A stretch of 64,000 nucleotides of DNA from Flavobacteriales bacterium (lineage in GTDB: Bacteria > Bacteroidota > Bacteroidia > Flavobacteriales_D > Sanyastnellaceae), in contig CANEVR010000004.1 in NCBI GenBank assembly GCA_947442505.1, forward strand, positions 1-64,000. The letters are read 5' to 3'. A program made the translations under genes and the position numbers. This document shows positions 1 through 64,000 of this stretch, one piece after another (within the stretch, counting starts at the first letter, position 1; each line of letters begins with the position of its first letter). A model generated the notes under the pieces. The model had not been told where the DNA came from and made no database searches. It saw nothing but the letters and a program-made list of their open reading frames with translations.

Positions 1-375
1 CCACCCGTAGGACCTGCATTGGGTTCTAAAGGTGTAAACATCATGGAGTTCTGTAAGCAGTTCAATGCTAGAACACAAGATAAAGCTGGAAAGGTTTGCC
101 CAGTGCTGATTACAGTTTATGCTGACAAGTCTTTTGACTTTGTTATCAAAACTGCACCAGCCGCGACACAGTTGATGGAAGCATCGAAAGTGGCCAAAGG
201 ATCTGCAGAACCTAACCGTAAGAAAGTAGGAACTGTGACCTGGGACCAAGTTCGTGCTATCGCAGAAGACAAGATGCCTGATTTAAACTGCTTTACCATC
301 GAATCAGCAATGAGCATGGTAGCTGGAACAGCAAGAAGCATGGGTATTCAGGTTACAGGAGATCGCCCATTTTAA
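1..375 (+). CDS. rplK: 50S ribosomal protein L11 (5' partial)
   Basis: The reading frame is open from base 1, so the N-terminus lies outside the window. The visible part begins [19 protein letters not shown], the conserved proline-rich N-terminal domain that contacts translation factors, and ends in the RNA-binding domain with [13 protein letters not shown]11 binds 23S rRNA at the GTPase-associated centre. It is followed 16 bp later by rplA, the usual L11-L1 order. About 17 residues of a typical 140-145 aa protein appear to be missing. Confidence 0.97.
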
Positions 376-391
376 TCTAAAAAACTGAGAA

Positions 392-1084
392 ATGGCAACG
401 ATTACAAAGAACCGAAAAGCAGTAGCAGGGAAGTTTGACGCCAATAAGGCGCACACCTTGTTAGAAGCTGCTAATGTGGTGAAAAGCATCACCACCACCA
501 AGTTCGATGCATCAGTGGATATCGCAGTTCGTCTCGGTGTAGATCCAAAGAAATCCAACCAAATGGTTCGTGGAACGGTATCTCTTCCTCACGGAACAGG
601 TAGAACCGTTCGTGTTTTGGTATTGTGTACTCCCGACAAGGAGGCAGAAGCCAAGGCAGCCGGAGCAGATCACGTTGGTTTGACGGAGTACATCGACAAG
701 ATTAAAGCGGGATGGACCGATGTTGACGTTATTATTACCACACCCAGCGTAATGGGTCAGGTGGGAGCCTTAGGTAGAATACTCGGACCACGAGGATTGA
801 TGCCTAACCCCAAAACCGGAACAGTTACGATGGATGTCGGCAAAGCAGTTACTGAGAAAAAGGCAGGTAACATTGATTTCAAAGTGGACAAAGCAGGTAT
901 CGTTCATGCTAGCATCGGACGTGTGAGCTTTGATTCCCAAAAGTTGGCTGAAAATGCCCAAGAACTTTTAGGCACTATCATGAAACTTAAGCCCTCAGCT
1001 GCAAAAGGTACTTATGTAAAGAGCATTTATTTGTCCTCTACCATGAGTGCTGGTGTACCAGTAGATACTCGATCAGCTAACTAA
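392..1084 (+). CDS. rplA: 50S ribosomal protein L1
   Basis: The 230 aa product has normal L1 length and the family signature region with [18 protein letters not shown] near residues 128-145. L1 forms the mobile stalk on 23S rRNA that helps release deacylated tRNA. In many bacteria it represses its own operon by binding the mRNA leader; that leader would lie upstream of the window. The start ATG follows an A-rich stretch without a Shine-Dalgarno sequence, which is usual in Bacteroidota. Confidence 0.98.
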
Positions 1085-1097
1085 TCAGGTCAAATTC

Positions 1098-1113
1098 GGA
1101 GGAACTTAAAATG
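1098..1113 (+). promoter_or_regulatory. Strong Shine-Dalgarno site of rplJ
   Basis: GGAGG at 1098-1102 lies 8 bases before the rplJ ATG at 1111. Most other starts in this window have only A-rich leaders, so this canonical site stands out. It may reflect a special translation rate or L10-dependent control of this gene. Confidence 0.6.
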
Positions 1114-1629
1114 AACAAAGACCAAAAGAATCAGCAAATTGCAGAGCTAGTAGAATTGTTGAATAATACCAACATTTTCTACTTTGCGGACACTGCAGCA
1201 CTGAACGCCGAAGCGACCAGCAACCTTCGTAGAGAATGCTTCAAGAACAACGTCACCATGCGTGTTGTAAAAAACACCTTGTTGAAGAAAGCTTTGGAGC
1301 GCATCGAAGGAAAAGAGATTTCACCATTGTTTGATGCTTTAAAAGGCAACACTGCTGTTATGACAGCAGATGTGGTAAATGTCCCTGCTCGTTTGATCAA
1401 GGAGTTTAGAAAGAAACACGGAAAACCTTTTTTGAAGGGTGCCTTCATCATGGAGGATTGCTATGTAGGTGATGATATGTTAGACACTCTAGTTGCTATG
1501 AAGAGCAAAGAAGAGTTGGTTGGCGACATCATCGGATTGTTGCAATCTCCTGCAAGAAATATCATTTCAGCATTGCAGGCACACGCGGAAAAGAAATCCG
1601 AACCAGCGCAAGAGGAACAAAGCGCTTAA
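1111..1629 (+). CDS. rplJ: 50S ribosomal protein L10
   Basis: The 172 aa protein has the L10 N-terminal rRNA-binding domain (NTNIFYFADTAALNAEATSNLRR around residues 18-40; MRVVKNTLLKKAL around 50-62). Its C-terminal helical region anchors L7/L12 dimers. L10 forms the base of the stalk that recruits translational GTPases. It sits in the standard rplA-rplJ-rplL order. The C-terminus ends in a charged, low-complexity tail (KKSEPAQEEQSA). The start is preceded by an unusually good Shine-Dalgarno site. Confidence 0.98.
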   Translation: MNKDQKNQQIAELVELLNNTNIFYFADTAALNAEATSNLRRECFKNNVTMRVVKNTLLKKALERIEGKEISPLFDALKGNTAVMTADVVNVPARLIKEFRKKHGKPFLKGAFIMEDCYVGDDMLDTLVAMKSKEELVGDIIGLLQSPARNIISALQAHAEKKSEPAQEEQSA

Positions 1630-1672
1630 TTTGTTCCAAAAAAATTAAAGAACCTTTTAAAAATCAAATACA

Positions 1673-2041
1673 ATGGCAGATTTGAAAGCTATGGCGGAAA
1701 GCCTGGTTAACTTAACAGTAAAAGAAGTTAACGAGTTGGCTACCATTTTGAAAGACGATTATGGAATTGAGCCAGCTGCTGCAGCAGTAGTTATGGCTGG
1801 TCCAGGCGCTGGCCCAGCAGCAGAAGAAAAGACATCTTTTGATGTAATTTTGACTGAGGCAGGTGCCAACAAATTGGCAATCGTTAAACTTGTAAAAGAT
1901 CTTACTGGTCTTGGCTTGAAAGAAGCCAAAGATGTAGTAGATAAAGCTCCATCACCTTTGAAGAGCGGTGTTACCAAAGACGAAGCAAACGGCTTGAAAA
2001 CACAACTTGAAGAAGCAGGAGCAAAAGTTGAGATCAAGTAA
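1673..2041 (+). CDS. rplL: 50S ribosomal protein L7/L12
   Basis: The 122 aa product has the classic layout: an N-terminal dimerisation domain, an Ala/Gly/Pro hinge around residues 36-52 ([17 protein letters not shown]) and a C-terminal factor-binding domain with [20 protein letters not shown]. It is the multicopy stalk protein that stimulates EF-Tu and EF-G. Immediately downstream is a strong hairpin before rpoB, so it is the last ribosomal protein gene of the run. Confidence 0.98.
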
Positions 2042-2058
2042 TTTACAACAACACTTCT

Positions 2059-2096
2059 AAGTTTAGGCCTCCCGTAAATCGGGGTGGCCTAAACTT
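2059..2096 (+). promoter_or_regulatory. Attenuator-like hairpin between rplL and rpoB
   Basis: An 11-bp perfect inverted repeat (AAGTTTAGGCC at 2059-2069 with GGCCTAAACTT at 2086-2096) encloses a second CCCG/CGGG stem with a TAAAT loop. Only a short GTTTTC follows, so it is a poor intrinsic terminator. It more likely gives partial read-through or an RNA-processing site that lowers rpoBC expression relative to the ribosomal proteins. The same junction is controlled in E. coli, but homology of mechanism is only an inference. Confidence 0.65.
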
Positions 2097-2161
2097 GTTT
2101 TCATGACAGTAGGTCTGTCAAATTGTTTAGAGTATTTCGTGAACCATTAATAGAACGACCC

Positions 2162-5100
2162 TTGGCAACGCTAAAAAAAACAGAGGATAGAGTAAATTTC
2201 TCGTCCACCAAAAGTTTCTACGATTACCCAGATTTTCTAGAAATTCAGTTGGCCTCATTCCGTGAGTTCTTCCAGTTGGAAACCAATCCAGAGAACCGCA
2301 GCAATGAAGGTCTATTTAAAGTATTTGCTGAGAATTTCCCCATCACAGACACACGCAATCAGTTTGTCTTGGAATTCTTAGACTATTTTATCGATCCCCC
2401 CCGTTACACCATTGATGAGTGTATCGAGCGTGGATTGACCTATAGCGTCCCGCTAAAAGCAAAATTGAAATTGTATTGTACCGATCCTGAGCATGAAGAC
2501 TTTGAAACCATCGTTCAGGATGTTTATTTGGGTACAATCCCTTATATGACGCCCCAAGGATCATTTGTGATCAATGGAGCAGAGCGTGTAATTGTTTCTC
2601 AATTGCACCGTTCACCTGGTGTGTTCTTTGGCCAAAGCCGTCACGCCAATGGTACTAAATTATACAGTGCCCGTATCATTCCTTTCAAGGGTTCTTGGAT
2701 TGAATTTGCAACGGACATTAATAACGTAATGTACGCCTATATCGACCGTAAAAAGAAGTTACCTGTAACAACTTTATTGCGTGCGATAGGTTACGAAAGT
2801 GATCGTCAAATCCTTGAAATTTTTAACCTTGCTGAAGAAGTTAAGGTTTCTAAAGCTGGTCTTTCTCGTGTTTTAGGAAGAAGATTGGCCGCACGTGTGT
2901 TGCGCACTTGGATTGAGGATTTTGTTGATGAAGATACAGGTGAAGTTGTTTCTATCGAAAGAAATGAAGTTGTGCTTGATCGTGAGGTTGTCCTAGAGGA
3001 ACAACACATCGATCAAATCGTTGATAGTGGAGCTAAAGTGGTTATTCTTCACAAAGAAGAAAGCAATGCTGCTGATTTTACCATTATCCACAATACTTTG
3101 CAAAAGGATACTACCAATTCTGAAAAAGAAGCAGTAGAATATATTTATCGTCAGTTGCGCAACGCGGAGCCACCAGATTTGGAGACTGCGCGCAGTGTCA
3201 TTGATAAGTTGTTCTTCTCAGAACAACGTTATGATTTAGGAGAAGTTGGTCGTTTCCGCATCAACCGCAAGTTGGGATTGAATATCGATCCTAATCAAAG
3301 AACATTGACCAAAGAAGACATCATGTCCATCATCACTTATTTGATTGAGTTGGTGAATTCAAAGGCTGATGTTGATGATATCGATCACTTGTCCAATCGT
3401 CGTGTACGTACTGTTGGCGAACAATTGTATAATCAGTTCGCAGTTGGTTTGGCCCGTATGGCCCGCACCATCCGTGAGCGTATGAACGTTCGTGACAATG
3501 AGGTATTTACCCCGATTGACTTGATCAATGCCAAGACCTTGAGTTCAGTAATTAACTCTTTCTTTGGTACCAATCAGTTGTCTCAGTTTATGGACCAAAC
3601 CAATCCTTTGTCTGAAGTGACGCACAAGCGTCGTATGTCAGCCTTGGGACCCGGCGGTCTTTCCAGAGAGCGTGCGGGCTTTGAGGTTCGTGACGTTCAC
3701 TACACGCACTATGGTCGTTTGTGTACCATTGAAACACCAGAAGGACCAAACATCGGTTTGATTTCTTCATTGTGTGTTTACGCAAAAATTAATCGTCTTG
3801 GATTTATCGAGACACCTTACCGTAAGGTGGACAATGGTAAAGCCAATATGAATAACGAGGGTGTTATTTATTTGACTGCGGAAGATGAGGATTCAAAAGT
3901 AATTGCGCAGGCCAATGCTGACGTGGATGAGAAAGGTAATTTCCTTACCCCACAAGTGAAGGCCCGTTTGGAAGGTGACTTCCCAATTATTCCTCCAACA
4001 GATTTGAGTTTGATGGACGTTGCGCCCAATCAAATTGCTTCTATCGCGGCCTCATTGATTCCGTTTTTGGAGCATGATGATGCCAACCGTGCCTTGATGG
4101 GATCAAACATGATGCGTCAAGCTGTACCTTTGATGAGACCTGAAGCACCAATCGTTGGTACAGGTTTAGAGGGTAGAGTAGCTAAGGACTCTCGTGTTTT
4201 GTTGACTGCAGAAGGTGATGGTGTTGTTGAATTTGTTGATGCCAACGAAATTAGAATTCGTTACAAGCGCAATGAAGAAGATGAGTTGGTGAGTTTTGAC
4301 TCAGCTGTGAAATCTTACAATATTCGTAAATTCTCCAAGACCAATCAAAGTATGTGCGTTAACCTTCGTCCTATTGTGATGAAAGGAGATCGTGTAACTG
4401 AGGGACAAATCATGGTAGAAGGTTACGGAACACGTCAGGGAGAATTGGCATTGGGTAGAAACTTAAAAGTGGCTTTCATGCCATGGAAGGGTTACAACTT
4501 TGAGGATGCCATCGTGATCTCTGAGCGCGTTGTGCGTGATGATATCTTTACTTCTATACACGTAGATGAGTACATCACTGAGGTGAGAGATACCAAGCGT
4601 GGTGTAGAGGAATTGACAGCAGATATTCCAAACGTTTCAGAAGAAGCCACCAAGGATTTGGATGAAAACGGAATCATCCGTGTAGGAGCTGAAGTGAAGG
4701 AAGGTGATATCTTAATTGGTAAAATCACGCCAAAAGGTGAAACTGATCCAACTCCAGAAGAGAAATTATTGCGTGCCATCTTTGGTGACAAAGCAGGTGA
4801 TGTGAAGGATGCTTCTTTGAAAGTTCCGCCAGCAGCTGCAGGTGTTGTCATTGACAAGAAATTGTTCCAACGCCAAATCAAAGAGAAGAAGGCATTAAAG
4901 ACAACAGAAAAAGCGCAAGTAGACCAATTGGATCGTGAGCACGAAAAAGAAGTTGCTGATTTGAAGCGCATCTTGGTGGAGAAATTGTTGGCTTTGGTGA
5001 AAGAGAATACCTCACAAGGCGTTTTCAATTACTTCAAAGAAGAGCAAATCAAGAAAGGAACCAAGTTCAATGCGAAAGCTTTAATGACCATTGACTACAG

Positions 5101-6004
5101 TGTTGTAAATTCAGATGCTTGGACCAAGGACAATCACATCAATGAGTTGGTAAAACGCGCCATTCACAACTACAATTTGAAATACAATGAGTCGTTGGGT
5201 GGATACAAGCGCAAGAAATTCCAATTAACCGTTGGTGATGAATTACCAGCAGGTATCGTGAAGTTGGCTAAGGTTTACATCGCTCAAAAACGTAAGTTGA
5301 GAGTAGGTGATAAGATGGCTGGTCGTCACGGAAACAAGGGTATTGTTGCCCGTATTGTCCGTGATGAAGACATGCCGTTCTTAGAGGATGGAACACCAGT
5401 AGATATCGTTTTGAATCCACTAGGGGTACCATCACGTATGAACTTGGGTCAGATTTATGAAACCGTTTTGGGATGGGCAGGTTTGAAGTTGGGTAAAAAG
5501 TATGCTACACCCATTTTTGATGGAGCTAACTTTGACGACATCAATGCTTATACTGACGAAGCGGGAGTACCTAGATATGGTGTTACCTATCTTTATGATG
5601 GAGGAACAGGTGAGCGTTTTGAGCAACAGGCTACAGTGGGTGTGATCTACATGATCAAATTGAGCCACATGGTAGATGACAAGATGCACGCTCGTTCTAT
5701 CGGACCATACTCTTTGATTACCCAACAACCATTGGGTGGTAAAGCACAGTTTGGAGGTCAGCGTTTTGGAGAGATGGAGGTTTGGGCGTTGGAGGCATTT
5801 GGTGCTGCCAATATCCTACAAGAAATCTTGACCGTTAAGTCGGATGACGTAATGGGAAGAGCCAAGACGTATGAGTGCATTGTTAAAGGTGAAAATATGC
5901 CAACCCCAGGAATCCCAGAATCATTCAATGTATTGTTGCATGAGTTGAGAGGATTGGGATTGAACATCACTTTGAACCCCACCAATCCAACCAATCAAAA
6001 CTAA
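2162..6004 (+). CDS. rpoB: DNA-directed RNA polymerase beta subunit
   Basis: This is the catalytic beta subunit. It has family-typical blocks such as [19 protein letters not shown], the rifampicin region ([18 protein letters not shown], then [13 protein letters not shown]) and the C-terminal [20 protein letters not shown]. No ATG fits the frame. TTG at 2162 gives [15 protein letters not shown], which resembles recalled Bacteroidota RpoB N-termini. A more upstream TTG at 2123 would add 13 residues and is the alternative. The Rif region looks wild type (the S, Q, D and H positions are present). Confidence 0.97.
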
Positions 6005-6032
6005 GTTATCGTAGAACTTTATATAGAAAGCA

Positions 6033-9000
6033 ATGCTTCAATCAAAGAAAGTAAATAAGCAATCAAGCGACTTTAAGTCGATAACCATCAGTTTGGCATC
6101 ACCAGAGAGCATCTTAGATCGCTCTCATGGTGAAGTGCTAAAGCCTGAAACCATCAATTACCGCACATACAAGCCAGAAAGAGATGGTTTGTTTTGTGAG
6201 AAAATTTTTGGGCCAGTAAAGGACTACGAATGTCATTGCGGTAAGTACAAGCGTATTCGCTATAAAGGAATCGTTTGTGACCGTTGTGGAGTAGAGGTTA
6301 CTGAAAAGAAAGTGCGTCGTGAGCGTATGGGACACATTTCCCTTACAGTTCCTGTAGCTCACATTTGGTATTTCCGTTCATTGCCCAATAAAATTGGATA
6401 TTTGTTGGGAATGCCCACCAAGAAGTTGGATCAAATCATTTATTATGAGCGTTATGTTGTAATCAATGTTGGTCCGGCGGTAAATGCTGAAGGAAATGCA
6501 TTCATGGAGAACGACTTCTTGACAGAAGAAGAGTACATGGATGTCTTGGAGAAATTGCCAAGAGAGAATCAGTTTTTGGATGACAAAGATCCCAATAAGT
6601 TTGTTGCCAAAATGGGTGCGGATGCATTGCATGAAATGTTGTCTCGTATCAATTTGGATGAATTGTCTTTTGATTTAAGACACAAAGCCAATACAGAAAC
6701 TTCACAACAACGCAAAAATGAAGCTTTAAAGCGTTTGCAAGTTGTTGAAGCATTCCGTGATGCCAATACCCGTATTGTGAATAAGCCAGAGTGGATGATT
6801 ACACGCGTTGTGCCTGTAATTCCACCCGAATTGCGCCCATTGGTTCCATTGGATGGTGGTCGTTTTGCCACTTCTGACTTGAATGATTTGTACCGTCGTG
6901 TTATTATTCGTAACAACCGTTTGAAGCGTTTGGTAGAAATCAAAGCGCCAGATGTGATTTTGCGTAATGAGAAACGTATGTTGCAAGAGGCGGTGGATTC
7001 ATTGTTTGATAATAGCCGCAAGTCTTCAGCAGTGAAGACAGAGAGCAATCGTCCTTTGAAGTCATTGTCTGATTCCTTGAAAGGAAAGCAAGGTCGTTTC
7101 CGTCAAAACTTGTTGGGTAAGCGTGTTGACTATTCAGCGCGTTCTGTTATTGTCGTAGGTCCAGAGTTAAAATTGCATGAGTGCGGTTTGCCCAAGGACA
7201 TGGCAGCAGAATTGTTCAAGCCATTTATCATCCGCAAGATGATTGAGCGTGGAATTGTGAAGACTGTTAAATCAGCCAAGAAAATTGTAGATAAGAAAGA
7301 AGCCATTGTTTGGGATATTTTGGAGAACGTATTGAAAGGACATCCAGTTCTTTTGAACCGTGCCCCAACCCTTCACAGATTAGGTATTCAAGCATTCCAA
7401 CCAAAATTGATTGAGGGCAAGGCCATTCAATTGCATCCGTTGGTTTGTACGGCCTTCAACGCTGACTTTGATGGTGACCAGATGGCGGTTCACGTTCCAC
7501 TTGGACCTGCAGCCATTTTGGAAGCCCAATTGTTGATGTTGGCTTCTCATAACATTTTGAATCCTGCTAACGGAGCGCCAATCACGGTACCTTCTCAGGA
7601 CATGGTATTGGGATTGTACTACATCACCAAATCACGTGTTGGTACTCCCGAGCATCCTTGCAAAGGAGAGAACATGACGTTCTATTCTCCAGAGGAGGTA
7701 ATCATTGCCTTCAATGAAGGCAAGTTGGATTTGCACGCCAATATTAAGGTTCGTTGGACTGACTATGCAGGAAATGCATCCATCATTGAAACAACATGTG
7801 GACGTGTCATTTTCAACGAGGTTGTTCCAAAAGAAGTTGGTTTCATCAATCAATTATTGACCAAGAAAGCATTAAGAGATATCATTGGAGACATCTTAAA
7901 GATTGTTGGTGTAGCGCGTGCTGCCAAGTTCTTGGATTCAATGAAAGATTTGGGATACTATTGGGCCTTTAGAGGTGGATTGTCCTTTAAGTTGACAGAC
8001 GTTGTTATTCCTGCTGAGAAAGATAAGTTGGTGAGCTTGGCTACTGAGAAAGTAACTGAGGTATTTGAGAACTATAACATGGGTCTTATCACCAACAACG
8101 AACGTTACAACCAGGTTATTGACATTTGGACCAATACCAATTCACGTTTGACCAATATATTGATGGACCGCTTGAAGTCGGATCAGCAAGGTTTCAACAG
8201 CATCTACATGATGTTTGATTCTGGAGCCCGTGGTTCCAAGGAGCAGATTCGTCAGTTGGCTGGTATGCGTGGTTTGATGGCTAAGCCGCAAAAGAACGCT
8301 GCTGCAGGTGGACAAGACATGATTGAGAACCCGATCTTGGCGAACTTCAAAGAAGGTTTGTCGATCTTGGAGTACTTCATCTCTACCCATGGTGCGCGTA
8401 AAGGTTTGGCCGATACGGCATTGAAAACAGCTGATGCTGGATACTTGACGCGTCGTCTTGTTGACGTTGCCCAAGATGTTATCATCAATGAAGTGGATTG
8501 CGGAACTTTGAGAGGATTGGTTACTTCCGCATTGAAGAAGGCCGATGATGTTGTTGAAAGTTTGAGAGACCGCATTTTAGGACGTGTAAGCGTTCATGAT
8601 ATTTACCACCCAGAAACAGGAGAGTTGATTGTTGAAGCAGCGCAAGAAATTACTGAAGATTTTGCAGATGCCATTGACAATGCAGGTATAGAGGAAGTTG
8701 AAATTCGTTCTGTATTAACTTGTGAAAGCAAACGAGGAGTTTGTGCCAAGTGTTACGGCCGTGATTTGGCTTCAGGTAAAATGGTTCAAGAAGGTTTGGC
8801 TGCCGGTGTTATCGCAGCACAATCAATTGGTGAGCCTGGTACACAGTTGACGTTGCGTACATTCCACACGGGTGGTGCGTCTTCAGCTAGTGCCATTGAT
8901 AATGATATCCTTGCCAAGTACAGCGGTTTGGTTGAAATCGATGAATTGCGCACAGTAGAGAATGCTCAAGGAAAAACCATCGTTGTTTCTCGTTCATCGG

Positions 9001-10304
9001 AATTGAAAATCACAGATGAAAAATCAGGTGCAACGGTGATGACTGTTAATCTTCCATACGGATCAACATTGATGGTAAAGCACAATGATACGGTCAAGAA
9101 GGGAGATGTGTTGTGTGAGTTTGACCCATTCAACAGTGTCATCATCACAGAAGAAGATGGTAATGTTCAATTTGAAGCTGTAGAGGAAGGAATTACTTTC
9201 AAAACAGAGGTCGATGAGCAAACCGGTTTCTCTGAAAAGATTATCATTGAATCAAAGGATAAGAAAAAGAATCCGAGCATCAAGATTGTTCGCAACAAGG
9301 AAGAAGTTCGTGAATACTCACTTCCAGTTGGAGCTCACTTGAATGTTGAAGCAGGACAGAAGTTAACCAAAGGTACCATCTTGGCTAAGATTCCAAGAAT
9401 GGCCGGTCGTGGTGGTGATATCACCGGAGGTCTTCCTCGTGTAACTGAATTGTTTGAAGCACGTAATCCATCTAATCCAGCTGTTGTTTCTGAGATTGAC
9501 GGTATCGTGAAGTATGGTAACACCAAGCGTGGTAATCGTGAGATCACGGTACAATCAAGGACTGGTGAAGAGCGCAAGTATTTGATTCCATTGTCCAAGC
9601 ATATCTTGGTTCAATCAGAAGATTTTGTTCGTGCAGGTATGCCGTTGTCAGATGGTGCTGTTTCTCCAGGCGATATCCTAGATATCCAAGGTCCAACAGC
9701 AGTGCAAGAGTACTTGGTGAATGAAATTCAAGAGGTTTACCGTTTGCAAGGTGTGAAAATCAATGACAAACATTTTGAGGTGATTGTTCGTCAGATGATG
9801 CGTAAAGTGGAAATCACGGATGCTGGAGATAGCCGTTTCTTGGAGAATACATCAGTTGACAAAGCTGAGTTCTTGGAAGAAAATGATTTGTTGTTCGATA
9901 AAGTAGTGATCATCGAGCCCGGAGAAACGGATCGTTACAAAGCAGGTCAGATCATCACAGTTCGTCAAATGCGTGATGAGAATACCAATTTGAAACGCAA
10001 TGATCAGAAGGAGATGGAAGCAAGACCTGCTATTACAGCAACCGCGCGTCCAATGCTCCAAGGAATCACCCGTGCTTCATTGCAGACTGAATCATGGATC
10101 TCTGCGGCATCTTTCCAAGAGACCACGAAAGTATTGAATGAGGCTGCTGTTCAAGGTAAAACAGATTATCTCATCGGATTGAAAGAAAACGTTATCGTGG
10201 GTCACCACATCCCAGCTGGTTCTGGTGTGAGAAGATTCCAGAAGATGATTGTTGGATCCAATAAAGAGTATGTGGAATTGATGGCGAAGAGAGATAGTGA
10301 ATAA
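6033..10304 (+). CDS. rpoC: DNA-directed RNA polymerase beta' subunit
   Basis: The 1423 aa product has full length for Bacteroidota. The N-terminal zinc-ribbon cysteines are at residues 67, 69, 82 and 85. The absolutely conserved Mg-binding loop [12 protein letters not shown] has Asp 478, 480 and 482. The second zinc site ([13 protein letters not shown]) and the trigger-loop-region block [21 protein letters not shown] are present. It starts 28 bp after rpoB and is followed by a strong terminator, so it ends the operon. Confidence 0.98.
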
Positions 10305-10330
10305 TTATTGAATCATAAATGAAACCTTAA

Positions 10331-10358
10331 AAACCCTCTACGTGTAGAGGGTTTTTTA
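10331..10358 (+). terminator. Intrinsic terminator after rpoC
   Basis: ACCCTCTAC pairs with GTAGAGGGT around a very short loop and is followed by TTTTTT, 27 bp past the rpoC stop. It closes the rplK-rpoC transcript. Confidence 0.9.
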
Positions 10359-10386
10359 TTGTATCTTGTAACGATATTAAGAATAA

Positions 10387-10577
10387 TTAGAATTTTTTCT
10401 TTACTGATGATTCGTAATCATTTGCTTGCTCAACCCAAGATAGACAACGGAACTGCATTGTAAGTGCCGATTTACCGTTAATTAAAAACGAATTATCCGC
10501 AGAAAGATTATAATTTTCAGCAACCAATTTACTATTGATTAAGTTGAGTAAAGGCAAGTTCAAGGGTGCAAAAGAAT
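10387..10577 (-). pseudogene. Possible C-terminal gene remnant, minus strand
   Basis: About 63 codons are open on the minus strand, ending in TAA at 10387-10389. There is no good start codon, and a TAA closes the frame upstream. The peptide includes AENYNLSADNSFLINGK and FRCLSWVEQANDYESSVKKKF, which has protein-like composition. I do not recognise a family. It could be the eroded 3' end of a lost gene, or chance. The rest of 10305-10676 shows only the rpoC terminator and AT-rich DNA. Confidence 0.22.
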
Positions 10578-10676
10578 TTTAAGATAGAAAACTTTAAATG
10601 AACAAATTTTTCGATGATTGAAAGGGTGAATGTTCTCAGACAGATGATTTGGTGATATTGGGAATTAAGATATAAT

Positions 10677-11177
10677 GTGAAGCCAACAATATTAAAATAT
10701 CAAACACGATTATCTTCGATGGAGGTGGAGTCCGTTATTGATAAAATTATAGCTGAATCCAATAAGTTGAGTGTTCACAAACGCTTTTTAAAGATTACAA
10801 TCAACTGCCTGATAGAGTTGATTGATAATGCTTTTCGTTATACTTCTGAGGCCTCTGATGTTTGGATCGAAATTGAGTTATCACCTGAACAGGTATCTTT
10901 TGTTGTAATGAATCAATCCACGTTGAGTGATGTAGAAGTTTTAATGCTTCAGGTTGAAAGTTACAAGCGAATGTCAGATGATGAGTTGGATTTGTTGTAT
11001 CGGCAAAAGCTGTCAAACAATTCTTTCAATGAACGCGGTGGTGCTGGATTGGGGCTATTGCAAATCATGCGAAAAGATTGTTTGAAAGAGATTGTGATTT
11101 CACCCAAGTTGGGTGTGTCGAGTAACGTATACTGCAGGGTCTATTTGAAATTGAAAAAATACAATCATGAAGAGTGA
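10677..11177 (+). CDS. SiaB-like (DUF6272) histidine-kinase-type ATPase
   Basis: The 166 aa protein has a GHKL ATPase-like core: an N-box-like CLIELIDNAFRYT near residues 43-55 and a glycine-rich lid ERGGAGLGLLQIMRK near 120-134. There are no sensor, phosphoacceptor or membrane segments. This matches my memory of small SiaB-type kinases that regulate partner proteins by serine phosphorylation in biofilm signalling. The usual SiaA or SiaC partners are not adjacent. The start is GTG at 10677; ATG at 10720 would shorten it by 14 residues. The function is inferred from fold only. Confidence 0.6.
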   Translation: MKPTILKYQTRLSSMEVESVIDKIIAESNKLSVHKRFLKITINCLIELIDNAFRYTSEASDVWIEIELSPEQVSFVVMNQSTLSDVEVLMLQVESYKRMSDDELDLLYRQKLSNNSFNERGGAGLGLLQIMRKDCLKEIVISPKLGVSSNVYCRVYLKLKKYNHEE

Positions 11178-11193
11178 TTTGATTATTCTTTCC

Positions 11194-12201
11194 TCAAAGA
11201 ATAACCGAGTGCGCATCAATGTCCTTCCTGTTAATGCCCAAATGGCTGACAAATCGAACTTTGTTAGGACCAAATGGAAAACACAATACTTCTTTTTGTT
11301 TCATTTCTTCAACAAATGCTGCGGCACCTTGCGGATCAATGGTTTCTGCAATGACAATGTTGGTTTGAACAGGGTAAACCGAAGAGATATTGGGATGTGT
11401 CAATAATATTTCTCCCAAATGCTTGGCATTTTGATGGTCATCTCGCAGTCGTTCAATGTTGTTTTTTAATGCAAATAGTCCCGCAGCGGCAATGATGCCC
11501 GCTTGACGCATACCGCCGCCCAAAGATTTTCTTCTTCTTCTGGCTCTTTCAATGAAATCTTTGTTTCCAAGTAATAATGATCCCACAGGAGCCCCTAACC
11601 CTTTGCTGAGGCAAATGCTGATTGAGTCAAAAGATTGTGCATATTCAACTGGTGAGATTCCAGTTTCTATCAAGGCATTGAATAATCTTGCACCGTCGCA
11701 ATGCAGTTTCAATCCGTATGTTTGGCAAACACTTTTTATTTTTTTGATTTCATTAAAATCCCAAATGGCACCACCACCTTTATTCATGGTGTCCTCGATG
11801 CACACCAGACTAGTCAAGGGTAGATGAATGTCATTTTTATTGTTGATGTTGGATACAACATCATCAGCCGTGAACATTCCAAAAGGCTTTTCTATCAAAC
11901 GCACACTGCAGCCTGAATTCAAAGCTATTCCACCACCTTCATAAATATAGATATGGGCCAGATTGGAGCAAATCACCTCATCACCCGGTTGGGTGTGAAC
12001 ATTGATGGCGATTTGATTGGTCTGGGTTCCTGAGCTGCAATACAACGCCGCTTCCATGCCAAACAATTCTGCTGCGTATTTCTGCAGCGCATTCACTGAT
12101 GGATCTTCACCAAACACATCATCACCAAGCGGAGCTTGAAACATGGCATCCTTCATTTCTTTTGAAGGAAGTGTGAATGTATCACTGCGTAAATCAAGCA
12201 T
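11194..12201 (-). CDS. ltaE: Low-specificity L-threonine aldolase
   Basis: The 335 aa protein is a PLP-dependent enzyme of fold type I that cleaves threonine or allo-threonine to glycine and acetaldehyde. The N-terminus MLDLRSDTFTLPSKEM, the GDDVFGEDPSV block and the PLP lysine K200 in CLSKGLGAPVGS are characteristic. It lies 1 bp after prfC on the same strand, so the two are probably co-transcribed. It converges with the SiaB-like gene with 16 bp between stops and no visible terminator. Confidence 0.93.
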   Translation of the reverse strand: MLDLRSDTFTLPSKEMKDAMFQAPLGDDVFGEDPSVNALQKYAAELFGMEAALYCSSGTQTNQIAINVHTQPGDEVICSNLAHIYIYEGGGIALNSGCSVRLIEKPFGMFTADDVVSNINNKNDIHLPLTSLVCIEDTMNKGGGAIWDFNEIKKIKSVCQTYGLKLHCDGARLFNALIETGISPVEYAQSFDSISICLSKGLGAPVGSLLLGNKDFIERARRRRKSLGGGMRQAGIIAAAGLFALKNNIERLRDDHQNAKHLGEILLTHPNISSVYPVQTNIVIAETIDPQGAAAFVEEMKQKEVLCFPFGPNKVRFVSHLGINRKDIDAHSVIL

Positions 12202-12202
12202 A

Positions 12203-13795
12203 TCAGTTGTTTTGTGTTTTGAACTCAGAGGTTAAGTGAAAGGTCAATTCGGGATAGTTGTTTTGTTCCATGTCCAAGATAAATTTACTTGGAGCCAAAT
12301 ACACATCATGCCCCTCTTTGTCAATCACCATATTGTTGCCTTTGATTCTTTTGAACTCTCCTAATTTGGCATCATCTGTTGATGTAATCCAGCAAGCTTT
12401 GTAAAATGCTTTGGTTTCAAAATCACACTTTGCACCATACTCATGTTCCAACCTGTATTTGATTACTTCAAATTGCAATTCACCAACGGTACCTACTACT
12501 TTCCTAGAACCTGGTTCTTGTAAAAACAATTGAGCTACCCCTTCTTCTGTGAGTTGACGTATACCTTTGTCCAGTTGCTTGGACTTCATCGGGTCTTTAT
12601 TGATAAGCTCTTTGAATATTTCAGGTGAGAAGTTGGGGATTCCGCGGTATTGGAAATTTTCTCCTTCAGTTAATGTATCTCCAATTTTAAAATTTCCGGT
12701 ATCATACAATCCAATGACATCGCCGGGATAGGCTTCTTCCACTGTGCTTTTGGCGGATGCCATAAAAGTTACAGGGTTGGGATATTTGAATTCCTTTGCC
12801 AAGCGGGTATGCTTGTAAAATTTATTTCTTTCAAAAACACCAGAGACCACGCGCAAGAAGGCGATACGATCGCGGTGACGAGGATCGATGTTGGCGTGAA
12901 TTTTAAATACAAACCCGCTGAATTTCTTTTCTTCAGGTGCTATAAATTTTATATCACTCTCCCTGCCTTTGGGATAGGGAGCAATCTCAATGAATTTATC
13001 CAAAAGCTCTTGAACCCCAAAATTGTTCATGGCTGATCCAAAGAAAACGGGAGCCAGCTCTCCATTGAGATAGCGTTCTGTATCAAATGGCTCATAGACC
13101 GAATCTATGAGCTCGATATCTTCTCTTAATTGCGCAGCATATTCTCCACAAAACTGATCAACCTTGGGGTCATTGATGTCATCAACAGATACCACTTCAT
13201 CGTTGATTTTTGTTTTCAGCGATTCAAATAAGTTTAATGCTTTGTCATAAATCTTGTAAACACCTTTGAATGAATACCCCTTGGAGATGGGCCATGATAA
13301 AGGTTGAACTTTGATGTCCAGCTTCTTTTCCACCTCATCCAATAGATCAAATGGATCTTGTCCTTCCAAGTCCATTTTGTTAATAAAGACAATCACGGGC
13401 GTGTTGCGCATTCTACAAACCTGCATCAGACGTTCAGTTTGTGACTCAACACCTTTGACACTATCGATAACCAGAATTACACTATCGACGGCTGTTAGAG
13501 TTCTGTATGTATCTTCTGCAAAATCTTTGTGACCGGGAGTGTCCAACAAATTAATTTGCATGCCGTTGTATTCAAAGACCATCACTGAAGTAGCTACAGA
13601 GATTCCTCTTTGTCGCTCAATCTCCATAAAATCGGAAGCGGCGGTTTTGGTAATCTTGTTGCTTTTTACCGCTCCTGCCGTTTGAATGGCACCTCCAAAT
13701 AACAATAACTTTTCTGTAAGGGTTGTCTTACCCGCATCCGGGTGAGAAATAATGGCAAAGGTCCTTCTGCGACCAATCTCTTGCAATCTGTCCAT
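12203..13795 (-). CDS. prfC: Peptide chain release factor 3
   Basis: The 530 aa translational GTPase removes RF1/RF2 from the ribosome after peptide release. The P-loop HPDAGKTT is at residues 18-25, followed by a switch region with [13 protein letters not shown], the G3 motif DTPGHKDF and the G4 motif NKMD. The C-terminal RF3 domain includes [19 protein letters not shown] perfect TATCTTTG element ends 4 bp before the ATG, which suggests a leaderless mRNA shared with ltaE. Confidence 0.96.
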
Positions 13796-13799
13796 TGGA

Positions 13800-13807
13800 C
13801 AAAGATA
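13800..13807 (-). promoter_or_regulatory. Minus-7 element of prfC
   Basis: TATCTTTG on the minus strand matches the Bacteroidota TAnnTTTG consensus and ends 4 bp from the prfC ATG. No convincing minus-33 TTTG lies at the expected distance. Confidence 0.5.
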
Positions 13808-13819
13808 AGCTTTCAGAAA

Positions 13820-15460
13820 TCATGTGAGTCGATACCGCTGCTCTTTATTTTTAAGATTGCTATTGTCTGTAAAGGTTATCAGTTGACGTTCAATCAATGG
13901 GGTTAAATAGGCTAGCTTGTTATTGCTCTGGTATGTTAATCCCAATACATCTTCTATCAATTCACGTCCTGATTTTGGACCTTCTTCGCAGGCTTGCAAA
14001 ATGCGAAGATGCTTTTCATTCAACGCTATTGACTTTAAGCGTTTTTGTTTTTTGGGTTGATAGCTTTTTCGTGATTCGTAAACGCCAAGTGTAGGTGTCA
14101 ATAGTTTTTGACCCTTTTCTTGAACGACCCAATTCAAATAGTCTTCTATTTTGGATGCCAAGTAGTAGGGTAGGTTGAGTAAAGTGAAACTTTTGCCATT
14201 GGGCGTAGTTATTTCATCTATCGTTATTCGGCCATCGTAGAATCTAACCGCCAAATGGATGGGCGATTGATCCATGAAGAGATGCAATGATCTTAATTTA
14301 CCGGTTGGTCCTGATTTTACCTCAATGGGAATAACATGTCCATTGTAATTAAAGACATAATCCAGTTCCGCCTCTGATTGCTTCTTGTTGCGTACCCAAA
14401 AGTTCAGTTGACTCAAACTTAATGTTTGTATCGATAACAATTCCTGACCAACCCAATGTTCGATCATGCGACCTTGATATTCATGTTGCATTTTAATACT
14501 ACCCAATAGATCTTTTTGAGCGCCTAAAAAATGGTTGACCATTCCAGTATCTATGAATTGAAAACGCGGAGTTTTTTGATGGTCTTGAATAATGGGTATG
14601 GTTGCAGCAGTTGTTGGATAAATCAATTGAACCAAATGCGTTTTTTCTAAGTCCCTTATCACTTCTGCGATGGCCTTGGAAGTGTAGTTGTTTTGTCCAA
14701 ATTTTTGAAATGAGGCTCTAAGTCCAGCCATTTTCATGGCCTGCGGTATGGCGTATTTGATTAATTGCAATTGAGGTAAATTCTTGACATATCGTTCGGC
14801 ATCGTGGAAATAGGACTGTATGAGACCATCGTATATTTTCTTGAGCGCTGTGAGGTCTTTGGTTTCTTGATATACTTTGATTACTTCCGGCATTCCCCCA
14901 ATAATGGCAAATGAATGAAATGCATGAAAGAGACTGTCTTGTGCGAAGGAGGGCATGGGTATGGTATGAAACACCTCATAATGTTGATTCATATCCATGG
15001 CCATCAAGTATTCTTCAAAATTGAAAGGTCTAAGAACTTTGAATTCAACACGACCTACTGGAAAATGCAATGACTTTCCCATGATGGTTTCCAGCATGCT
15101 GCCTGCGGTAATCACGCAAAGCTCAGGTAGGTCTTCCATAAAATACCGAAGTCGGTTCAACATTTCAGGCATTTCTTGAATTTCATCAATAAACAAGAGG
15201 GTGTCTTTCATTTTTTGCAAAGACATTTTTTTCTCTAAGAATATTCTGGTAACCAATTCATTGATGTCATATTCCTTTTTAAAGAGAGCTGCATCCCTGT
15301 TGTTTTCTAAATTGAGGTAGATGTATTGATTGAATTGTTTGCCAAAGGCATTTATAGCTGTCGTTTTCCCAACTTGTCGAGCACCTCTGATGATTAAGGG
15401 TTTTCTCCATTTCGAAAAACGCCATTCCTCTAATTCCTTTAAAACTCTTCTTTGAAACAT
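13820..15460 (-). CDS. AAA_14/DUF4143 ATPase with C-terminal extension
   Basis: The 546 aa protein has an AAA_14 domain with Walker A GARQVGKTT (residues 26-34) and Walker B LLFIDEIQEMP near 88-98. A DUF4143 region follows, with a nuclease-like ELDYVFNYNGHVIPIEVKSG segment near 365-385. The last ~90 residues form a basic linker and a probable winged-helix end, so it is longer than the common 380-480 aa members. Such ATPases are abundant in Bacteroidota and their job is unknown. A 33-bp-period repeat lies just upstream and may be its operator. Confidence 0.8.
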   Translation of the reverse strand: MFQRRVLKELEEWRFSKWRKPLIIRGARQVGKTTAINAFGKQFNQYIYLNLENNRDAALFKKEYDINELVTRIFLEKKMSLQKMKDTLLFIDEIQEMPEMLNRLRYFMEDLPELCVITAGSMLETIMGKSLHFPVGRVEFKVLRPFNFEEYLMAMDMNQHYEVFHTIPMPSFAQDSLFHAFHSFAIIGGMPEVIKVYQETKDLTALKKIYDGLIQSYFHDAERYVKNLPQLQLIKYAIPQAMKMAGLRASFQKFGQNNYTSKAIAEVIRDLEKTHLVQLIYPTTAATIPIIQDHQKTPRFQFIDTGMVNHFLGAQKDLLGSIKMQHEYQGRMIEHWVGQELLSIQTLSLSQLNFWVRNKKQSEAELDYVFNYNGHVIPIEVKSGPTGKLRSLHLFMDQSPIHLAVRFYDGRITIDEITTPNGKSFTLLNLPYYLASKIEDYLNWVVQEKGQKLLTPTLGVYESRKSYQPKKQKRLKSIALNEKHLRILQACEEGPKSGRELIEDVLGLTYQSNNKLAYLTPLIERQLITFTDNSNLKNKEQRYRLT

Positions 15461-15464
15461 GCTG

Positions 15465-15472
15465 CAAATTTA
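15465..15472 (-). promoter_or_regulatory. Minus-7 element of the AAA_14 ATPase
   Basis: TAAATTTG on the minus strand ends 4 bp before the ATG. The three repeats at 15484-15566 lie directly upstream, where a regulator would control it. Confidence 0.5.
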
Positions 15473-15483
15473 TAAAAAATTCT

Positions 15484-15566
15484 CAAAGTAAGGGTTATTT
15501 TTTATGAATTTAGATTCAAAGTAAGGGTTATTTTTAATTGAAATCATCCCAAAGTCAGGGTAATTT
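15484..15566. repeat. Three 33-bp-period direct repeats
   Basis: CAAAGTAAGGGTTATTTTT occurs at 15484 and 15517. A diverged copy, CAAAGTCAGGGTAATTT, is at 15550. The copies start exactly 33 bp apart, about three helical turns. They fill the divergent intergenic space between the AAA_14 ATPase gene and cutC, which suggests a multi-site operator. Confidence 0.75.
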
Positions 15567-15592
15567 AGAGCATGATTGGATTTGAAAGTCGT

Positions 15593-15600
15593 TATATTTG
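15593..15600 (+). promoter_or_regulatory. Minus-7 element of cutC
   Basis: TATATTTG ends 3 bp before the cutC ATG at 15604, so transcription would start at or near the start codon. Confidence 0.5.
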
Positions 15601-15603
15601 AGC

Positions 15604-16311
15604 ATGAAGAAAAAACTGGAAGTGATTGCCACTGATGTGGTTCATGTATTGGAGGCCAATAAATTAGGTGTAGATCGCATAGAGTTGTGCAGTGCTTTAT
15701 CTGCGGATGGGTTGTCTCCCAGCCATGGTATGGTTAAATGGGCGGTCGATCATGCTCAGGTGCCCGTTATGGTTATGATTCGTCCAAGAGAAGGGGATTT
15801 TATTTATAATGATCAGGAGTTAGAAGTGATGCTTGATGAGGTAAGTTGGGCCAAAACTTGTGGAGCAGAAGGGATTGTAGTTGGAGTTTTAACATCAGAT
15901 AATCAAGTCAACATTCCGGCCATGAAGCGCATTGTTCAATTGTCTTACCCTATGGAAGTCACTTTTCATCGTGCGATTGATGTGGTGATGGATCCTTTGA
16001 AATCTTTGGAGGAGATTATTGATTTGGGGTGCACACGCATTTTAACCTCCGGACAGCAATCCTCTTGTATTGATGGGAAGGATTTGATACTTCAATTGCA
16101 GCACAAGGCTGAGGATAGAATTGTTATTATGGCGGGAGCAGGAATTAACGCCAATACCATTGATAAGATTTGTTGTAATGAAATCGCTGAGTATCATATG
16201 AGTGGATTAAATAGAATGGAGCCTTGCAATAAACAAGAATTGGTCTTTGGCACATCAATGGTTTCGCGGGTATCTGATATTAGTCAAGTATTGGCAAAGT
16301 TGCGGGCATAA
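15604..16311 (+). CDS. cutC: CutC family protein
   Basis: The 235 aa TIM-barrel protein of the CutC family opens with KLEVIATDVVHVLEANKLGVDRIELC and has the family block VTFHRAIDVV near residue 120. CutC has been linked to copper tolerance, but its biochemical reaction is not firmly known. The ATG at 15604 is preferred over TTG at 15598 because it matches family N-termini. It converges with rplS across a shared bidirectional terminator. Confidence 0.93.
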   Translation: MKKKLEVIATDVVHVLEANKLGVDRIELCSALSADGLSPSHGMVKWAVDHAQVPVMVMIRPREGDFIYNDQELEVMLDEVSWAKTCGAEGIVVGVLTSDNQVNIPAMKRIVQLSYPMEVTFHRAIDVVMDPLKSLEEIIDLGCTRILTSGQQSSCIDGKDLILQLQHKAEDRIVIMAGAGINANTIDKICCNEIAEYHMSGLNRMEPCNKQELVFGTSMVSRVSDISQVLAKLRA

Positions 16312-16312
16312 A

Positions 16313-16336
16313 AAAAGCCTCCCAAAGGAGGCTTTT
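16313..16336. terminator. Bidirectional terminator between cutC and rplS
   Basis: AAAAGCCTCC and GGAGGCTTTT form a 10-bp stem with a CAAA loop. A-runs and T-runs on both sides let it serve cutC (plus strand) and rplS (minus strand). Confidence 0.9.
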
Positions 16337-16354
16337 AAATATTTGCTTTGTTCA

Positions 16355-16714
16355 TTAGTGTTGAACAGGTGCTTTTCTTTCTTGGATACGGCTAGCTTTA
16401 CCAGTCAATTTACGCAAGTAGAAAATACGCGCTCTACGAACCTTACCACGCTTATTCACTTCAATGGTTTCAATGAAGGGAGTATTGATTGGGAAAATAC
16501 GCTCTACACCAACACCACCACTCATTTTACGGATAGTGAAAGTTTCAGTAGAACCTGTTCCACGACGCTGAATAACAACACCGGTAAAGGTTTGTGGACG
16601 CTCTTTGTTTCCTTCTTTAATCTTGTAAGTAACAGATATGGTGTCACCTGCTTGAAATGGCGTGAATTCACGTGCAGGATTCAATTGCTTTTCTAATTCT
16701 TTGATGCGGTTCAT
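16355..16714 (-). CDS. rplS: 50S ribosomal protein L19
   Basis: The 119 aa protein has the L19 core [39 protein letters not shown] and [20 protein letters not shown]. It sits at the interface of the two ribosomal subunits. Here it is alone, away from rimM and rpsP, which it often joins in other bacteria; those two are 21 kb away. It has a textbook promoter. Confidence 0.98.
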
Positions 16715-16744
16715 GACGTACTTTTTTTAACCTTTTAAGGGTTG

Positions 16745-16775
16745 CAAATATAAACTTAAACTCAGAATTTCCAAA
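16745..16775 (-). promoter_or_regulatory. Consensus Bacteroidota promoter of rplS
   Basis: On the minus strand, TTTG (16772-16775), a 19-bp spacer and TATATTTG (16745-16752) match the TTTG/TAnnTTTG consensus exactly. The leader to the ATG is about 25-30 nt. Confidence 0.85.
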
Positions 16776-16782
16776 ACCTTTT

Positions 16783-17769
16783 TTACTTTAATGTAAATTT
16801 TATTGGAACAGTCATTTTAACCTTCACCGGTTTTCCATTTTGGTATCCAGGTTCAAAGCGTTTCAAAGATCTTACTGCTTTGATGGCTTCTCGCTCAAGA
16901 CCAGCTCCGTCTTTGACTCCTCGGATGACTTTTACATCTTCTACATAGCCTTCTTTGTTTACAACAAACTGGACATAAACTGTTCCTTGTATGTTGTTTT
17001 CTTTTTCGATTTCAGGGTAATGTGTCAGTCGTGCAATGGCCATTTGAACATCCCCGTCACTGTATTTGGGCATTTGTTCTACCATTGTCAGGGGCTCTTC
17101 TGTATTGGGCTCAACAGGAATCACTAGTCCCTCATCCTTGACTGGGGATATGGTATCAGATGGTATTTCATTGAAAAGCGCGTTTGGTCCTGTCTTTTTG
17201 GGTTCTAGACTTGGAGCTGATGTCCATGATCGAACGAAATTCTTTTGGTATTCTGCCCAAGCTTCTTGTGTGGTGATTTTTTTGTATTCTCCTGAAGCGA
17301 AAACCTTTGCAAAAATCTCGAAATTCTCGACACTTTGAAATCCTGTAATGGGGGCAATTGGATTCAGGGCCTCATCAAAGAAAATTAAAGTAGGGTAGGC
17401 GTTGACTCCTAGATTCATGGTTAGTTCATGAACACCATTTCTTCCCATTGTACCGGGTTTGAAATCTGGGTTTTTATAGGTTTTGCCTTTGAATACAACA
17501 GAATCCCCTGATTCAGCATCAAATTTCACGCAGTAGAAATGCTCGTTCATGTATTTCACCACGTCTGGATGGGTGAAAGTCTGATTGGACATCATTTTAC
17601 ATGGTCCGCACCATTGCGTGTAGACATCAACCATCACCACGCGTGGTTCCTTGGCTTCAGCTGCTTCTAGTTCATCGATTTTCATCCAATGAATTTTCTC
17701 TTGAGCAAAAGAAAATTGTCCCCACAAAAGCAGGGACAATAAGTAAGTTATTTTTTTCATGTTTTTCAA
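16783..17769 (-). CDS. Secreted thioredoxin-like protein fused to a TonB C-terminal domain
   Basis: The 328 aa product has a signal peptide (cleavage after SFAQ, residue 23) and a thioredoxin-like domain with the redox motif WCGPC at residues 53-57 (Cys54 and Cys57). A Pro/Glu-rich linker follows, then a TonB C-terminal domain around 240-328 (NIQGTVYVQFVVNKEGYV, LKRFEPGYQNGKPVKVKM). It would act in the periplasm, perhaps reducing a partner linked to a TonB-dependent system. ATG at 17760 is an alternative start. Its start abuts the end of the peptide transporter gene with no gap, implying one operon. Confidence 0.85.
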   Translation of the reverse strand: MKNMKKITYLLSLLLWGQFSFAQEKIHWMKIDELEAAEAKEPRVVMVDVYTQWCGPCKMMSNQTFTHPDVVKYMNEHFYCVKFDAESGDSVVFKGKTYKNPDFKPGTMGRNGVHELTMNLGVNAYPTLIFFDEALNPIAPITGFQSVENFEIFAKVFASGEYKKITTQEAWAEYQKNFVRSWTSAPSLEPKKTGPNALFNEIPSDTISPVKDEGLVIPVEPNTEEPLTMVEQMPKYSDGDVQMAIARLTHYPEIEKENNIQGTVYVQFVVNKEGYVEDVKVIRGVKDGAGLEREAIKAVRSLKRFEPGYQNGKPVKVKMTVPIKFTLK

Positions 17770-19488
17770 TTATCTCACACCATTCATCATGGTCAACAAT
17801 TTCTTGGATAACACAAATAGTACCAAAGATGCTGCACCGGCCATGAAAACAAAGAGCATGAAAAAGTCATACAAGGTATCGATTTCAAATCCGATAAAAT
17901 GTTTCGTGTTTTTCAAAGTAGAAGTTTCCAAAGTTTTTTGAATCTCCTCTTTTGCTGCAACATCTTTTACATTGGCCATTTGGATTTTTTCCATGGCGAT
18001 GGCAGGAACATCAGAAATAATCGCCGCTTTTGATTTGTCAAATTCAGCAGGAAGCAATTGAACATTGTTTTTGGTTTGAAGGTCTTCCACCAAAGTGATG
18101 GCAATTACGGGCTCTGGATATAATGCACTCAAAGTACCAGCGAATTTATTGGCGGCTGAAGTTGAAAGGAACCAAACGCCCATAAGAAGAGACGCAAATT
18201 TGACAGGTGCCAATTTGTTCACCATTGAAAGTCCAATAGGGGATAAACAAAGTTCACCTAGCGTATGAATGGTGTAAAGACTGACGAGCCACATCATGCT
18301 TACTTTGACTCCTGGTTGTAAATCTTTTACACCAAAGGCAATCACCAAGTATCCAATGGCCAATAGGAATAGACCTACCGATTGTTTGTAAGGAGAAGCT
18401 GGCTCCATGTTTCTTTTGCCCATTACTCCCCACAACCAAACGAAAATGGGAGCGAAGATGACGATAGCGATGGCATTGATACTTTGGAAGTAAGAAGCAG
18501 GGATGATTTTATTCATCACCGTTCTGTTGGTTTGTTCTTCTGCAAAATAGGTCAAGGATGCACCTGCTTGTTCAAAGGCTGACCAGAAGAAAATCACGAA
18601 GAAGGCAACAATATAGATCACCCAAATTCTTTCTTTTTCAACTTTTGATAGTGTTGGATCAGAAATGATGAATCCTGGCGCTGCAATGGTCAAAGAGAAG
18701 ATAAAACTTCCAATGATGTCCATTTCTGCGAATTTGAAGAAAATTAAAAATAAACCGACGAAAACAGATCCCCAAACAATCATTGATTTCGATGATACAG
18801 GTGCTGTTGAATCTTCCTTTTTCTCTTGGCGTGCGTTGTTGGGTTTTTCTCCAATTTGAACACCTTCAGGTGTGACGATGTATTTGTTTTTTAAAGAGAT
18901 GAATAAAATTAAACTCAATATCATACCAAAACAAGCGGCTAGGAATCCCCATCTGAAATCTCCTGGATTTCCGGTATCTCCCAAGTATCCGCAAAGCAGC
19001 GGAGCAATGAATGCGCCTAGGTTGATACCCATGTAAAAAATAGTGAAAGCCGAATCGACACGCTTGTCGCCTTCAGGATACAACTGTCCCACCATGGTTG
19101 AGATGTTGGGTTTGAAGAAACCATTTCCAAAAATCAAGAAACCCAATCCAGTGTACATGATCATGGATGCCATATCCACCTGTGTATAAAAAGTGCCAGC
19201 CAAGAACATAAAGAACTGACCAATGGCCATCAAAATACCACCGATAATGATGGATTTTCTATTTCCCCAATAACGGTCGGCCATGTAGCCTCCAATCAAT
19301 GGCGTTAAGTATACCAATCCAGTGTAACTACCATAAATCTCGGAACCAAAAGACTTATCAAATAAGAGTGCTTTGGTCATGAAAAGCACGAAAAGTGCGC
19401 GCATTCCATAGTAAGAGAATCTTTCCCACATCTCTGTAACGAACAATACGTACAATCCTTTGGGGTGACCATTTTGTGTTGCTGACAT
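17770..19488 (-). CDS. Proton-dependent oligopeptide transporter (POT/PTR2, MFS)
   Basis: The 572 aa inner-membrane protein has the POT signatures EMWERFSYYGMRALFVLFM near residues 15-33, GGYMADRYWGNRKSIIIGG around 71-89 and FTIFYMGINLGAFIAPLLCG. These transporters import di- and tripeptides with protons. A long hydrophilic segment rich in Lys, Ala and Glu separates the last two membrane helices (about residues 450-530). It has its own promoter and is followed directly by the thioredoxin-TonB gene. Confidence 0.93.
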   Translation of the reverse strand: MSATQNGHPKGLYVLFVTEMWERFSYYGMRALFVLFMTKALLFDKSFGSEIYGSYTGLVYLTPLIGGYMADRYWGNRKSIIIGGILMAIGQFFMFLAGTFYTQVDMASMIMYTGLGFLIFGNGFFKPNISTMVGQLYPEGDKRVDSAFTIFYMGINLGAFIAPLLCGYLGDTGNPGDFRWGFLAACFGMILSLILFISLKNKYIVTPEGVQIGEKPNNARQEKKEDSTAPVSSKSMIVWGSVFVGLFLIFFKFAEMDIIGSFIFSLTIAAPGFIISDPTLSKVEKERIWVIYIVAFFVIFFWSAFEQAGASLTYFAEEQTNRTVMNKIIPASYFQSINAIAIVIFAPIFVWLWGVMGKRNMEPASPYKQSVGLFLLAIGYLVIAFGVKDLQPGVKVSMMWLVSLYTIHTLGELCLSPIGLSMVNKLAPVKFASLLMGVWFLSTSAANKFAGTLSALYPEPVIAITLVEDLQTKNNVQLLPAEFDKSKAAIISDVPAIAMEKIQMANVKDVAAKEEIQKTLETSTLKNTKHFIGFEIDTLYDFFMLFVFMAGAASLVLFVLSKKLLTMMNGVR

Positions 19489-19507
19489 AATAATTTTATT
19501 GTTTTTT

Positions 19508-19537
19508 CAAATATAACCAATTTCGATGAGTAGCAAA
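19508..19537 (-). promoter_or_regulatory. Promoter of the peptide transporter operon
   Basis: On the minus strand, TTTG (19534-19537), an 18-bp spacer and TATATTTG (19508-19515). The minus-33 element borders the terminator of the upstream starch operon. Confidence 0.7.
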
Positions 19538-19541
19538 AAAA

Positions 19542-19566
19542 GAGGCTGTCCTTTTGAGACAGCCTC
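19542..19566 (-). terminator. Terminator of the starch locus
   Basis: GAGGCTGTC and GACAGCCTC form a 9-bp stem. In the minus direction it is followed by seven T residues, ending the amylase-SusC-SusD transcript. Confidence 0.88.
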
Positions 19567-19588
19567 GTGCAATAATTTTCGTCAAAAA

Positions 19589-20419
19589 TTAATTACAGTT
19601 CAATATCGCATATTTGGTCGTAACAGGAGGAACCGGCAGGTAACCTGGCTTTACTACATAAAACCAAATTTCTTGAACATTAGCACCATTGGTAGCGAAG
19701 AATTCACTTGGTACTATGGTCAATCTAAATTTACCGGGCTCAGATGCCAAAGGCTCCATTTTTAATGCAGGATTGTTGGTTACATCCGCAGGTTGAGATA
19801 CCGGGAAAATGTTGATACCGGAACGAGCGGCCATGTATAAGTAACAATCATCAGCACCTAGATTTTGAAGGTTGGTATTTGTTTCTTTGCTGTTGTCATA
19901 AGTAATGGTGAAGAAATCATCGATGCGAGAGGCTTCAGGAAAGTAGCAGAATTTATCAGCGCATAGTGCAGGTAAAATGTCGATACGTAAGTCCTCGGTT
20001 TTGGCCTCACCAACGCCGTCGCTGCCAAAAGCATTGCCATTGTCCAATTTGGCCAAACAAGAGATTCCTTTGCTATACAAATCCAATGGTGTGCAATTGT
20101 AAAATGATGTAGGTACTATTTTTATGGAATAAATCATACCACTCACTCTTTTTAATTTCATGCATTCATTGGAATTTCCCCATTCCCCGTTTCCGCAGGC
20201 TGGTCCTGCAGGACTCCAGGTCCACATGTACACTTCGTCCTTAACCTCGGGGTGGGCTTCGAGCATGTGCTTTAAACCATTTGAAGTGGATTTACTGATG
20301 TCAATGTAGATGGTAACAGAATCATTGGCATTGGTGGGAGAAGGCAATACAAAAGCTGCTTGTGACCATGCCGAGCAGGTCAATACCATCATTGTAATGA
20401 AAGACAATATTTTTTTCAT
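19589..20419 (-). CDS. SusE/F-like secreted glycan-binding protein (two repeated domains)
   Basis: The 276 aa product has a signal peptide (MKKILSFITMMVLTCSAWSQ) but no lipobox cysteine in the usual place. It contains two related ~120 aa domains. Each opens with a P-x-D-x-x-T/I-T-I-x-Y/D strand pattern and ends in an IVPxxF motif (IKIVPTSFYN and LTIVPSEFFA). The N-terminal domain of the nearby amylase shows the same pattern (IVITPQTFYN), so this is probably a carbohydrate-binding module shared across the locus. It is last in the operon, the position of surface glycan-binding SusE/SusF proteins. Function is inferred from context. Confidence 0.65.
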   Translation of the reverse strand: MKKILSFITMMVLTCSAWSQAAFVLPSPTNANDSVTIYIDISKSTSNGLKHMLEAHPEVKDEVYMWTWSPAGPACGNGEWGNSNECMKLKRVSGMIYSIKIVPTSFYNCTPLDLYSKGISCLAKLDNGNAFGSDGVGEAKTEDLRIDILPALCADKFCYFPEASRIDDFFTITYDNSKETNTNLQNLGADDCYLYMAARSGINIFPVSQPADVTNNPALKMEPLASEPGKFRLTIVPSEFFATNGANVQEIWFYVVKPGYLPVPPVTTKYAILNCN

Positions 20420-20420
20420 C

Positions 20421-20900
20421 TTATTTACGTGTCAAATTAAACTTGTATGTTACATTTTTGAAACCGCTAGAGCAAATCCTATTGATGGACAAGTTCATCT
20501 CACTGCTGTTTGCGGTAACCATTGAGCCCAATGCGATTTCAGTGGTATCATTGTTACTCACCAGATACAAGGCAGAGGGGGCTATGACATCATCCAAAAA
20601 CCAAGTTCCTTGATCGCCAAAGAAATTTCGTCCTTTTTCAATGTCTACATGGTATTCGTGCGCTGCAGCATCAAAATGAATGGTCATTGGGGTGATGTTC
20701 TCACCAGTGTAAAAACTGGTGAAATCTCTTTGTTCTAGAATGGGACTGTTGGGATCCTGTATGGTGAATTTTGATAACTCCCACATGCCGTCCATGCCAA
20801 CTTCTTTGTTGGTGAGTGTTCCAAGTTCACCTTTTATTTCTGGTTTACAAGCTACGATGCTCATCGCAAAGGCAGCATATATTAAGAATTTCTTTTTCAT
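20421..20900 (-). CDS. Small lipoprotein of the starch locus (DUF5004-like)
   Basis: The 159 aa product has a lipoprotein signal with lipobox SIVAC (Cys18). The mature part, with MDGMWELSKFTIQDPN and an internal GTWFLDD, resembles small lipocalin-like lipoproteins (DUF5004 type) that often follow SusD genes. It lies 14 bp after SusD and 1 bp before the SusE/F-like gene. It is probably anchored in the outer membrane and helps bind substrate. The exact family is unverified. Confidence 0.55.
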   Translation of the reverse strand: MKKKFLIYAAFAMSIVACKPEIKGELGTLTNKEVGMDGMWELSKFTIQDPNSPILEQRDFTSFYTGENITPMTIHFDAAAHEYHVDIEKGRNFFGDQGTWFLDDVIAPSALYLVSNNDTTEIALGSMVTANSSEMNLSINRICSSGFKNVTYKFNLTRK

Positions 20901-20914
20901 CTTTTTGAATGTTA

Positions 20915-22642
20915 TTAATTACAACCACCTTCGGGGTTTCCTGTAAAAAGCGCACTGGTGAACTCATTATTCGGGAATTGCAACGCCATTCCTGGGCAAT
21001 TCCATGGGGCAGTCCTGATCTTTAAAGTCGTATTGCTTTCCATTGCAATTCGGCGGAATTGATCCAACCATTTGCCTTCACCGATGGTTTCCAAGCGGTA
21101 TTCTTTTCGGGCAGCTGACTTTACCTCATTGGCGGATGCATTGTTTGATAATGCATTGTTCTGAGTATAGGCTCTAGCGCGAATCGCATTGATGTCAGCG
21201 ATGGCTTCATTCAACCTTCCTGTTTGTGCATAAGCGATGGCTTCGGCTCTGATCAACATCATTTCTGTTTGGTACATCAATGGAATGTTGAAGGCCACCT
21301 TGTCCTGAAATTTGGTCAAGGTGATTTGAGAACCGCTTGTGGCCAACCAAGCATCTTTTCGTTTATCGGCGCTGTTTTGATTGATCAATTGTACAAAAGG
21401 AACTTCTAATTCATTGCTTGAGGCATAAGAAGCATCGCTCCATAGGGTTAAATTGGGAGGCAATACACCTGATGCATTGTAGTTTCCAATGAATTCATCC
21501 GTTCTCACATCATTGCTAAAGCTAACAATTTTGAAGATGGATTCCTTGTTGTTAGAAGCTGTTAAAGCGGGTACCCCACCTGTTTCAGCAGTGAAAGTTG
21601 TCAGAACTTTGCCGGCATTGTTTAATGAACCTCCGAAGGAATAAACGACCTCAGCACCTGGGTTCAAAATGTCAAAGCTGATGTTGGAAGTTTTTCCACC
21701 AGGAACATCACAAATGAGTTGATAGGTTACACCACTAATCATTGGAACTGATAATTCTACAGGTATAGTGTCATTGTTGGCGTTGTCAAATGTTGCAACG
21801 ACACCGCCATTACCCGTGATAGAAAGAGAGGTGTTGTTCCAAACGCTTGCAGCATTGAGATTCAAACGAATGGTGTATTCGCTCACAGTAGGGAAGCGAT
21901 CAATCGAGTATTGTTCAAAGTTGTTGGCATTGATGACTTCATCACTGTACTGTATGGCCTTGTTGTAATCTCTCATTTGGAAATAAATCATGGCGAGAGC
22001 TGCTTTGGCAGCGTTGGCAGAAGCATAATTTCCATTGGAAGAAGGCAGTGTATTAGCAGCAGTCTCCATTTCTGTAACAATAAAGCTATACACTTCGGCA
22101 ACAGTATTTCTTGCCAATGGCTCGTTGGATGCTTTGTCACGGATGACAATGCCCAAATGACTGTTATCAGAGGTGTAGCCATAAGGTTGGGCCCAAATTT
22201 TTACAACATGCCAGTGACAAAAAGCACGGATGAAGCGGGCTTCTGCTTCCATTCTAGAACGGTCTGCATCTGAAAGTCCTTCAATCAAGTCAAAGTTTTC
22301 CAACAATGAATTGCATCGGTAAATGGCATAATACAGATCGGCATAAACGCCATTTGTGGTAGGCGTAAAGAAATTGGTTTCTTTGTTGTAAACAGCTTGA
22401 AAGTCCAATCCGATGGGCGATGCCAAATTGTTGCTTAACAATTCAGCCAAGTTTTGATAGGATCCATCAAATACATTGGCCATGACATCATAGCAACTGT
22501 TCAATAACTTCTGTGCATCTTCCGGTGTTTTTAAAGCATCTTCCGCAAGAATGGCTCCGTTTGGAGGGTAATTCAACATTTTTTCGCACGACACCAAACC
22601 CAAGGTGATAATGGATGCCGCAATGAGGATATATTTTTTCAT
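20915..22642 (-). CDS. SusD/RagB family outer-membrane lipoprotein
   Basis: The 575 aa protein has a lipobox GLVSC (Cys19). SusD landmarks are MEAEARFIRAFCHWHVVKIWAQPYG near residues 131-155, the TPR-like helical core, EMMLIRAEAIAYAQTGRLNEAIADINAIRARA near 463-494 and a C-terminal EYRLETIGEGKWLDQFRRI. The insert around residues 255-400 is beta-rich and long. It caps the SusC pore and delivers glycans to it. It is 11 bp downstream of SusC. Confidence 0.93.
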   Translation of the reverse strand: MKKYILIAASIITLGLVSCEKMLNYPPNGAILAEDALKTPEDAQKLLNSCYDVMANVFDGSYQNLAELLSNNLASPIGLDFQAVYNKETNFFTPTTNGVYADLYYAIYRCNSLLENFDLIEGLSDADRSRMEAEARFIRAFCHWHVVKIWAQPYGYTSDNSHLGIVIRDKASNEPLARNTVAEVYSFIVTEMETAANTLPSSNGNYASANAAKAALAMIYFQMRDYNKAIQYSDEVINANNFEQYSIDRFPTVSEYTIRLNLNAASVWNNTSLSITGNGGVVATFDNANNDTIPVELSVPMISGVTYQLICDVPGGKTSNISFDILNPGAEVVYSFGGSLNNAGKVLTTFTAETGGVPALTASNNKESIFKIVSFSNDVRTDEFIGNYNASGVLPPNLTLWSDASYASSNELEVPFVQLINQNSADKRKDAWLATSGSQITLTKFQDKVAFNIPLMYQTEMMLIRAEAIAYAQTGRLNEAIADINAIRARAYTQNNALSNNASANEVKSAARKEYRLETIGEGKWLDQFRRIAMESNTTLKIRTAPWNCPGMALQFPNNEFTSALFTGNPEGGCN

Positions 22643-22653
22643 TTTAGGTTTGA

Positions 22654-25600
22654 TTAGAAGTTAGCGGATAAACGTAAGTTAAAGCTGCGCTCTTGCATGG
22701 GTGTCAAATAAGTCACGTTGGGACTCAAGTTTCTGTCCTGAGCGTTTTCAAAGTCACGAACAATTTCAGGATCCAATCCAGGGAAGTTGGTGATGGTGAA
22801 AACATTGGTAACAAAGAATCCCCAGCTCAATGACTTCAATTTCATGCGCTCAACAATCTCTTTGTCCACATTGAAATCCAAAGAAAGGTTTCTCAATCGC
22901 AAGAAGTCTGCATTGTACATGAACAATGATGTGTTCCACCATGGGAAACCTGTTGGAAGACCATAGTTGGTTTCATTCAAAGTTAATGCTCCATAGGTGC
23001 TCTCGTCCCCAGGATTTTGCCAACGGTCTAGGATTTCATCTCTCATGTTCCATCCGGTCACAACGCCCAATTGACGCTTGGCCGAAGAGTCAAAGATTTT
23101 AGCTCCCAAACTGTAAGTGCACAAAGCAGAAAGCGTGATGTTTCTGAAAGTCCATGTATTGGTGAATCCACCATACATTTTTGGTAATCCGCTTCCTACA
23201 AACTTTCTGATGCTGTTGTCGTAGTCATACGTTTCATCACCCTCAAGGTCAAGATAAACGGGTTTACCATTGGCAGGATCAATATGAGAGAATTCTACCA
23301 AATAGAAGGATCCAATAGGCTTACCAACGATAACACGAGAGTCATTGGTTCCGCCACTTACAGCATCTGGAGTATAATTACCTATGCTAACCAACTCATT
23401 GTAATTGTAGGAGAAATTGGCTGTTGTTTTCCAAGACAATTTGCGGTCTTTCAACCAGTTTACTGTCGTGGTCAATTCCAATCCTTGGTTTTTCACTTCA
23501 GCAACGTTGTCCCAGAAGTTGCTAAAACCAGTGGATGCAGGTAAGCTAACATTCATGAGTACATCACGGCTGTATTTTCTGTAACCTTCAAGGGTTACAC
23601 TCAGGCGATCCTGCCAAAATCCCATTTCAATGGCAAACGAAGAATTGTTGGTGGTTTCCCATCTCAAGTTTGCATTTCCGCGCTGTGTTGGGAAGATGAT
23701 GGGTTGTTGGTTGTAATACAAACCATTGTCCGCTTGGGAGTAAGTAGAGTATTGTGCATTGGCAGGAATGCTTGAGTTACCGGTTAAACCAAAGCTCGCG
23801 CGAACTTTCAAGAAATTCATCACTTTGCTGTCCTTTAGGAAATTCTCCTCGCTGGCGATCCATGCAGCAGAGACTGATGGAAAATTACCAAACTTGTTGT
23901 TGGCTCCAAATCTTGAAGATCCATCTCGGCGGAAAGTAGCATCCAAGTAATACTTCTCTTTGTAGTTTAAGCTACCTTTTGCAAAGAAACCTAAGAAGGT
24001 GAATTGTTCTCTATTGTAGGTGTTGCGAATTTTTTCACCGGTCATATCAACATCTGTAAAATCTTGTACATCTTGCTCAAGGTTGGCATAGTAGTCATTG
24101 TAAGCACTGGTGGTGCTGGTTTGCAATTCATGACCTACCAATAAGTTTCCATTGAGGTGTTCGCGCAATTCTTTGTTGTATTCCGCGGTAACGTTATAGC
24201 TGTAATTGCGGACAATTCTCTGATCACTGCTGAAATTACCGAGGCTGTTGTTTTGATCTAGTGCGGCTGGATTTAATCTGTTCTCTCCAATGTGCATGTA
24301 ATCCAAACCACCTGTTGCGATGACGAACAAGTTTTTCATTGGATTGTAAATCAAACGACCAGTATTGATCAAACGACTTTCCACATTGGCCCAACGGCGA
24401 AGCTCACGCATGGCCACAGGATTCTTTGAACCTCCCCACTCATCTTTCCAATAGAAATAATCTCCGGGCTTATTGACGACATTTCCGGAAGCATCAAAAG
24501 TAGTATCTTGGTGATAAACGGGATAGTAGGGTAGTGCATTGGACATGGCATCACCAAGACCACCGGACCAAGCGGCATCAATACGGTCATTGGTTCCTCT
24601 GGTGCCAGACAATGATAGATTGGCTTTCAATTTTTTTCCCAATTTGAATTCAGGGTTTACACGAACAGACAAACGCTTGTAGGCATTGCCAATCATGAAA
24701 CTTTCATTGTTATCGTAGCCCAATGAGAAATAAACATTGTGTTTTTCACCACCATAACGCGCTCCGAATTGCGCCCCATATTTAGAACCCAAACCTATTG
24801 TTTGTGATACCCAGTCGGTGTTGGTCTCCATGGCTTTGAAATAGGCCTCTTGTCTTACTGATGCAGCATCTGTAGCTGTTGACATATTAGGCAACCAAAC
24901 ATATCCTGTTCCGCCATCATTTTCCCATGCTTCTTGTCTGATGGTCAAATACTCTTCTGTATTCAACATGTTGGGACGCGATGCAGGTTGAGATGTTCCA
25001 TTGGTCAAGTTCAAATCAAAGTTCCAACCTTTTTTGCGGGCTTTTTTGGTAGTGATGATGATAACCCCGTTGGCTGCACGTGAACCGTATTCGCCTGCCG
25101 CAGCGGCATCTTTACGTACTTCTACATTTTCGATATCTGCTGGATTGATGGACGCCAATGGGTTGTTGTTCATGGCACCTGAATTGCCACGCAAGAAGTA
25201 ATCATTGGTAATTGGAATACCATCGACGATGTACAATGGATCTCCACCTGCAGAGATAGAGCTTATCCCTCGAATTCGAACAATGGATCCTGAACCTGCC
25301 ATTCCTGAACCTTGAGAGATTTGAAGTCCTGCAGCTTGTCCTTGTAAAGCAGCTTCAAAAGAAGGTGTTCTTACAGCAGTGACATCTTTTCCGTTGATTT
25401 TGGAAACAGCTCCAGTTGTTGGCTTATTTCTTTCGATACCATAACCTACAATTTCTAGGTTGTCCAAAGTGATGTCATCATTGAACATTTTAATGTCCAA
25501 AGGCAATTTTTGACCAGCTATCAAAGTGATATTGGATTCAAAGTTTTTAAATCCAATCAAGGTGTAACTTACGGTGTGACTACCTGCAGGTAAGTCCAAT

Positions 25601-25776
25601 GTGTACTTACCATTGGCATCCGTTTGTGTTCCTTTGGCCAATTTGTTAACTGAAACGACCACCCCCGGTAAAGGTGCGTTCTTTTCGTCTTTCACTGTTC
25701 CACTGATGCTTTGGGACCAAGCTTGAATGCTCAGACCTGCTAGCAACAGTAACATCAGTCGTTTTACTTGAATCAT
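22654..25776 (-). CDS. SusC/RagA family TonB-dependent outer-membrane transporter
   Basis: The 1040 aa product has a signal peptide ending near residue 22 and a carboxypeptidase-regulatory-like domain about 23-100 (ISGTVKDEKNAPLPGVVVSV). The plug domain contains the SusC signature VRIRGISSISAGGDPLYIVDGIP and NVEVRKDAAAAGEYGSRAANG. A 22-strand-type barrel ends in a terminal Phe. With SusD it would import malto-oligosaccharides released by the adjacent amylase. There is no anti-sigma/STN domain at the N-terminus. Confidence 0.95.
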   Translation of the reverse strand: MIQVKRLMLLLLAGLSIQAWSQSISGTVKDEKNAPLPGVVVSVNKLAKGTQTDANGKYTLDLPAGSHTVSYTLIGFKNFESNITLIAGQKLPLDIKMFNDDITLDNLEIVGYGIERNKPTTGAVSKINGKDVTAVRTPSFEAALQGQAAGLQISQGSGMAGSGSIVRIRGISSISAGGDPLYIVDGIPITNDYFLRGNSGAMNNNPLASINPADIENVEVRKDAAAAGEYGSRAANGVIIITTKKARKKGWNFDLNLTNGTSQPASRPNMLNTEEYLTIRQEAWENDGGTGYVWLPNMSTATDAASVRQEAYFKAMETNTDWVSQTIGLGSKYGAQFGARYGGEKHNVYFSLGYDNNESFMIGNAYKRLSVRVNPEFKLGKKLKANLSLSGTRGTNDRIDAAWSGGLGDAMSNALPYYPVYHQDTTFDASGNVVNKPGDYFYWKDEWGGSKNPVAMRELRRWANVESRLINTGRLIYNPMKNLFVIATGGLDYMHIGENRLNPAALDQNNSLGNFSSDQRIVRNYSYNVTAEYNKELREHLNGNLLVGHELQTSTTSAYNDYYANLEQDVQDFTDVDMTGEKIRNTYNREQFTFLGFFAKGSLNYKEKYYLDATFRRDGSSRFGANNKFGNFPSVSAAWIASEENFLKDSKVMNFLKVRASFGLTGNSSIPANAQYSTYSQADNGLYYNQQPIIFPTQRGNANLRWETTNNSSFAIEMGFWQDRLSVTLEGYRKYSRDVLMNVSLPASTGFSNFWDNVAEVKNQGLELTTTVNWLKDRKLSWKTTANFSYNYNELVSIGNYTPDAVSGGTNDSRVIVGKPIGSFYLVEFSHIDPANGKPVYLDLEGDETYDYDNSIRKFVGSGLPKMYGGFTNTWTFRNITLSALCTYSLGAKIFDSSAKRQLGVVTGWNMRDEILDRWQNPGDESTYGALTLNETNYGLPTGFPWWNTSLFMYNADFLRLRNLSLDFNVDKEIVERMKLKSLSWGFFVTNVFTITNFPGLDPEIVRDFENAQDRNLSPNVTYLTPMQERSFNLRLSANF

Positions 25777-25797
25777 GATATAGGTTTTGGTTAGTTT

Positions 25798-28700
25798 CTA
25801 TTGTTTGGTAATGGTTGTATTAAAATACATTCCGTTTAGGTTGCGGATACGCAAGGTGTAGATACCCTTTGCGAATTGTGACCCTTCAATCGTTAATTTT
25901 TCAATGGATTGATTGACTACTTTTTCAAAAACCAAACGCCCAGCATTGTCGTATAGTTCAATGTTGTTAATCCCCACTGCGGCATTGAATTGAACATTCC
26001 AATCTTGTTGGGTTGGGTTGGGATAAATCACAGACGTCGCAAAGATATTTTCTTCCACTCCAACAATACCAGAACAGGTGCAATCATTGTTGTAAACATC
26101 ATTGGTCGTGTTGGCGTTTCCGTCGTCGCAAGCATCGCCTGGGAAGGCACAACTTCCGTTATCTACGACAGCTTGTGCGTTGTAATTGCAAGCGGCAACA
26201 TCCATGCAACCAGCAACCAATTCGGTTCCCTCACAAACACATACTTCATTGATGATGTCATCAACGGTATTGGCATTTCCATCATCACAAGGTTCATTGT
26301 AAGTAGAGCAAGAGATGAGGTCGGGCAGCGGCAAAGCTTGATCGGTATAAACGTGGTATTCACCGGGAGCAAAATTGAATGTTGCTGCGGTATTGGTCAC
26401 GTTGATGGATTCTCCTGTGAAGTAATCGTACCAAGTGCCAGAATGCGTAAAGCCAGGAATCATATTGATGTTGATTACATCAAAGTTACCAACCACAACA
26501 GCATCCATGCTGGATCCATCTAAAATCAAACGTTTTCCTTTTCCTGAACCATCTAATGTGTAAGTATTGGTACTGAATGTTTGATAGTTTTTTTTCAAAT
26601 GATTAAGTGCCGCTGTTACTTTGTACAGATGCAATCGATTGGGGTCGTCAAAATATTCCCAATGAATAGGCTTGGGAGAGGTTCTGCAGTTGGTGTTGAT
26701 GGTTCCATTTTCACAGTAGTTGATGGAATAGTCGTATCCCAACTCACCAAATTGCCAAATCATTTTAGGACCTGGAATAGGAATCAATAGGCAATGGGTT
26801 AATTCTTGTCTTTGTAAAGCAGTAGCCAAATTTTGAACATCATATGCACCGCTGGAATTTCCGAAGTTGATGTTTTTGTATGTCAATCTTTCTTCATCAT
26901 GGCTTTCTGAATATGAGACCAATCGTGGTTGGCTCCAACCTCTCGCTTGGTATGATGCCCAGTTGATGTCGCCGGAATATCCCATGCTTGCCTCACTATA
27001 ATTGTGATTGATGTTTCCCCAGAGCATTAAGCCCATGTTACTCAATGCAGTCTCTTCTGAATTATCCGCAAAATGCTCTAAAATGGCGTAGGAACCAGGT
27101 GATGCAGACTGCATATGGTTGTAATAATCTGACCATATATTGACTCGGCTTTGGTCATATGCACCCCAAGCACCAATATTTCCTAGAGTATAGTTCTGAG
27201 TAAATCCTTTTGAAAGGTCAAAACGATAACCATCTATGTGGTATTCATTCAACCAATATGCAATTACTCTTTTCGTAAAATTACGGGTATGGATACTTTC
27301 ATGGTTGAAGTCGTAGCCAACATTAAAATCATGCATCGTGGTTTGATTGAACCAAGGATTTTCGGCTGTGGGTTGTCCATAATCACCTGCATCTGGATTG
27401 AAGTACATTCTAACCATTGGGTTTTGTCCAAAACTGTGGTTGAGTGCAATGTCCAAGATTACTGCCATCCCTCTATTGTGCGCCTCATTGATAAAGGTCT
27501 TTAAATCTTCTTCACTGCCATAGGCTTTATCTGGAGCGAAGTAAAAAGAGGGATTGTAACCCCAACTGTTATTACCTTCAAATTCATTGATGGGCATGAA
27601 TTGAATAGCCGTAATTCCGAGTGTTTCAAGATAGTCAAGCGTATCAATCAAGTTTTGATAGCTTTCTTCTTCCATGAAATCTCGCATCAATAACTCATAC
27701 ACCACTAATTTCTCCTTTGCGGGTTTGATGTAAGCTTGGTCTGTCCAAGTATATGGAGCCTGGTTGGTTTCCAATACTGAAACAGGCTCAGTTGTTAAAC
27801 CGTATGGATAAGGTTTGATGTTGGGGTAAATACTTGTGGAAATCCAAGGGTCATTCCATTGGTCCAATACTTTGTCTGCATATACTTCAGCTACCCTTAG
27901 ACCTTCAGCATCTATGTGGTATTGAAAACCATATTCGACATTGGGTTCTAGACCGGCAATTTGGATCCAATAACGTTGGCCATCGGGAGTGCGATTCATA
28001 AAATAATCCAAATCGAGATTCCAATTGTTGAAATCGCCAACAACAAATACATAATCTTTATTGGGTGCGAAAAGCTGCAAAATAACCGTGTTGGCGTTGA
28101 CATAATTGATGCCATCTACTGCACCTGCGGGACTTGCTGCAATATTCACCGAAGGTAAAATCAGGAAGTAACAAGTATCTGTAATGGTTTCGGTACCATT
28201 GTTGGCAGAAAATACAACTTGATAATCTCCTGAATTGGCACTGTTGAAATTGTAACTAATGGTTGTAACATTGCTCAAACTGCTCACAACATTGCCATTG
28301 ATGGAAATGGACAAGTTGGAAGCAGAGGATGCCACACCTGTAATGGTGTTGTTGGAATTGGGTTGAACAATTGATGAAATAGCACTTGGAAGTTGCAAAG
28401 TGGCATTGTAACCACCTTGGTAAATATCCAAGGAAATATCAGAGCCATCTGCATTACGTCCAACAGTGGTTCCACTTTGATTTCTGAAAACAAATTTGAG
28501 TTGGCTAATCGTTTCTCCTACATTAAGATTGTAAAACGTTTGCGGAGTAATAACAATTTGGTGGAGGTTATTTCCCAGAGGTGTCATCACCACTGTGGGA
28601 TCCGCAACACCCCAGTTGCCCACGACATGTTGCCAATCATTAGGGCCAACACTATTGCTGGTGATGCATCCTGTATGTGCATATACTGGAGTAAAGCCAG

Positions 28701-28845
28701 TCAGCGCCGCGTTTCCAGTAGTTGTATTGTAATAAATGGTTATCTGATCGGTTTGCGTAGGAAACGCAGGACTGGTAGTCAAAATTTGAGCGTGTAAGGC
28801 AGAAACACCCATAAACGCTAGGATAGCAAGTGCAATCCGTTTCAT
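25798..28845 (-). CDS. Secreted GH13 alpha-amylase with T9SS sorting domain
   Basis: The 1015 aa protein opens with a signal peptide, then a binding domain like that of the SusE/F-like protein (about 22-140), an Ig-like region (about 155-232) and a CBM48/E-set-type domain (about 245-330). The GH13 barrel (about 370-770) has DIALNH, GYRFD (nucleophile Asp543), ILEHF (acid/base Glu590) and SESHD (Asp650). A Cys-rich DDGNANT repeat region and a type A T9SS sorting domain (YPNPTQQDWNVQF, about 940-1015) end it. ATG at 28845 is chosen over TTG at 28851. It is the first gene of the operon. Confidence 0.93.
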   Translation of the reverse strand: MKRIALAILAFMGVSALHAQILTTSPAFPTQTDQITIYYNTTTGNAALTGFTPVYAHTGCITSNSVGPNDWQHVVGNWGVADPTVVMTPLGNNLHQIVITPQTFYNLNVGETISQLKFVFRNQSGTTVGRNADGSDISLDIYQGGYNATLQLPSAISSIVQPNSNNTITGVASSASNLSISINGNVVSSLSNVTTISYNFNSANSGDYQVVFSANNGTETITDTCYFLILPSVNIAASPAGAVDGINYVNANTVILQLFAPNKDYVFVVGDFNNWNLDLDYFMNRTPDGQRYWIQIAGLEPNVEYGFQYHIDAEGLRVAEVYADKVLDQWNDPWISTSIYPNIKPYPYGLTTEPVSVLETNQAPYTWTDQAYIKPAKEKLVVYELLMRDFMEEESYQNLIDTLDYLETLGITAIQFMPINEFEGNNSWGYNPSFYFAPDKAYGSEEDLKTFINEAHNRGMAVILDIALNHSFGQNPMVRMYFNPDAGDYGQPTAENPWFNQTTMHDFNVGYDFNHESIHTRNFTKRVIAYWLNEYHIDGYRFDLSKGFTQNYTLGNIGAWGAYDQSRVNIWSDYYNHMQSASPGSYAILEHFADNSEETALSNMGLMLWGNINHNYSEASMGYSGDINWASYQARGWSQPRLVSYSESHDEERLTYKNINFGNSSGAYDVQNLATALQRQELTHCLLIPIPGPKMIWQFGELGYDYSINYCENGTINTNCRTSPKPIHWEYFDDPNRLHLYKVTAALNHLKKNYQTFSTNTYTLDGSGKGKRLILDGSSMDAVVVGNFDVININMIPGFTHSGTWYDYFTGESINVTNTAATFNFAPGEYHVYTDQALPLPDLISCSTYNEPCDDGNANTVDDIINEVCVCEGTELVAGCMDVAACNYNAQAVVDNGSCAFPGDACDDGNANTTNDVYNNDCTCSGIVGVEENIFATSVIYPNPTQQDWNVQFNAAVGINNIELYDNAGRLVFEKVVNQSIEKLTIEGSQFAKGIYTLRIRNLNGMYFNTTITKQ

Positions 28846-28876
28846 TGGCAAGTTAGTTTTTTGATTAGGTTGGTAA

Positions 28877-28908
28877 CAAATATAAGAAAGTGTTATTTGT
28901 ACACCAAG
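28877..28908 (-). promoter_or_regulatory. Promoter of the starch operon
   Basis: On the minus strand, CTTG (28905-28908), a 20-bp spacer and TATATTTG (28877-28884). The minus-7 is perfect and the minus-33 has one mismatch. The leader to the amylase ATG is about 25 nt. Confidence 0.75.
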
Positions 28909-28927
28909 GATGTTTAAAAAAAATGAA

Positions 28928-28950
28928 AAGGCTGCTTTGAATGCAGCCTT
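28928..28950 (-). terminator. Terminator after the DegT aminotransferase gene
   Basis: AAGGCTGC and GCAGCCTT form an 8-bp stem with a 7-nt loop. In the minus direction it is followed by TTCATTTTTTTT. It lies 25 bp past the stop at 28976. Confidence 0.85.
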
Positions 28951-28975
28951 CTATCAAATTTTCAATAGTTCTTTT

Positions 28976-30100
28976 CTAGAAAAAGCCAAGAACCGATTCG
29001 ATGATATAAGACTGCATTTCTTCAGTCATCTCGGTATGAATAGGCAATGATATCACATTTTGACAAAGAATCTCGGTCATCGTCAATGTCCCTGGCTCAA
29101 AGTGGGCTGATGCATAGCCTTTTTGTTTGTGGGCGGGTAGGGGATAATAAATCATGGTTGGAACCCCTTTGCCTTTGAGATATTCCTGCAATTCATCTCG
29201 GTTTACCCCACATAGCGTCAATGTATATTGATGGAATACGTGGGTACTCTTGGGATTGCGAACAGGACTTTTAATATTGGGATGGTTGGCAAATGCATGA
29301 TCATAAACTTCCGCAACTGCTCGTCGAGCATTGCTGTAACTTTCCAAATGGGGTAGTTTACACAAAAGAACAGCAGCTTGAATGGTATCCAAACGGGAGT
29401 TGACACCTACAATATCATGGTAATACTTGGTCTTTTGTCCATGATTGGCCACCATATTGATTTTCTCCGCTAAGTCATCATCATTGGTAAAAATGGCTCC
29501 GCCATCCCCATAACAGCCCAAATTTTTTGATGGGAAAAAACTTGTTGTGCCAATTGTTCCCATACATCCGGCTTTGGCTTTTCTTCCGTCAGAAAAAGTA
29601 TAGGTAGCCCCTATGGCTTGGGCAGTATCTTCAATTATGGCCAAGTTGTGTTTTTTACCAATTTCCAAAATGGCTTCCATGTCTGCGCATTGTCCATATA
29701 GATGAACAGGAACGATGGCTTTGGTCTTGGAAGTAATGGCCTTTTCAATAGCGGCGGGGTCTATGGTAAAGGTATCCGGATTGATTTCTACAAAAACAGG
29801 AGTAAGGCGAAGCAGTGCAATGACTTCACATGTGGCAATGTAGGTGTAAGAGGTAGTAATCACCTCATCCCCTGGTTGGAGGTCCAATGCCATCATGGCA
29901 ATTTGCAGCGCGTCTGTTCCGTTGGCGCAGGGAATCACATGTTTCACATCCAAATGCTGCGCGAGCTGCAAAGAAAATTGCTTGACTTGTGGACCGTTGA
30001 TAAACGCCGATTGCGCAATGACTTCTAAGATGGCTTGATCTACTTCAGATTTTATTTTATCGTATTGACCTTTGAGGTCAACCATTTGAATTCCGTTCAT
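28976..30100 (-). CDS. DegT/DnrJ/EryC1/StrS family aminotransferase
   Basis: The 374 aa PLP enzyme has the family landmarks CANGTDALQIAMMALDLQPGD (residues 58-78), EDTAQAIGATY and the PLP lysine K192 in FFPSKNLGCYGDGGAIF. Such enzymes place an amino group on keto-sugar nucleotides for cell-surface glycans. No other nucleotide-sugar gene is nearby, so the substrate cannot be told. It starts 1 bp after the coiled-coil membrane protein gene and ends the operon. Confidence 0.9.
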   Translation of the reverse strand: MNGIQMVDLKGQYDKIKSEVDQAILEVIAQSAFINGPQVKQFSLQLAQHLDVKHVIPCANGTDALQIAMMALDLQPGDEVITTSYTYIATCEVIALLRLTPVFVEINPDTFTIDPAAIEKAITSKTKAIVPVHLYGQCADMEAILEIGKKHNLAIIEDTAQAIGATYTFSDGRKAKAGCMGTIGTTSFFPSKNLGCYGDGGAIFTNDDDLAEKINMVANHGQKTKYYHDIVGVNSRLDTIQAAVLLCKLPHLESYSNARRAVAEVYDHAFANHPNIKSPVRNPKSTHVFHQYTLTLCGVNRDELQEYLKGKGVPTMIYYPLPAHKQKGYASAHFEPGTLTMTEILCQNVISLPIHTEMTEEMQSYIIESVLGFF

Positions 30101-30101
30101 G

Positions 30102-30950
30102 TTACAATTTGGTTATCGCGCGTTGCACGGCATTGCTCAATCGCATGAAATCTTCTGCCGTCATCGTTTTGTTTTCTTGAATTTTTTTCAATTCGGCTTG
30201 TGCCTCTTTCAAAAATTGAACAGCCTCTAAGTTGATCTTTTGTTGCTCAATTTTCTCCGAATCTTGCATTTGAATGCTTTGCAAACTGGTCTTGTATAAT
30301 TTTTCAAGATCTGCAATCTTTTGCATCATCTCACTCTGACCTTCCGCAGGCTCATGCACCACCACTTTCTTTTCCTTGTAAACTATTTCCTTTTCGGTCT
30401 TTCCTTTTTTCAAGAAGTATAGTATGGTAATTACCACAAGCAAACAAGCCAGAACGATGGAGACAAAGAACCACAATTCTTGCTCACCCTCCATTTGTCC
30501 AATCAATTCTTGACCGAATGAATACTTGGATTGTAAATCAATGCTCAGTGAACGCAATGAATCTTCGTTCTTTTTCAAAAGTTCATTTTGACTGCGCAAT
30601 TCGTTTAATTCCATTTTTTGGATTTGAGCTTTGAGCTGCGCCACTTCCTCGCTTTTCTTGTGGAAGGTGTAAAATGCAATTAAATCTTTGTACACTTTTT
30701 TAATCACCAATGGGTCCTTGGCCAAGTCATTCAATTGCTTTAACGTATCAATTTTAAGGATGTCCCATTTGTAGTTTTTAACAATGAGGGTATCCGCCTT
30801 CCAACCTGAAAGAATCAAATGTATCTGATCTGAACCCAAATCATTGATGGATGTTCCTTTGGACAAGATGGGACCACTGATGGTGGCCTTCTGACCATTC
30901 ATTGTAAGGCCCATGACCAATAGGCCAAGAATAAGTATAACTTTTTGCAT
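30102..30950 (-). CDS. Membrane protein with two coiled-coil regions, unknown function
   Basis: The 282 aa protein has an N-terminal hydrophobic signal (MQKVILILGLLVMGLTMNGQ), a periplasmic-type region and a predicted coiled coil about residues 97-145. One membrane segment follows near 160-182 (WFFVSIVLACLLVVITIL), then a charged stretch and a second coiled coil about 205-270. I do not recognise a family. The layout suggests a membrane-spanning scaffold. It sits between an S41 peptidase and an aminotransferase in a tight gene run. Confidence 0.7.
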   Translation of the reverse strand: MQKVILILGLLVMGLTMNGQKATISGPILSKGTSINDLGSDQIHLILSGWKADTLIVKNYKWDILKIDTLKQLNDLAKDPLVIKKVYKDLIAFYTFHKKSEEVAQLKAQIQKMELNELRSQNELLKKNEDSLRSLSIDLQSKYSFGQELIGQMEGEQELWFFVSIVLACLLVVITILYFLKKGKTEKEIVYKEKKVVVHEPAEGQSEMMQKIADLEKLYKTSLQSIQMQDSEKIEQQKINLEAVQFLKEAQAELKKIQENKTMTAEDFMRLSNAVQRAITKL

Positions 30951-30962
30951 AGCGACCGCAAG

Positions 30963-32399
30963 TTAAATCTTTTTTCTAAACGCACTCCAATATGGGTCGG
31001 TTCCGTGCATAATATTTTCAATGGAGTATTCTATTCTGATATCCGGACAAATATTGGGCGATTCAAAATCAAATTGTTTGTCATAGTTGTATCGGATGGT
31101 TGCGATAGAAATGGGCAATTTTGACTGCGGCAACAGGGTAATGGTGCCATTGCCAAATGTACCTTTTTCATTGCCCATGATGCATTGTCCCCATATTGTG
31201 CCCAAGTTATTCTTTTTCCAAGCTTGTGTAAAATCCACAGAAGCTGATGCAGACAATCCATTTACCCAAAGGTGTTTCTCTCCTGAATAAATCCATTTTT
31301 TTTGTTGAATCTTCTTATTAAAATACAAGGTGTCTACATTGCCCTGTTTCAATTCCATCATGTCTATGTAGCGTTGTATGTCTTCATTTCTGCGCATGAT
31401 GATCTTCAGGAAAGACCGAATCATTTTTCTCTTCAATGGCTTAACCCTGCTATCTGCTAGCACACTTCTCTTTACGATGATGTTATCAGGAGCGTTGTAT
31501 CCTTCTTGAATCAAAAATGACATCAGGTATTCCACCTCTGTGCTTTTGCCTCCAGTGTTATCTCTTAAGTCAACCACCAGATGCTTTAAATTTTTTCGGG
31601 AACATCTTTTGAAAAATGAACGAATCATTCTGTTTTGCTTTCCCATTTTTTGTGGAGCAAAAGTTTCTATTCTCAGATAAGCAGTATCGTTGTGGAATTC
31701 TATTTTCGGAAGTTCACTGTACAGTGCTTTGTTGCGTTTTTGATAATGGTCCTTTTCTTTTTTACCCCATGTTGGATACCATATGCTTTTCAGTGAACCA
31801 TTGGTGTCTTTGTACTGCACAAGAACGCTGTCCTCTTGTTGAAGATAAAAAACGGAGTAATACACGGGTAGCATTTCATCTTGCTGTCTGAGCATTCCAT
31901 CCGTGCTTTCATGTTCCCAAAACACCAATGGGGCTGCGTTTTCTGCAATTGTTGGCAATGAGATGCCATTGAACGATAATAATTCAGACCCCAAAGGAAT
32001 AAGATGCTGGGGGTCCTTAATCAACCGGTTTCCAATTTTTTTGAGAGGAACAATGTGGTAGTTGTTGTTCAGATGTTGGTTCCAAAGACCTTTGATGTGC
32101 ACTTGTGTGTGGCTGTCCTGCATGGTTTGCAAAAGGTGCCCCACAATCAAAGCAAATTCTAATTTACTCCTTGCTCCAGTACTGCAAGAATCATGAGCCA
32201 TTTGAACAGCTTTTTCCCAATCCAGCGGATCCGCATAGCCCGTGGGATAAGGGTGCGAAGCTTTCAAAATAGAGATCAACGAATCTATGTCATTGTTCAT
32301 TTCATCTGGAGAAAGCTTGGTATCTTCTAGTTGTCCCCAAATACAAAAGGGTAGGAAAAATCCTACCCCCATAAAAATGTATTTTAATCTTTCTATCAA
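30963..32399 (-). CDS. S41 family (tail-specific-like) peptidase
   Basis: The 478 aa product has a hydrophobic N-terminal signal, an N-terminal helical region and an S41-type core. HLVVDLRDNTGGKSTEVEYL is near residue 260, and the probable catalytic serine is in NGLSASASVDFTQAW near 385. No clear PDZ domain is visible. The exported location suggests periplasmic or surface proteolysis. It overlaps paaZ by 4 bp (ATGA), which implies translational coupling. Confidence 0.8.
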   Translation of the reverse strand: MIERLKYIFMGVGFFLPFCIWGQLEDTKLSPDEMNNDIDSLISILKASHPYPTGYADPLDWEKAVQMAHDSCSTGARSKLEFALIVGHLLQTMQDSHTQVHIKGLWNQHLNNNYHIVPLKKIGNRLIKDPQHLIPLGSELLSFNGISLPTIAENAAPLVFWEHESTDGMLRQQDEMLPVYYSVFYLQQEDSVLVQYKDTNGSLKSIWYPTWGKKEKDHYQKRNKALYSELPKIEFHNDTAYLRIETFAPQKMGKQNRMIRSFFKRCSRKNLKHLVVDLRDNTGGKSTEVEYLMSFLIQEGYNAPDNIIVKRSVLADSRVKPLKRKMIRSFLKIIMRRNEDIQRYIDMMELKQGNVDTLYFNKKIQQKKWIYSGEKHLWVNGLSASASVDFTQAWKKNNLGTIWGQCIMGNEKGTFGNGTITLLPQSKLPISIATIRYNYDKQFDFESPNICPDIRIEYSIENIMHGTDPYWSAFRKKI

Positions 32400-34438
32400 C
32401 CGTTGCGTTTTTTCACCATGGTCAGAATGGTCGCCAATGCTACCGTTTCTCCGGTTTCATCGTATACATCCACCAAGAATTTAACGATGCCTTTGGCAAT
32501 GTCTTCTTCGTTTCTTTTTTCTTGATCCACTTTTTCTTTCACTGTAAATCGAACCCCGATGGTCATTCCTGGATAAACGGGCTTGGTGAAACGGCAGTCC
32601 TCCAGTCCATAATTCAAGAGCACTGGACCTTTCTTTGGATCTACAAATAATCCTGCTGCTTTGGATAAAATGAAATAGCCATGTGCCACGCGTCTTTCGA
32701 AAATGGTTCCTTCCAAACTGGTTGCGTCCATGTGCGCATAAAAATTGTCTCCACTGACATTGGCAAAGTTTACAATGTCCGCATCGCTTACCGTGTGCTT
32801 GTGGGTGAAAACCGCATCTCCAATCACCAAGTCTTCAAAGTATTGTCTGAACAAATGCGGATTGGCTTCTCTTTGTTTTCCGCCGTATTGATACACATTG
32901 GTCAAGTGGGAAAGGGTAGTGGGCGTTCCTTGGATGGCCGTTCTTTGCATGTAATGAAGAACACCACGCTTTCCTCCCATTTCTTCGCCACCACCGGCGC
33001 GACCCGGTCCGCCGTGCACCAGCATGGGCATCGGTGAACCATGACCGGTGCTTTCAACCGCTGATTCACGGTTCAGTACCAAGATGCGTCCGTGGTGAGA
33101 TGCTGCTCCAAGGACAAAGTCTTTGGCTTCGTTATCATCAAATGTGGTGATGCTGGATACCAGCGATCCCTTGCCCAGTTTACTGATGGCCACTGCTTCC
33201 TCAGTTGTGCTATAGGGCAATAGGGTAGCGACAGGTCCAAAAGCTTCCACCTCGTGTGAACTCAAATTCGCAAAGGGTTGGTTGTTCAAGAAGACAACGG
33301 GCGAAATAAATGCGCCTTTATTGAAATCACCGTCAATGATTTCTGGCTGTTGCCCACCAATCACCATCTCCGATTCTTTTTTCAATATTTCCAATTTGGC
33401 CAAAACATCCTCGCGTTGGGATTGCGAAGCCAAACAGCCCATGCGAACTTTTTCATTGAGCGGATTGCCAATGGCTGTTTGAGACAGCGCCTTGCCCAAA
33501 GCAATCTGCACGTCCTCCACATATTTTTCTGGAACAATGATTCTGCGCACCGCGGTACATTTCTGTCCGCATTTTACCGTCATTTCCTTGCGGACTTCTT
33601 TGATGAATAGATCAAACTCAGGCGTTCCTGGAGCCGCGTCCAATCCCAAAATGGCAGAATTCAGTGAGTCCGCTTCCATGTTGAATGGAACCGACTCTGC
33701 GATGATTCTTGGATGGGCTTTTAATTTTTTCCCGGTGTGCGCAGACCCTGTAAAAGTCACAACATCTTGCAAGGTGACATGATCCAATGCGGAATGCGCA
33801 CTGCCCATGATCAATTGCAAAGCTCCTTGCGGTAGAATGTTGGAAGCAATGATGTCTTTTGTGACAACCTCAGCCAAGTAAGAAGATATGCTAGCAGGCT
33901 TCACCACTGCGGGAACACCAGCCAAGAGGTTAACAGCAATTTTCTCCAACATTCCCCAAACCGGAAAGTTGAAAGCGTTGATGTGAAAGGCCACGCCCTC
34001 TTTGGGCACCATGATGTGGTGGCCACCAAAAGTCCCATTCTTGGACAACTTGGCCATCTCTCCGTCTACATAATATCTTTCGTTGGGGAATTGTCTGCGC
34101 AAACTGGCATAGGCGAAAAGATTGCCTATACCACCTTCTATGTCAATCCAGCTATCCACCTTGGTGGCGCCTGTTTTGTAGGACCACTCGTAATAAACAT
34201 TCTTTCGTTCCATGAGGAAAAAGGCCAACGCTTTGAGCATGTTCCCGCGCTCATGAAAAGTCATTTTTCGCAATGCGGGGCCGCCTACCGTTCGGGCATA
34301 ATTGAAAACCGATGCGTAATCCACATCGGTGGTGCTGATTTCAAAGATGGGTTCGTTGTTGGTCGCATCCGTCAATACTTGCGTGTTGCCGGCTCCTTTT
34401 TCCCATTGTCCCAATATGTAATGCTCTAATGTTCTCAT
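32396..34438 (-). CDS. paaZ: Bifunctional PaaZ: aldehyde dehydrogenase / enoyl-CoA hydratase
   Basis: The 680 aa fusion has an aldehyde dehydrogenase domain (about 1-520; catalytic Cys in [11 protein letters not shown] near 295, general base Glu in FNMEADSLN near 255). A MaoC-type hydratase domain (about 545-680) carries the Asp-x4-His pair in [10 protein letters not shown]. In phenylacetate degradation it opens the oxepin-CoA ring and oxidises the semialdehyde. The ring epoxidase genes paaABCDE are not in the window, so a broader role is possible. Confidence 0.92.
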
Positions 34439-34478
34439 GTCTGATAATTGATGGGCACAAGTTAAAATGGAAAGGGTT

Positions 34479-34486
34479 TATCTTTG
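34479..34486 (+). promoter_or_regulatory. Minus-7 element of purE
   Basis: TATCTTTG lies 17 bp before the purE ATG in the 65-bp space divergent from paaZ. A matching minus-33 is not evident. Confidence 0.4.
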
Positions 34487-34503
34487 TCAAAAATTTATTG
34501 ATC

Positions 34504-34983
34504 ATGGTTGGAATTATCATGGGTAGCAAGAGCGATTGGCCCATCATGCAAGAGGCAGCAGAGGTATTGAAAATGTTGGGCGTGGCTTATGAAGCGGAAG
34601 TGGTTTCGGCGCACAGAACTCCGGAGCGTATGTTTGAATATGCTCAGAAGGCGCATTCAAGAGGCATCAAAGTAATCATTGCTGGCGCAGGCGGTGCAGC
34701 GCATCTTCCAGGTATGACGGCATCCATTACTCCGCTGCCTGTTATAGGTGTTCCCATTAAATCCTCCAATTCCATTGATGGTTGGGACAGTGTATTGTCC
34801 ATCTTGCAAATGCCTGCGGGAGTTCCTGTGGCAACTGTTGCTTTGAATGGTGGTCGCAATGCGGGTATCTTGGCGGCTCAGATTATTGGAACCCATGATG
34901 AAGCCTTGTTGAAGCGCATTGTTGCTTTCAAAGAAGAGTTAAAGAAAAAAGTGTTGGACGCTGCAAAAGATTTGAAGTCATGA
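34504..34983 (+). CDS. purE: N5-carboxyaminoimidazole ribonucleotide mutase
   Basis: The 159 aa class I PurE begins [16 protein letters not shown] and has the active-site segment [13 protein letters not shown] and [14 protein letters not shown]. It moves the carboxyl group of N5-CAIR to give CAIR in purine synthesis. ATG at 34504 is the start; the frame is open further upstream but the extra residues are not PurE-like. purK is not adjacent. It overlaps the next gene by 4 bp. Confidence 0.96.
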
Positions 34984-35876
34984 GTTTTTTATCATTGGAT
35001 CCTAAGGCGCTCAAAGTAGCACAAGTGCATGGATACTTGTTGGGAGCAGTTGCGCCACGACCCATTGCATTGGTGAGCACAATTGATGCGGATGGTAATC
35101 CGAATCTTTCGCCCTTCAGTTTTTTCAATGTATTCTCAGCCAATCCGCCCATCGCTATTTTCTCTCCTGCACGCAGAGGTCGAGACAACACCACCAAACA
35201 CACCTACGAAAACGCCAAGATTCACAAAGAGTGCGTGATCAATATTGTCAATTTTGATATGGTACAGCAAATGAGCTTATCCAGTACAGAATATCCCAAA
35301 GGAGTGAATGAATTCATCAAGAGTGGTTTTACGCCGATTGATTCGGAAGTGGTCAAACCGCCCAGAGTGATGGAATCTCCCGTTCAGTTGGAGTGCATCA
35401 TCAAAGAGGTGATTGAATTGGGATCTGAAGGTGGCGCGGGCAATTTAATTGTGTCAGAAGTAGTGCGCATCCACATCAATGAAAATGTATTGGATGACAA
35501 CGGGAAAATTGATCCCGTCAAAATTGATCAAGTGGCTCGTTTGGGAGGCGATTGGTATTCCAGAGCCAAGGATAGTTTGTTTTCTGTGGCCAAACCCTTG
35601 GAAAAAATGGGCATTGGTGTAGATCAGATCCCAGCAGATATTCGTTTGTCTCATGTGCTAACCGGCAATCATTTGGGTCAATTGGGAAATGTAGAATCAC
35701 TGCCCAATGAGACTGAAGTGAACGAATACAAACTCACAGAACTGTCCGATATTTTCTTAGAGCATGAAAAAGATGGAAAGGCCTTAGAAATGGCCTTGCA
35801 TCATCACGCTGCGAAGTTATTGGATGAACAACATGTCACCGAAGCTTGGATGACCTTGTTGTCTTTTAATGCATAA
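34980..35876 (+). CDS. Flavin reductase-like (FMN-binding split barrel) protein
   Basis: The 298 aa protein carries a flavoreductase-type split barrel in its first ~200 residues, with [26 protein letters not shown] and [15 protein letters not shown] near the FMN site. A helical C-terminal extension of about 90 residues follows. The family includes FMN-binding reductases and hydrolase-like members, so the substrate is open. It is translationally coupled to purE through the ATGA overlap and converges with the ABC-F gene 5 bp away. Confidence 0.85.
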
Positions 35877-35881
35877 AATCT

Positions 35882-37510
<1,629 letters not shown>

Positions 37511-37543
37511 TTAAGCGGCCGCAAAGATAGGCTTTAATTGCCT

Positions 37544-38071
37544 TTATTTTTCGTAAAGTTCCAATAGTCCCGGAGGCAGGCTCAGGAAAATGTGGTGGTC
37601 TTCTTCTTTGATTTCCGCAATAAAGGCAGGTTGAAGCGGAACGTAGATCGTTTGCCCATCGCGGTCAATTTCCATCATGGGATTGACCCCTGAATCATTG
37701 ACTTCGGCCAAAACACCAATGGGAACTTTGTCTTCAGTAAATACGCGAAAACCAATCCAACCGCGGATGTTATCGCGCATTTGATCGGTTTCACTCACCT
37801 CATCGGGTCGGATATAGATTTCCGCTTTAACCCAAGGTAAAGCATCCGCCTCTGATTCTATTCCCTCTAGTTTCATGCGAAGTGTCGTATTGGTTTTTCG
37901 ACCCAAATCCTCGATGATAAAAGGAGTAATTCTTCCTTTTTGGTAAAGGAAAAGCGATTCCAAGTCCACATAATCAAAAGGGGAGGAGGAGTTGATCCAA
38001 ATGGTAAACTCTCCTTTGTAGCCGTGCAGTTTGGTGATTTTACCCAGCGGGTGAAGGTCTTTGATTTCCAT
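37544..38071 (-). CDS. rimM: Ribosome maturation factor RimM
   Basis: The 175 aa protein matures the 30S head by binding S19 and 16S rRNA. The N-terminal domain has HPLGKITKLHGYKGEFTI. The PRC-barrel C-terminal domain has GFRVFTEDKVPIGVLAEV and ends PPGLLELYEK. ATG at 38071 is chosen because family members start just before the PLGKI motif. It follows rpsP, but a terminator lies between them and a perfect minus-7 element sits 5 bp before the ATG. Confidence 0.95.
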   Translation of the reverse strand: MEIKDLHPLGKITKLHGYKGEFTIWINSSSPFDYVDLESLFLYQKGRITPFIIEDLGRKTNTTLRMKLEGIESEADALPWVKAEIYIRPDEVSETDQMRDNIRGWIGFRVFTEDKVPIGVLAEVNDSGVNPMMEIDRDGQTIYVPLQPAFIAEIKEEDHHIFLSLPPGLLELYEK

Positions 38072-38076
38072 GTTAG

Positions 38077-38084
38077 CAAAAATA
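38077..38084 (-). promoter_or_regulatory. Minus-7 element of rimM
   Basis: TATTTTTG on the minus strand ends 5 bp before the rimM ATG. It overlaps the T-run of the rpsP terminator, so termination and reinitiation are packed into about 40 bp. Confidence 0.45.
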
Positions 38085-38087
38085 AAA

Positions 38088-38111
38088 AAAGCCGACACGA
38101 TGGTCGGCTTT
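38088..38111 (-). terminator. Terminator after rpsP
   Basis: AAAGCCGAC and GTCGGCTTT form a 9-bp stem with a 6-nt loop. On the minus strand it is followed by TTTTATTTTTG. It separates rpsP from rimM. Confidence 0.88.
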
Positions 38112-38127
38112 AATGGGTTGATGAAGA

Positions 38128-38727
38128 TTATTCACCTGCATTTTCAGCAGGAGCCTCTTCTGTTGGAGTTGCCGCTTCAGCTGCTGGAGCTTCTTCAGTT
38201 GTTTCAACTGTTTCCGCTGCCGCTGGGGCTTCTTCTGCTACTTCCTCTACTACTTCTGCAGCAGCAGCTTCAGCTGCAGCTTGAGAGATAGCTTGAAGGC
38301 GAGCCTCATTTATTGCGCGCTCACGCTTCAATGTTTCATTGTCGGCAGAAGCCTTGGCTTGCGCCAAGCCATCACGCTTGGATTGAATTTTAGATTCTTT
38401 ACCACTGTTCCAATCTGCCCAACGTTGGTCGGCCTCTTCTTGGGTCAAAGCACCTTTCAATACACCTTTTTGCAAGTGCAAGCGGTACAATACACCACGG
38501 TAGCTAAGGATAGCACGAGCCGTTTCGGTTGGTTGAGCACCATTTTGTAACCAAGACAAAGCTTTTGCATTGTCCAAGTCAATGGTAGCAGGGTTGGTGT
38601 TGGGGTTGTAGCTTCCGATACGCTCGATGAACTTACCATCACGTGGTGAACGAGCATCAGCTGCTACGATGTGGAAGAAAGGTTTTCCTTTCTTACCGTG
38701 TCTTTGAAGACGAATTTTTACTGACAT
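38128..38727 (-). CDS. rpsP: 30S ribosomal protein S16 with long Ala/Glu tail
   Basis: The 199 aa protein starts MSVKIRLQRHGKKGKPFFHIV and has a normal S16 core of about 85 residues. A lysine-rich helix follows, then a tail of about 60 residues made mostly of Ala, Glu, Pro, Thr and Val. S16 is usually 75-90 aa; long tails are known in Bacteroidota. ATG at 38727 fits the family start. The tail role is unknown. Confidence 0.96.
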   Translation of the reverse strand: MSVKIRLQRHGKKGKPFFHIVAADARSPRDGKFIERIGSYNPNTNPATIDLDNAKALSWLQNGAQPTETARAILSYRGVLYRLHLQKGVLKGALTQEEADQRWADWNSGKESKIQSKRDGLAQAKASADNETLKRERAINEARLQAISQAAAEAAAAEVVEEVAEEAPAAAETVETTEEAPAAEAATPTEEAPAENAGE

Positions 38728-38820
38728 AGTTTTTGTTTTTTGGGTACGAAACCCGATTAACAATTGATTTTAAGGACGCGAAGATAACAAATGGATTTTA
38801 ATGGTGGAGTATTTTTTTTG

Positions 38821-39180
38821 TTATTCTGCATTTTCAGCACTTTCAAGAAGTAATTTCAGCTCCGTAACTTCAACTTTCAAAGGCTCTAGGTGATTTTTAA
38901 TAATGGCCCAAACGATTGAATGGTCTATTCCATCATAGGCATGAACCAAACGGTTTCGAAATGAAATGATTGATTGATCTTTTGAAATAGAGAGATTAGG
39001 CTCTTTTTTCTTAAATTGATTCATGGCTTCCCCGATGATAGCCAATTGACGTTCAACGGCACTTTGCGTCTTGTAATCAGAACAATATTGGGTGAAATTT
39101 TGAATTTCTCCGACAAATTCTTCAATCAAATCGATAGCCATTAAGACATCCGTAAGGTATTTTACACTATGCTTTTTCAT
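38821..39180 (-). CDS. HepT-like toxin (DUF86 RNase/AMPylation target)
   Basis: The 119 aa all-helical protein has the HEPN motif R-x4-H-x-Y exactly: Arg75, His80 and Tyr82 in FRNRLVHAYD. HepT toxins cut RNA and are silenced when the partner nucleotidyltransferase adds AMP to the Tyr. It overlaps the partner gene by 14 bp. The pair forms a type VII toxin-antitoxin module. Confidence 0.85.
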   Translation of the reverse strand: MKKHSVKYLTDVLMAIDLIEEFVGEIQNFTQYCSDYKTQSAVERQLAIIGEAMNQFKKKEPNLSISKDQSIISFRNRLVHAYDGIDHSIVWAIIKNHLEPLKVEVTELKLLLESAENAE

Positions 39181-39484
39181 AGATCAGAACTTTACTTTCT
39201 TCGATGCTCCTTTTCAATATTGGATTTTTCAATGAACTCAGGGTAATCAGGTCTACTTTTCGCTGAAAAAAAGATTCCAGTTTATCCCAGATTTGAATCA
39301 GAGCTTCACCTCTTTGTAGAGGATCGAGCGTGTTTAACTCAATGACCAAATCGATATCACTGTTTTGTTGATCAAAGGCATTTGTGGTTGCTGAACCAAA
39401 GGCATACAATTTCGCTATCGGGAAATGTCCACAGATTTGGTTAAACTCCAAATCCTTTTGCCCGATATAATCTGAAATATACAT
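39167..39484 (-). CDS. MNT-type nucleotidyltransferase antitoxin
   Basis: The 105 aa minimal nucleotidyltransferase has GS at residues 30-31 and the metal-binding Asp43 and Asp45 of DID. The usual GS-x10-DxD spacing is one residue longer here. It is predicted to AMPylate the HepT toxin encoded just downstream. A near-consensus minus-7 element (TAAATTAG) ends 4 bp before its ATG. Confidence 0.83.
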   Translation of the reverse strand: MYISDYIGQKDLEFNQICGHFPIAKLYAFGSATTNAFDQQNSDIDLVIELNTLDPLQRGEALIQIWDKLESFFQRKVDLITLSSLKNPILKRSIEESKVLIYEKA

Positions 39485-39588
39485 GTGGCTAATTTAGTGG
39501 ATTAATTCTTTCCATTTCGACTCTTTACATTTATTGATGGATGAACATAGGTTGAAACAATGTTTATTTTTTCTTTTCGTTTCCATTC

Positions 39589-39596
39589 TACATTTG
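39589..39596 (+). promoter_or_regulatory. Minus-7 element of the 39603 operon
   Basis: TACATTTG ends 6 bp before the ATG at 39603. This supports that start over the in-frame ATG at 39534. Confidence 0.45.
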
Positions 39597-39602
39597 TTTC
39601 GC

Positions 39603-40172
39603 ATGATGGATAAGATTTCAGTTCGTTTATTTTTGTTATTACTATCCTGTTGGATTTCTGGAAGGATGAGTGCCCAGTATGAGCTCAATCCCATGTCAGG
39701 CATGACTTGGCACAACGCAGGGATAGGGTTGAGTGCGGCAGATTTTCAATCGGGACAATTCAATTACCTCCGCTCTTTCCGCAGTGAAACCGTTTTATCA
39801 GTGAACCGACTTTCCATCAACCGTGAATTGGGCAACAATCCCAATGACACCATTTCCAATGCCAATACAACCATAGAATTGGCCTTAATGTTCGGTGAGT
39901 GTTGGCAAGGGAAGCGCAAGCCATGGTGGATAGCCACGGCAGTGGGCATGTCCTTGAACAATCGCAGGTATTGGGATTTTGTTCCGCAAAGTGAGACCGA
40001 AGTTGAATTAAATAACAAATTCACCATGGGCATACCTGGTCATTTGGAAGTGGGATGGATGTTCAGCAAACAATGGGGAGTTGCCCTTTCAGCCAATGCC
40101 AATTGGAATTTTCGGGAGGCTTGGTGGGGTGGAGGGATTGGTGTGGTGTACCGCATGAAAAAGAAAGCATGA
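39603..40172 (+). CDS. Secreted protein of unknown function, possible outer-membrane barrel
   Basis: From ATG 39603 the 189 aa product has a signal peptide ending GRMSAQ. The mature part has alternating beta-strand patterns (IELALMFGECW, VALSANANWNFREAWWGGG) and short aromatic-rich strands, as in small outer-membrane beta-barrels. I do not recognise a family. Its TGA overlaps the ATG of the globin gene, so the two are probably translated together. Confidence 0.6.
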   Translation: MMDKISVRLFLLLLSCWISGRMSAQYELNPMSGMTWHNAGIGLSAADFQSGQFNYLRSFRSETVLSVNRLSINRELGNNPNDTISNANTTIELALMFGECWQGKRKPWWIATAVGMSLNNRRYWDFVPQSETEVELNNKFTMGIPGHLEVGWMFSKQWGVALSANANWNFREAWWGGGIGVVYRMKKKA

Positions 40173-40540
40173 AGCACGATATTCAAACAGCTGATGATGT
40201 TGCCTTGTTGGTGGATGCCTTCTATAACAAGGTGTTTCAGGATGTGGTCATGCAGCCTTTTTTTGCGCATGTGGATTATCCCACACACCGACCCAAGATG
40301 ATTGCCTTTTGGAATTTTGCCTTGTTGGATATTCCCGGATATACCACCCAGGTCTGGGACGCCCACGCAGGGATGCGCATCTCACCTCCGTTGTTTGATC
40401 ATTGGGTGAATCTGTTTGTGACAACTGTGGATGAGCTTTTCGAAGGAGAGATTGCACTAAAAGCCAAATTTCGTGCGCAAACCATTGGATGGATGTTTAA
40501 AGAAAAAATGAAAGCAAAATTGGATCATGAAAATCAATAG
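40169..40540 (+). CDS. Truncated globin, group III-like
   Basis: The 123 aa protein resembles group III truncated haemoglobins: MKHDIQTADDVALLVDAFYNKV at the start, RPKMIAFWNF in the middle and a DELFEGEIALKAKFRAQTIG end. The aligned proximal His, normally in an H-F-x-R-W context, appears as Leu75 in LFDHWV, with a His three residues later. Haem binding is therefore uncertain. The ATG at 40169 overlaps the previous stop. The downstream gene starts inside its last codons. Confidence 0.8.
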   Translation: MKHDIQTADDVALLVDAFYNKVFQDVVMQPFFAHVDYPTHRPKMIAFWNFALLDIPGYTTQVWDAHAGMRISPPLFDHWVNLFVTTVDELFEGEIALKAKFRAQTIGWMFKEKMKAKLDHENQ

Positions 40541-41426
40541 ACTGTTGTTCCTCATTGTATGGGTGATATCTCCATTTTTCACCCTTGCATCGCATCCCGT
40601 TGATGCTGTGATTGTGCGCTTGGAGCGGAACATAGCGCTGCTACATGATTCTTTGGCGCAGTCCAAGTATGATGAGCAGACATTGCGCTATGCACAGCAG
40701 ATGATGGACTCCCTGGCGATAATACCCGCAAACGCAGAAACGTTCAACTACCCATTTAATCTATGGAAGTTCTGCCGATTGATTTCAGCCGATGGTCGCT
40801 TGCGCATCATCAACTGGAACGCTCCATTGCAGAATGGAGAGCACGTTTATTTTGGAATTGTTTGGATTTGGAACGAAGAAGAAAAGACTTATTACTCGGT
40901 GGTATTGAAAGACAATATGCGGGATTTGGACAAGTTTGAAACGCGGTATTTGGATGCGGAGACTTGGCCTGCTGCGTTGTATTATGAGATTATTGCACAC
41001 CCCAAAGGTCGTGGTTCAAAACGGTGTGACACCTACACCTTATTGGGTTGGGATGGAAGAGACAACTTGACCAATGCCAAGGTTTTGGATGTGATCAAGA
41101 TTACAGCCAAGGACAAAATTCGATTTGGTGAAGGGCTGTTTGAAACCGGCACGGGCATGAAGAAACGATTGATGTTTCAATATGCCGATGAAGTCAGTGC
41201 GTCCTTCAAGTATTATCCCAAGAAGAAGTGCATAGTGATGGATCACTTGTCTCCCAAGTCATCCATGATGGAAGGCATATTTGCGGATTACGGACCAGAT
41301 GGCACCTACGATTTGTATCAATGGGAGAAAGGCAAATGGAAGTTGTACTCCAACATCGACATTAGCCTATTCTCATCGAGTGACACCAAGATGTACAAAC
41401 CGCCGGTTAGGCAGCGGAATTTTTAA
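40527..41426 (+). CDS. Secreted protein of unknown function
   Basis: The 299 aa product has a signal peptide (cleavage near LASHP, about residue 22), an N-terminal helical part (about 28-65) and then a beta-rich domain with many Trp and Tyr residues (WIWNEEEKTYYSVVLKDN, YPKKKCIVMDHLSPKS). No lipobox, membrane segment or catalytic motif is seen. I do not recognise it. It overlaps the globin gene by 14 bp, forming a three-gene unit that starts at 39603. Confidence 0.6.
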   Translation: MKINRLLFLIVWVISPFFTLASHPVDAVIVRLERNIALLHDSLAQSKYDEQTLRYAQQMMDSLAIIPANAETFNYPFNLWKFCRLISADGRLRIINWNAPLQNGEHVYFGIVWIWNEEEKTYYSVVLKDNMRDLDKFETRYLDAETWPAALYYEIIAHPKGRGSKRCDTYTLLGWDGRDNLTNAKVLDVIKITAKDKIRFGEGLFETGTGMKKRLMFQYADEVSASFKYYPKKKCIVMDHLSPKSSMMEGIFADYGPDGTYDLYQWEKGKWKLYSNIDISLFSSSDTKMYKPPVRQRNF

Positions 41427-41435
41427 GATAAGGTA

Positions 41436-43691
41436 TTAGTATACCACCATCAAGACACCCGCCGCCGTCCGATACATCTCCCCAGCCACCAATCCTCCTG
41501 CCAGCGCTGCAGCATTGTCTGCATACACCGGTAAACCTGCATTCTTAATGGCTGTAGCTTTGTTGGCTTGAAAGGCAAAGGGCACGCTCATCAATTGTTG
41601 GGTACCGATATCCACGAAACCATTGCCGGTATTGACTTCCACTTGAATGAACTTGGTGGTGTTGCTCCAGTTGATGCTGGTAAAGGTGCCGAGTGTGGCC
41701 GTTCCTGTTCCGATTTGCGTATTGATCAACCCCATGGCATTGGTGGTTAATGATTGGGTCTCTTGGAATTCTATTGTTCCATCGGTTGTGTTTTGGTGCA
41801 ACGTAAAACGCACAGAAACCGGAGTATTCACCAATGCCGCACCAGCATTGTCTCTGATCACTGCTTGGTAAGGAATCCCAGCGGGGACGGACGCAGCTGG
41901 TGTTCCCGCCGTTCCGCCATTTCCACCGCCGTTGTTATTGGATGATGTTCCAGTATATAAAGCGGTGATTTCTTCTTGGGTGAGGGCGCGGTTGTAAATG
42001 GCGATGTCGTCTATTTTTCCTTTCCAATGTCCCCAAGTGCACGATCCTCCACCATCGCAATTGGCGACATATCTGCAACCAATTGACATAGGAAAACCTG
42101 AGTTTGAAACAACGCCATTGAATTGAATAGAATCAACAAGTGCTTGATTTATATATCTTTTCAAATAAGAGTTACTAAATGATATAGTTATTAATTTCCA
42201 ATCAGGGCTCATTGCCATTTCAGCATTGCAGTTGGAAATGTAATTTAACGAGCATCCATTTCCCATCTCTGTTTCAAACCAAGAATATCCTGAACAGTTT
42301 TGTTCTCCTGTTCCATAATCACCAACTTTATATCCAAAAGCAAAATCAGAATAGTTACATGGACCGTTCGATGCTCCCTGTGAGAGAATTGTGCAACCAG
42401 AGTTTGTCTGAGTGTAATTTGCGGTTAATTGAATATTATCATCAGGATCTATCCAAAATTGAACAGTATATTCTCCAACTAATTGTACAGATTGACATAA
42501 AATCCAATCATCTATACCGTCAAATCTGAAAGCACTATTGGGATTCCCGTCTTTATCATCATCTAAATTCGCACCATTCACCGTCCCATGATTCCCGTTT
42601 CCACTCTCATCATTGGCGTTGCCGTTGAAAGGCCAATAACCGACAAGACCATTGGTGGGCAAATAGTCGGGGAGGGTAGGAGTCTCCAATTCATTGCAAA
42701 TGCCATCCGCATCTGTATCATTGATACAGGTTCCATCACAATTCAAATAGGTTTGGGCAGGGAAAGTACAAGTTCCATCATCCAAGGTGGCGGAAGCGTT
42801 GTAGTTGCAGGCGGTTGCATTGGTGCAACCGGAAACACCCGTTGTCCCATTGTACAACGCGGTGATTTCTTCTTGGGTCAGGGCGCGGTTGTAAATGGCG
42901 ATGTCGTCAACAATTCCTTTGAAGTAGTTTACATAGTCAAAAGAATTACTTCCATCATTCCAATGAGTCGCTCCAATTTGCCAATCGGGCTCCCATGGAC
43001 TGGTTTGGTCGGCATAGTTTGCCGATGCATTATAAATGCCATTAATAGACAGAAGGCCATCGATATAAACCCTTTGATTCCCGGCTCCATCAATAATTAG
43101 TACTATGTTATGCCAAGTATTATCGATATAATTTGTGTTATCACTTCGATTATAATCAGTCCCAGCACCTCTTTGATTCCATTGTATTCTATGTGGGTTT
43201 TCAATTAGAAATAGAGAAACTAGACTATTAAACTCACAGCAAGAACCCTGACGTTTATAATCGCTGATTATTGTACCAACGGGATCTAGGTTGTAAGGAC
43301 CGGAAATATAGGTGACATCAGTTTTAAACCATAAATTAATAGAAGCAGCGCTGCCTGGCTGCCCAATGCTTTGAAGGACGTTTCCTATAGCTATACGGTT
43401 ATCTAATCCATTAAAGTTAAATGCTTGATTAATATTTCCATGTCTATCAGGAGTTAACGAGGCGCCAAATACCGTCCCATGATTCCCGTTTCCACTCTCA
43501 TCGTTAGCATTACCGTTGAACGGCCAGTAACCGACAAGACCGTTGGTGGGCAAGTAAGAGGGGAGTTGAGAGAAGAGCACCATTGGTGCACTGCACAATA
43601 AGGTCATTATTATAAAAATGGACAGGCTGTTGCGCTGAATTGAAAATACCTTATCGGTATTGCGCATGGGACAAGTGGAATCTTGTTTCAT
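41436..43691 (-). CDS. Secreted two-LamG-domain lectin-like protein
   Basis: The 751 aa protein has a signal segment ending about residue 42 and two LamG/concanavalin-like domains (about 45-285 and 340-595). Each opens YLPTNGLVGYWPFNGNAND and ends IDDIAIYNRALTQEEITALY. Between them is a Cys-rich ACNYNASATLDDGTC module like one in the amylase. The C-terminal ~150 residues (IPYQAVIRDNAGAAL, then QLMSVPFAFQANKA) form a domain common in Bacteroidota surface proteins. No T9SS tail is obvious. It probably binds glycans or adheres. Confidence 0.82.
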   Translation of the reverse strand: MKQDSTCPMRNTDKVFSIQRNSLSIFIIMTLLCSAPMVLFSQLPSYLPTNGLVGYWPFNGNANDESGNGNHGTVFGASLTPDRHGNINQAFNFNGLDNRIAIGNVLQSIGQPGSAASINLWFKTDVTYISGPYNLDPVGTIISDYKRQGSCCEFNSLVSLFLIENPHRIQWNQRGAGTDYNRSDNTNYIDNTWHNIVLIIDGAGNQRVYIDGLLSINGIYNASANYADQTSPWEPDWQIGATHWNDGSNSFDYVNYFKGIVDDIAIYNRALTQEEITALYNGTTGVSGCTNATACNYNASATLDDGTCTFPAQTYLNCDGTCINDTDADGICNELETPTLPDYLPTNGLVGYWPFNGNANDESGNGNHGTVNGANLDDDKDGNPNSAFRFDGIDDWILCQSVQLVGEYTVQFWIDPDDNIQLTANYTQTNSGCTILSQGASNGPCNYSDFAFGYKVGDYGTGEQNCSGYSWFETEMGNGCSLNYISNCNAEMAMSPDWKLITISFSNSYLKRYINQALVDSIQFNGVVSNSGFPMSIGCRYVANCDGGGSCTWGHWKGKIDDIAIYNRALTQEEITALYTGTSSNNNGGGNGGTAGTPAASVPAGIPYQAVIRDNAGAALVNTPVSVRFTLHQNTTDGTIEFQETQSLTTNAMGLINTQIGTGTATLGTFTSINWSNTTKFIQVEVNTGNGFVDIGTQQLMSVPFAFQANKATAIKNAGLPVYADNAAALAGGLVAGEMYRTAAGVLMVVY
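41962..43555. repeat. Internal duplication within the LamG gene
   Basis: The ends of both LamG domains are nearly identical at DNA level. 41962-42011 matches 42859-42908 with about one mismatch. 42580-42664 matches 43471-43555 with few mismatches. The central parts have diverged far more, which suggests recent duplication or gene conversion at the edges. Confidence 0.7.
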
Positions 43692-43869
43692 GAAGATGTT
43701 TTGTACGGATGTTATTTAAAAGTAAAGATAAGTCAATCGATATTATGAAAAAACATCATTAGGTGACCTTTTCCATTTTTTCTTAGAAAACATTTTTTTT
43801 GCTTAAGCACTCAAATCCAAAAATAGTCTGTAATTTTGAAAAGACATTTGAATCAATTACCTTCATATC

Positions 43870-44049
43870 ATGAAAAAATCAACGGTTATACAAACCTTAA
43901 ATGAGCTTCCCCAAAGGTTTGAATTGGACGAGTTACTCGAACGACTGATGGTGATCGAAAAAATTGACGAAGCTCTTGAAGACGCCAAATCAGGCAAGAC
44001 GGTAAGCCATGATAAGGTGAAAAAGATGGTTGCCAAATGGAACAAATAA
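43870..44049 (+). CDS. Small antitoxin of a RelE/ParE module
   Basis: A 59 aa ORF starts MKKSTVIQTLNELPQRFELD and ends KTVSHDKVKKMVAKWNK. Its size, helical Glu-rich centre (LLERLMVIEKIDEALEDAK) and the 13-bp overlap with a ParE-like toxin gene mark it as the cognate antitoxin. A TAATTTTG element at 43831-43838 may be its minus-7. It is too short for many gene finders. Confidence 0.75.
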   Translation: MKKSTVIQTLNELPQRFELDELLERLMVIEKIDEALEDAKSGKTVSHDKVKKMVAKWNK

Positions 44050-44318
44050 AATGGACGACCAAATCCTTGAAAGACCTGAAATTAATCAATGATTTTATCT
44101 CTTCGGACTCAAAATTCTATGCCGCTAGATTTATAAATAGACTTATCCAACGTGTTGATCAATTGGTTTTGTTTCCCGATTCAGGACGAATTGTACCTGA
44201 AAAGAACAACCCTGAAATCAGAGAGTTAATTGAAGGCAATTATAGAATTTTTTACAGACGGCAAAAAAATTTCATTACCATTCTTAGGATACATAATTCC
44301 GCGAGGAGAATCAAATAG
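44037..44318 (+). CDS. RelE/ParE family toxin
   Basis: The 93 aa protein has the ParE pattern: an N-terminal strand, two helices (SLKDLKLINDFI and AARFINRLIQRVDQL), a PDSGRIVPEKNNPEIRELI strand region and the end YRIFYRRQKNFITILRIHNSARR. ParE toxins poison DNA gyrase, while RelE relatives cut mRNA; the sequence does not settle which. It overlaps the antitoxin gene by 13 bp. Confidence 0.85.
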   Translation: MEQIKWTTKSLKDLKLINDFISSDSKFYAARFINRLIQRVDQLVLFPDSGRIVPEKNNPEIRELIEGNYRIFYRRQKNFITILRIHNSARRIK

Positions 44319-44393
44319 GAAATTGATCTTTTCATTACAAGCATTTCGTTGAACACATAGATTGTTGCTTTTTCTTTAAAAAAAAATGAAATA

Positions 44394-44461
44394 TGTATAG
44401 ATTTTGCGATTTTCTATACATCAAGACTGAAACGTGTATAGATTTTGCGATTTTCTATACA
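44394..44461. repeat. Two identical 27-bp palindromic repeats
   Basis: Each copy (44394-44420 and 44435-44461) has perfect 7-bp arms TGTATAG and CTATACA around an identical 13-bp core, with 14 bp between copies. They lie between the ends of the toxin gene and the VOC gene, 2 bp from the VOC stop. Such twins look like operator sites, but no promoter is expected here. Confidence 0.75.
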
Positions 44462-44463
44462 GG

Positions 44464-44997
44464 TTATTTCGTCGTGGGCATGTTCATGTCCTTGCCCATT
44501 TGATCATAAACGGCATCATTGGGTTCCCACAGTTCTATTTTATTGCCCTCTGGATCCATGATGTGAACAAACTTTCCGTAGTCGTAGACTTCCATGGTGT
44601 CGCAAATGACAACCCCTTCCTTTTGCAACGCCTCAATCAGCGCCTCCAAATCCGCTACCCGGTAATTGATCATGAACTCCTTGGTGGATGGCGTAAAATA
44701 CTTGGTCTTTTCAGCGAATGGACTCCATTGGGTAAACCCTTTTTGACTGCTGTCCGCACCTTGTCGCCACTCAAACACCGCCCCATATGGATTGGTGTTT
44801 AATCCCAAATGTTGCTGATACCACTCTCGTATGGCTTTGGGATCCTTGCACTTGAAAAAGATTCCGCCAATGCCGGTAACCCGCTTAAAATCACCATCTG
44901 CATTGGGATGCGTTGTGTACCGGTGCGCAATCCATCCCAACCCAAAAGCACTCGCCATGAGCATGATGCTGATCAGATTTCTATTTTTTAGGCTCAT
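44464..44997 (-). CDS. Membrane-anchored VOC (glyoxalase-like) protein
   Basis: From ATG 44997 the 177 aa product has an N-terminal hydrophobic anchor (LISIMLMASAFGLGWIAH). It is followed by one VOC domain with ITGIGGIFFKCKDPKAIREWYQQHLGL-type opening and a C-terminal IMDPEGNKIELWEPND. The VOC fold binds metals in glyoxalases and dioxygenases; the reaction here is unknown. It follows icmF by 25 bp on the same strand. An in-frame start at 45057 would overlap icmF and is less likely. Confidence 0.82.
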   Translation of the reverse strand: MSLKNRNLISIMLMASAFGLGWIAHRYTTHPNADGDFKRVTGIGGIFFKCKDPKAIREWYQQHLGLNTNPYGAVFEWRQGADSSQKGFTQWSPFAEKTKYFTPSTKEFMINYRVADLEALIEALQKEGVVICDTMEVYDYGKFVHIMDPEGNKIELWEPNDAVYDQMGKDMNMPTTK

Positions 44998-45022
44998 GGC
45001 TTTATGGTTTAATCCAAATACA

Positions 45023-48000
45023 TTACATGTTTCTGCGGTACTGTCCTCCGACCTCAAACATGCTCTGTGTTAGTTGTCCCAAAGAGCAATACTTGGTGGC
45101 GGTCATCAAGACTTCAAACAAATTCTCATTCTGTATTGCCGCATGGCGAATCTTGTTCAAACTGTCCTGCATCTTGTCGGGACTCATCTGGTGCAATTGT
45201 TCCAACATCTTGATTTGGTATTCCTTCTCCTCGCTGGTGGCACGAATGATCTCGCCAGGAACCACGGTGGGCGACCCCTTTGAACTCAAGAAAGTATTTA
45301 CCCCAATGATGGGATATTCTCCGGTGTGCTTCAGCATTTCATAATGCATCGACTCTTCCTGAATCTTGCTGCGTTGGTACATGGTTTCCATCGCGCCCAA
45401 TACGCCACCGCGCTCGGTGATGCGGTCAAACTCACTCAATACAGCCTCTTCCACCAAGTCGGTCAATTCTTCTGTAATGAACGATCCCTGCATGGGGTTT
45501 TCATTCTTGGCCAATCCCAATTCGCGGTTGATGATCAATTGGATGGCCATGGCGCGGCGCACACTTTCCTCAGTGGGGGTGGTGATGGCCTCATCATAAG
45601 CATTGGTGTGCAAACTGTTGCAGTTGTCATATATAGCATACAATGCCTGTAACGTGGTGCGGATGTCATTGAAGTCAATTTCTTGCGCGTGCAATGAGCG
45701 TCCACTGGTTTGGATGTGGTATTTCAACATCTGAGCGCGTGGGTTGGCTCCGTATTTTTTGCTCAAGGCCTTGGCCCAAATGCGACGCGCTACGCGACCA
45801 ATCACAGCATACTCTGGGTCAATTCCGTTGCTGAAGAAGAAACTCAAATTGGGTCCAAAGGCGTTGATGTCCATGCCGCGACTCAAGTAGTATTCTACAT
45901 AGGTAAATCCATTGGCCAAGGTGAAGGCCAACTGTGTGATGGGATTGGCGCCGGCTTCTGCAATGTGGTAACCACTGATGGAAACGGAGTAGAAATTGCG
46001 CACTTGCTGGTCAATGAAGTACTGCTGCACATCGCCCATCAATCGCAATGCGAATTCGGTAGAGAAAATACAGGTGTTCTGCGCTTGGTCTTCTTTTAAA
46101 ATATCTGCTTGAACTGTACCACGAACGGCACTTAGCGTATCGGCTTTGATTTTGTTATAAATGTCAATCTCTAAAACTTCGTCTCCAGTGATACCGAGCA
46201 ACATCAATCCCAAGCCATCATTGCCTTCTGGCAATGCACCTTGGTATTTTGGACGTTGCAATCCACGGTCTTCCCACTTGGCTTTCAATTTTTCTTCGAC
46301 CAATGATTCTAGACCATTGGCTCGGATGTATTTCTCACATTGCTGATCAATGGCGGCATTCATGAAGAATCCCAACAGCATGGGCGCAGGACCGTTGATG
46401 GTCATGGAGACGCTGGTTTTGGGATCGGCCAAATCAAACCCGCTGTACAATTTTTTAGCATCGTCCAAGCAGCAGATGCTTACTCCTGAATTGCCCACCT
46501 TGCCATAGACATCGGGGCGGTAACCGGGGTCGTTGCCATATAAGGTAACGCTGTCAAACGCAGTGGACAGGCGCTTGGCGGGCATGCCCAAACTGACGTA
46601 GTGGAAACGGCGGTTGGTTCTTTCGGGTCCACCTTCTCCTGCAAACATGCGGGTGGGGTCTTCCCCTTCGCGTTTGAAAGGATAAATTCCTGCGGTGTAG
46701 GGGAATTCTCCGGGTACATTTTCTTGCAAGCTCCAACGCAAGATGTCTCCCCAGCTGCGGTACTTGGGTGTGCTGACTTTGGGAATGCGTGAGTTGGACA
46801 AAGAGCGGGTAGAGGCGGCCACTTTGATTTCCTTGCCGCGAACAAAAAAGCTGTATTCCTCTTCGGCGTAAGCGTTCTTCTTGCTTTCCCACTCTTGGAT
46901 AATTTGCCAGTTGTGAGGATCCAAGTCTAGCTTGATGCGGTCAAAGGAAGCTTGTAAGTGCTTGGTTAATTCTTCGTCTTCAATGGTGCTCATCGCGGTA
47001 TGCAAACCATACAACTTTTCGATGACGTTGCATTGATCATTCACCCACTTGTCATAACCACGGTTATTTTCTGAAATTTCACTGAGGTAACGCGTGCGGT
47101 GCGGGGGAATGATGAAGATCTTCTCACTCATCTCATCGGTAATTTGGAAAGACGATTGGAGGGGTGCTCCGGTTTTTTCCACTACTTTATCGATGATCAT
47201 TTTGTACAAACGATTCGTGCCAGGATCGTTGAATTGCGAAGCAATGGTCCCGATGACAGGAAGTGTTTCATCTTCCACATCCCACAATTGGTGGTTGCGT
47301 TTGAATTGTTTGCGCACATCGCGGATGGCGTCTAATGCACCGCGTTTGTCAAATTTGTTGATGGCTACGACATCAGCAAAATCCAACATGTCGATTTTTT
47401 CCAATTGCGTTGCGGCACCAAACTCAGGTGTCATGATGTACAAAGCGAGGTCGCTGTGGTCCATGATTTCGGTGTCGGACTGGCCGATACCTGAGGTTTC
47501 CAGAATGATCAAATCAAACTGTGCGGCTTTGAGCACATCCACCGCCTCAGCCACATGCTTGGACAAGGCCAAGTTGCTCTGGCGCGTGGCCAATGAGCGC
47601 ATGTAGACGTGGGGATGCTTGATGCTATTCATGCGGATGCGGTCGCCCAACAAGGCTCCGCCGGTTTTTTTCTTGGAAGGATCAACGGAAATAATTCCGA
47701 TATGCTTTTCTGGAAAATCAAGGATAAAACGACGCACCAATTCGTCTACCATGGACGATTTGCCAGCTCCGCCGGTACCGGTAATTCCTAAAACTGGGAC
47801 ATGTGCGGCGTTGGCTGCGGTTTTGATTTCGGCCAAAAGCGCCTTGTTTTCTTCTGGATAGTTCTCTGCTGCTGAAATGACCTGCGCCAATTGCACAGGG
47901 TTTTTGTCTTTTAGGTCAACTACTTTTACATGCACGTTGTTGCCTGTTGGGAAGTCGGATTGGGAAACCAAATCGTTGATCATTCCTTGTAAACCCATGG

Positions 48001-48382
48001 CACGGCCGTCATCTGGATGGTAAAGACGCGTGATACCGTAAGCGTGAAGTTCTTTGATTTCCTCTGGTAGAATGGTTCCACCGCCACCACCAAAAATCTT
48101 GATGTGACCGGCGCCCTTTTCTTTGAGCAGATCAAACATGTACTTGAAATATTCTGTATGACCACCTTGGTAGCTGGTCATGGCAATGGCTTGAACATCT
48201 TCTTGAATGGCGCAATTGACCACTTCCTCGACAGAGCGGTCATGCCCTAGGTGAATAACCTCACATCCTGTAGTTTGGATGATACGGCGCATGATATTGA
48301 TGGCGGCATCGTGCCCGTCAAACAATGACGCAGCAGTAACCACCCGAACTTTATTTTTTGGCTGATAAACAAGATTTTCCAT
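45023..48382 (-). CDS. icmF: Fused isobutyryl-CoA mutase IcmF
   Basis: The 1119 aa protein fuses three parts. An N-terminal B12-binding domain carries DGHDAA with His24. A MeaB-like G-protein chaperone has P-loop [12 protein letters not shown] at 199-210 and NKFDKRG near 342. A mutase domain (about 580-1119) has [20 protein letters not shown]. This order is typical of IcmF, which interconverts isobutyryl-CoA and butyryl-CoA and can act on isovaleryl-CoA. The separate MutA/MutB layout of methylmalonyl-CoA mutase differs. TACTTTTG ends 5 bp before the ATG. Confidence 0.92.
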
Positions 48383-48387
48383 TGTGG

Positions 48388-48395
48388 CAAAAGTA
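48388..48395 (-). promoter_or_regulatory. Minus-7 element of icmF
   Basis: TACTTTTG on the minus strand ends 5 bp before the icmF ATG. No good minus-33 is seen at 19-21 bp. Confidence 0.45.
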
Positions 48396-48481
48396 CGAAA
48401 ACGCCTTTGTTTTAGCGCTGAGCAAAGGTGTTTTCATGCCATAAGTTATTACCAAAACAAATAAGCGCCTTAAATGTATTG

Positions 48482-48542
48482 AAGCTCAAAATAAAATGTT
48501 AAAAGAGGTTTTAATGTAGAAAAAAGCAATAATTTTGAGCTT
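48482..48542 (+). promoter_or_regulatory. Inverted repeat over the fic promoter
   Basis: AAGCTCAAAAT (48482-48492) and ATTTTGAGCTT (48532-48542) are perfect 11-bp inverted repeats. The right arm covers most of a perfect minus-7 element, TAATTTTG at 48530-48537. This fits a repressor site, possibly for the winged helix at the N-terminus of the Fic protein itself. Confidence 0.55.
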
Positions 48543-48564
48543 TAATAATTAATAAGCGCTAAAA

Positions 48565-49614
48565 ATGGGAAGGAACAGATTGCCTATTCGGCAAGACATA
48601 GCGGAAGTTTTGAAGGCATTTGGACAAATGTCTTCGGCTGAGGTGCACGAAAAATTAGCATCGCCAGTGGCCTATGCCACGGTCAAGCGGGCATTGCAGG
48701 ATATGGTTGTGCAAGAAGAGGTGCACAAGTATGGCAATGGTCGGGGTACTCTTTACGCCTTGAACCCTTCTTTCACATTGACAGGGCCTATCGATGTAGA
48801 AGCTTATTTTGATGAGGATGATTTTGACCGGGAAATCATCGACACTTTTAATTTTGATTTGTTACAAAACATCATTGATCAAGGTTCATTGTTTACCCAA
48901 AAGGAATTGCGCTTACTCGAGATACATTCTCAGCGGTTTAAGCAAAACATTCAACAATTGCATCAATCCGAGTTTAAAACGGAGTTTGAACGCTTGGCCA
49001 TTGATCTCAGTTGGAAGTCGTCCCAAATTGAGGGGAATACCTATTCTTTATTGGAGACGGAGTTGCTTTTGAAACAACAAATGACTGCATCCGGAAAAAC
49101 CAAAGATGAGGCAGTGATGTTGCTCAACCATAAGGATGCTTTGGATTTTTTATTGGATCATCCAAATTTCATTGAGCCTTTGAAGGTTCGTGTTTTGGAG
49201 GATGTACACAGTATGCTTATTAAAGAGTTGGGGGTGCAACGGAATATTAGGAACAGAAGGGTAGGGATATCAGGAACAATGTACAAGCCATTGGATAATG
49301 AGCACCAAATCCGCGAGGCTTTGCAGGCCATGTGTGATTTGATCAATCAACGGGACAATGTTTGGGAGAAAGCCTTGTTGGCCTTGTTGCTCATTTCGTA
49401 TATCCAGCCTTTTGACGATGGGAACAAGCGTACAGGTCGCATTGTGAGCAATGCCATTTTGATGTATCACCGGGATTGTCCGTTGTCTTTTAGAACCATC
49501 GATCCAATAGCATATAAGAAGGCTTTGTTGATATTCTATGAGCGCAACAACTTAAGTGCATTCAAGAAAATATTTATTGAGCAATATCAATTTGCGGTGG
49601 AGCATTATTTTTAA
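48565..49614 (+). CDS. Fic family protein with winged helix and altered active site
   Basis: The 349 aa protein has an N-terminal winged-helix domain (about 8-68), the class II inhibitory motif SSQIEG (residues 152-157) and a Fic core. The catalytic loop reads IQPFDDGNKRTGR (280-292). The catalytic His of HPFxDGNGRxxR is Gln281, and the second Gly is Lys288. Usual AMP transfer needs that His, so this one is probably inactive in AMPylation, acts differently, or works mainly as a regulator. Confidence 0.87.
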   Translation: MGRNRLPIRQDIAEVLKAFGQMSSAEVHEKLASPVAYATVKRALQDMVVQEEVHKYGNGRGTLYALNPSFTLTGPIDVEAYFDEDDFDREIIDTFNFDLLQNIIDQGSLFTQKELRLLEIHSQRFKQNIQQLHQSEFKTEFERLAIDLSWKSSQIEGNTYSLLETELLLKQQMTASGKTKDEAVMLLNHKDALDFLLDHPNFIEPLKVRVLEDVHSMLIKELGVQRNIRNRRVGISGTMYKPLDNEHQIREALQAMCDLINQRDNVWEKALLALLLISYIQPFDDGNKRTGRIVSNAILMYHRDCPLSFRTIDPIAYKKALLIFYERNNLSAFKKIFIEQYQFAVEHYF

Positions 49615-49681
49615 AATCACTGCTGTTTGTTCTTACCAATTGGAAACAATAATCAAAAAAAAGTACTTTGGTTTAGAAAAA

Positions 49682-49806
49682 TCTCTGTGTTCTTTGCGAA
49701 TGCTCTGTGTTCTTCGCGTTAAGCTAAAACATCTTAGTCACTTACCTGAAATTTAGATAATTGTATAACGCAAAGAGCACAGAGAACGCGCAAAGTACGC
49801 GGAGTT
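49682..49806. repeat. Inverted pair of GCAAAG-type repeats, copy 1
   Basis: Arm 49682-49723 (TCTCTGTGTTCTTTGCG then CTCTGTGTTCTTCGCGTT) is inverted relative to 49767-49806 (AACGCAAAGAGCACAGAG then AACGCGCAAAGTACGCGG). Each arm repeats a degenerate CACAGAG/GCAAAG unit. The pair fills the gap between fic and the rhodanese gene and recurs at 56491-56721. Confidence 0.75.
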
Positions 49807-49847
49807 AATGAATCGATGCTCTAATGAGTAAGTGAGTTTTTAATCGA

Positions 49848-50570
49848 TTAAAATTGCTTAACCAATTCTGTTTTCTCGATAACTCCTTCGTGCTTGAAAG
49901 ATCGCTTTCCTCCTTTGTAAACCGCAATGGTAGGCAAGGTGGTGATGTTCATGGATTTGCAAAGCGCTTTGTGTTCGTCTTGATTGATGCGCACGACAGT
50001 TACTTTTCCGTTGTATTCTTTTTCAATTTCATCCAAGATGGGTTTCATCTTTTTGCAGGGTGCGCACCATGGTGCGTAAAAATCGACCAAAACAACTGGG
50101 GCACTTTGCAGTAAGCTGTTGAATTCACTTTCGGTCATTCCTGGATTGTTGGAATTGGTCGCTCCTGTTATTGGCAAATTGTTTTTGTTCCAAGCCATGA
50201 TTCCACCTTGCAATTCGATGACTTCTTTGAAACCAGCATTGCGCATTCCCTTGGCAGCACTGGCGCTGCGACCACCTGATAGGCAGTACACCAATACGGG
50301 TTTGTTCTTGTCCAATGCGGCCACTTGTCGCCCATAGTCGCTGCCATTGAAGTCCAAGTTCATCGCGCCAGCAATGTATCCTCCTTGAAATTCCCCTGGG
50401 GTGCGCACATCTACCAATTGTCCGTCAGTCTTCGTTTTGATCAATTCAGCAAAGGCTTTGGCATCCACTGAAGTGGGTGTGTTGCTTCCTGGATTTTGGG
50501 CTTGGCCATTGAAATTTTGACAGGCGACAAGCGTTATGAAGAGAGTAAAAATGGCTGCAATATTTTTCAT
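49848..50570 (-). CDS. Lipoprotein with rhodanese and thioredoxin domains
   Basis: The 240 aa product has a lipobox TLVAC (Cys17). A rhodanese domain (about 35-135) has the active-site loop CLSGGRS (Cys96), and a thioredoxin domain (about 145-240) has WCAPC (Cys169 and Cys172). The fusion suggests a periplasmic protein that handles sulfane sulfur, with the thioredoxin part recycling the rhodanese persulfide. The partner substrate is not evident. Length and order are intact. Confidence 0.88.
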   Translation of the reverse strand: MKNIAAIFTLFITLVACQNFNGQAQNPGSNTPTSVDAKAFAELIKTKTDGQLVDVRTPGEFQGGYIAGAMNLDFNGSDYGRQVAALDKNKPVLVYCLSGGRSASAAKGMRNAGFKEVIELQGGIMAWNKNNLPITGATNSNNPGMTESEFNSLLQSAPVVLVDFYAPWCAPCKKMKPILDEIEKEYNGKVTVVRINQDEHKALCKSMNITTLPTIAVYKGGKRSFKHEGVIEKTELVKQF

Positions 50571-50623
50571 GGGGCAAAGGAAAGCTTAGATAACGGTTAT
50601 TTCAGTGACGTTGATTACACAGA

Positions 50624-51382
50624 TTAAATTTCAATGCCAACCGGGCAATGGTCAGACCCAAAAACATCATTCAAGATGAAAGCGTCCTTCAAAAGGCCTT
50701 TGAAGGAATCGCTCACCAAGAAATAGTCGATTCTCCAGCCTACGTTCTTGGCGCGTGAGTTGAAACGAGCGCTCCACCACGAGTACTTGACCTCCTCAGG
50801 ATAAAAATGTCTGAAGGTGTCTACAAATCCGGCATTCAGCAGATTTTCAATTCCGTTGATTTCTCTTTGGGTGAAACCGGCGCTCTTGTTGTAGTTGGAT
50901 TTGGGGTTGGCCAAATCGATTGCTTTGTGCGCTACATTGAGGTCGCCGCAAAAAACAACAGGCTTCTTTTCCTCCAATTTTTTCAAATAAGCCAACAAAT
51001 CGGCGTCCCATTTTTCCCGGTAATCCAAACGGGCCAATTCACTACCGCTGTTGGGTACGTAGCAATTTACTAAGATAAAATTCTCGTATTCTGCTATGAC
51101 ACTGCGACCTTCTTGGTCGTGTTCTTCCATTCCTAAACCAAAGGTCACGGAAAGCGGCTTGGTCTTGGTCAACACTGCGGTACCGCTGTATCCAGGGCGC
51201 ACAGCAGAGGAAGTATAGATGAAATATTCATCAAAAGCCTGAAGGGCCTCCTCGGTTTGTTGGTCGTTGGCTTTGGTTTCTTGGAGACACAAGATATCGG
51301 GGTTCATGGCGCGCACATCATCCACAAAAGTCTTTTTGGTAATGGCTCTAACACCGTTGACATTAAAAGAGATCAATTTCAT
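50624..51382 (-). CDS. xth: Exodeoxyribonuclease III
   Basis: The 252 aa protein is an AP endonuclease and 3'-5' exonuclease of base excision repair. It starts MKLISFNVNGVRA and has LCLQETKA with the metal-binding Glu35, VFCGDLNVAH in the centre, SWWSARFNSRAKNVGWRIDY and the terminal GSDHCPVGIEI active-site His. TATATTTG ends 4 bp before its ATG. It is divergent from the Dlt-like cassette. Confidence 0.96.
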   Translation of the reverse strand: MKLISFNVNGVRAITKKTFVDDVRAMNPDILCLQETKANDQQTEEALQAFDEYFIYTSSAVRPGYSGTAVLTKTKPLSVTFGLGMEEHDQEGRSVIAEYENFILVNCYVPNSGSELARLDYREKWDADLLAYLKKLEEKKPVVFCGDLNVAHKAIDLANPKSNYNKSAGFTQREINGIENLLNAGFVDTFRHFYPEEVKYSWWSARFNSRAKNVGWRIDYFLVSDSFKGLLKDAFILNDVFGSDHCPVGIEI

Positions 51383-51386
51383 GTCC

Positions 51387-51394
51387 CAAATATA
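51387..51394 (-). promoter_or_regulatory. Minus-7 element of xth
   Basis: TATATTTG on the minus strand ends 4 bp before the xth ATG. The start is certain by homology, so this is a strong case for a leaderless mRNA. Confidence 0.5.
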
Positions 51395-51419
51395 AACCTG
51401 CCGCGGTGCATAGTTTTCG

Positions 51420-51451
51420 GTTGTGGAAAAATACTGGAGTTGTTATCTTCG
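51420..51451 (+). promoter_or_regulatory. Promoter of the Dlt-like cassette
   Basis: GTTG (51420-51423), a 20-bp spacer and TATCTTCG (51444-51451) each differ by one base from the TTTG/TAnnTTTG consensus. The start ATG is 9 bp further on. Confidence 0.45.
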
Positions 51452-51460
51452 CCACAGACC

Positions 51461-52930
51461 ATGACCATCCAGCAGCACATACATCAAATCGTTGATCGCC
51501 ATCCCGATGCCATTGCCCTCACGATGGGCAATGAAAGTTGGACGTATGCTGAGTTGTATCAAAAGTCCAAATGTGTTTCAGGCTTGATTCAGGAAAACGG
51601 TCTATCACAAACCAGCATTGGTTTGTTTACCGATAACCAGATGGAGATGTATGCCGGACTTTTGGGCATCTGGATGTCAGGCAATGCCTATGTTCCCATT
51701 AACCATAAGTTTCCCCAAGAGCGTTTGACCAAGATAGTCCGTGAGCGCGCTTTGACCCATGTGATTGGTATGGAGAGCAGTGGACCGCAAATGAAGGAAT
51801 TGGTTCCTGATTTGAGTCCATTGTTTTATGAAAATGGCGTTGCGATAAACGGGGATGTGCATGAATCGGCATTGGCCTATACCTTATTTACCTCAGGCAG
51901 CACTGGAGTTCCGAAAGGAATTCCCATTGATCATGCTCATTTGAAGGCATTGATGTTGGACATGTGGGAACGCTATCCGTTGGCTCCTGGCAATAAGGTT
52001 CTTCAGGCGTTTGAATTATCCTTTGATGTATCTATTGCCTGTGTGTTGTTGGCGTGGACGCAAGGGGCCGAATTGGTGGTTGCGGATTTGAATGGGATTA
52101 CTGCGATACAGGCATTCAAAGCCATACATGATCATCAGATAGACTTTGTAACCTTGCCACCATCAGCATTGTTCTATTTGCGAAAATTGAAAATGCTCAA
52201 GATGGAGCAGCCATGGGTACGAAAAACATTGTTCACGGGTGAGGCACTGCCTTATTCCGTGGTTCAAGAGTGGAAAACGTGTGCGCTGAATTCCACGATT
52301 GACAATGCCTACGGCCCGACTGAAGGTACTGTTTGGTCGTTGATTGATGCTTTGGATGAGACCATCGAGCAGCAAACGGTAAATGGTCTTTGTCCTATTG
52401 GACAACCTTTGAAGACCATTGCGATGCGGATTGTGGATGATTCGGGAAACGAAGTTGTGGATGGGGAGCGTGGTGAATTGTGGATTGGAGGTCCGCAGAT
52501 TTTTGGTGGTTATTTGGGACAACCTGAAAAAACAGCTGAGGTATTGTTTCAAGATGAACAAGGCATGCATTGGTACAAAACAGGAGACATTGTTTTTAAA
52601 AATGCCTGGGGAAAAATCATGTATGTGAACCGAAAAGACAATCAGGTTCAAGTAAATGGTTTCAGGGTTGAATTGGGCGAAGTAGAGTTTCATTTGAGGG
52701 TCTGTGTTGGCCATGATGCCGCAGTGGTATTGGCCCATCAAGAAAATGAAGTCACTGTATTATACGCCTTTGTGGAAGGACATATTGAAGAACAGGAAGT
52801 GTTGGGTGCATTGAGAATAAAAGTGCCCGGTTACATGTTGCCCCGAAAAGTGTTTGGGGTCGATGTATTTCCTGTCAATACCAGCGGTAAAATTGATAAG
52901 CAGACATTAAGAAAAAATTATTTGACATGA
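51461..52930 (+). CDS. Amino-acid adenylation enzyme, DltA-like
   Basis: The 489 aa ANL-superfamily enzyme has all core motifs: LFTSGSTGVPKG (142-153), NAYGPTE (282-288), YKTGD, DNQVQVNGFRVELGEVEFH and the C-terminal catalytic Lys477 in NTSGKIDK. It should activate a small amino acid as AMP ester and load it on the carrier protein encoded next. Its layout resembles DltA (D-alanine ligase), but the DltA CGEVLP pocket segment reads TGEALP here, so the substrate may not be D-alanine. It overlaps the carrier gene by 4 bp. Confidence 0.87.
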   Translation: MTIQQHIHQIVDRHPDAIALTMGNESWTYAELYQKSKCVSGLIQENGLSQTSIGLFTDNQMEMYAGLLGIWMSGNAYVPINHKFPQERLTKIVRERALTHVIGMESSGPQMKELVPDLSPLFYENGVAINGDVHESALAYTLFTSGSTGVPKGIPIDHAHLKALMLDMWERYPLAPGNKVLQAFELSFDVSIACVLLAWTQGAELVVADLNGITAIQAFKAIHDHQIDFVTLPPSALFYLRKLKMLKMEQPWVRKTLFTGEALPYSVVQEWKTCALNSTIDNAYGPTEGTVWSLIDALDETIEQQTVNGLCPIGQPLKTIAMRIVDDSGNEVVDGERGELWIGGPQIFGGYLGQPEKTAEVLFQDEQGMHWYKTGDIVFKNAWGKIMYVNRKDNQVQVNGFRVELGEVEFHLRVCVGHDAAVVLAHQENEVTVLYAFVEGHIEEQEVLGALRIKVPGYMLPRKVFGVDVFPVNTSGKIDKQTLRKNYLT

Positions 52931-53172
52931 GCAATGAAGAATTGACGGCACGCGTAGATGGTGTGTTTAGAAAGGTATTTAAGAACGAAGGCATTTCCGT
53001 TCACCGCGAAACCACAGCCAAGGACATCGCAGGTTGGGACTCCATCACGCATTTGGACATCATCTCAGGAATGGAAGAAGAGTTTGGAGTGGAGATTACC
53101 GGTTTTGAGGTGATGAACATGAATGATGTCGGTGATTTGTATGATCTTTTAACGCAAAAGTTAGAAGCATAG
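52927..53172 (+). CDS. Acyl/aminoacyl carrier protein, DltC-like
   Basis: The 81 aa four-helix carrier has the phosphopantetheine site GWDSI with Ser39. Acidic helices (LDIISGMEEEFGVEITGFEV) are typical of carriers. It overlaps the adenylation gene by 4 bp and precedes the MBOAT gene by 1 bp, so its partners are clear. A separate 4'-phosphopantetheinyl transferase must load it; none is in the window. Confidence 0.92.
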   Translation: MSNEELTARVDGVFRKVFKNEGISVHRETTAKDIAGWDSITHLDIISGMEEEFGVEITGFEVMNMNDVGDLYDLLTQKLEA

Positions 53173-53173
53173 G

Positions 53174-54601
53174 GTGGTATTTCAATCATGGTCATACGCA
53201 GGGTTCATGCTCATCACCATTTTGGTGGTGCGTTTCACCGCTGCGCAATGGCGATGGATGCCGCTGTTGTTGGCCAGTTTTTTCTTTTATTCTTTGACAG
53301 GAATTGAGGCCTTTGTTCTGTTGTTGGGTTCCATTTTATTTACGTATTACAACGCGCAGAAAATAGCTGAGAGCGTCAACATGACCAAACGATACCGTTG
53401 GTTGTTGGTGTCGGTTTGCGGACAAATATTAATTCTCGGTGTATTCAAATACTTGGGTTTTTTCAATGGATTGATGCAGGGTGTGAATGCATTGTTGCAC
53501 CGCGGACCATGGAATGATTGGGAATTGTTGATTTTGCCTTTGGGAATTTCCTTTTACACTTTTCAAAGCATGGGTTATGTTTTTGATGTTTACTACAAAA
53601 TCAGAAAACCTGAAATGCACTTGGGAAAGTACGCCTTGTTTGTTTCTTTCTTTCCACAGATACAATCGGGACCGATTGGACGATCCAAAGAGATGATGCC
53701 CCAGTGGTCAAACATTGCAACGCCGCATTTTGAGGATTACCGATGGGCCATTCAACTGTTTGTTTGGGGATTGTTGAAGAAGTTTGTCGTCGCCGATCGC
53801 TTGGGAAATTACGTTGATGAAGTATACGCAGGTGCGGGTTCCATGGGTACTTGGGTTTGGTTGTTCGCCTTGGCATTGTATACCGTTCAATTGTATGCGG
53901 ATTTTTCAGCCTACTCAGACATGGCCATAGCATCAGCCAAAATGTTGGGTATTCGGTTGCCAGAGAATTTTGACTTTCCATACAAAGCGGCCAACATCAC
54001 CGACTTTTGGAGGAGATGGCATCTGTCGCTATCCGGTTGGTTGCGTGATTACATTTATACGCCATTGTTGTTCAGTAAAAAGAAGTGGAAGAAATGGGCT
54101 GTTGTCTATGCCATAGGCATCACCTTTGTCATCTGTGGTATTTGGCATGGTGCCAACATGACTTTTGTGTGGTTCGGAGTGGTTCAGGCCGCGATTTTGA
54201 TTTTTGAATTGTTTACCAAAGAATGGAGAGCGAGACAGTCTGAACGTTTTGGAAAGGTGTATCATGGATTATCTGTATTGGTCACCTTTTGGGTGATCTC
54301 CTTTTGCTTTATCCTTTTCAGAGCTGAGGACATGCAGCAAGTGATGGTTGTGTTGAAAGACTTGATGCATACCGATTTCGTAAGTTTTTCCAATTATATC
54401 GCTGAAAAGAATGCTTCCCGTATATTGGGTGTGTTGGCTTTGGTTGTTCTGTTCTTGGGCTTGAATGAAAGATGGGATTTGCGTTTGCGACAAACGAAAT
54501 GGAACAGTCGCCAGAGCATATGGGCTGTGTCAGGGATGTTGGTATTGCTTGTCATCATGGGGGTTTTTGGTAAAAATGACTTTATCTATTTTCAATTTTG
54601 A
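53174..54601 (+). CDS. MBOAT family acyltransferase, DltB-like
   Basis: The 475 aa membrane protein has about 10-12 hydrophobic segments and the MBOAT signatures FFPQIQSGPIGRSKEMMPQW and DFWRRWHLSLSGWLRDYIYTPL. The conserved His is in CGIWHGANMTFVWFG (about residue 325). It should pass the carrier-bound group across the inner membrane to an extracytoplasmic acceptor. Start is GTG, 1 bp after the carrier stop. Related MBOATs acetylate alginate, but here the carrier context points to an aminoacyl donor. Confidence 0.92.
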   Translation: MVFQSWSYAGFMLITILVVRFTAAQWRWMPLLLASFFFYSLTGIEAFVLLLGSILFTYYNAQKIAESVNMTKRYRWLLVSVCGQILILGVFKYLGFFNGLMQGVNALLHRGPWNDWELLILPLGISFYTFQSMGYVFDVYYKIRKPEMHLGKYALFVSFFPQIQSGPIGRSKEMMPQWSNIATPHFEDYRWAIQLFVWGLLKKFVVADRLGNYVDEVYAGAGSMGTWVWLFALALYTVQLYADFSAYSDMAIASAKMLGIRLPENFDFPYKAANITDFWRRWHLSLSGWLRDYIYTPLLFSKKKWKKWAVVYAIGITFVICGIWHGANMTFVWFGVVQAAILIFELFTKEWRARQSERFGKVYHGLSVLVTFWVISFCFILFRAEDMQQVMVVLKDLMHTDFVSFSNYIAEKNASRILGVLALVVLFLGLNERWDLRLRQTKWNSRQSIWAVSGMLVLLVIMGVFGKNDFIYFQF

Positions 54602-55551
54602 TGAAGAAGTTGAAGTGGGGCATAGGGGTGTTTTTTATGACAACAGGGTTGTACCTTACGCTCTATTTTGCGCTGTGTAAAGTCGAGTACAGAGAACTGC
54701 CTTTGGTCTATTTGTTCTCGGATTACTTGGGTCCCAATGGTGGTTTTACTTACAACAAAAGTATAGAATGGGATGAGGCGCAAAAGAGCGCAACGCAATG
54801 GGATGTCATTGTATTGGGTGCTTCTAGAGCGGAACGGTCATATGATCCTGCATTTTTTAAATCAAAGGGAATTCAACTCTTCAATTGGGGAACATCAGCG
54901 CAAAGTCTTCAGAATTCTTACTTATTGTTGAAACACATTTTAGAAGAGGCACAACCCAAGGCGGTTTGGTTGGACATTGTTCCAGCGTCTTTCAAACCAG
55001 AAGCCTTAGAGTCTACAGCTGATTTGATACAGAATGTTACCAGTAACCAGTTGGCTTACAATTTTGCTTGGTCTTCATCCGATATTCGTTCGGTCAATCT
55101 TTTGTCCAAACGTTTTTTTTGTGAGAATGTGAAGTGGGAAAAAAAGGGTCGGTCTCAGTACCATAGCCAAGGCTTTGTTTCTGTTTCTGATTCTATGGGA
55201 GAAAAGCTTTACAATGAATGTTTGCGGAACGTTAAGCATCAGCGTGCTTATGTCCAGCCTTCTGTTGAAGCAAGGTTAGCGCTTAAAGAGATCATTGAAC
55301 TTTGCCGAGTCAAAGGAGTATCATTGACCTGTATCATTTCTCCGACAACACCTCTGTACAATATGCAGGACCATGCATGGATGATGGCGTATTTGAATGA
55401 ATTGAAAAAGGAGCATACTTTCAACATTGTGGATTATGCAGGTGATGGTCAATTTCAAATTCCCAATGATTTTTATGATGAAAAACATCTGAATCACAGC
55501 GGAGCCTTGAAATTTGATTCGTTGTTTTTAAGTACAATGAAGTTGCAATAA
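54601..55551 (+). CDS. SGNH-like membrane-anchored protein, DltD-like
   Basis: The 316 aa product has one N-terminal membrane helix (about residues 7-26) and a periplasmic SGNH-like domain. The candidate catalytic Ser75 is in VLGASRAERS. Asp293 and His296 are in DEKHLNHSG, matching the SGNH D-x-x-H block. It would transfer or deliver the aminoacyl group on the outer side, as DltD or AlgJ/AlgX-type proteins do. Its ATG shares one base with the MBOAT stop, so it is the fourth coupled gene. Confidence 0.78.
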   Translation: MKKLKWGIGVFFMTTGLYLTLYFALCKVEYRELPLVYLFSDYLGPNGGFTYNKSIEWDEAQKSATQWDVIVLGASRAERSYDPAFFKSKGIQLFNWGTSAQSLQNSYLLLKHILEEAQPKAVWLDIVPASFKPEALESTADLIQNVTSNQLAYNFAWSSSDIRSVNLLSKRFFCENVKWEKKGRSQYHSQGFVSVSDSMGEKLYNECLRNVKHQRAYVQPSVEARLALKEIIELCRVKGVSLTCIISPTTPLYNMQDHAWMMAYLNELKKEHTFNIVDYAGDGQFQIPNDFYDEKHLNHSGALKFDSLFLSTMKLQ

Positions 55552-55587
55552 ATCAAGAGGTTTCAACCAAAAAATATTTAATTCAAT

Positions 55588-55698
55588 CTATGGGGTTTCA
55601 ATCTTTATCTTGCAGCCCATTAGCAACACCACTTCGAAATGCGTTCCTTCACCTACTTGGGAGGTAAATACGATACTACCGTTGTGCAGTTTGGCGAA
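55588..55698 (-). pseudogene. Remnant of a sensor histidine kinase C-terminus
   Basis: On the minus strand the peptide FAKLHNGSIVFTSQVGEGTHFEVVL ends at TAG 55588-55590. It matches the end of a HATPase_c domain (L-H-x-G-x-I ... S-x-x-G-x-G-T-x-F). A TAA sits directly upstream, and no G-box or dimerisation domain follows. The rest of 55552-55793 shows nothing else. Confidence 0.6.
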
Positions 55699-55798
55699 TT
55701 ATGCGGAAATGAAGAACTTATTGTTCTGAGTTTGTTCTAGCCGTTTTTAATTTGTTTCGTTCTTGATTTTGCTATTTAATTTCAATTCAATATTTGAC

Positions 55799-55806
55799 TA
55801 GCTTTG
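55799..55806 (+). promoter_or_regulatory. Minus-7 element of the thioesterase gene
   Basis: TAGCTTTG ends 5 bp before the ATG at 55812, supporting that start. Confidence 0.45.
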
Positions 55807-55811
55807 TATGT

Positions 55812-56375
55812 ATGACAAAGATTTCTGCCAAGACCGTAAAATCATCTGAGGTTGTCTTAACTGAATTGATGATTCCTTCCTATGCCAATTTTGGAGGCAA
55901 AGTGCATGGCGGTATTTTGCTTTCTTTGATGGATAAAGTAGCTTATGTCTGCGCAGCCCAGTATTGCCATCAGTATTGTGTGACCGTAGCGGTGGAAGGA
56001 GTAGCATTTTTGAATCCTGTGGAAGTGGGGGAGTTGGTTTCTTTCAAAGCATCTGTGAACTATGTGGGCAAGACAACTATGATTATTGGTATTCGCGTAG
56101 AGGCTAACAATCCGCGAACAGGAGAAACCAAACATACCAATAGCAGTTATTTTACCATGGCTGCCAAAAATGAACAAGGGGAATTGGTAGAAGTTCCTTC
56201 GCTGGTTTTGGAAGATGAAGTGCAGTTGAGACGCTTTTGTGAAGGCAAGATGATTAAAGCGTTTTCAGCTGAAAAGCGAAGGTTGCTTAAAGCAGATTTG
56301 GAAGATGCTCCATTGCATGATCGCTTGCAAATGTGCAATGATGAAAGATGCCAAATTGAATTTGTATCAGCATGA
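55812..56375 (+). CDS. Acyl-CoA thioesterase (hotdog fold, YciA-like)
   Basis: The 187 aa protein has the hotdog signature NFGGKVHGGILLSLMDKVAY with the catalytic-site Asp, followed by VAVEGVAFLNPVEVGELV and MIIGIRVEANNPRTGETKHT. It should hydrolyse acyl-CoA to acid and CoA. The tail of about 35 residues is Glu/Arg rich and ends with two Cys (MCNDERCQIEF). ATG at 55812 is favoured over an upstream TTG. Confidence 0.88.
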   Translation: MTKISAKTVKSSEVVLTELMIPSYANFGGKVHGGILLSLMDKVAYVCAAQYCHQYCVTVAVEGVAFLNPVEVGELVSFKASVNYVGKTTMIIGIRVEANNPRTGETKHTNSSYFTMAAKNEQGELVEVPSLVLEDEVQLRRFCEGKMIKAFSAEKRRLLKADLEDAPLHDRLQMCNDERCQIEFVSA

Positions 56376-56490
56376 ATTTTGAGCACAAGAAAAGCCCATT
56401 AATCAGCATTACTGATTTTATACTAATCCGTTAATTTGCTTTTCTGAAAAAGATTGTAATCTGCGGCTTTTGCGATTAAAAAGAACAACT

Positions 56491-56721
56491 CTCTCTGTGT
56501 CCTTTGCGCATTCTCAGTGCACTTTGCGTTAACAGAAAAAGATCAATATTGCTCATTCAAATATCAGGTGAATCTATTAGGAATCATATTTTATAACGCC
56601 ATATAAAATTTTCTTTCGAGAATTAAACAAGGAGTTTAGCGTGATGCATTGTCCTTTATTTCGGTCTTGATAAACATTTTAACGCGAAGAACACTGAGAA
56701 GGCGCAAAGGTCACAGAGTTT
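56491..56721. repeat. Inverted pair of GCAAAG-type repeats, copy 2
   Basis: Arm 56491-56533 (CTCTCTGTGTCCTTTGCGC then TCTCAGTGCACTTTGCGTT) and arm 56679-56721 (AACGCGAAGAACACTGAGA then GGCGCAAAGGTCACAGAG) are inverted copies, about 35 of 40 bases matching, 145 bp apart. The element occupies most of the 475-bp gene-free gap 56376-56851; the rest is AT-rich with no other signal seen. Confidence 0.75.
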
Positions 56722-56851
56722 TAAGCGTGAATGATCAAGAACAATTTTTTATTGTCTTATAGTTTAACACTATAAAATCATAACCATTTTCATAGATTTA
56801 AAATTCGATACTGCTTTCTGTTGTTGTCATTAAATGTACCAGTACAATAAA

Positions 56852-57604
56852 TCAATGTAAAATCAAATCATCCAAACCAATTCGCTCATCGTGCAAGAGG
56901 TTAAAGTCAATCTTGCCTTTGAAACTGGGGTGACTGTATTTGCAAGTCTTTTGCCACAAGTCATGCGGCACAGTTGGTTTCCTTTTGTAGTTGGCGATCC
57001 ACAGAATAATGTTTTTCTCGTATTTCTTCTTCAAGTATTTGTGGTAGTATTTTTCCTCACAATACACCATGGGGTAAACCCCAATTTTCTCGCGAATGGT
57101 TTCCATGAATAGGTCAATGTTCCGTTGGGCAATTTCATCGGTGTACAAATGCCGTTGGTACTCTATATCCACCACAGGAATCAATTCTCCTTTTTGGGGT
57201 TGGGCCATTTCAAGGAAATGCAAGGCCTGGGTTTTTCCGTTTTGGTTGAACCTCATGAAATGGTAGCCTGAGAACAATAAGCCTAGCTTTTTGATTTCAT
57301 TTTTATAGGTGTTAAAGCGATTGTCTTTGAAATGGTTTCCTTCGGTGGCTTTTAAAAAAATAAAGTCAGGTCGGTGATCGCCGATCATCATTTTCCATTT
57401 GACTTCACCTTGGTGATGTGAGATATCAATGCCCCATGTGTAGGTGTTGGAAGGATGACGCTGAATGGCCAATGGCTGATCACGAATGACTGGTGGGGCA
57501 GGGGGAATCCAGGTATAATCAACAGCCAACCAAATCCCAATGCTGCCCATGATGAGAAACAATGAAACTATAAGAAAGGTTTTGGTTTTTCTCTTTTTTG
57601 CCAT
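56852..57604 (-). CDS. GH25 family lysozyme-like protein
   Basis: From ATG 57604 the 250 aa protein has an N-terminal membrane anchor (FLIVSLFLIMGSIGIWLAV) and a GH25 barrel with YTWGIDISHHQGEVKW, DFIFLKATEGNHFKD and the catalytic Asp/Glu pair in VVDIEYQ. GH25 enzymes cut peptidoglycan between MurNAc and GlcNAc. Anchoring to the inner membrane suggests a role in the cell's own wall. An upstream start at 57622 is possible. Confidence 0.9.
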   Translation of the reverse strand: MAKKRKTKTFLIVSLFLIMGSIGIWLAVDYTWIPPAPPVIRDQPLAIQRHPSNTYTWGIDISHHQGEVKWKMMIGDHRPDFIFLKATEGNHFKDNRFNTYKNEIKKLGLLFSGYHFMRFNQNGKTQALHFLEMAQPQKGELIPVVDIEYQRHLYTDEIAQRNIDLFMETIREKIGVYPMVYCEEKYYHKYLKKKYEKNIILWIANYKRKPTVPHDLWQKTCKYSHPSFKGKIDFNLLHDERIGLDDLILH

Positions 57605-57614
57605 GGGTAAATAT

Positions 57615-57654
57615 AAAACCATCGTTCATGCGAGTACACATAAACGATGGTTTT
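57615..57654 (-). terminator. Terminator between phoH and the GH25 gene
   Basis: AAAACCATCGTT (57615-57626) and AACGATGGTTTT (57643-57654) form a 12-bp stem. On the minus strand T-rich DNA follows (TTTTATATTT), which may also hold a minus-7-like TATATTTA for the GH25 gene. Confidence 0.8.
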
Positions 57655-57656
57655 TA

Positions 57657-58994
57657 TTACAATTTTTCGTTGGCCAAATTGGCCAAATCACTGCGCTCTC
57701 CTTTTGCCAAGGTAATGTGGCAATACAAGTCACTCCCTTTTAATCGCTCAATTACATAACTTAATCCATTGGAGTTTTCATCCAAATAGGGCGTATCAAT
57801 CTGTCTGACATCACCTGTTAAAATAACCTTGGTATTTTCTCCTGCTCTGGTGACAATGGTTTTTACTTCATGTGGCGTTAGGTTCTGTGCTTCATCAATG
57901 ATGAAAATACTATTGGTCAAGCTCCTACCTCGAATAAAAGCCAAAGGGGCGATGGTAATTCTACCTTGCTCTTGCATTTCATCAATCCATCGGCGCTTCT
58001 TTTCATTTTCACTGAATTGGTTTTTGATGAAATTCAAATTGTCAAACAAGGGTTGCATATAAGGATTGACTTTTTCTTGCGCATCTCCCGGCAAGAAACC
58101 AATCTCTCTGTTGCTCAGTGGAATAATTGGACGCGCCAAAATAATCTGCTCATACTGGTTGCGTTGCTCCAAGGCTCCCGCCAATGCCAGTAAAGTCTTT
58201 CCTGTTCCTGCTACGCCGGAAATGGTGACCAACTTGATTTCTGGATTCATGATGGCGTCCATGGCAAAGGTTTGTTCGGCATTCTTAGGTTTGATGCCAC
58301 AGGCATAAGTTTTGTCAACCCGGTGAATCAATTGTTCTTTTTCTGAGTAATAGGCCAACACACTGGCCTCATTGTTTTTTAAAATGTAAAAATGATTGTT
58401 GATCCTTTCTTTTCCCAAAATGGCAACTTTGTTGTGGTTGCCGGATTGATACAATTTTCTAATGACCAAAGCCTCAGCATTCTCAATGGTCGTTATTCCA
58501 CTGTACGCAATCATTTGATCATTGACCTTTCCATGCTTGTAGTCTTCTGCTAAAATATTCAGCGCTTTGGCTTTTAATCGCAGGTTGATGTCTTTAGAAA
58601 CCAATACCACTTTAATCTTTGGGTATTTGTATTTTAATTCAACAGCAACATTTAGGATTAAATGGTCATTCTTGGCGCTGGAGAAAATCTTAGTTGCGTC
58701 TTCACTCAATTCCAATTCGGTTTGCATCTGTATACGCAATCGCCCTTTTTTGCCATTTTTTATCGGAATCCAATCATTGAGCGTGTAGTGCTCTGACATT
58801 TTATCAATGAAACGGATACACTCGCGTGCTTCAAAATTCTTGATTTCATTTCCCACTTTGAATTTGTCCAATTCCTCCAAAACAGTGATGGGAATGACAA
58901 CATCGTTTTCCTCAAATTTGACAATGCTGTGGTGATCATGCAAAAGGACGGAGGTGTCTAAAACAAAGATCTTTTTCGAAGAAATTTTAGCCAT
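57657..58994 (-). CDS. PIN-PhoH ATPase (YlaK type)
   Basis: The 445 aa protein has an N-terminal PIN nuclease domain (about 8-160; VLDTSVLLHDHHSI with Asp13) and a C-terminal PhoH domain with P-loop GVAGTGKT (260-267), FLPGDAQEKVNPYMQPL and IIDEAQNLTPHEVKTI. PIN-PhoH proteins act as RNA helicase/ribonucleases. It lies downstream of the structured element at 59118-59258. Its start ATG is preceded by an A-run. Confidence 0.92.
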   Translation of the reverse strand: MAKISSKKIFVLDTSVLLHDHHSIVKFEENDVVIPITVLEELDKFKVGNEIKNFEARECIRFIDKMSEHYTLNDWIPIKNGKKGRLRIQMQTELELSEDATKIFSSAKNDHLILNVAVELKYKYPKIKVVLVSKDINLRLKAKALNILAEDYKHGKVNDQMIAYSGITTIENAEALVIRKLYQSGNHNKVAILGKERINNHFYILKNNEASVLAYYSEKEQLIHRVDKTYACGIKPKNAEQTFAMDAIMNPEIKLVTISGVAGTGKTLLALAGALEQRNQYEQIILARPIIPLSNREIGFLPGDAQEKVNPYMQPLFDNLNFIKNQFSENEKKRRWIDEMQEQGRITIAPLAFIRGRSLTNSIFIIDEAQNLTPHEVKTIVTRAGENTKVILTGDVRQIDTPYLDENSNGLSYVIERLKGSDLYCHITLAKGERSDLANLANEKL

Positions 58995-59117
58995 GTTTTT
59001 TTTGAAAGCTAAATCAAATTATTTCAAAAGATTTGTTTTGAGCCAAATGTTTTTCACGAAATCATTGTGAATTCAAATGTTCAAGATTAATTATCGATTC
59101 ATTAAACTTGCGTTAAT

Positions 59118-59258
59118 GTAAAAAGGACTACCTGCGGGGTAACCGAAAACAATTTCAAGATGAACTTGATTTTGCATCAACGCAGATAGTCCTAGTTTCT
59201 TTGAATGCTGCTCTTGTTGGAGGTCAAAGCATTCGAATATGTCCAAAAAAAGAAACGG
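59118..59258 (-). ncRNA. Candidate structured RNA or leader upstream of phoH
   Basis: Read on the minus strand, an outer GTTTCTTT/AAAGAAAC stem and inner GAATGCT/AGCATTC stem (59195-59256) are followed by AGGACTATCTGCG pairing with CGCAGGTAGTCCT (59181-59193 with 59124-59136), one G-U pair, then TTTT. A small TCAAG/CTTGA hairpin sits inside. The last stem plus U-run resembles a terminator. It could be a small RNA or an attenuator/riboswitch 125 bp before phoH. The rest of the gap 58995-59414 is AT-rich. Confidence 0.45.
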
Positions 59259-59414
59259 AATTTTCTAACCTTTCATTGTCTCAATATCCACGTTTGCGTC
59301 ATGTTTTTTTCTGAAATATTGATTCAGAGTGTTTTAATGTCGATTTAATTATCTCTATACATAATATATTCTTTTTTGATTTTTGAAAGAATTAGTATTT
59401 GTACTATCGATCTG

Positions 59415-60008
59415 CTACTCTTCTTCTTTCCATCTTAAGCTCCAAGGCTCAACAGAATTCCCTGATGCTTGACACTTTTCACAATGCCACTTGTTGTTGA
59501 AAGTATCCATCCAAAATCCATGATCCCACATTGTTGGACCTAGTGGACAGTTGACATACCAGCGATAATATTCTTTGCTGCTGGGGTTGCTGTTAAGGCT
59601 GTATTTAAAAATTTGTTGAAGCAAATTTCCTGGATTCATTCTATTGAATTTCATAATTTCATAAGCCTCTTCTTTGCCTGCTTCATAACGGAGTTGAAAA
59701 GCGTAGGCAGAAATTACATTGCACCAAATAAGTCTGTCCGAACTATTATCCAATCCCAATTGGTAAGCATGCTTCAGCACGAAGTTGTGTTTATAGGTAG
59801 CATGATCAATTTCGTATTCATCGTTGGAATCAATTAAAGTGGGTTCTTTGTCAAAATGGGGCTTGCCGTTGATATAAACGTAATGTTTGTAAATCTCTCG
59901 GGTTCCGTCCTCAAACTTGGCCATCACCAGATGAAAGATATAATCACTACCCAGCATGGATCCCGCCATAATCAAAAATGGAAATTGCGATTGAATGTTT
60001 TTACTCAT
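59415..60008 (-). CDS. Unknown protein with C-terminal zinc-ribbon-like motif (paralogue 2)
   Basis: The 197 aa product is a paralogue of the next gene upstream. Both share IYKH-V-ING/LDG-PH-DEKP, a KHNFVL-hAY helix with a following IW, a PGNLLQ/PGRLVQ segment and a Cys-rich end. Here that end is NCPLGPTMWDHGFW, then WHCEKCQ, then EPW. Three Cys plus His could bind zinc. There is no signal peptide and no catalytic motif I recognise. It follows its paralogue by 19 bp. Confidence 0.65.
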   Translation of the reverse strand: MSKNIQSQFPFLIMAGSMLGSDYIFHLVMAKFEDGTREIYKHYVYINGKPHFDKEPTLIDSNDEYEIDHATYKHNFVLKHAYQLGLDNSSDRLIWCNVISAYAFQLRYEAGKEEAYEIMKFNRMNPGNLLQQIFKYSLNSNPSSKEYYRWYVNCPLGPTMWDHGFWMDTFNNKWHCEKCQASGNSVEPWSLRWKEEE

Positions 60009-60027
60009 TTGTTTTTTGTTTGCGTGA

Positions 60028-60624
60028 TTATTTATTGTTGACCTTTATTCGATTGTTGTCTATCCATGGCTGGATACTATGGCTGTGTACCGAGCATTTG
60101 GGACAATGCCACTCATTGGTCACAGCATTGATCCATGATCCATGATTGAACTTGCTGCTCTTGACGGGTAGTGGGCATTGGACCCACCATTTGTTCAGGT
60201 CGTATTGATGGGCTGTGACTTGAACTTGGTGATCCAATAATTCCTGAACCAATCTTCCAGGAAACATTTCATTGAAAGTCTGAACCACATGTTTTTCAAA
60301 CATTCTTTTTTCAACGAGATCCAAGAATTCCTCACGCGTCACAACACTGCTCCAAATGAAATCTTCGCTACCTCCTCGGTGATAAGCGTAATCCAAAACA
60401 AAGTTTCTTTTCAATTCAAAATCACTCAATTGTAAGTCGGTGAACGTTTCTTCCAAAATCGGCTTTTCGTCCACATGGGGTGATCCATCCAAAATGACGG
60501 TGTGTTTGTAAATGCTTCGTTCGTTTTCCTCTTTGACCAACACAAAATGCTCAGTAAAATCGACTACCTGTTGGAACCCTTCGTGAATGAGAAAGGGGGG
60601 GAGGTAAATAATGTTGTTTTTCAT
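60028..60624 (-). CDS. Unknown protein with C-terminal zinc-ribbon-like motif (paralogue 1)
   Basis: The 198 aa product has the same layout as its neighbour: SIYKHTVILDGSPHVDEKP (about residues 37-55), FELKRNFVLDYAYHRGG, MFPGRLVQELL and QCPLPVKSSKFNHGSW ... WHCPKCSVHSHSIQPW near the end. The tandem pair arose by duplication and has diverged widely (roughly a third identical by eye). It is probably cytoplasmic. I cannot assign a function. Confidence 0.65.
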   Translation of the reverse strand: MKNNIIYLPPFLIHEGFQQVVDFTEHFVLVKEENERSIYKHTVILDGSPHVDEKPILEETFTDLQLSDFELKRNFVLDYAYHRGGSEDFIWSSVVTREEFLDLVEKRMFEKHVVQTFNEMFPGRLVQELLDHQVQVTAHQYDLNKWWVQCPLPVKSSKFNHGSWINAVTNEWHCPKCSVHSHSIQPWIDNNRIKVNNK

Positions 60625-60814
60625 GGTTGTTGTTTTTTACAACATCCTAGGCAACAGAAAATCTGGGGAATAACACTTTTTTGACGGTTAGTCCTCATCG
60701 TTTTTACCACCGCGGCGTGTTAGGCTCGGTTGGTGACATTGCTGTCGTCTGGATGATGCTGCAAAGTAAAATCTAAAAATTTTATCCCTCCAAATTTTTC
60801 TTCTTTTTTTTGCG

Positions 60815-60935
60815 CCTGCCTTTTTTTCGGCTCCGCCTTCAAAAAGTCACCGCGCTATCCGCTGCTATTCCTCATGCAGGCTGAAACGCCTGCATTCCGG
60901 GATATCCGCTACTATCGCTGGCGCTCGAGACTTAT
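60815..60935. other. GC-rich palindromic intergenic element
   Basis: Within the gene-free stretch 60625-61009 a GC-rich patch holds ATGCAGGC/GCCTGCAT (60874-60881 with 60888-60895, loop TGAAAC), flanked by two copies of ATCCGCTRCTATYSC and a GGATATCC palindrome. Its composition differs from the surrounding AT-rich DNA. It may be a REP-like element or the trace of a mobile element. The remainder of the gap shows only a short GTTGT/ACAAC hairpin near 60635. Confidence 0.5.
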
Positions 60936-61009
60936 CCACAGGTCGATTTATTTTTCCCATTGTAAATCCATTACAATGATCGGTTTTCCATTTGTACAAA
61001 ACCGAATGC

Positions 61010-62401
61010 ATGCAAATCAAACTGAAAAACCTCTTGTCCATAGACAAAACAGTAGACATCACCCTTCGTCCCATCAATTTTTTTATCGGCCAAAACGGAA
61101 GTGGTAAGTCCATTCTCTCTGATGTTATTCAACTCTGTAAATCCAACGCGCATCAGAGCGAGACATTAAAGAAGCACTTTCCTCTTTTGTCCCGATTTGA
61201 TCAACATTCAGATTGGAGCGGCTGGGTAAATGGAGGAGATTTGTCCAAAGAAGTCATCATTACCAGGAGTGTTAATTTTCTATATCGAAAAGTAATCTTA
61301 AAAGTCAAAATAGCAAAATCCCCTCGGATTTATAATACGACCAATACCTTAAGAGCTTCCGCAGAAATCAATACTTTCATCATTCAAGATGGTCAAAATG
61401 TACTGATGCATTGGTCAAAGGAAGAGCGTTGGGTGAATAATCGACTGCTTTCCATTTTTTTATACAAAGCCATCAAAGAGCATGGCAATTTAAGCGCGCA
61501 AGAATGGGAAGATGAATTGGGCATTTCAGGTCGGTTCTCGGATCAGGTATCTACTGATTTATTGATGGAATACATTCAAACCCAACCACAGAATTTTACA
61601 GATGAATTGGGTGAACAGCCCTTCTTTTATATGGATTTGGGCGCTTTCTTTTTTAGACAACGTTTATCTATTCGGAACAATACCAAATTTGATTCAGTGA
61701 CAGCATTGATGGAAAAGGTATTGGTTCAATTTCAAAAAGAGATGAATCTTTTTTTAACGGACACGCCAATATTGACAGGTGAAAGGAAAAAATTGGGTAA
61801 TGAAAAACGTTCTTCACAAAAGGAGAAGTATGCCTCCGAGTATTTTGGTTTTTCATTGCTGCACAAAAAGGTCCAACTAGATGATGGTACCTATTTGGGG
61901 CAAGAGTTGTTCATCAGTTGCAAAGGCAGAACGGATTGGGTGGAGCGTTTTGGTATGGGATATCAAAAGGTTTGCGGTTGGATAGATCAATGGTCGGATG
62001 TAATCCGAAAATTGGAACGCGAAACAGATTCTATTTTGTTCTCTTCCGAACGTTTGGTTATGGTTCATTATCCAGAAAATTATTTGAGTTCAGAATGGCA
62101 ACGGCAGTTGTTGAGAATGATGTCGGATGATATCCAGCGTTTTCCGCAATTGCGATTGGTGATCATTACACAGAGTCAAGAATTCATCCGTGCTGCCAGC
62201 GACATGGTCGGGCAGGGGATGGTTGAGAGAAACACAGTTGGTGTTTTTCGATTTCAATGGGCAGAGGATCGTCAGACCTATGTTCAGCGATTGAAGATGT
62301 CGGAATGGGCTTCTGGATTTCGATTTGGTCCTCTTGCCAAGACCAACGAAGTCTTTCCCATCGGACAATTCAACATAGCCCCATTGCAACATTGGAATTG
62401 A
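61010..62401 (+). CDS. AAA ATPase with intact P-loop and degenerate Walker B
   Basis: The 463 aa protein has an SMC/OLD-like N-terminus MQIKLKNLLSID and Walker A GQNGSGKS (residues 27-34). Its C-terminal part aligns in pattern with AAA15/DUF3696-type ATPases, but the usual E-x-PE-x-HLHP block reads VHYPENYLSSEWQ, and the usual THS block reads IITQSQEF. Such ATPases occur in phage defence and DNA repair, but no partner nuclease is adjacent. ATG at 61010 is preferred over TTG at 60992. Confidence 0.7.
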   Translation: MQIKLKNLLSIDKTVDITLRPINFFIGQNGSGKSILSDVIQLCKSNAHQSETLKKHFPLLSRFDQHSDWSGWVNGGDLSKEVIITRSVNFLYRKVILKVKIAKSPRIYNTTNTLRASAEINTFIIQDGQNVLMHWSKEERWVNNRLLSIFLYKAIKEHGNLSAQEWEDELGISGRFSDQVSTDLLMEYIQTQPQNFTDELGEQPFFYMDLGAFFFRQRLSIRNNTKFDSVTALMEKVLVQFQKEMNLFLTDTPILTGERKKLGNEKRSSQKEKYASEYFGFSLLHKKVQLDDGTYLGQELFISCKGRTDWVERFGMGYQKVCGWIDQWSDVIRKLERETDSILFSSERLVMVHYPENYLSSEWQRQLLRMMSDDIQRFPQLRLVIITQSQEFIRAASDMVGQGMVERNTVGVFRFQWAEDRQTYVQRLKMSEWASGFRFGPLAKTNEVFPIGQFNIAPLQHWN

Positions 62402-62513
62402 GTAGATGTGGGGTGAAGTTGTTAAAAACATGACGAAGGTCACATTTTTAACATTTGCCGCTGAACTTTACACTGATACTTGTGTTTAATGATTTGTAAA
62501 AACAATTAAACAA

Positions 62514-64000
62514 ATGAGAAAAATTAGACTATTTAGTATTTTCGCTGCTACCGTTTTTTCGGTTCAGCTCAACGCTCAAACCAATGTGTTTGATGATGTA
62601 ATTGCAGTAAGCCCCAACCACAATTATTTGGAGGCGGCCTTATTACAAGAAGGATTATCTGGCGCACTCCAAAATCCTGGAGCTACCTTGACTGTATTTG
62701 CTCCAGACGATCAGGCTTTTGAGCAATTGGCTTTTGCTTTGCAAACCGATATCGCTGGATTATTGGCTTTGGATAATTTGAGTGATATTTTGCTTTATCA
62801 CGTTTTGGGAGTCACAGTACCTGCAAGTGCAGTGACCAATGGTGCTATTGTTTCTCCATTGGGAGGTGGAAATACGCTTAAGCTTACAGCCACTTCCACT
62901 GGAAACGTATTTGTGAATCATGCCCAAGTGGAGACGCCGGATTTGACAACAGATAACGGAATTCTACATTCGATTAACGCTGTTTTACTGCCGGTACAAA
63001 CGGTTGTGGATGTCGCGTTAAACAATGGTTTTACTACACTAGCTACTGCTGTGATAACGGCTGAGTTATTACCAGCTTTATCCAACCCTTTGGCAACGCT
63101 CACTGTATTTGCTCCAACCAATGAAGCATTTACTGCGTTAGCTGGTGCTTTAGGAACAGACATCAATGGTTTATTGGCGTTGCCAGATTTAGCTGATGTT
63201 TTGACCTACCACGTTTTGGGAACAGAGGTTCCTTCATCTGCAGTGACCAATGGTGCTATTGTTCAGCCATTGAGCACCTTGAACACATTAAAATTGACTG
63301 TGACCAGCACAGGATCTGTATTTGTCAATCAAGCACAAGTGATATTGGCTGATGTCGGTGCTGACAATGGAGTGGTTCATGTCATTAATGCCGTTGTATT
63401 GCCTGTAGAAACAGTTGTGGATCTTGCTTTGGACAATGGTTTTTCAACTTTAGCAACAGCTGTTGTTACCGCTGAATTATTACCCGCTTTGAGTGAGCCT
63501 TTGGCAACTTATACCGTTTTTGCTCCAACCAATGCGGCATTTGATAACTTGGCCGGCGCCCTTGGAACGGACATCAATGGTCTTTTGGCATTGCCCAACT
63601 TGGCTGATGTATTGACCTTCCACGTTTTGGGAACAGAGGTTCCTTCATCTGCAGTGACCAATGGTGCTATTGTGCAACCATTGAGCCCAAGCAATACATT
63701 GAAATTGACTGTGACATCCACAGGATCTGTATTTGTCAATCAAGCACAAGTTACTTTGGCTGATGTTACTGCGGATAATGGAGTGGTTCATGTTATCGAT
63801 GCGGTTGTTTTGCCAGTGGAGACAGTTGTTGATGTGGCCATTGACAATGGTTTTAGCACATTGGTAACAGCAGTGGTTCAAGAAGAGTTGGTACCTGTTT
63901 TATCTAACCCTTTGGCTAGTCTTACAGTATTTGCTCCCACCAATGAAGCATTCCAAAATTTGGCGGATCAGTTGTCTACTGACATCAATGGATTATTGGC
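62514..64000 (+). CDS. Secreted multi-fasciclin (FAS1) domain protein, 3' partial
   Basis: The frame is open from ATG 62514 to the window end (495 codons). A signal peptide ends LNAQ, followed by at least four FAS1 domains of about 137 residues each; the fourth is cut. Each has TVFAPTNEAF-like, LLYHVLG-like and VHVINAVVLPV-like segments. FAS1 proteins mediate adhesion at the cell surface. Repeats 2 and 3 are very similar at DNA level. A possible promoter is TTTG-N19-TACTTGTG upstream, one shift from consensus. Confidence 0.92.
   Translation, partial: MRKIRLFSIFAATVFSVQLNAQTNVFDDVIAVSPNHNYLEAALLQEGLSGALQNPGATLTVFAPDDQAFEQLAFALQTDIAGLLALDNLSDILLYHVLGVTVPASAVTNGAIVSPLGGGNTLKLTATSTGNVFVNHAQVETPDLTTDNGILHSINAVLLPVQTVVDVALNNGFTTLATAVITAELLPALSNPLATLTVFAPTNEAFTALAGALGTDINGLLALPDLADVLTYHVLGTEVPSSAVTNGAIVQPLSTLNTLKLTVTSTGSVFVNQAQVILADVGADNGVVHVINAVVLPVETVVDLALDNGFSTLATAVVTAELLPALSEPLATYTVFAPTNAAFDNLAGALGTDINGLLALPNLADVLTFHVLGTEVPSSAVTNGAIVQPLSPSNTLKLTVTSTGSVFVNQAQVTLADVTADNGVVHVIDAVVLPVETVVDVAIDNGFSTLVTAVVQEELVPVLSNPLASLTVFAPTNEAFQNLADQLSTDINGLL

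Follow-up and report, generated by a model that had tools for sequence, protein, structure and literature searches.

A four-gene cassette in a Bacteroidota genome as a candidate carrier-protein-fed MBOAT-SGNH system

The cassette and its four predicted products

The window, a stretch of 64,000 nt from a Flavobacteriales bacterium, belongs to a genome of 2.64 Mb (106 contigs, 96.7% complete). It contains a cassette of four plus-strand genes at positions 51461–55551, and the coordinates given in a first-pass annotation were correct. The genes encode an adenylation (A) enzyme, a carrier protein (ACP), an MBOAT and an SGNH-type protein. The spacing between them is −4 nt (A/ACP), +1 nt (ACP/MBOAT) and −1 nt (MBOAT/SGNH, a 1-nt overlap reading TGATG). 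The annotation had spoken of four overlapping genes: the tight packing was confirmed, but the genes abut or overlap by just 1–4 nt.

A promoter-like string, TTG-N20-TATCTTCG, was read at 51421–51451 (+) and ends 9 nt short of the A-gene start codon. It is promoter-like by sequence only, on comparison with the Bacteroidota promoter consensus. With one or two changes, the string is also found upstream of the cassette in the congeners G003 and G002. A transcript starting from it (51421–51461) would be nearly leaderless.

The A gene (ATG at 51461, stop at 52930, +) encodes 489 aa with matches to Pfam AMP-binding (7.7e-62) and TIGR01733 (299 bits). The score against the DltA equivalog TIGR01734 was 250.5 bits, under the cut-off of 559.85, and the best PDB sequence matches of the A domain were NRPS. 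The substrate pocket was read from an alignment with GrsA (1amu) and DltA (3e7w); both sequences were checked against the PDB. Asp189 (52025–52027, +) corresponds to GrsA D235 and DltA D197, the contact of the alpha-amino group. D235 and K517 (GrsA numbering) hold the amino and the carboxyl group of the amino acid, respectively (PMC11253843), and both were kept in every cassette A domain. Features of aryl- or fatty-acid enzymes were absent. Because the amino-acid-binding Asp and Lys are kept, the enzyme is predicted to be a free-standing amino-acid:carrier-protein ligase.

The ten-residue pocket code is DVATLTAVWK, compared with DLMTMCTVAK in Bacillus subtilis DltA. The same code was found in G002, G003 and locus L051, and codes one residue off were found in G006, G001 and G014. 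A large sister set of A domains has the code DLMLLCVIFK, and further codes occur in others. In DltA of Bacillus cereus, L198 and C269 contact the D-methyl group, and C269 acts in D-Ala selection (PMC11253843). The window has V236 and T301 at these positions. The latter is Thr259 in the motif TGEALP (residues 259–264; 52235–52252, +), aligned with GrsA 301 and DltA C269. From TGEALP in place of CGEVLP, the first-pass annotation had concluded that the amino acid may differ from D-alanine, and the pocket does differ at that Cys. Moreover, Trp331 may be equivalent to the Trp that occludes the pocket of the glycine enzyme DhbF (PMC11253843). With the D-methyl contacts exchanged for Val and Thr, and with a bulky Trp at 331, the best guess for the substrate is glycine or a similarly small amino acid, at modest confidence. 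Code-to-substrate prediction is weak for a code not seen before, such as DVATLTAVWK. In an A-domain tree (FastTree, midpoint-rooted; some deep nodes weak), the cassette enzymes branched apart from DltA.

The ACP gene (52927–53172, +) encodes 81 aa (Pfam PP-binding 3e-4). Its phosphopantetheine serine, Ser39 in GWDSITH, was invariant in 10 cassette ACPs.

The MBOAT gene (GTG at 53174 to 54601, +) encodes 475 aa (Pfam MBOAT 3.1e-19). Residues 1–396 of its AlphaFold model aligned with almost all of DltB (6bug/8jem; Z 28.2, 365 aligned residues, 3.1 A), the closest solved MBOAT structure. The score against the DltB equivalog TIGR04091 was 189.6 bits, under the cut-off of 375. His325 in GIWHGA (54146–54148, +) is by homology the catalytic His, and W324-H325-G326 was invariant in 20 MBOATs. 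The conserved His is required in PatA (PMC12148441).

Residues 397–475 form an extension beyond the DltB core with predicted helices at 414–440 and 446–463; the C-terminal tail was modelled at low confidence (pLDDT below 50). The protein ends in FIYFQF (54581–54598, +), which has the form of the FxYxxF acyl-shuttle motif described in PMC12148441, with Tyr472 as its tyrosine. Tyr472 and Phe475 were invariant in 20 aligned MBOATs. PatA-type MBOATs carry FxYxxF on two additional helices which DltB does not have; the Tyr gets acylated, and the SGNH partner then receives the acyl group from it (PMC12148441). The cassette MBOAT thus has both the catalytic His and the C-terminal motif on a post-DltB-core extension that mark bacterial MBOAT-SGNH systems. 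FIYFQF by itself is not specific to the cassette because two further MBOATs of the genome end in the same way, with no A/ACP pair detected nearby.

The fourth gene (ATG at 54601 to 55551, +) encodes 316 aa, predicted from a fold model and Foldseek to be a membrane-anchored SGNH acyltransferase. It had no Pfam match; PF04914 (DltD family) had no match in this gene or in the whole genome. A sequence search of the PDB gave no match either, and fold comparison was used instead. The model (pLDDT 70, pTM 0.71) shows an N-terminal membrane helix (2–27) and an SGNH domain. The top Foldseek match was DltD (7dxm, E 1.2e-5), and Z scores against SGNH folds were 14–16, including 14.2 for PatB (8tlb); such a fold match cannot separate DltD, PatB and esterases. 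The putative catalytic residues are Ser75, Asp293 and His296, of which Ser75 and His296 were invariant in 15 sequences. A membrane-anchored partner with Ser and Asp/His, as in other MBOAT-SGNH systems, is therefore present. Conservation of the SGNH protein is poor, and the Ser/His signature is missing from some distant cassettes, G179 among them.

Three further features of the window were recorded. A remnant on the minus strand (55565–55700), reading FAKLHNGSIVFTSQVGEGTHFEVVLLMGCKIKIETP, resembles by eye the C-terminal end of a sensor histidine kinase of which no intact gene is present; at this spot, a different gene follows the cassette in G003 and G006. Two tandem, paralogous-looking proteins of 197 and 198 aa (59415–60624, −) have C-terminal Cys pairs and no Pfam match, and the pair also lies side by side in G003 (L024). 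The gene at 48565–49614 (+) encodes a Fic protein whose N-terminal winged helix resembles that of penicillinase repressors.

Conservation and genomic setting

The cassette was present in six of the seven genomes searched of the window's genus. The full A-ACP-MBOAT-SGNH order was found in the congeners G001, G003 and G006. In G002, the cassette is split between two contigs, of which one has A, ACP and a partial MBOAT and the other MBOAT-SGNH; in G005, A-ACP-MBOAT lies on a truncated contig. A window-type cassette was not found in G004, whose genome is 64% complete. An exodeoxyribonuclease-type gene adjoins the cassette in G003 and G006, as in the window; in G001, sulfate-permease and DabA/DabB-like genes sit between the two.

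Compared with G003 (G000/G003 pair), dN/dS was 0.10 for A, 0.04 for ACP and 0.13 for MBOAT, with dS high and near saturation; for the SGNH gene, substitutions were saturated. By these ratios, the cassette is under purifying selection.

In two congeners, a protein of ~530–547 aa is encoded directly after the SGNH gene (L024:7719–9362 and L025:5184–6776), and that of L024 has a T9SS C-terminal sorting domain (PF18962). The T9SS-sorted protein of G003, with a similar one in G006, was rejected as a core component as it is absent from the window.

At the order level, 10 of 199 sampled genomes had an A-domain match (E≤1e-60), each followed by ACP and MBOAT genes. The cassette-ACP profile matched 74 of 395 genomes of the class (E≤1e-10), not all beside an MBOAT. 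Among 71 named A loci of the genome collection, an ACP came next in 56 (a count that allows an N-modifying gene in between), followed by an MBOAT in 20. The order A-(N-modifier)-ACP-MBOAT was found outside the genus in G014, G019, G184, G166, G012 and G179. Six loci of the phylum scan (L038–L042 and L044) were excluded as ordinary NRPS A domains.

The gene-order survey across Bacteroidota proposed in the annotation thus recovered A-ACP-MBOAT(-SGNH) in relatives and in distant lineages. Because of this recurrence, the four-gene cassette is real and not a chance arrangement. Free-standing A and ACP genes also form a wider family, which is widespread across the Bacteroidota.

Other arrangements of A and ACP genes were also seen. 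In L101 (1602–8525) and L060, which come from MAGs of Bacteroidetes and Ignavibacteriaceae, an array of A enzymes precedes two to four GNAT-family genes and a single ACP. A conserved Aquimarina/Flavobacteriaceae sugar cluster (L067, L069, L070, L082 and similar) has A (code DFVTSGYVYK) and ACP, with no MBOAT directly after; this A enzyme probably has a different amino acid and use.

The slot between the A and ACP genes varies. A GNAT-like gene occupies it in G014, G019, G184, G166 and L051, A and GNAT are fused in G012, and a formyltransferase is found there in L055 and L065. In G001, of the window's genus, a GNAT lies 4.7 kb downstream and is closest to the GNATs of L051 and G014. Two unrelated amine-modifying enzymes in one slot are consistent with an aminoacyl-S-ACP whose free alpha-amine would be open to N-capping. 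At E≤0.01, the window's genome (96.7% complete assembly) gave no match to the GNAT of G014 or to that of G001. In the window's system, the amine is more likely left free.

The surroundings of the cassette bear on the acceptor. The window's genome encodes LpxC and polysaccharide-export (Wza-type) proteins; therefore, LPS and exported glycans should be available. No glycan cluster was recognised beside the cassette in the window's genus, where the neighbours are exonuclease, thioesterase and housekeeping genes. In G014, the cassette is set among glycosyltransferases, NeuB, a cytidylyltransferase (CMP-sugar synthetase), an HAD phosphatase, a sulfotransferase and a Wzy_C ligase/polymerase. In Aquimarina spongiae (L056), it is accompanied by UDP-sugar dehydrogenase, Wzx, pyruvyl transferase, GT4 and EpsG; the layout in Flaviramulus (L064) is alike by eye. 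The G012 cassette lies near Wzz/Wzc, and that of L051 adjoins DUF4910 and a TIGR04396-like surface-carbohydrate protein.

A match of PF04464 (glycerophosphotransferase) next to L051, which would hint at a teichoic-like polymer, was rejected because it was under the cut-off. The neighbour protein fits TIGR04396 better, yet it is also below the cut-off of that model.

In relatives, the cassette is embedded in polysaccharide clusters with Wzx, glycosyltransferases, EpsG or NeuB. By analogy, the likely acceptor is a surface glycan, be it a capsule, an O-antigen-like polymer or another exported glycan. The expectation of a non-teichoic acceptor is supported by these clusters and by the LpxC and Wza-type genes. 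For lipid A, also among the acceptors first proposed, no positive evidence was obtained.

A predicted aminoacyl relay and its alternatives

We propose, with a probability of about 0.68, that the cassette is a carrier-protein-fed MBOAT/SGNH relay which esterifies a surface polysaccharide with a small amino acid. The A enzyme would adenylate the amino acid and load it on the ACP as a thioester. At the cytoplasmic face, the MBOAT would take the aminoacyl group from the ACP and pass it via His325 to its own Tyr472 in FIYFQF on the periplasmic side. The acyl-Tyr peptide would then hand the group to Ser75 of the membrane-anchored SGNH protein, which would attach it to a hydroxyl group on the exported glycan. 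If the amine remains free, an effect on surface charge is likely.

The transferred group may instead be an N-acetyl- or N-formyl-aminoacyl residue, capped by an enzyme encoded elsewhere in the window's genome. The GNAT between A and ACP in G014 and L051, which have the same or nearly the same pocket code, speaks for this reading, as do the related GNAT kept by G001, the fusion in G012 and the formyltransferases of L055 and L065. We consider it rather unlikely, as the window's genome has no homologue of the G014/G001 GNAT at the threshold given above, the GNAT is missing from most of the genus, and the role of the GNATs in capping is putative. True D-alanylation by a diverged Dlt system would explain the same four activities, DltB as the closest solved MBOAT and the presence of DltA and DltB among the top-scoring curated models. 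Moreover, the sister-clade code DLMLLCVIFK retains L236, M239 and C301 of DltA. However, the window's code has V236, A239, T301 and W331, and thus both D-methyl contacts (L198 and C269; PMC11253843) are changed. The DltA and DltB cut-offs were missed, PF04914 was not found, the operon has no DltX gene, and the cassette enzymes are separate from DltA in the A-domain tree. D-Ala as the transferred group is therefore judged unlikely.

It is very unlikely that two unrelated modules lie side by side, with A-ACP modifying a cytosolic sugar or metabolite and MBOAT-SGNH O-acetylating a polymer from acetyl-CoA in the PatA-PatB style. PatA-type MBOATs do use acyl-CoA (PMC12148441), A-ACP pairs with no MBOAT directly after are common in Aquimarina sugar clusters, and the genome has the two other FIYFQF-ending MBOATs with no A/ACP pair detected nearby. 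Yet in many divergent lineages, the ACP gene lies next to the MBOAT gene and almost overlaps it. L064 has a second ACP-MBOAT-SGNH triplet with no A gene of its own directly upstream; therefore, ACP and MBOAT travel together. Least probable is a natural-product or aryl/fatty-acid pathway, for which the general use of A domains in NRPS and the NRPS matches in the PDB could be cited. No condensation or PKS modules lie beside the cassette, D235/K517 are kept, the partners are MBOAT and SGNH proteins, and the context in relatives is polysaccharide synthesis. A fatty or aryl substrate, or homologous cassettes inside a known natural-product pathway, had been named in the annotation as findings that would speak against its Dlt-like reading; neither was encountered.

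The carrier-fed relay can be extended, tentatively and at somewhat less than even odds, to a modular family across Bacteroidota. Free-standing A enzymes with several pocket codes, and therefore several amino acids, would together with an ACP feed a self-shuttling MBOAT. The exchangeable slot (none, GNAT, formyltransferase or A-GNAT fusion) would set whether the amine is free, acetylated or formylated.

Comparison with known systems

In Gram-positives, Vibrio and Bordetella, aminoacylation of surface polymers alters charge as well as the sensitivity to antimicrobial peptides. The same logic may now be seen in Bacteroidota, a phylum dominant in gut and marine habitats, with the carrier-fed donor side of Dlt and the self-shuttling MBOAT of Pat. 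Searches of the open-access literature gave nothing relevant on a described Dlt-like system in Bacteroidota, and this absence is accordingly weak. The cassette is short and conserved, and cultured relatives (Aquimarina, Flaviramulus, Phocaeicola sartorii and Butyricimonas) make the question testable.

Like Dlt, the cassette has an A ligase, a carrier protein, a DltB-fold MBOAT, an SGNH protein, the FxYxxF tyrosine shuttle and, as predicted here, a carrier thioester as donor. The gene order differs: it is A, ACP, MBOAT, SGNH in the cassette, whereas dltA-B-C-D runs A, MBOAT, carrier, SGNH. In Dlt, FxYxxF is on the separate microprotein DltX; in the cassette, as in PatA, the motif is part of the MBOAT itself. 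No separate DltX-like gene was found in the cassette operon, whose 1–4-nt junctions leave no room for one. Moreover, the cassette is below the DltA and DltB cut-offs, is without PF04914, has Thr for C301, and its A domains do not form a DltA clade. The host is Gram-negative with LPS genes, unlike that of the teichoic-acid Dlt system. Of the proposed identity in activities and coupling with dltABCD, the four Dlt-type activities stand; the A, MBOAT and SGNH proteins score too low for the curated Dlt models or lie outside them, the order differs, and a DltX-like gene is missing.

Two Gram-negative parallels were drawn in the annotation. AlmE-AlmF-AlmG shares an A enzyme and a small carrier protein, and it glycylates lipid A of Vibrio, a Gram-negative surface molecule. 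The parallel is not structural: the last transferase of Alm is the LPLAT-type AlmG, with no MBOAT/SGNH (PMC3783018), whereas that of the cassette is an MBOAT. The dra locus of Bordetella adds D-Ala to a Gram-negative outer-membrane component (PMC4448142) and is likened here by description only; the title of Taneja et al. 2013 terms its acceptor protease-susceptible.

With PatA/PatB, the cassette shares the MBOAT extension ending in FxYxxF, the conserved His and a separate SGNH partner. PatA-type MBOATs use acyl-CoA, acetyl-CoA in the case of PatA, and the lack of a carrier protein in other MBOAT/SGNH pathways has been explained by acyl-CoA donors (PMC12148441). Unlike these, the cassette has a dedicated ACP and A enzyme, adjacent to the MBOAT gene in the window and in relatives. 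It therefore appears to be an exception to the no-carrier rule, and it offers a test of the rule of PMC12148441 that ties carrier absence to CoA donors. Judged from its sequences, the cassette would join the carrier-protein donor of Dlt to the MBOAT-fused shuttle of Pat. It would work like Dlt, yet lies outside the Dlt families tested, and is best called a carrier-fed MBOAT-SGNH system.
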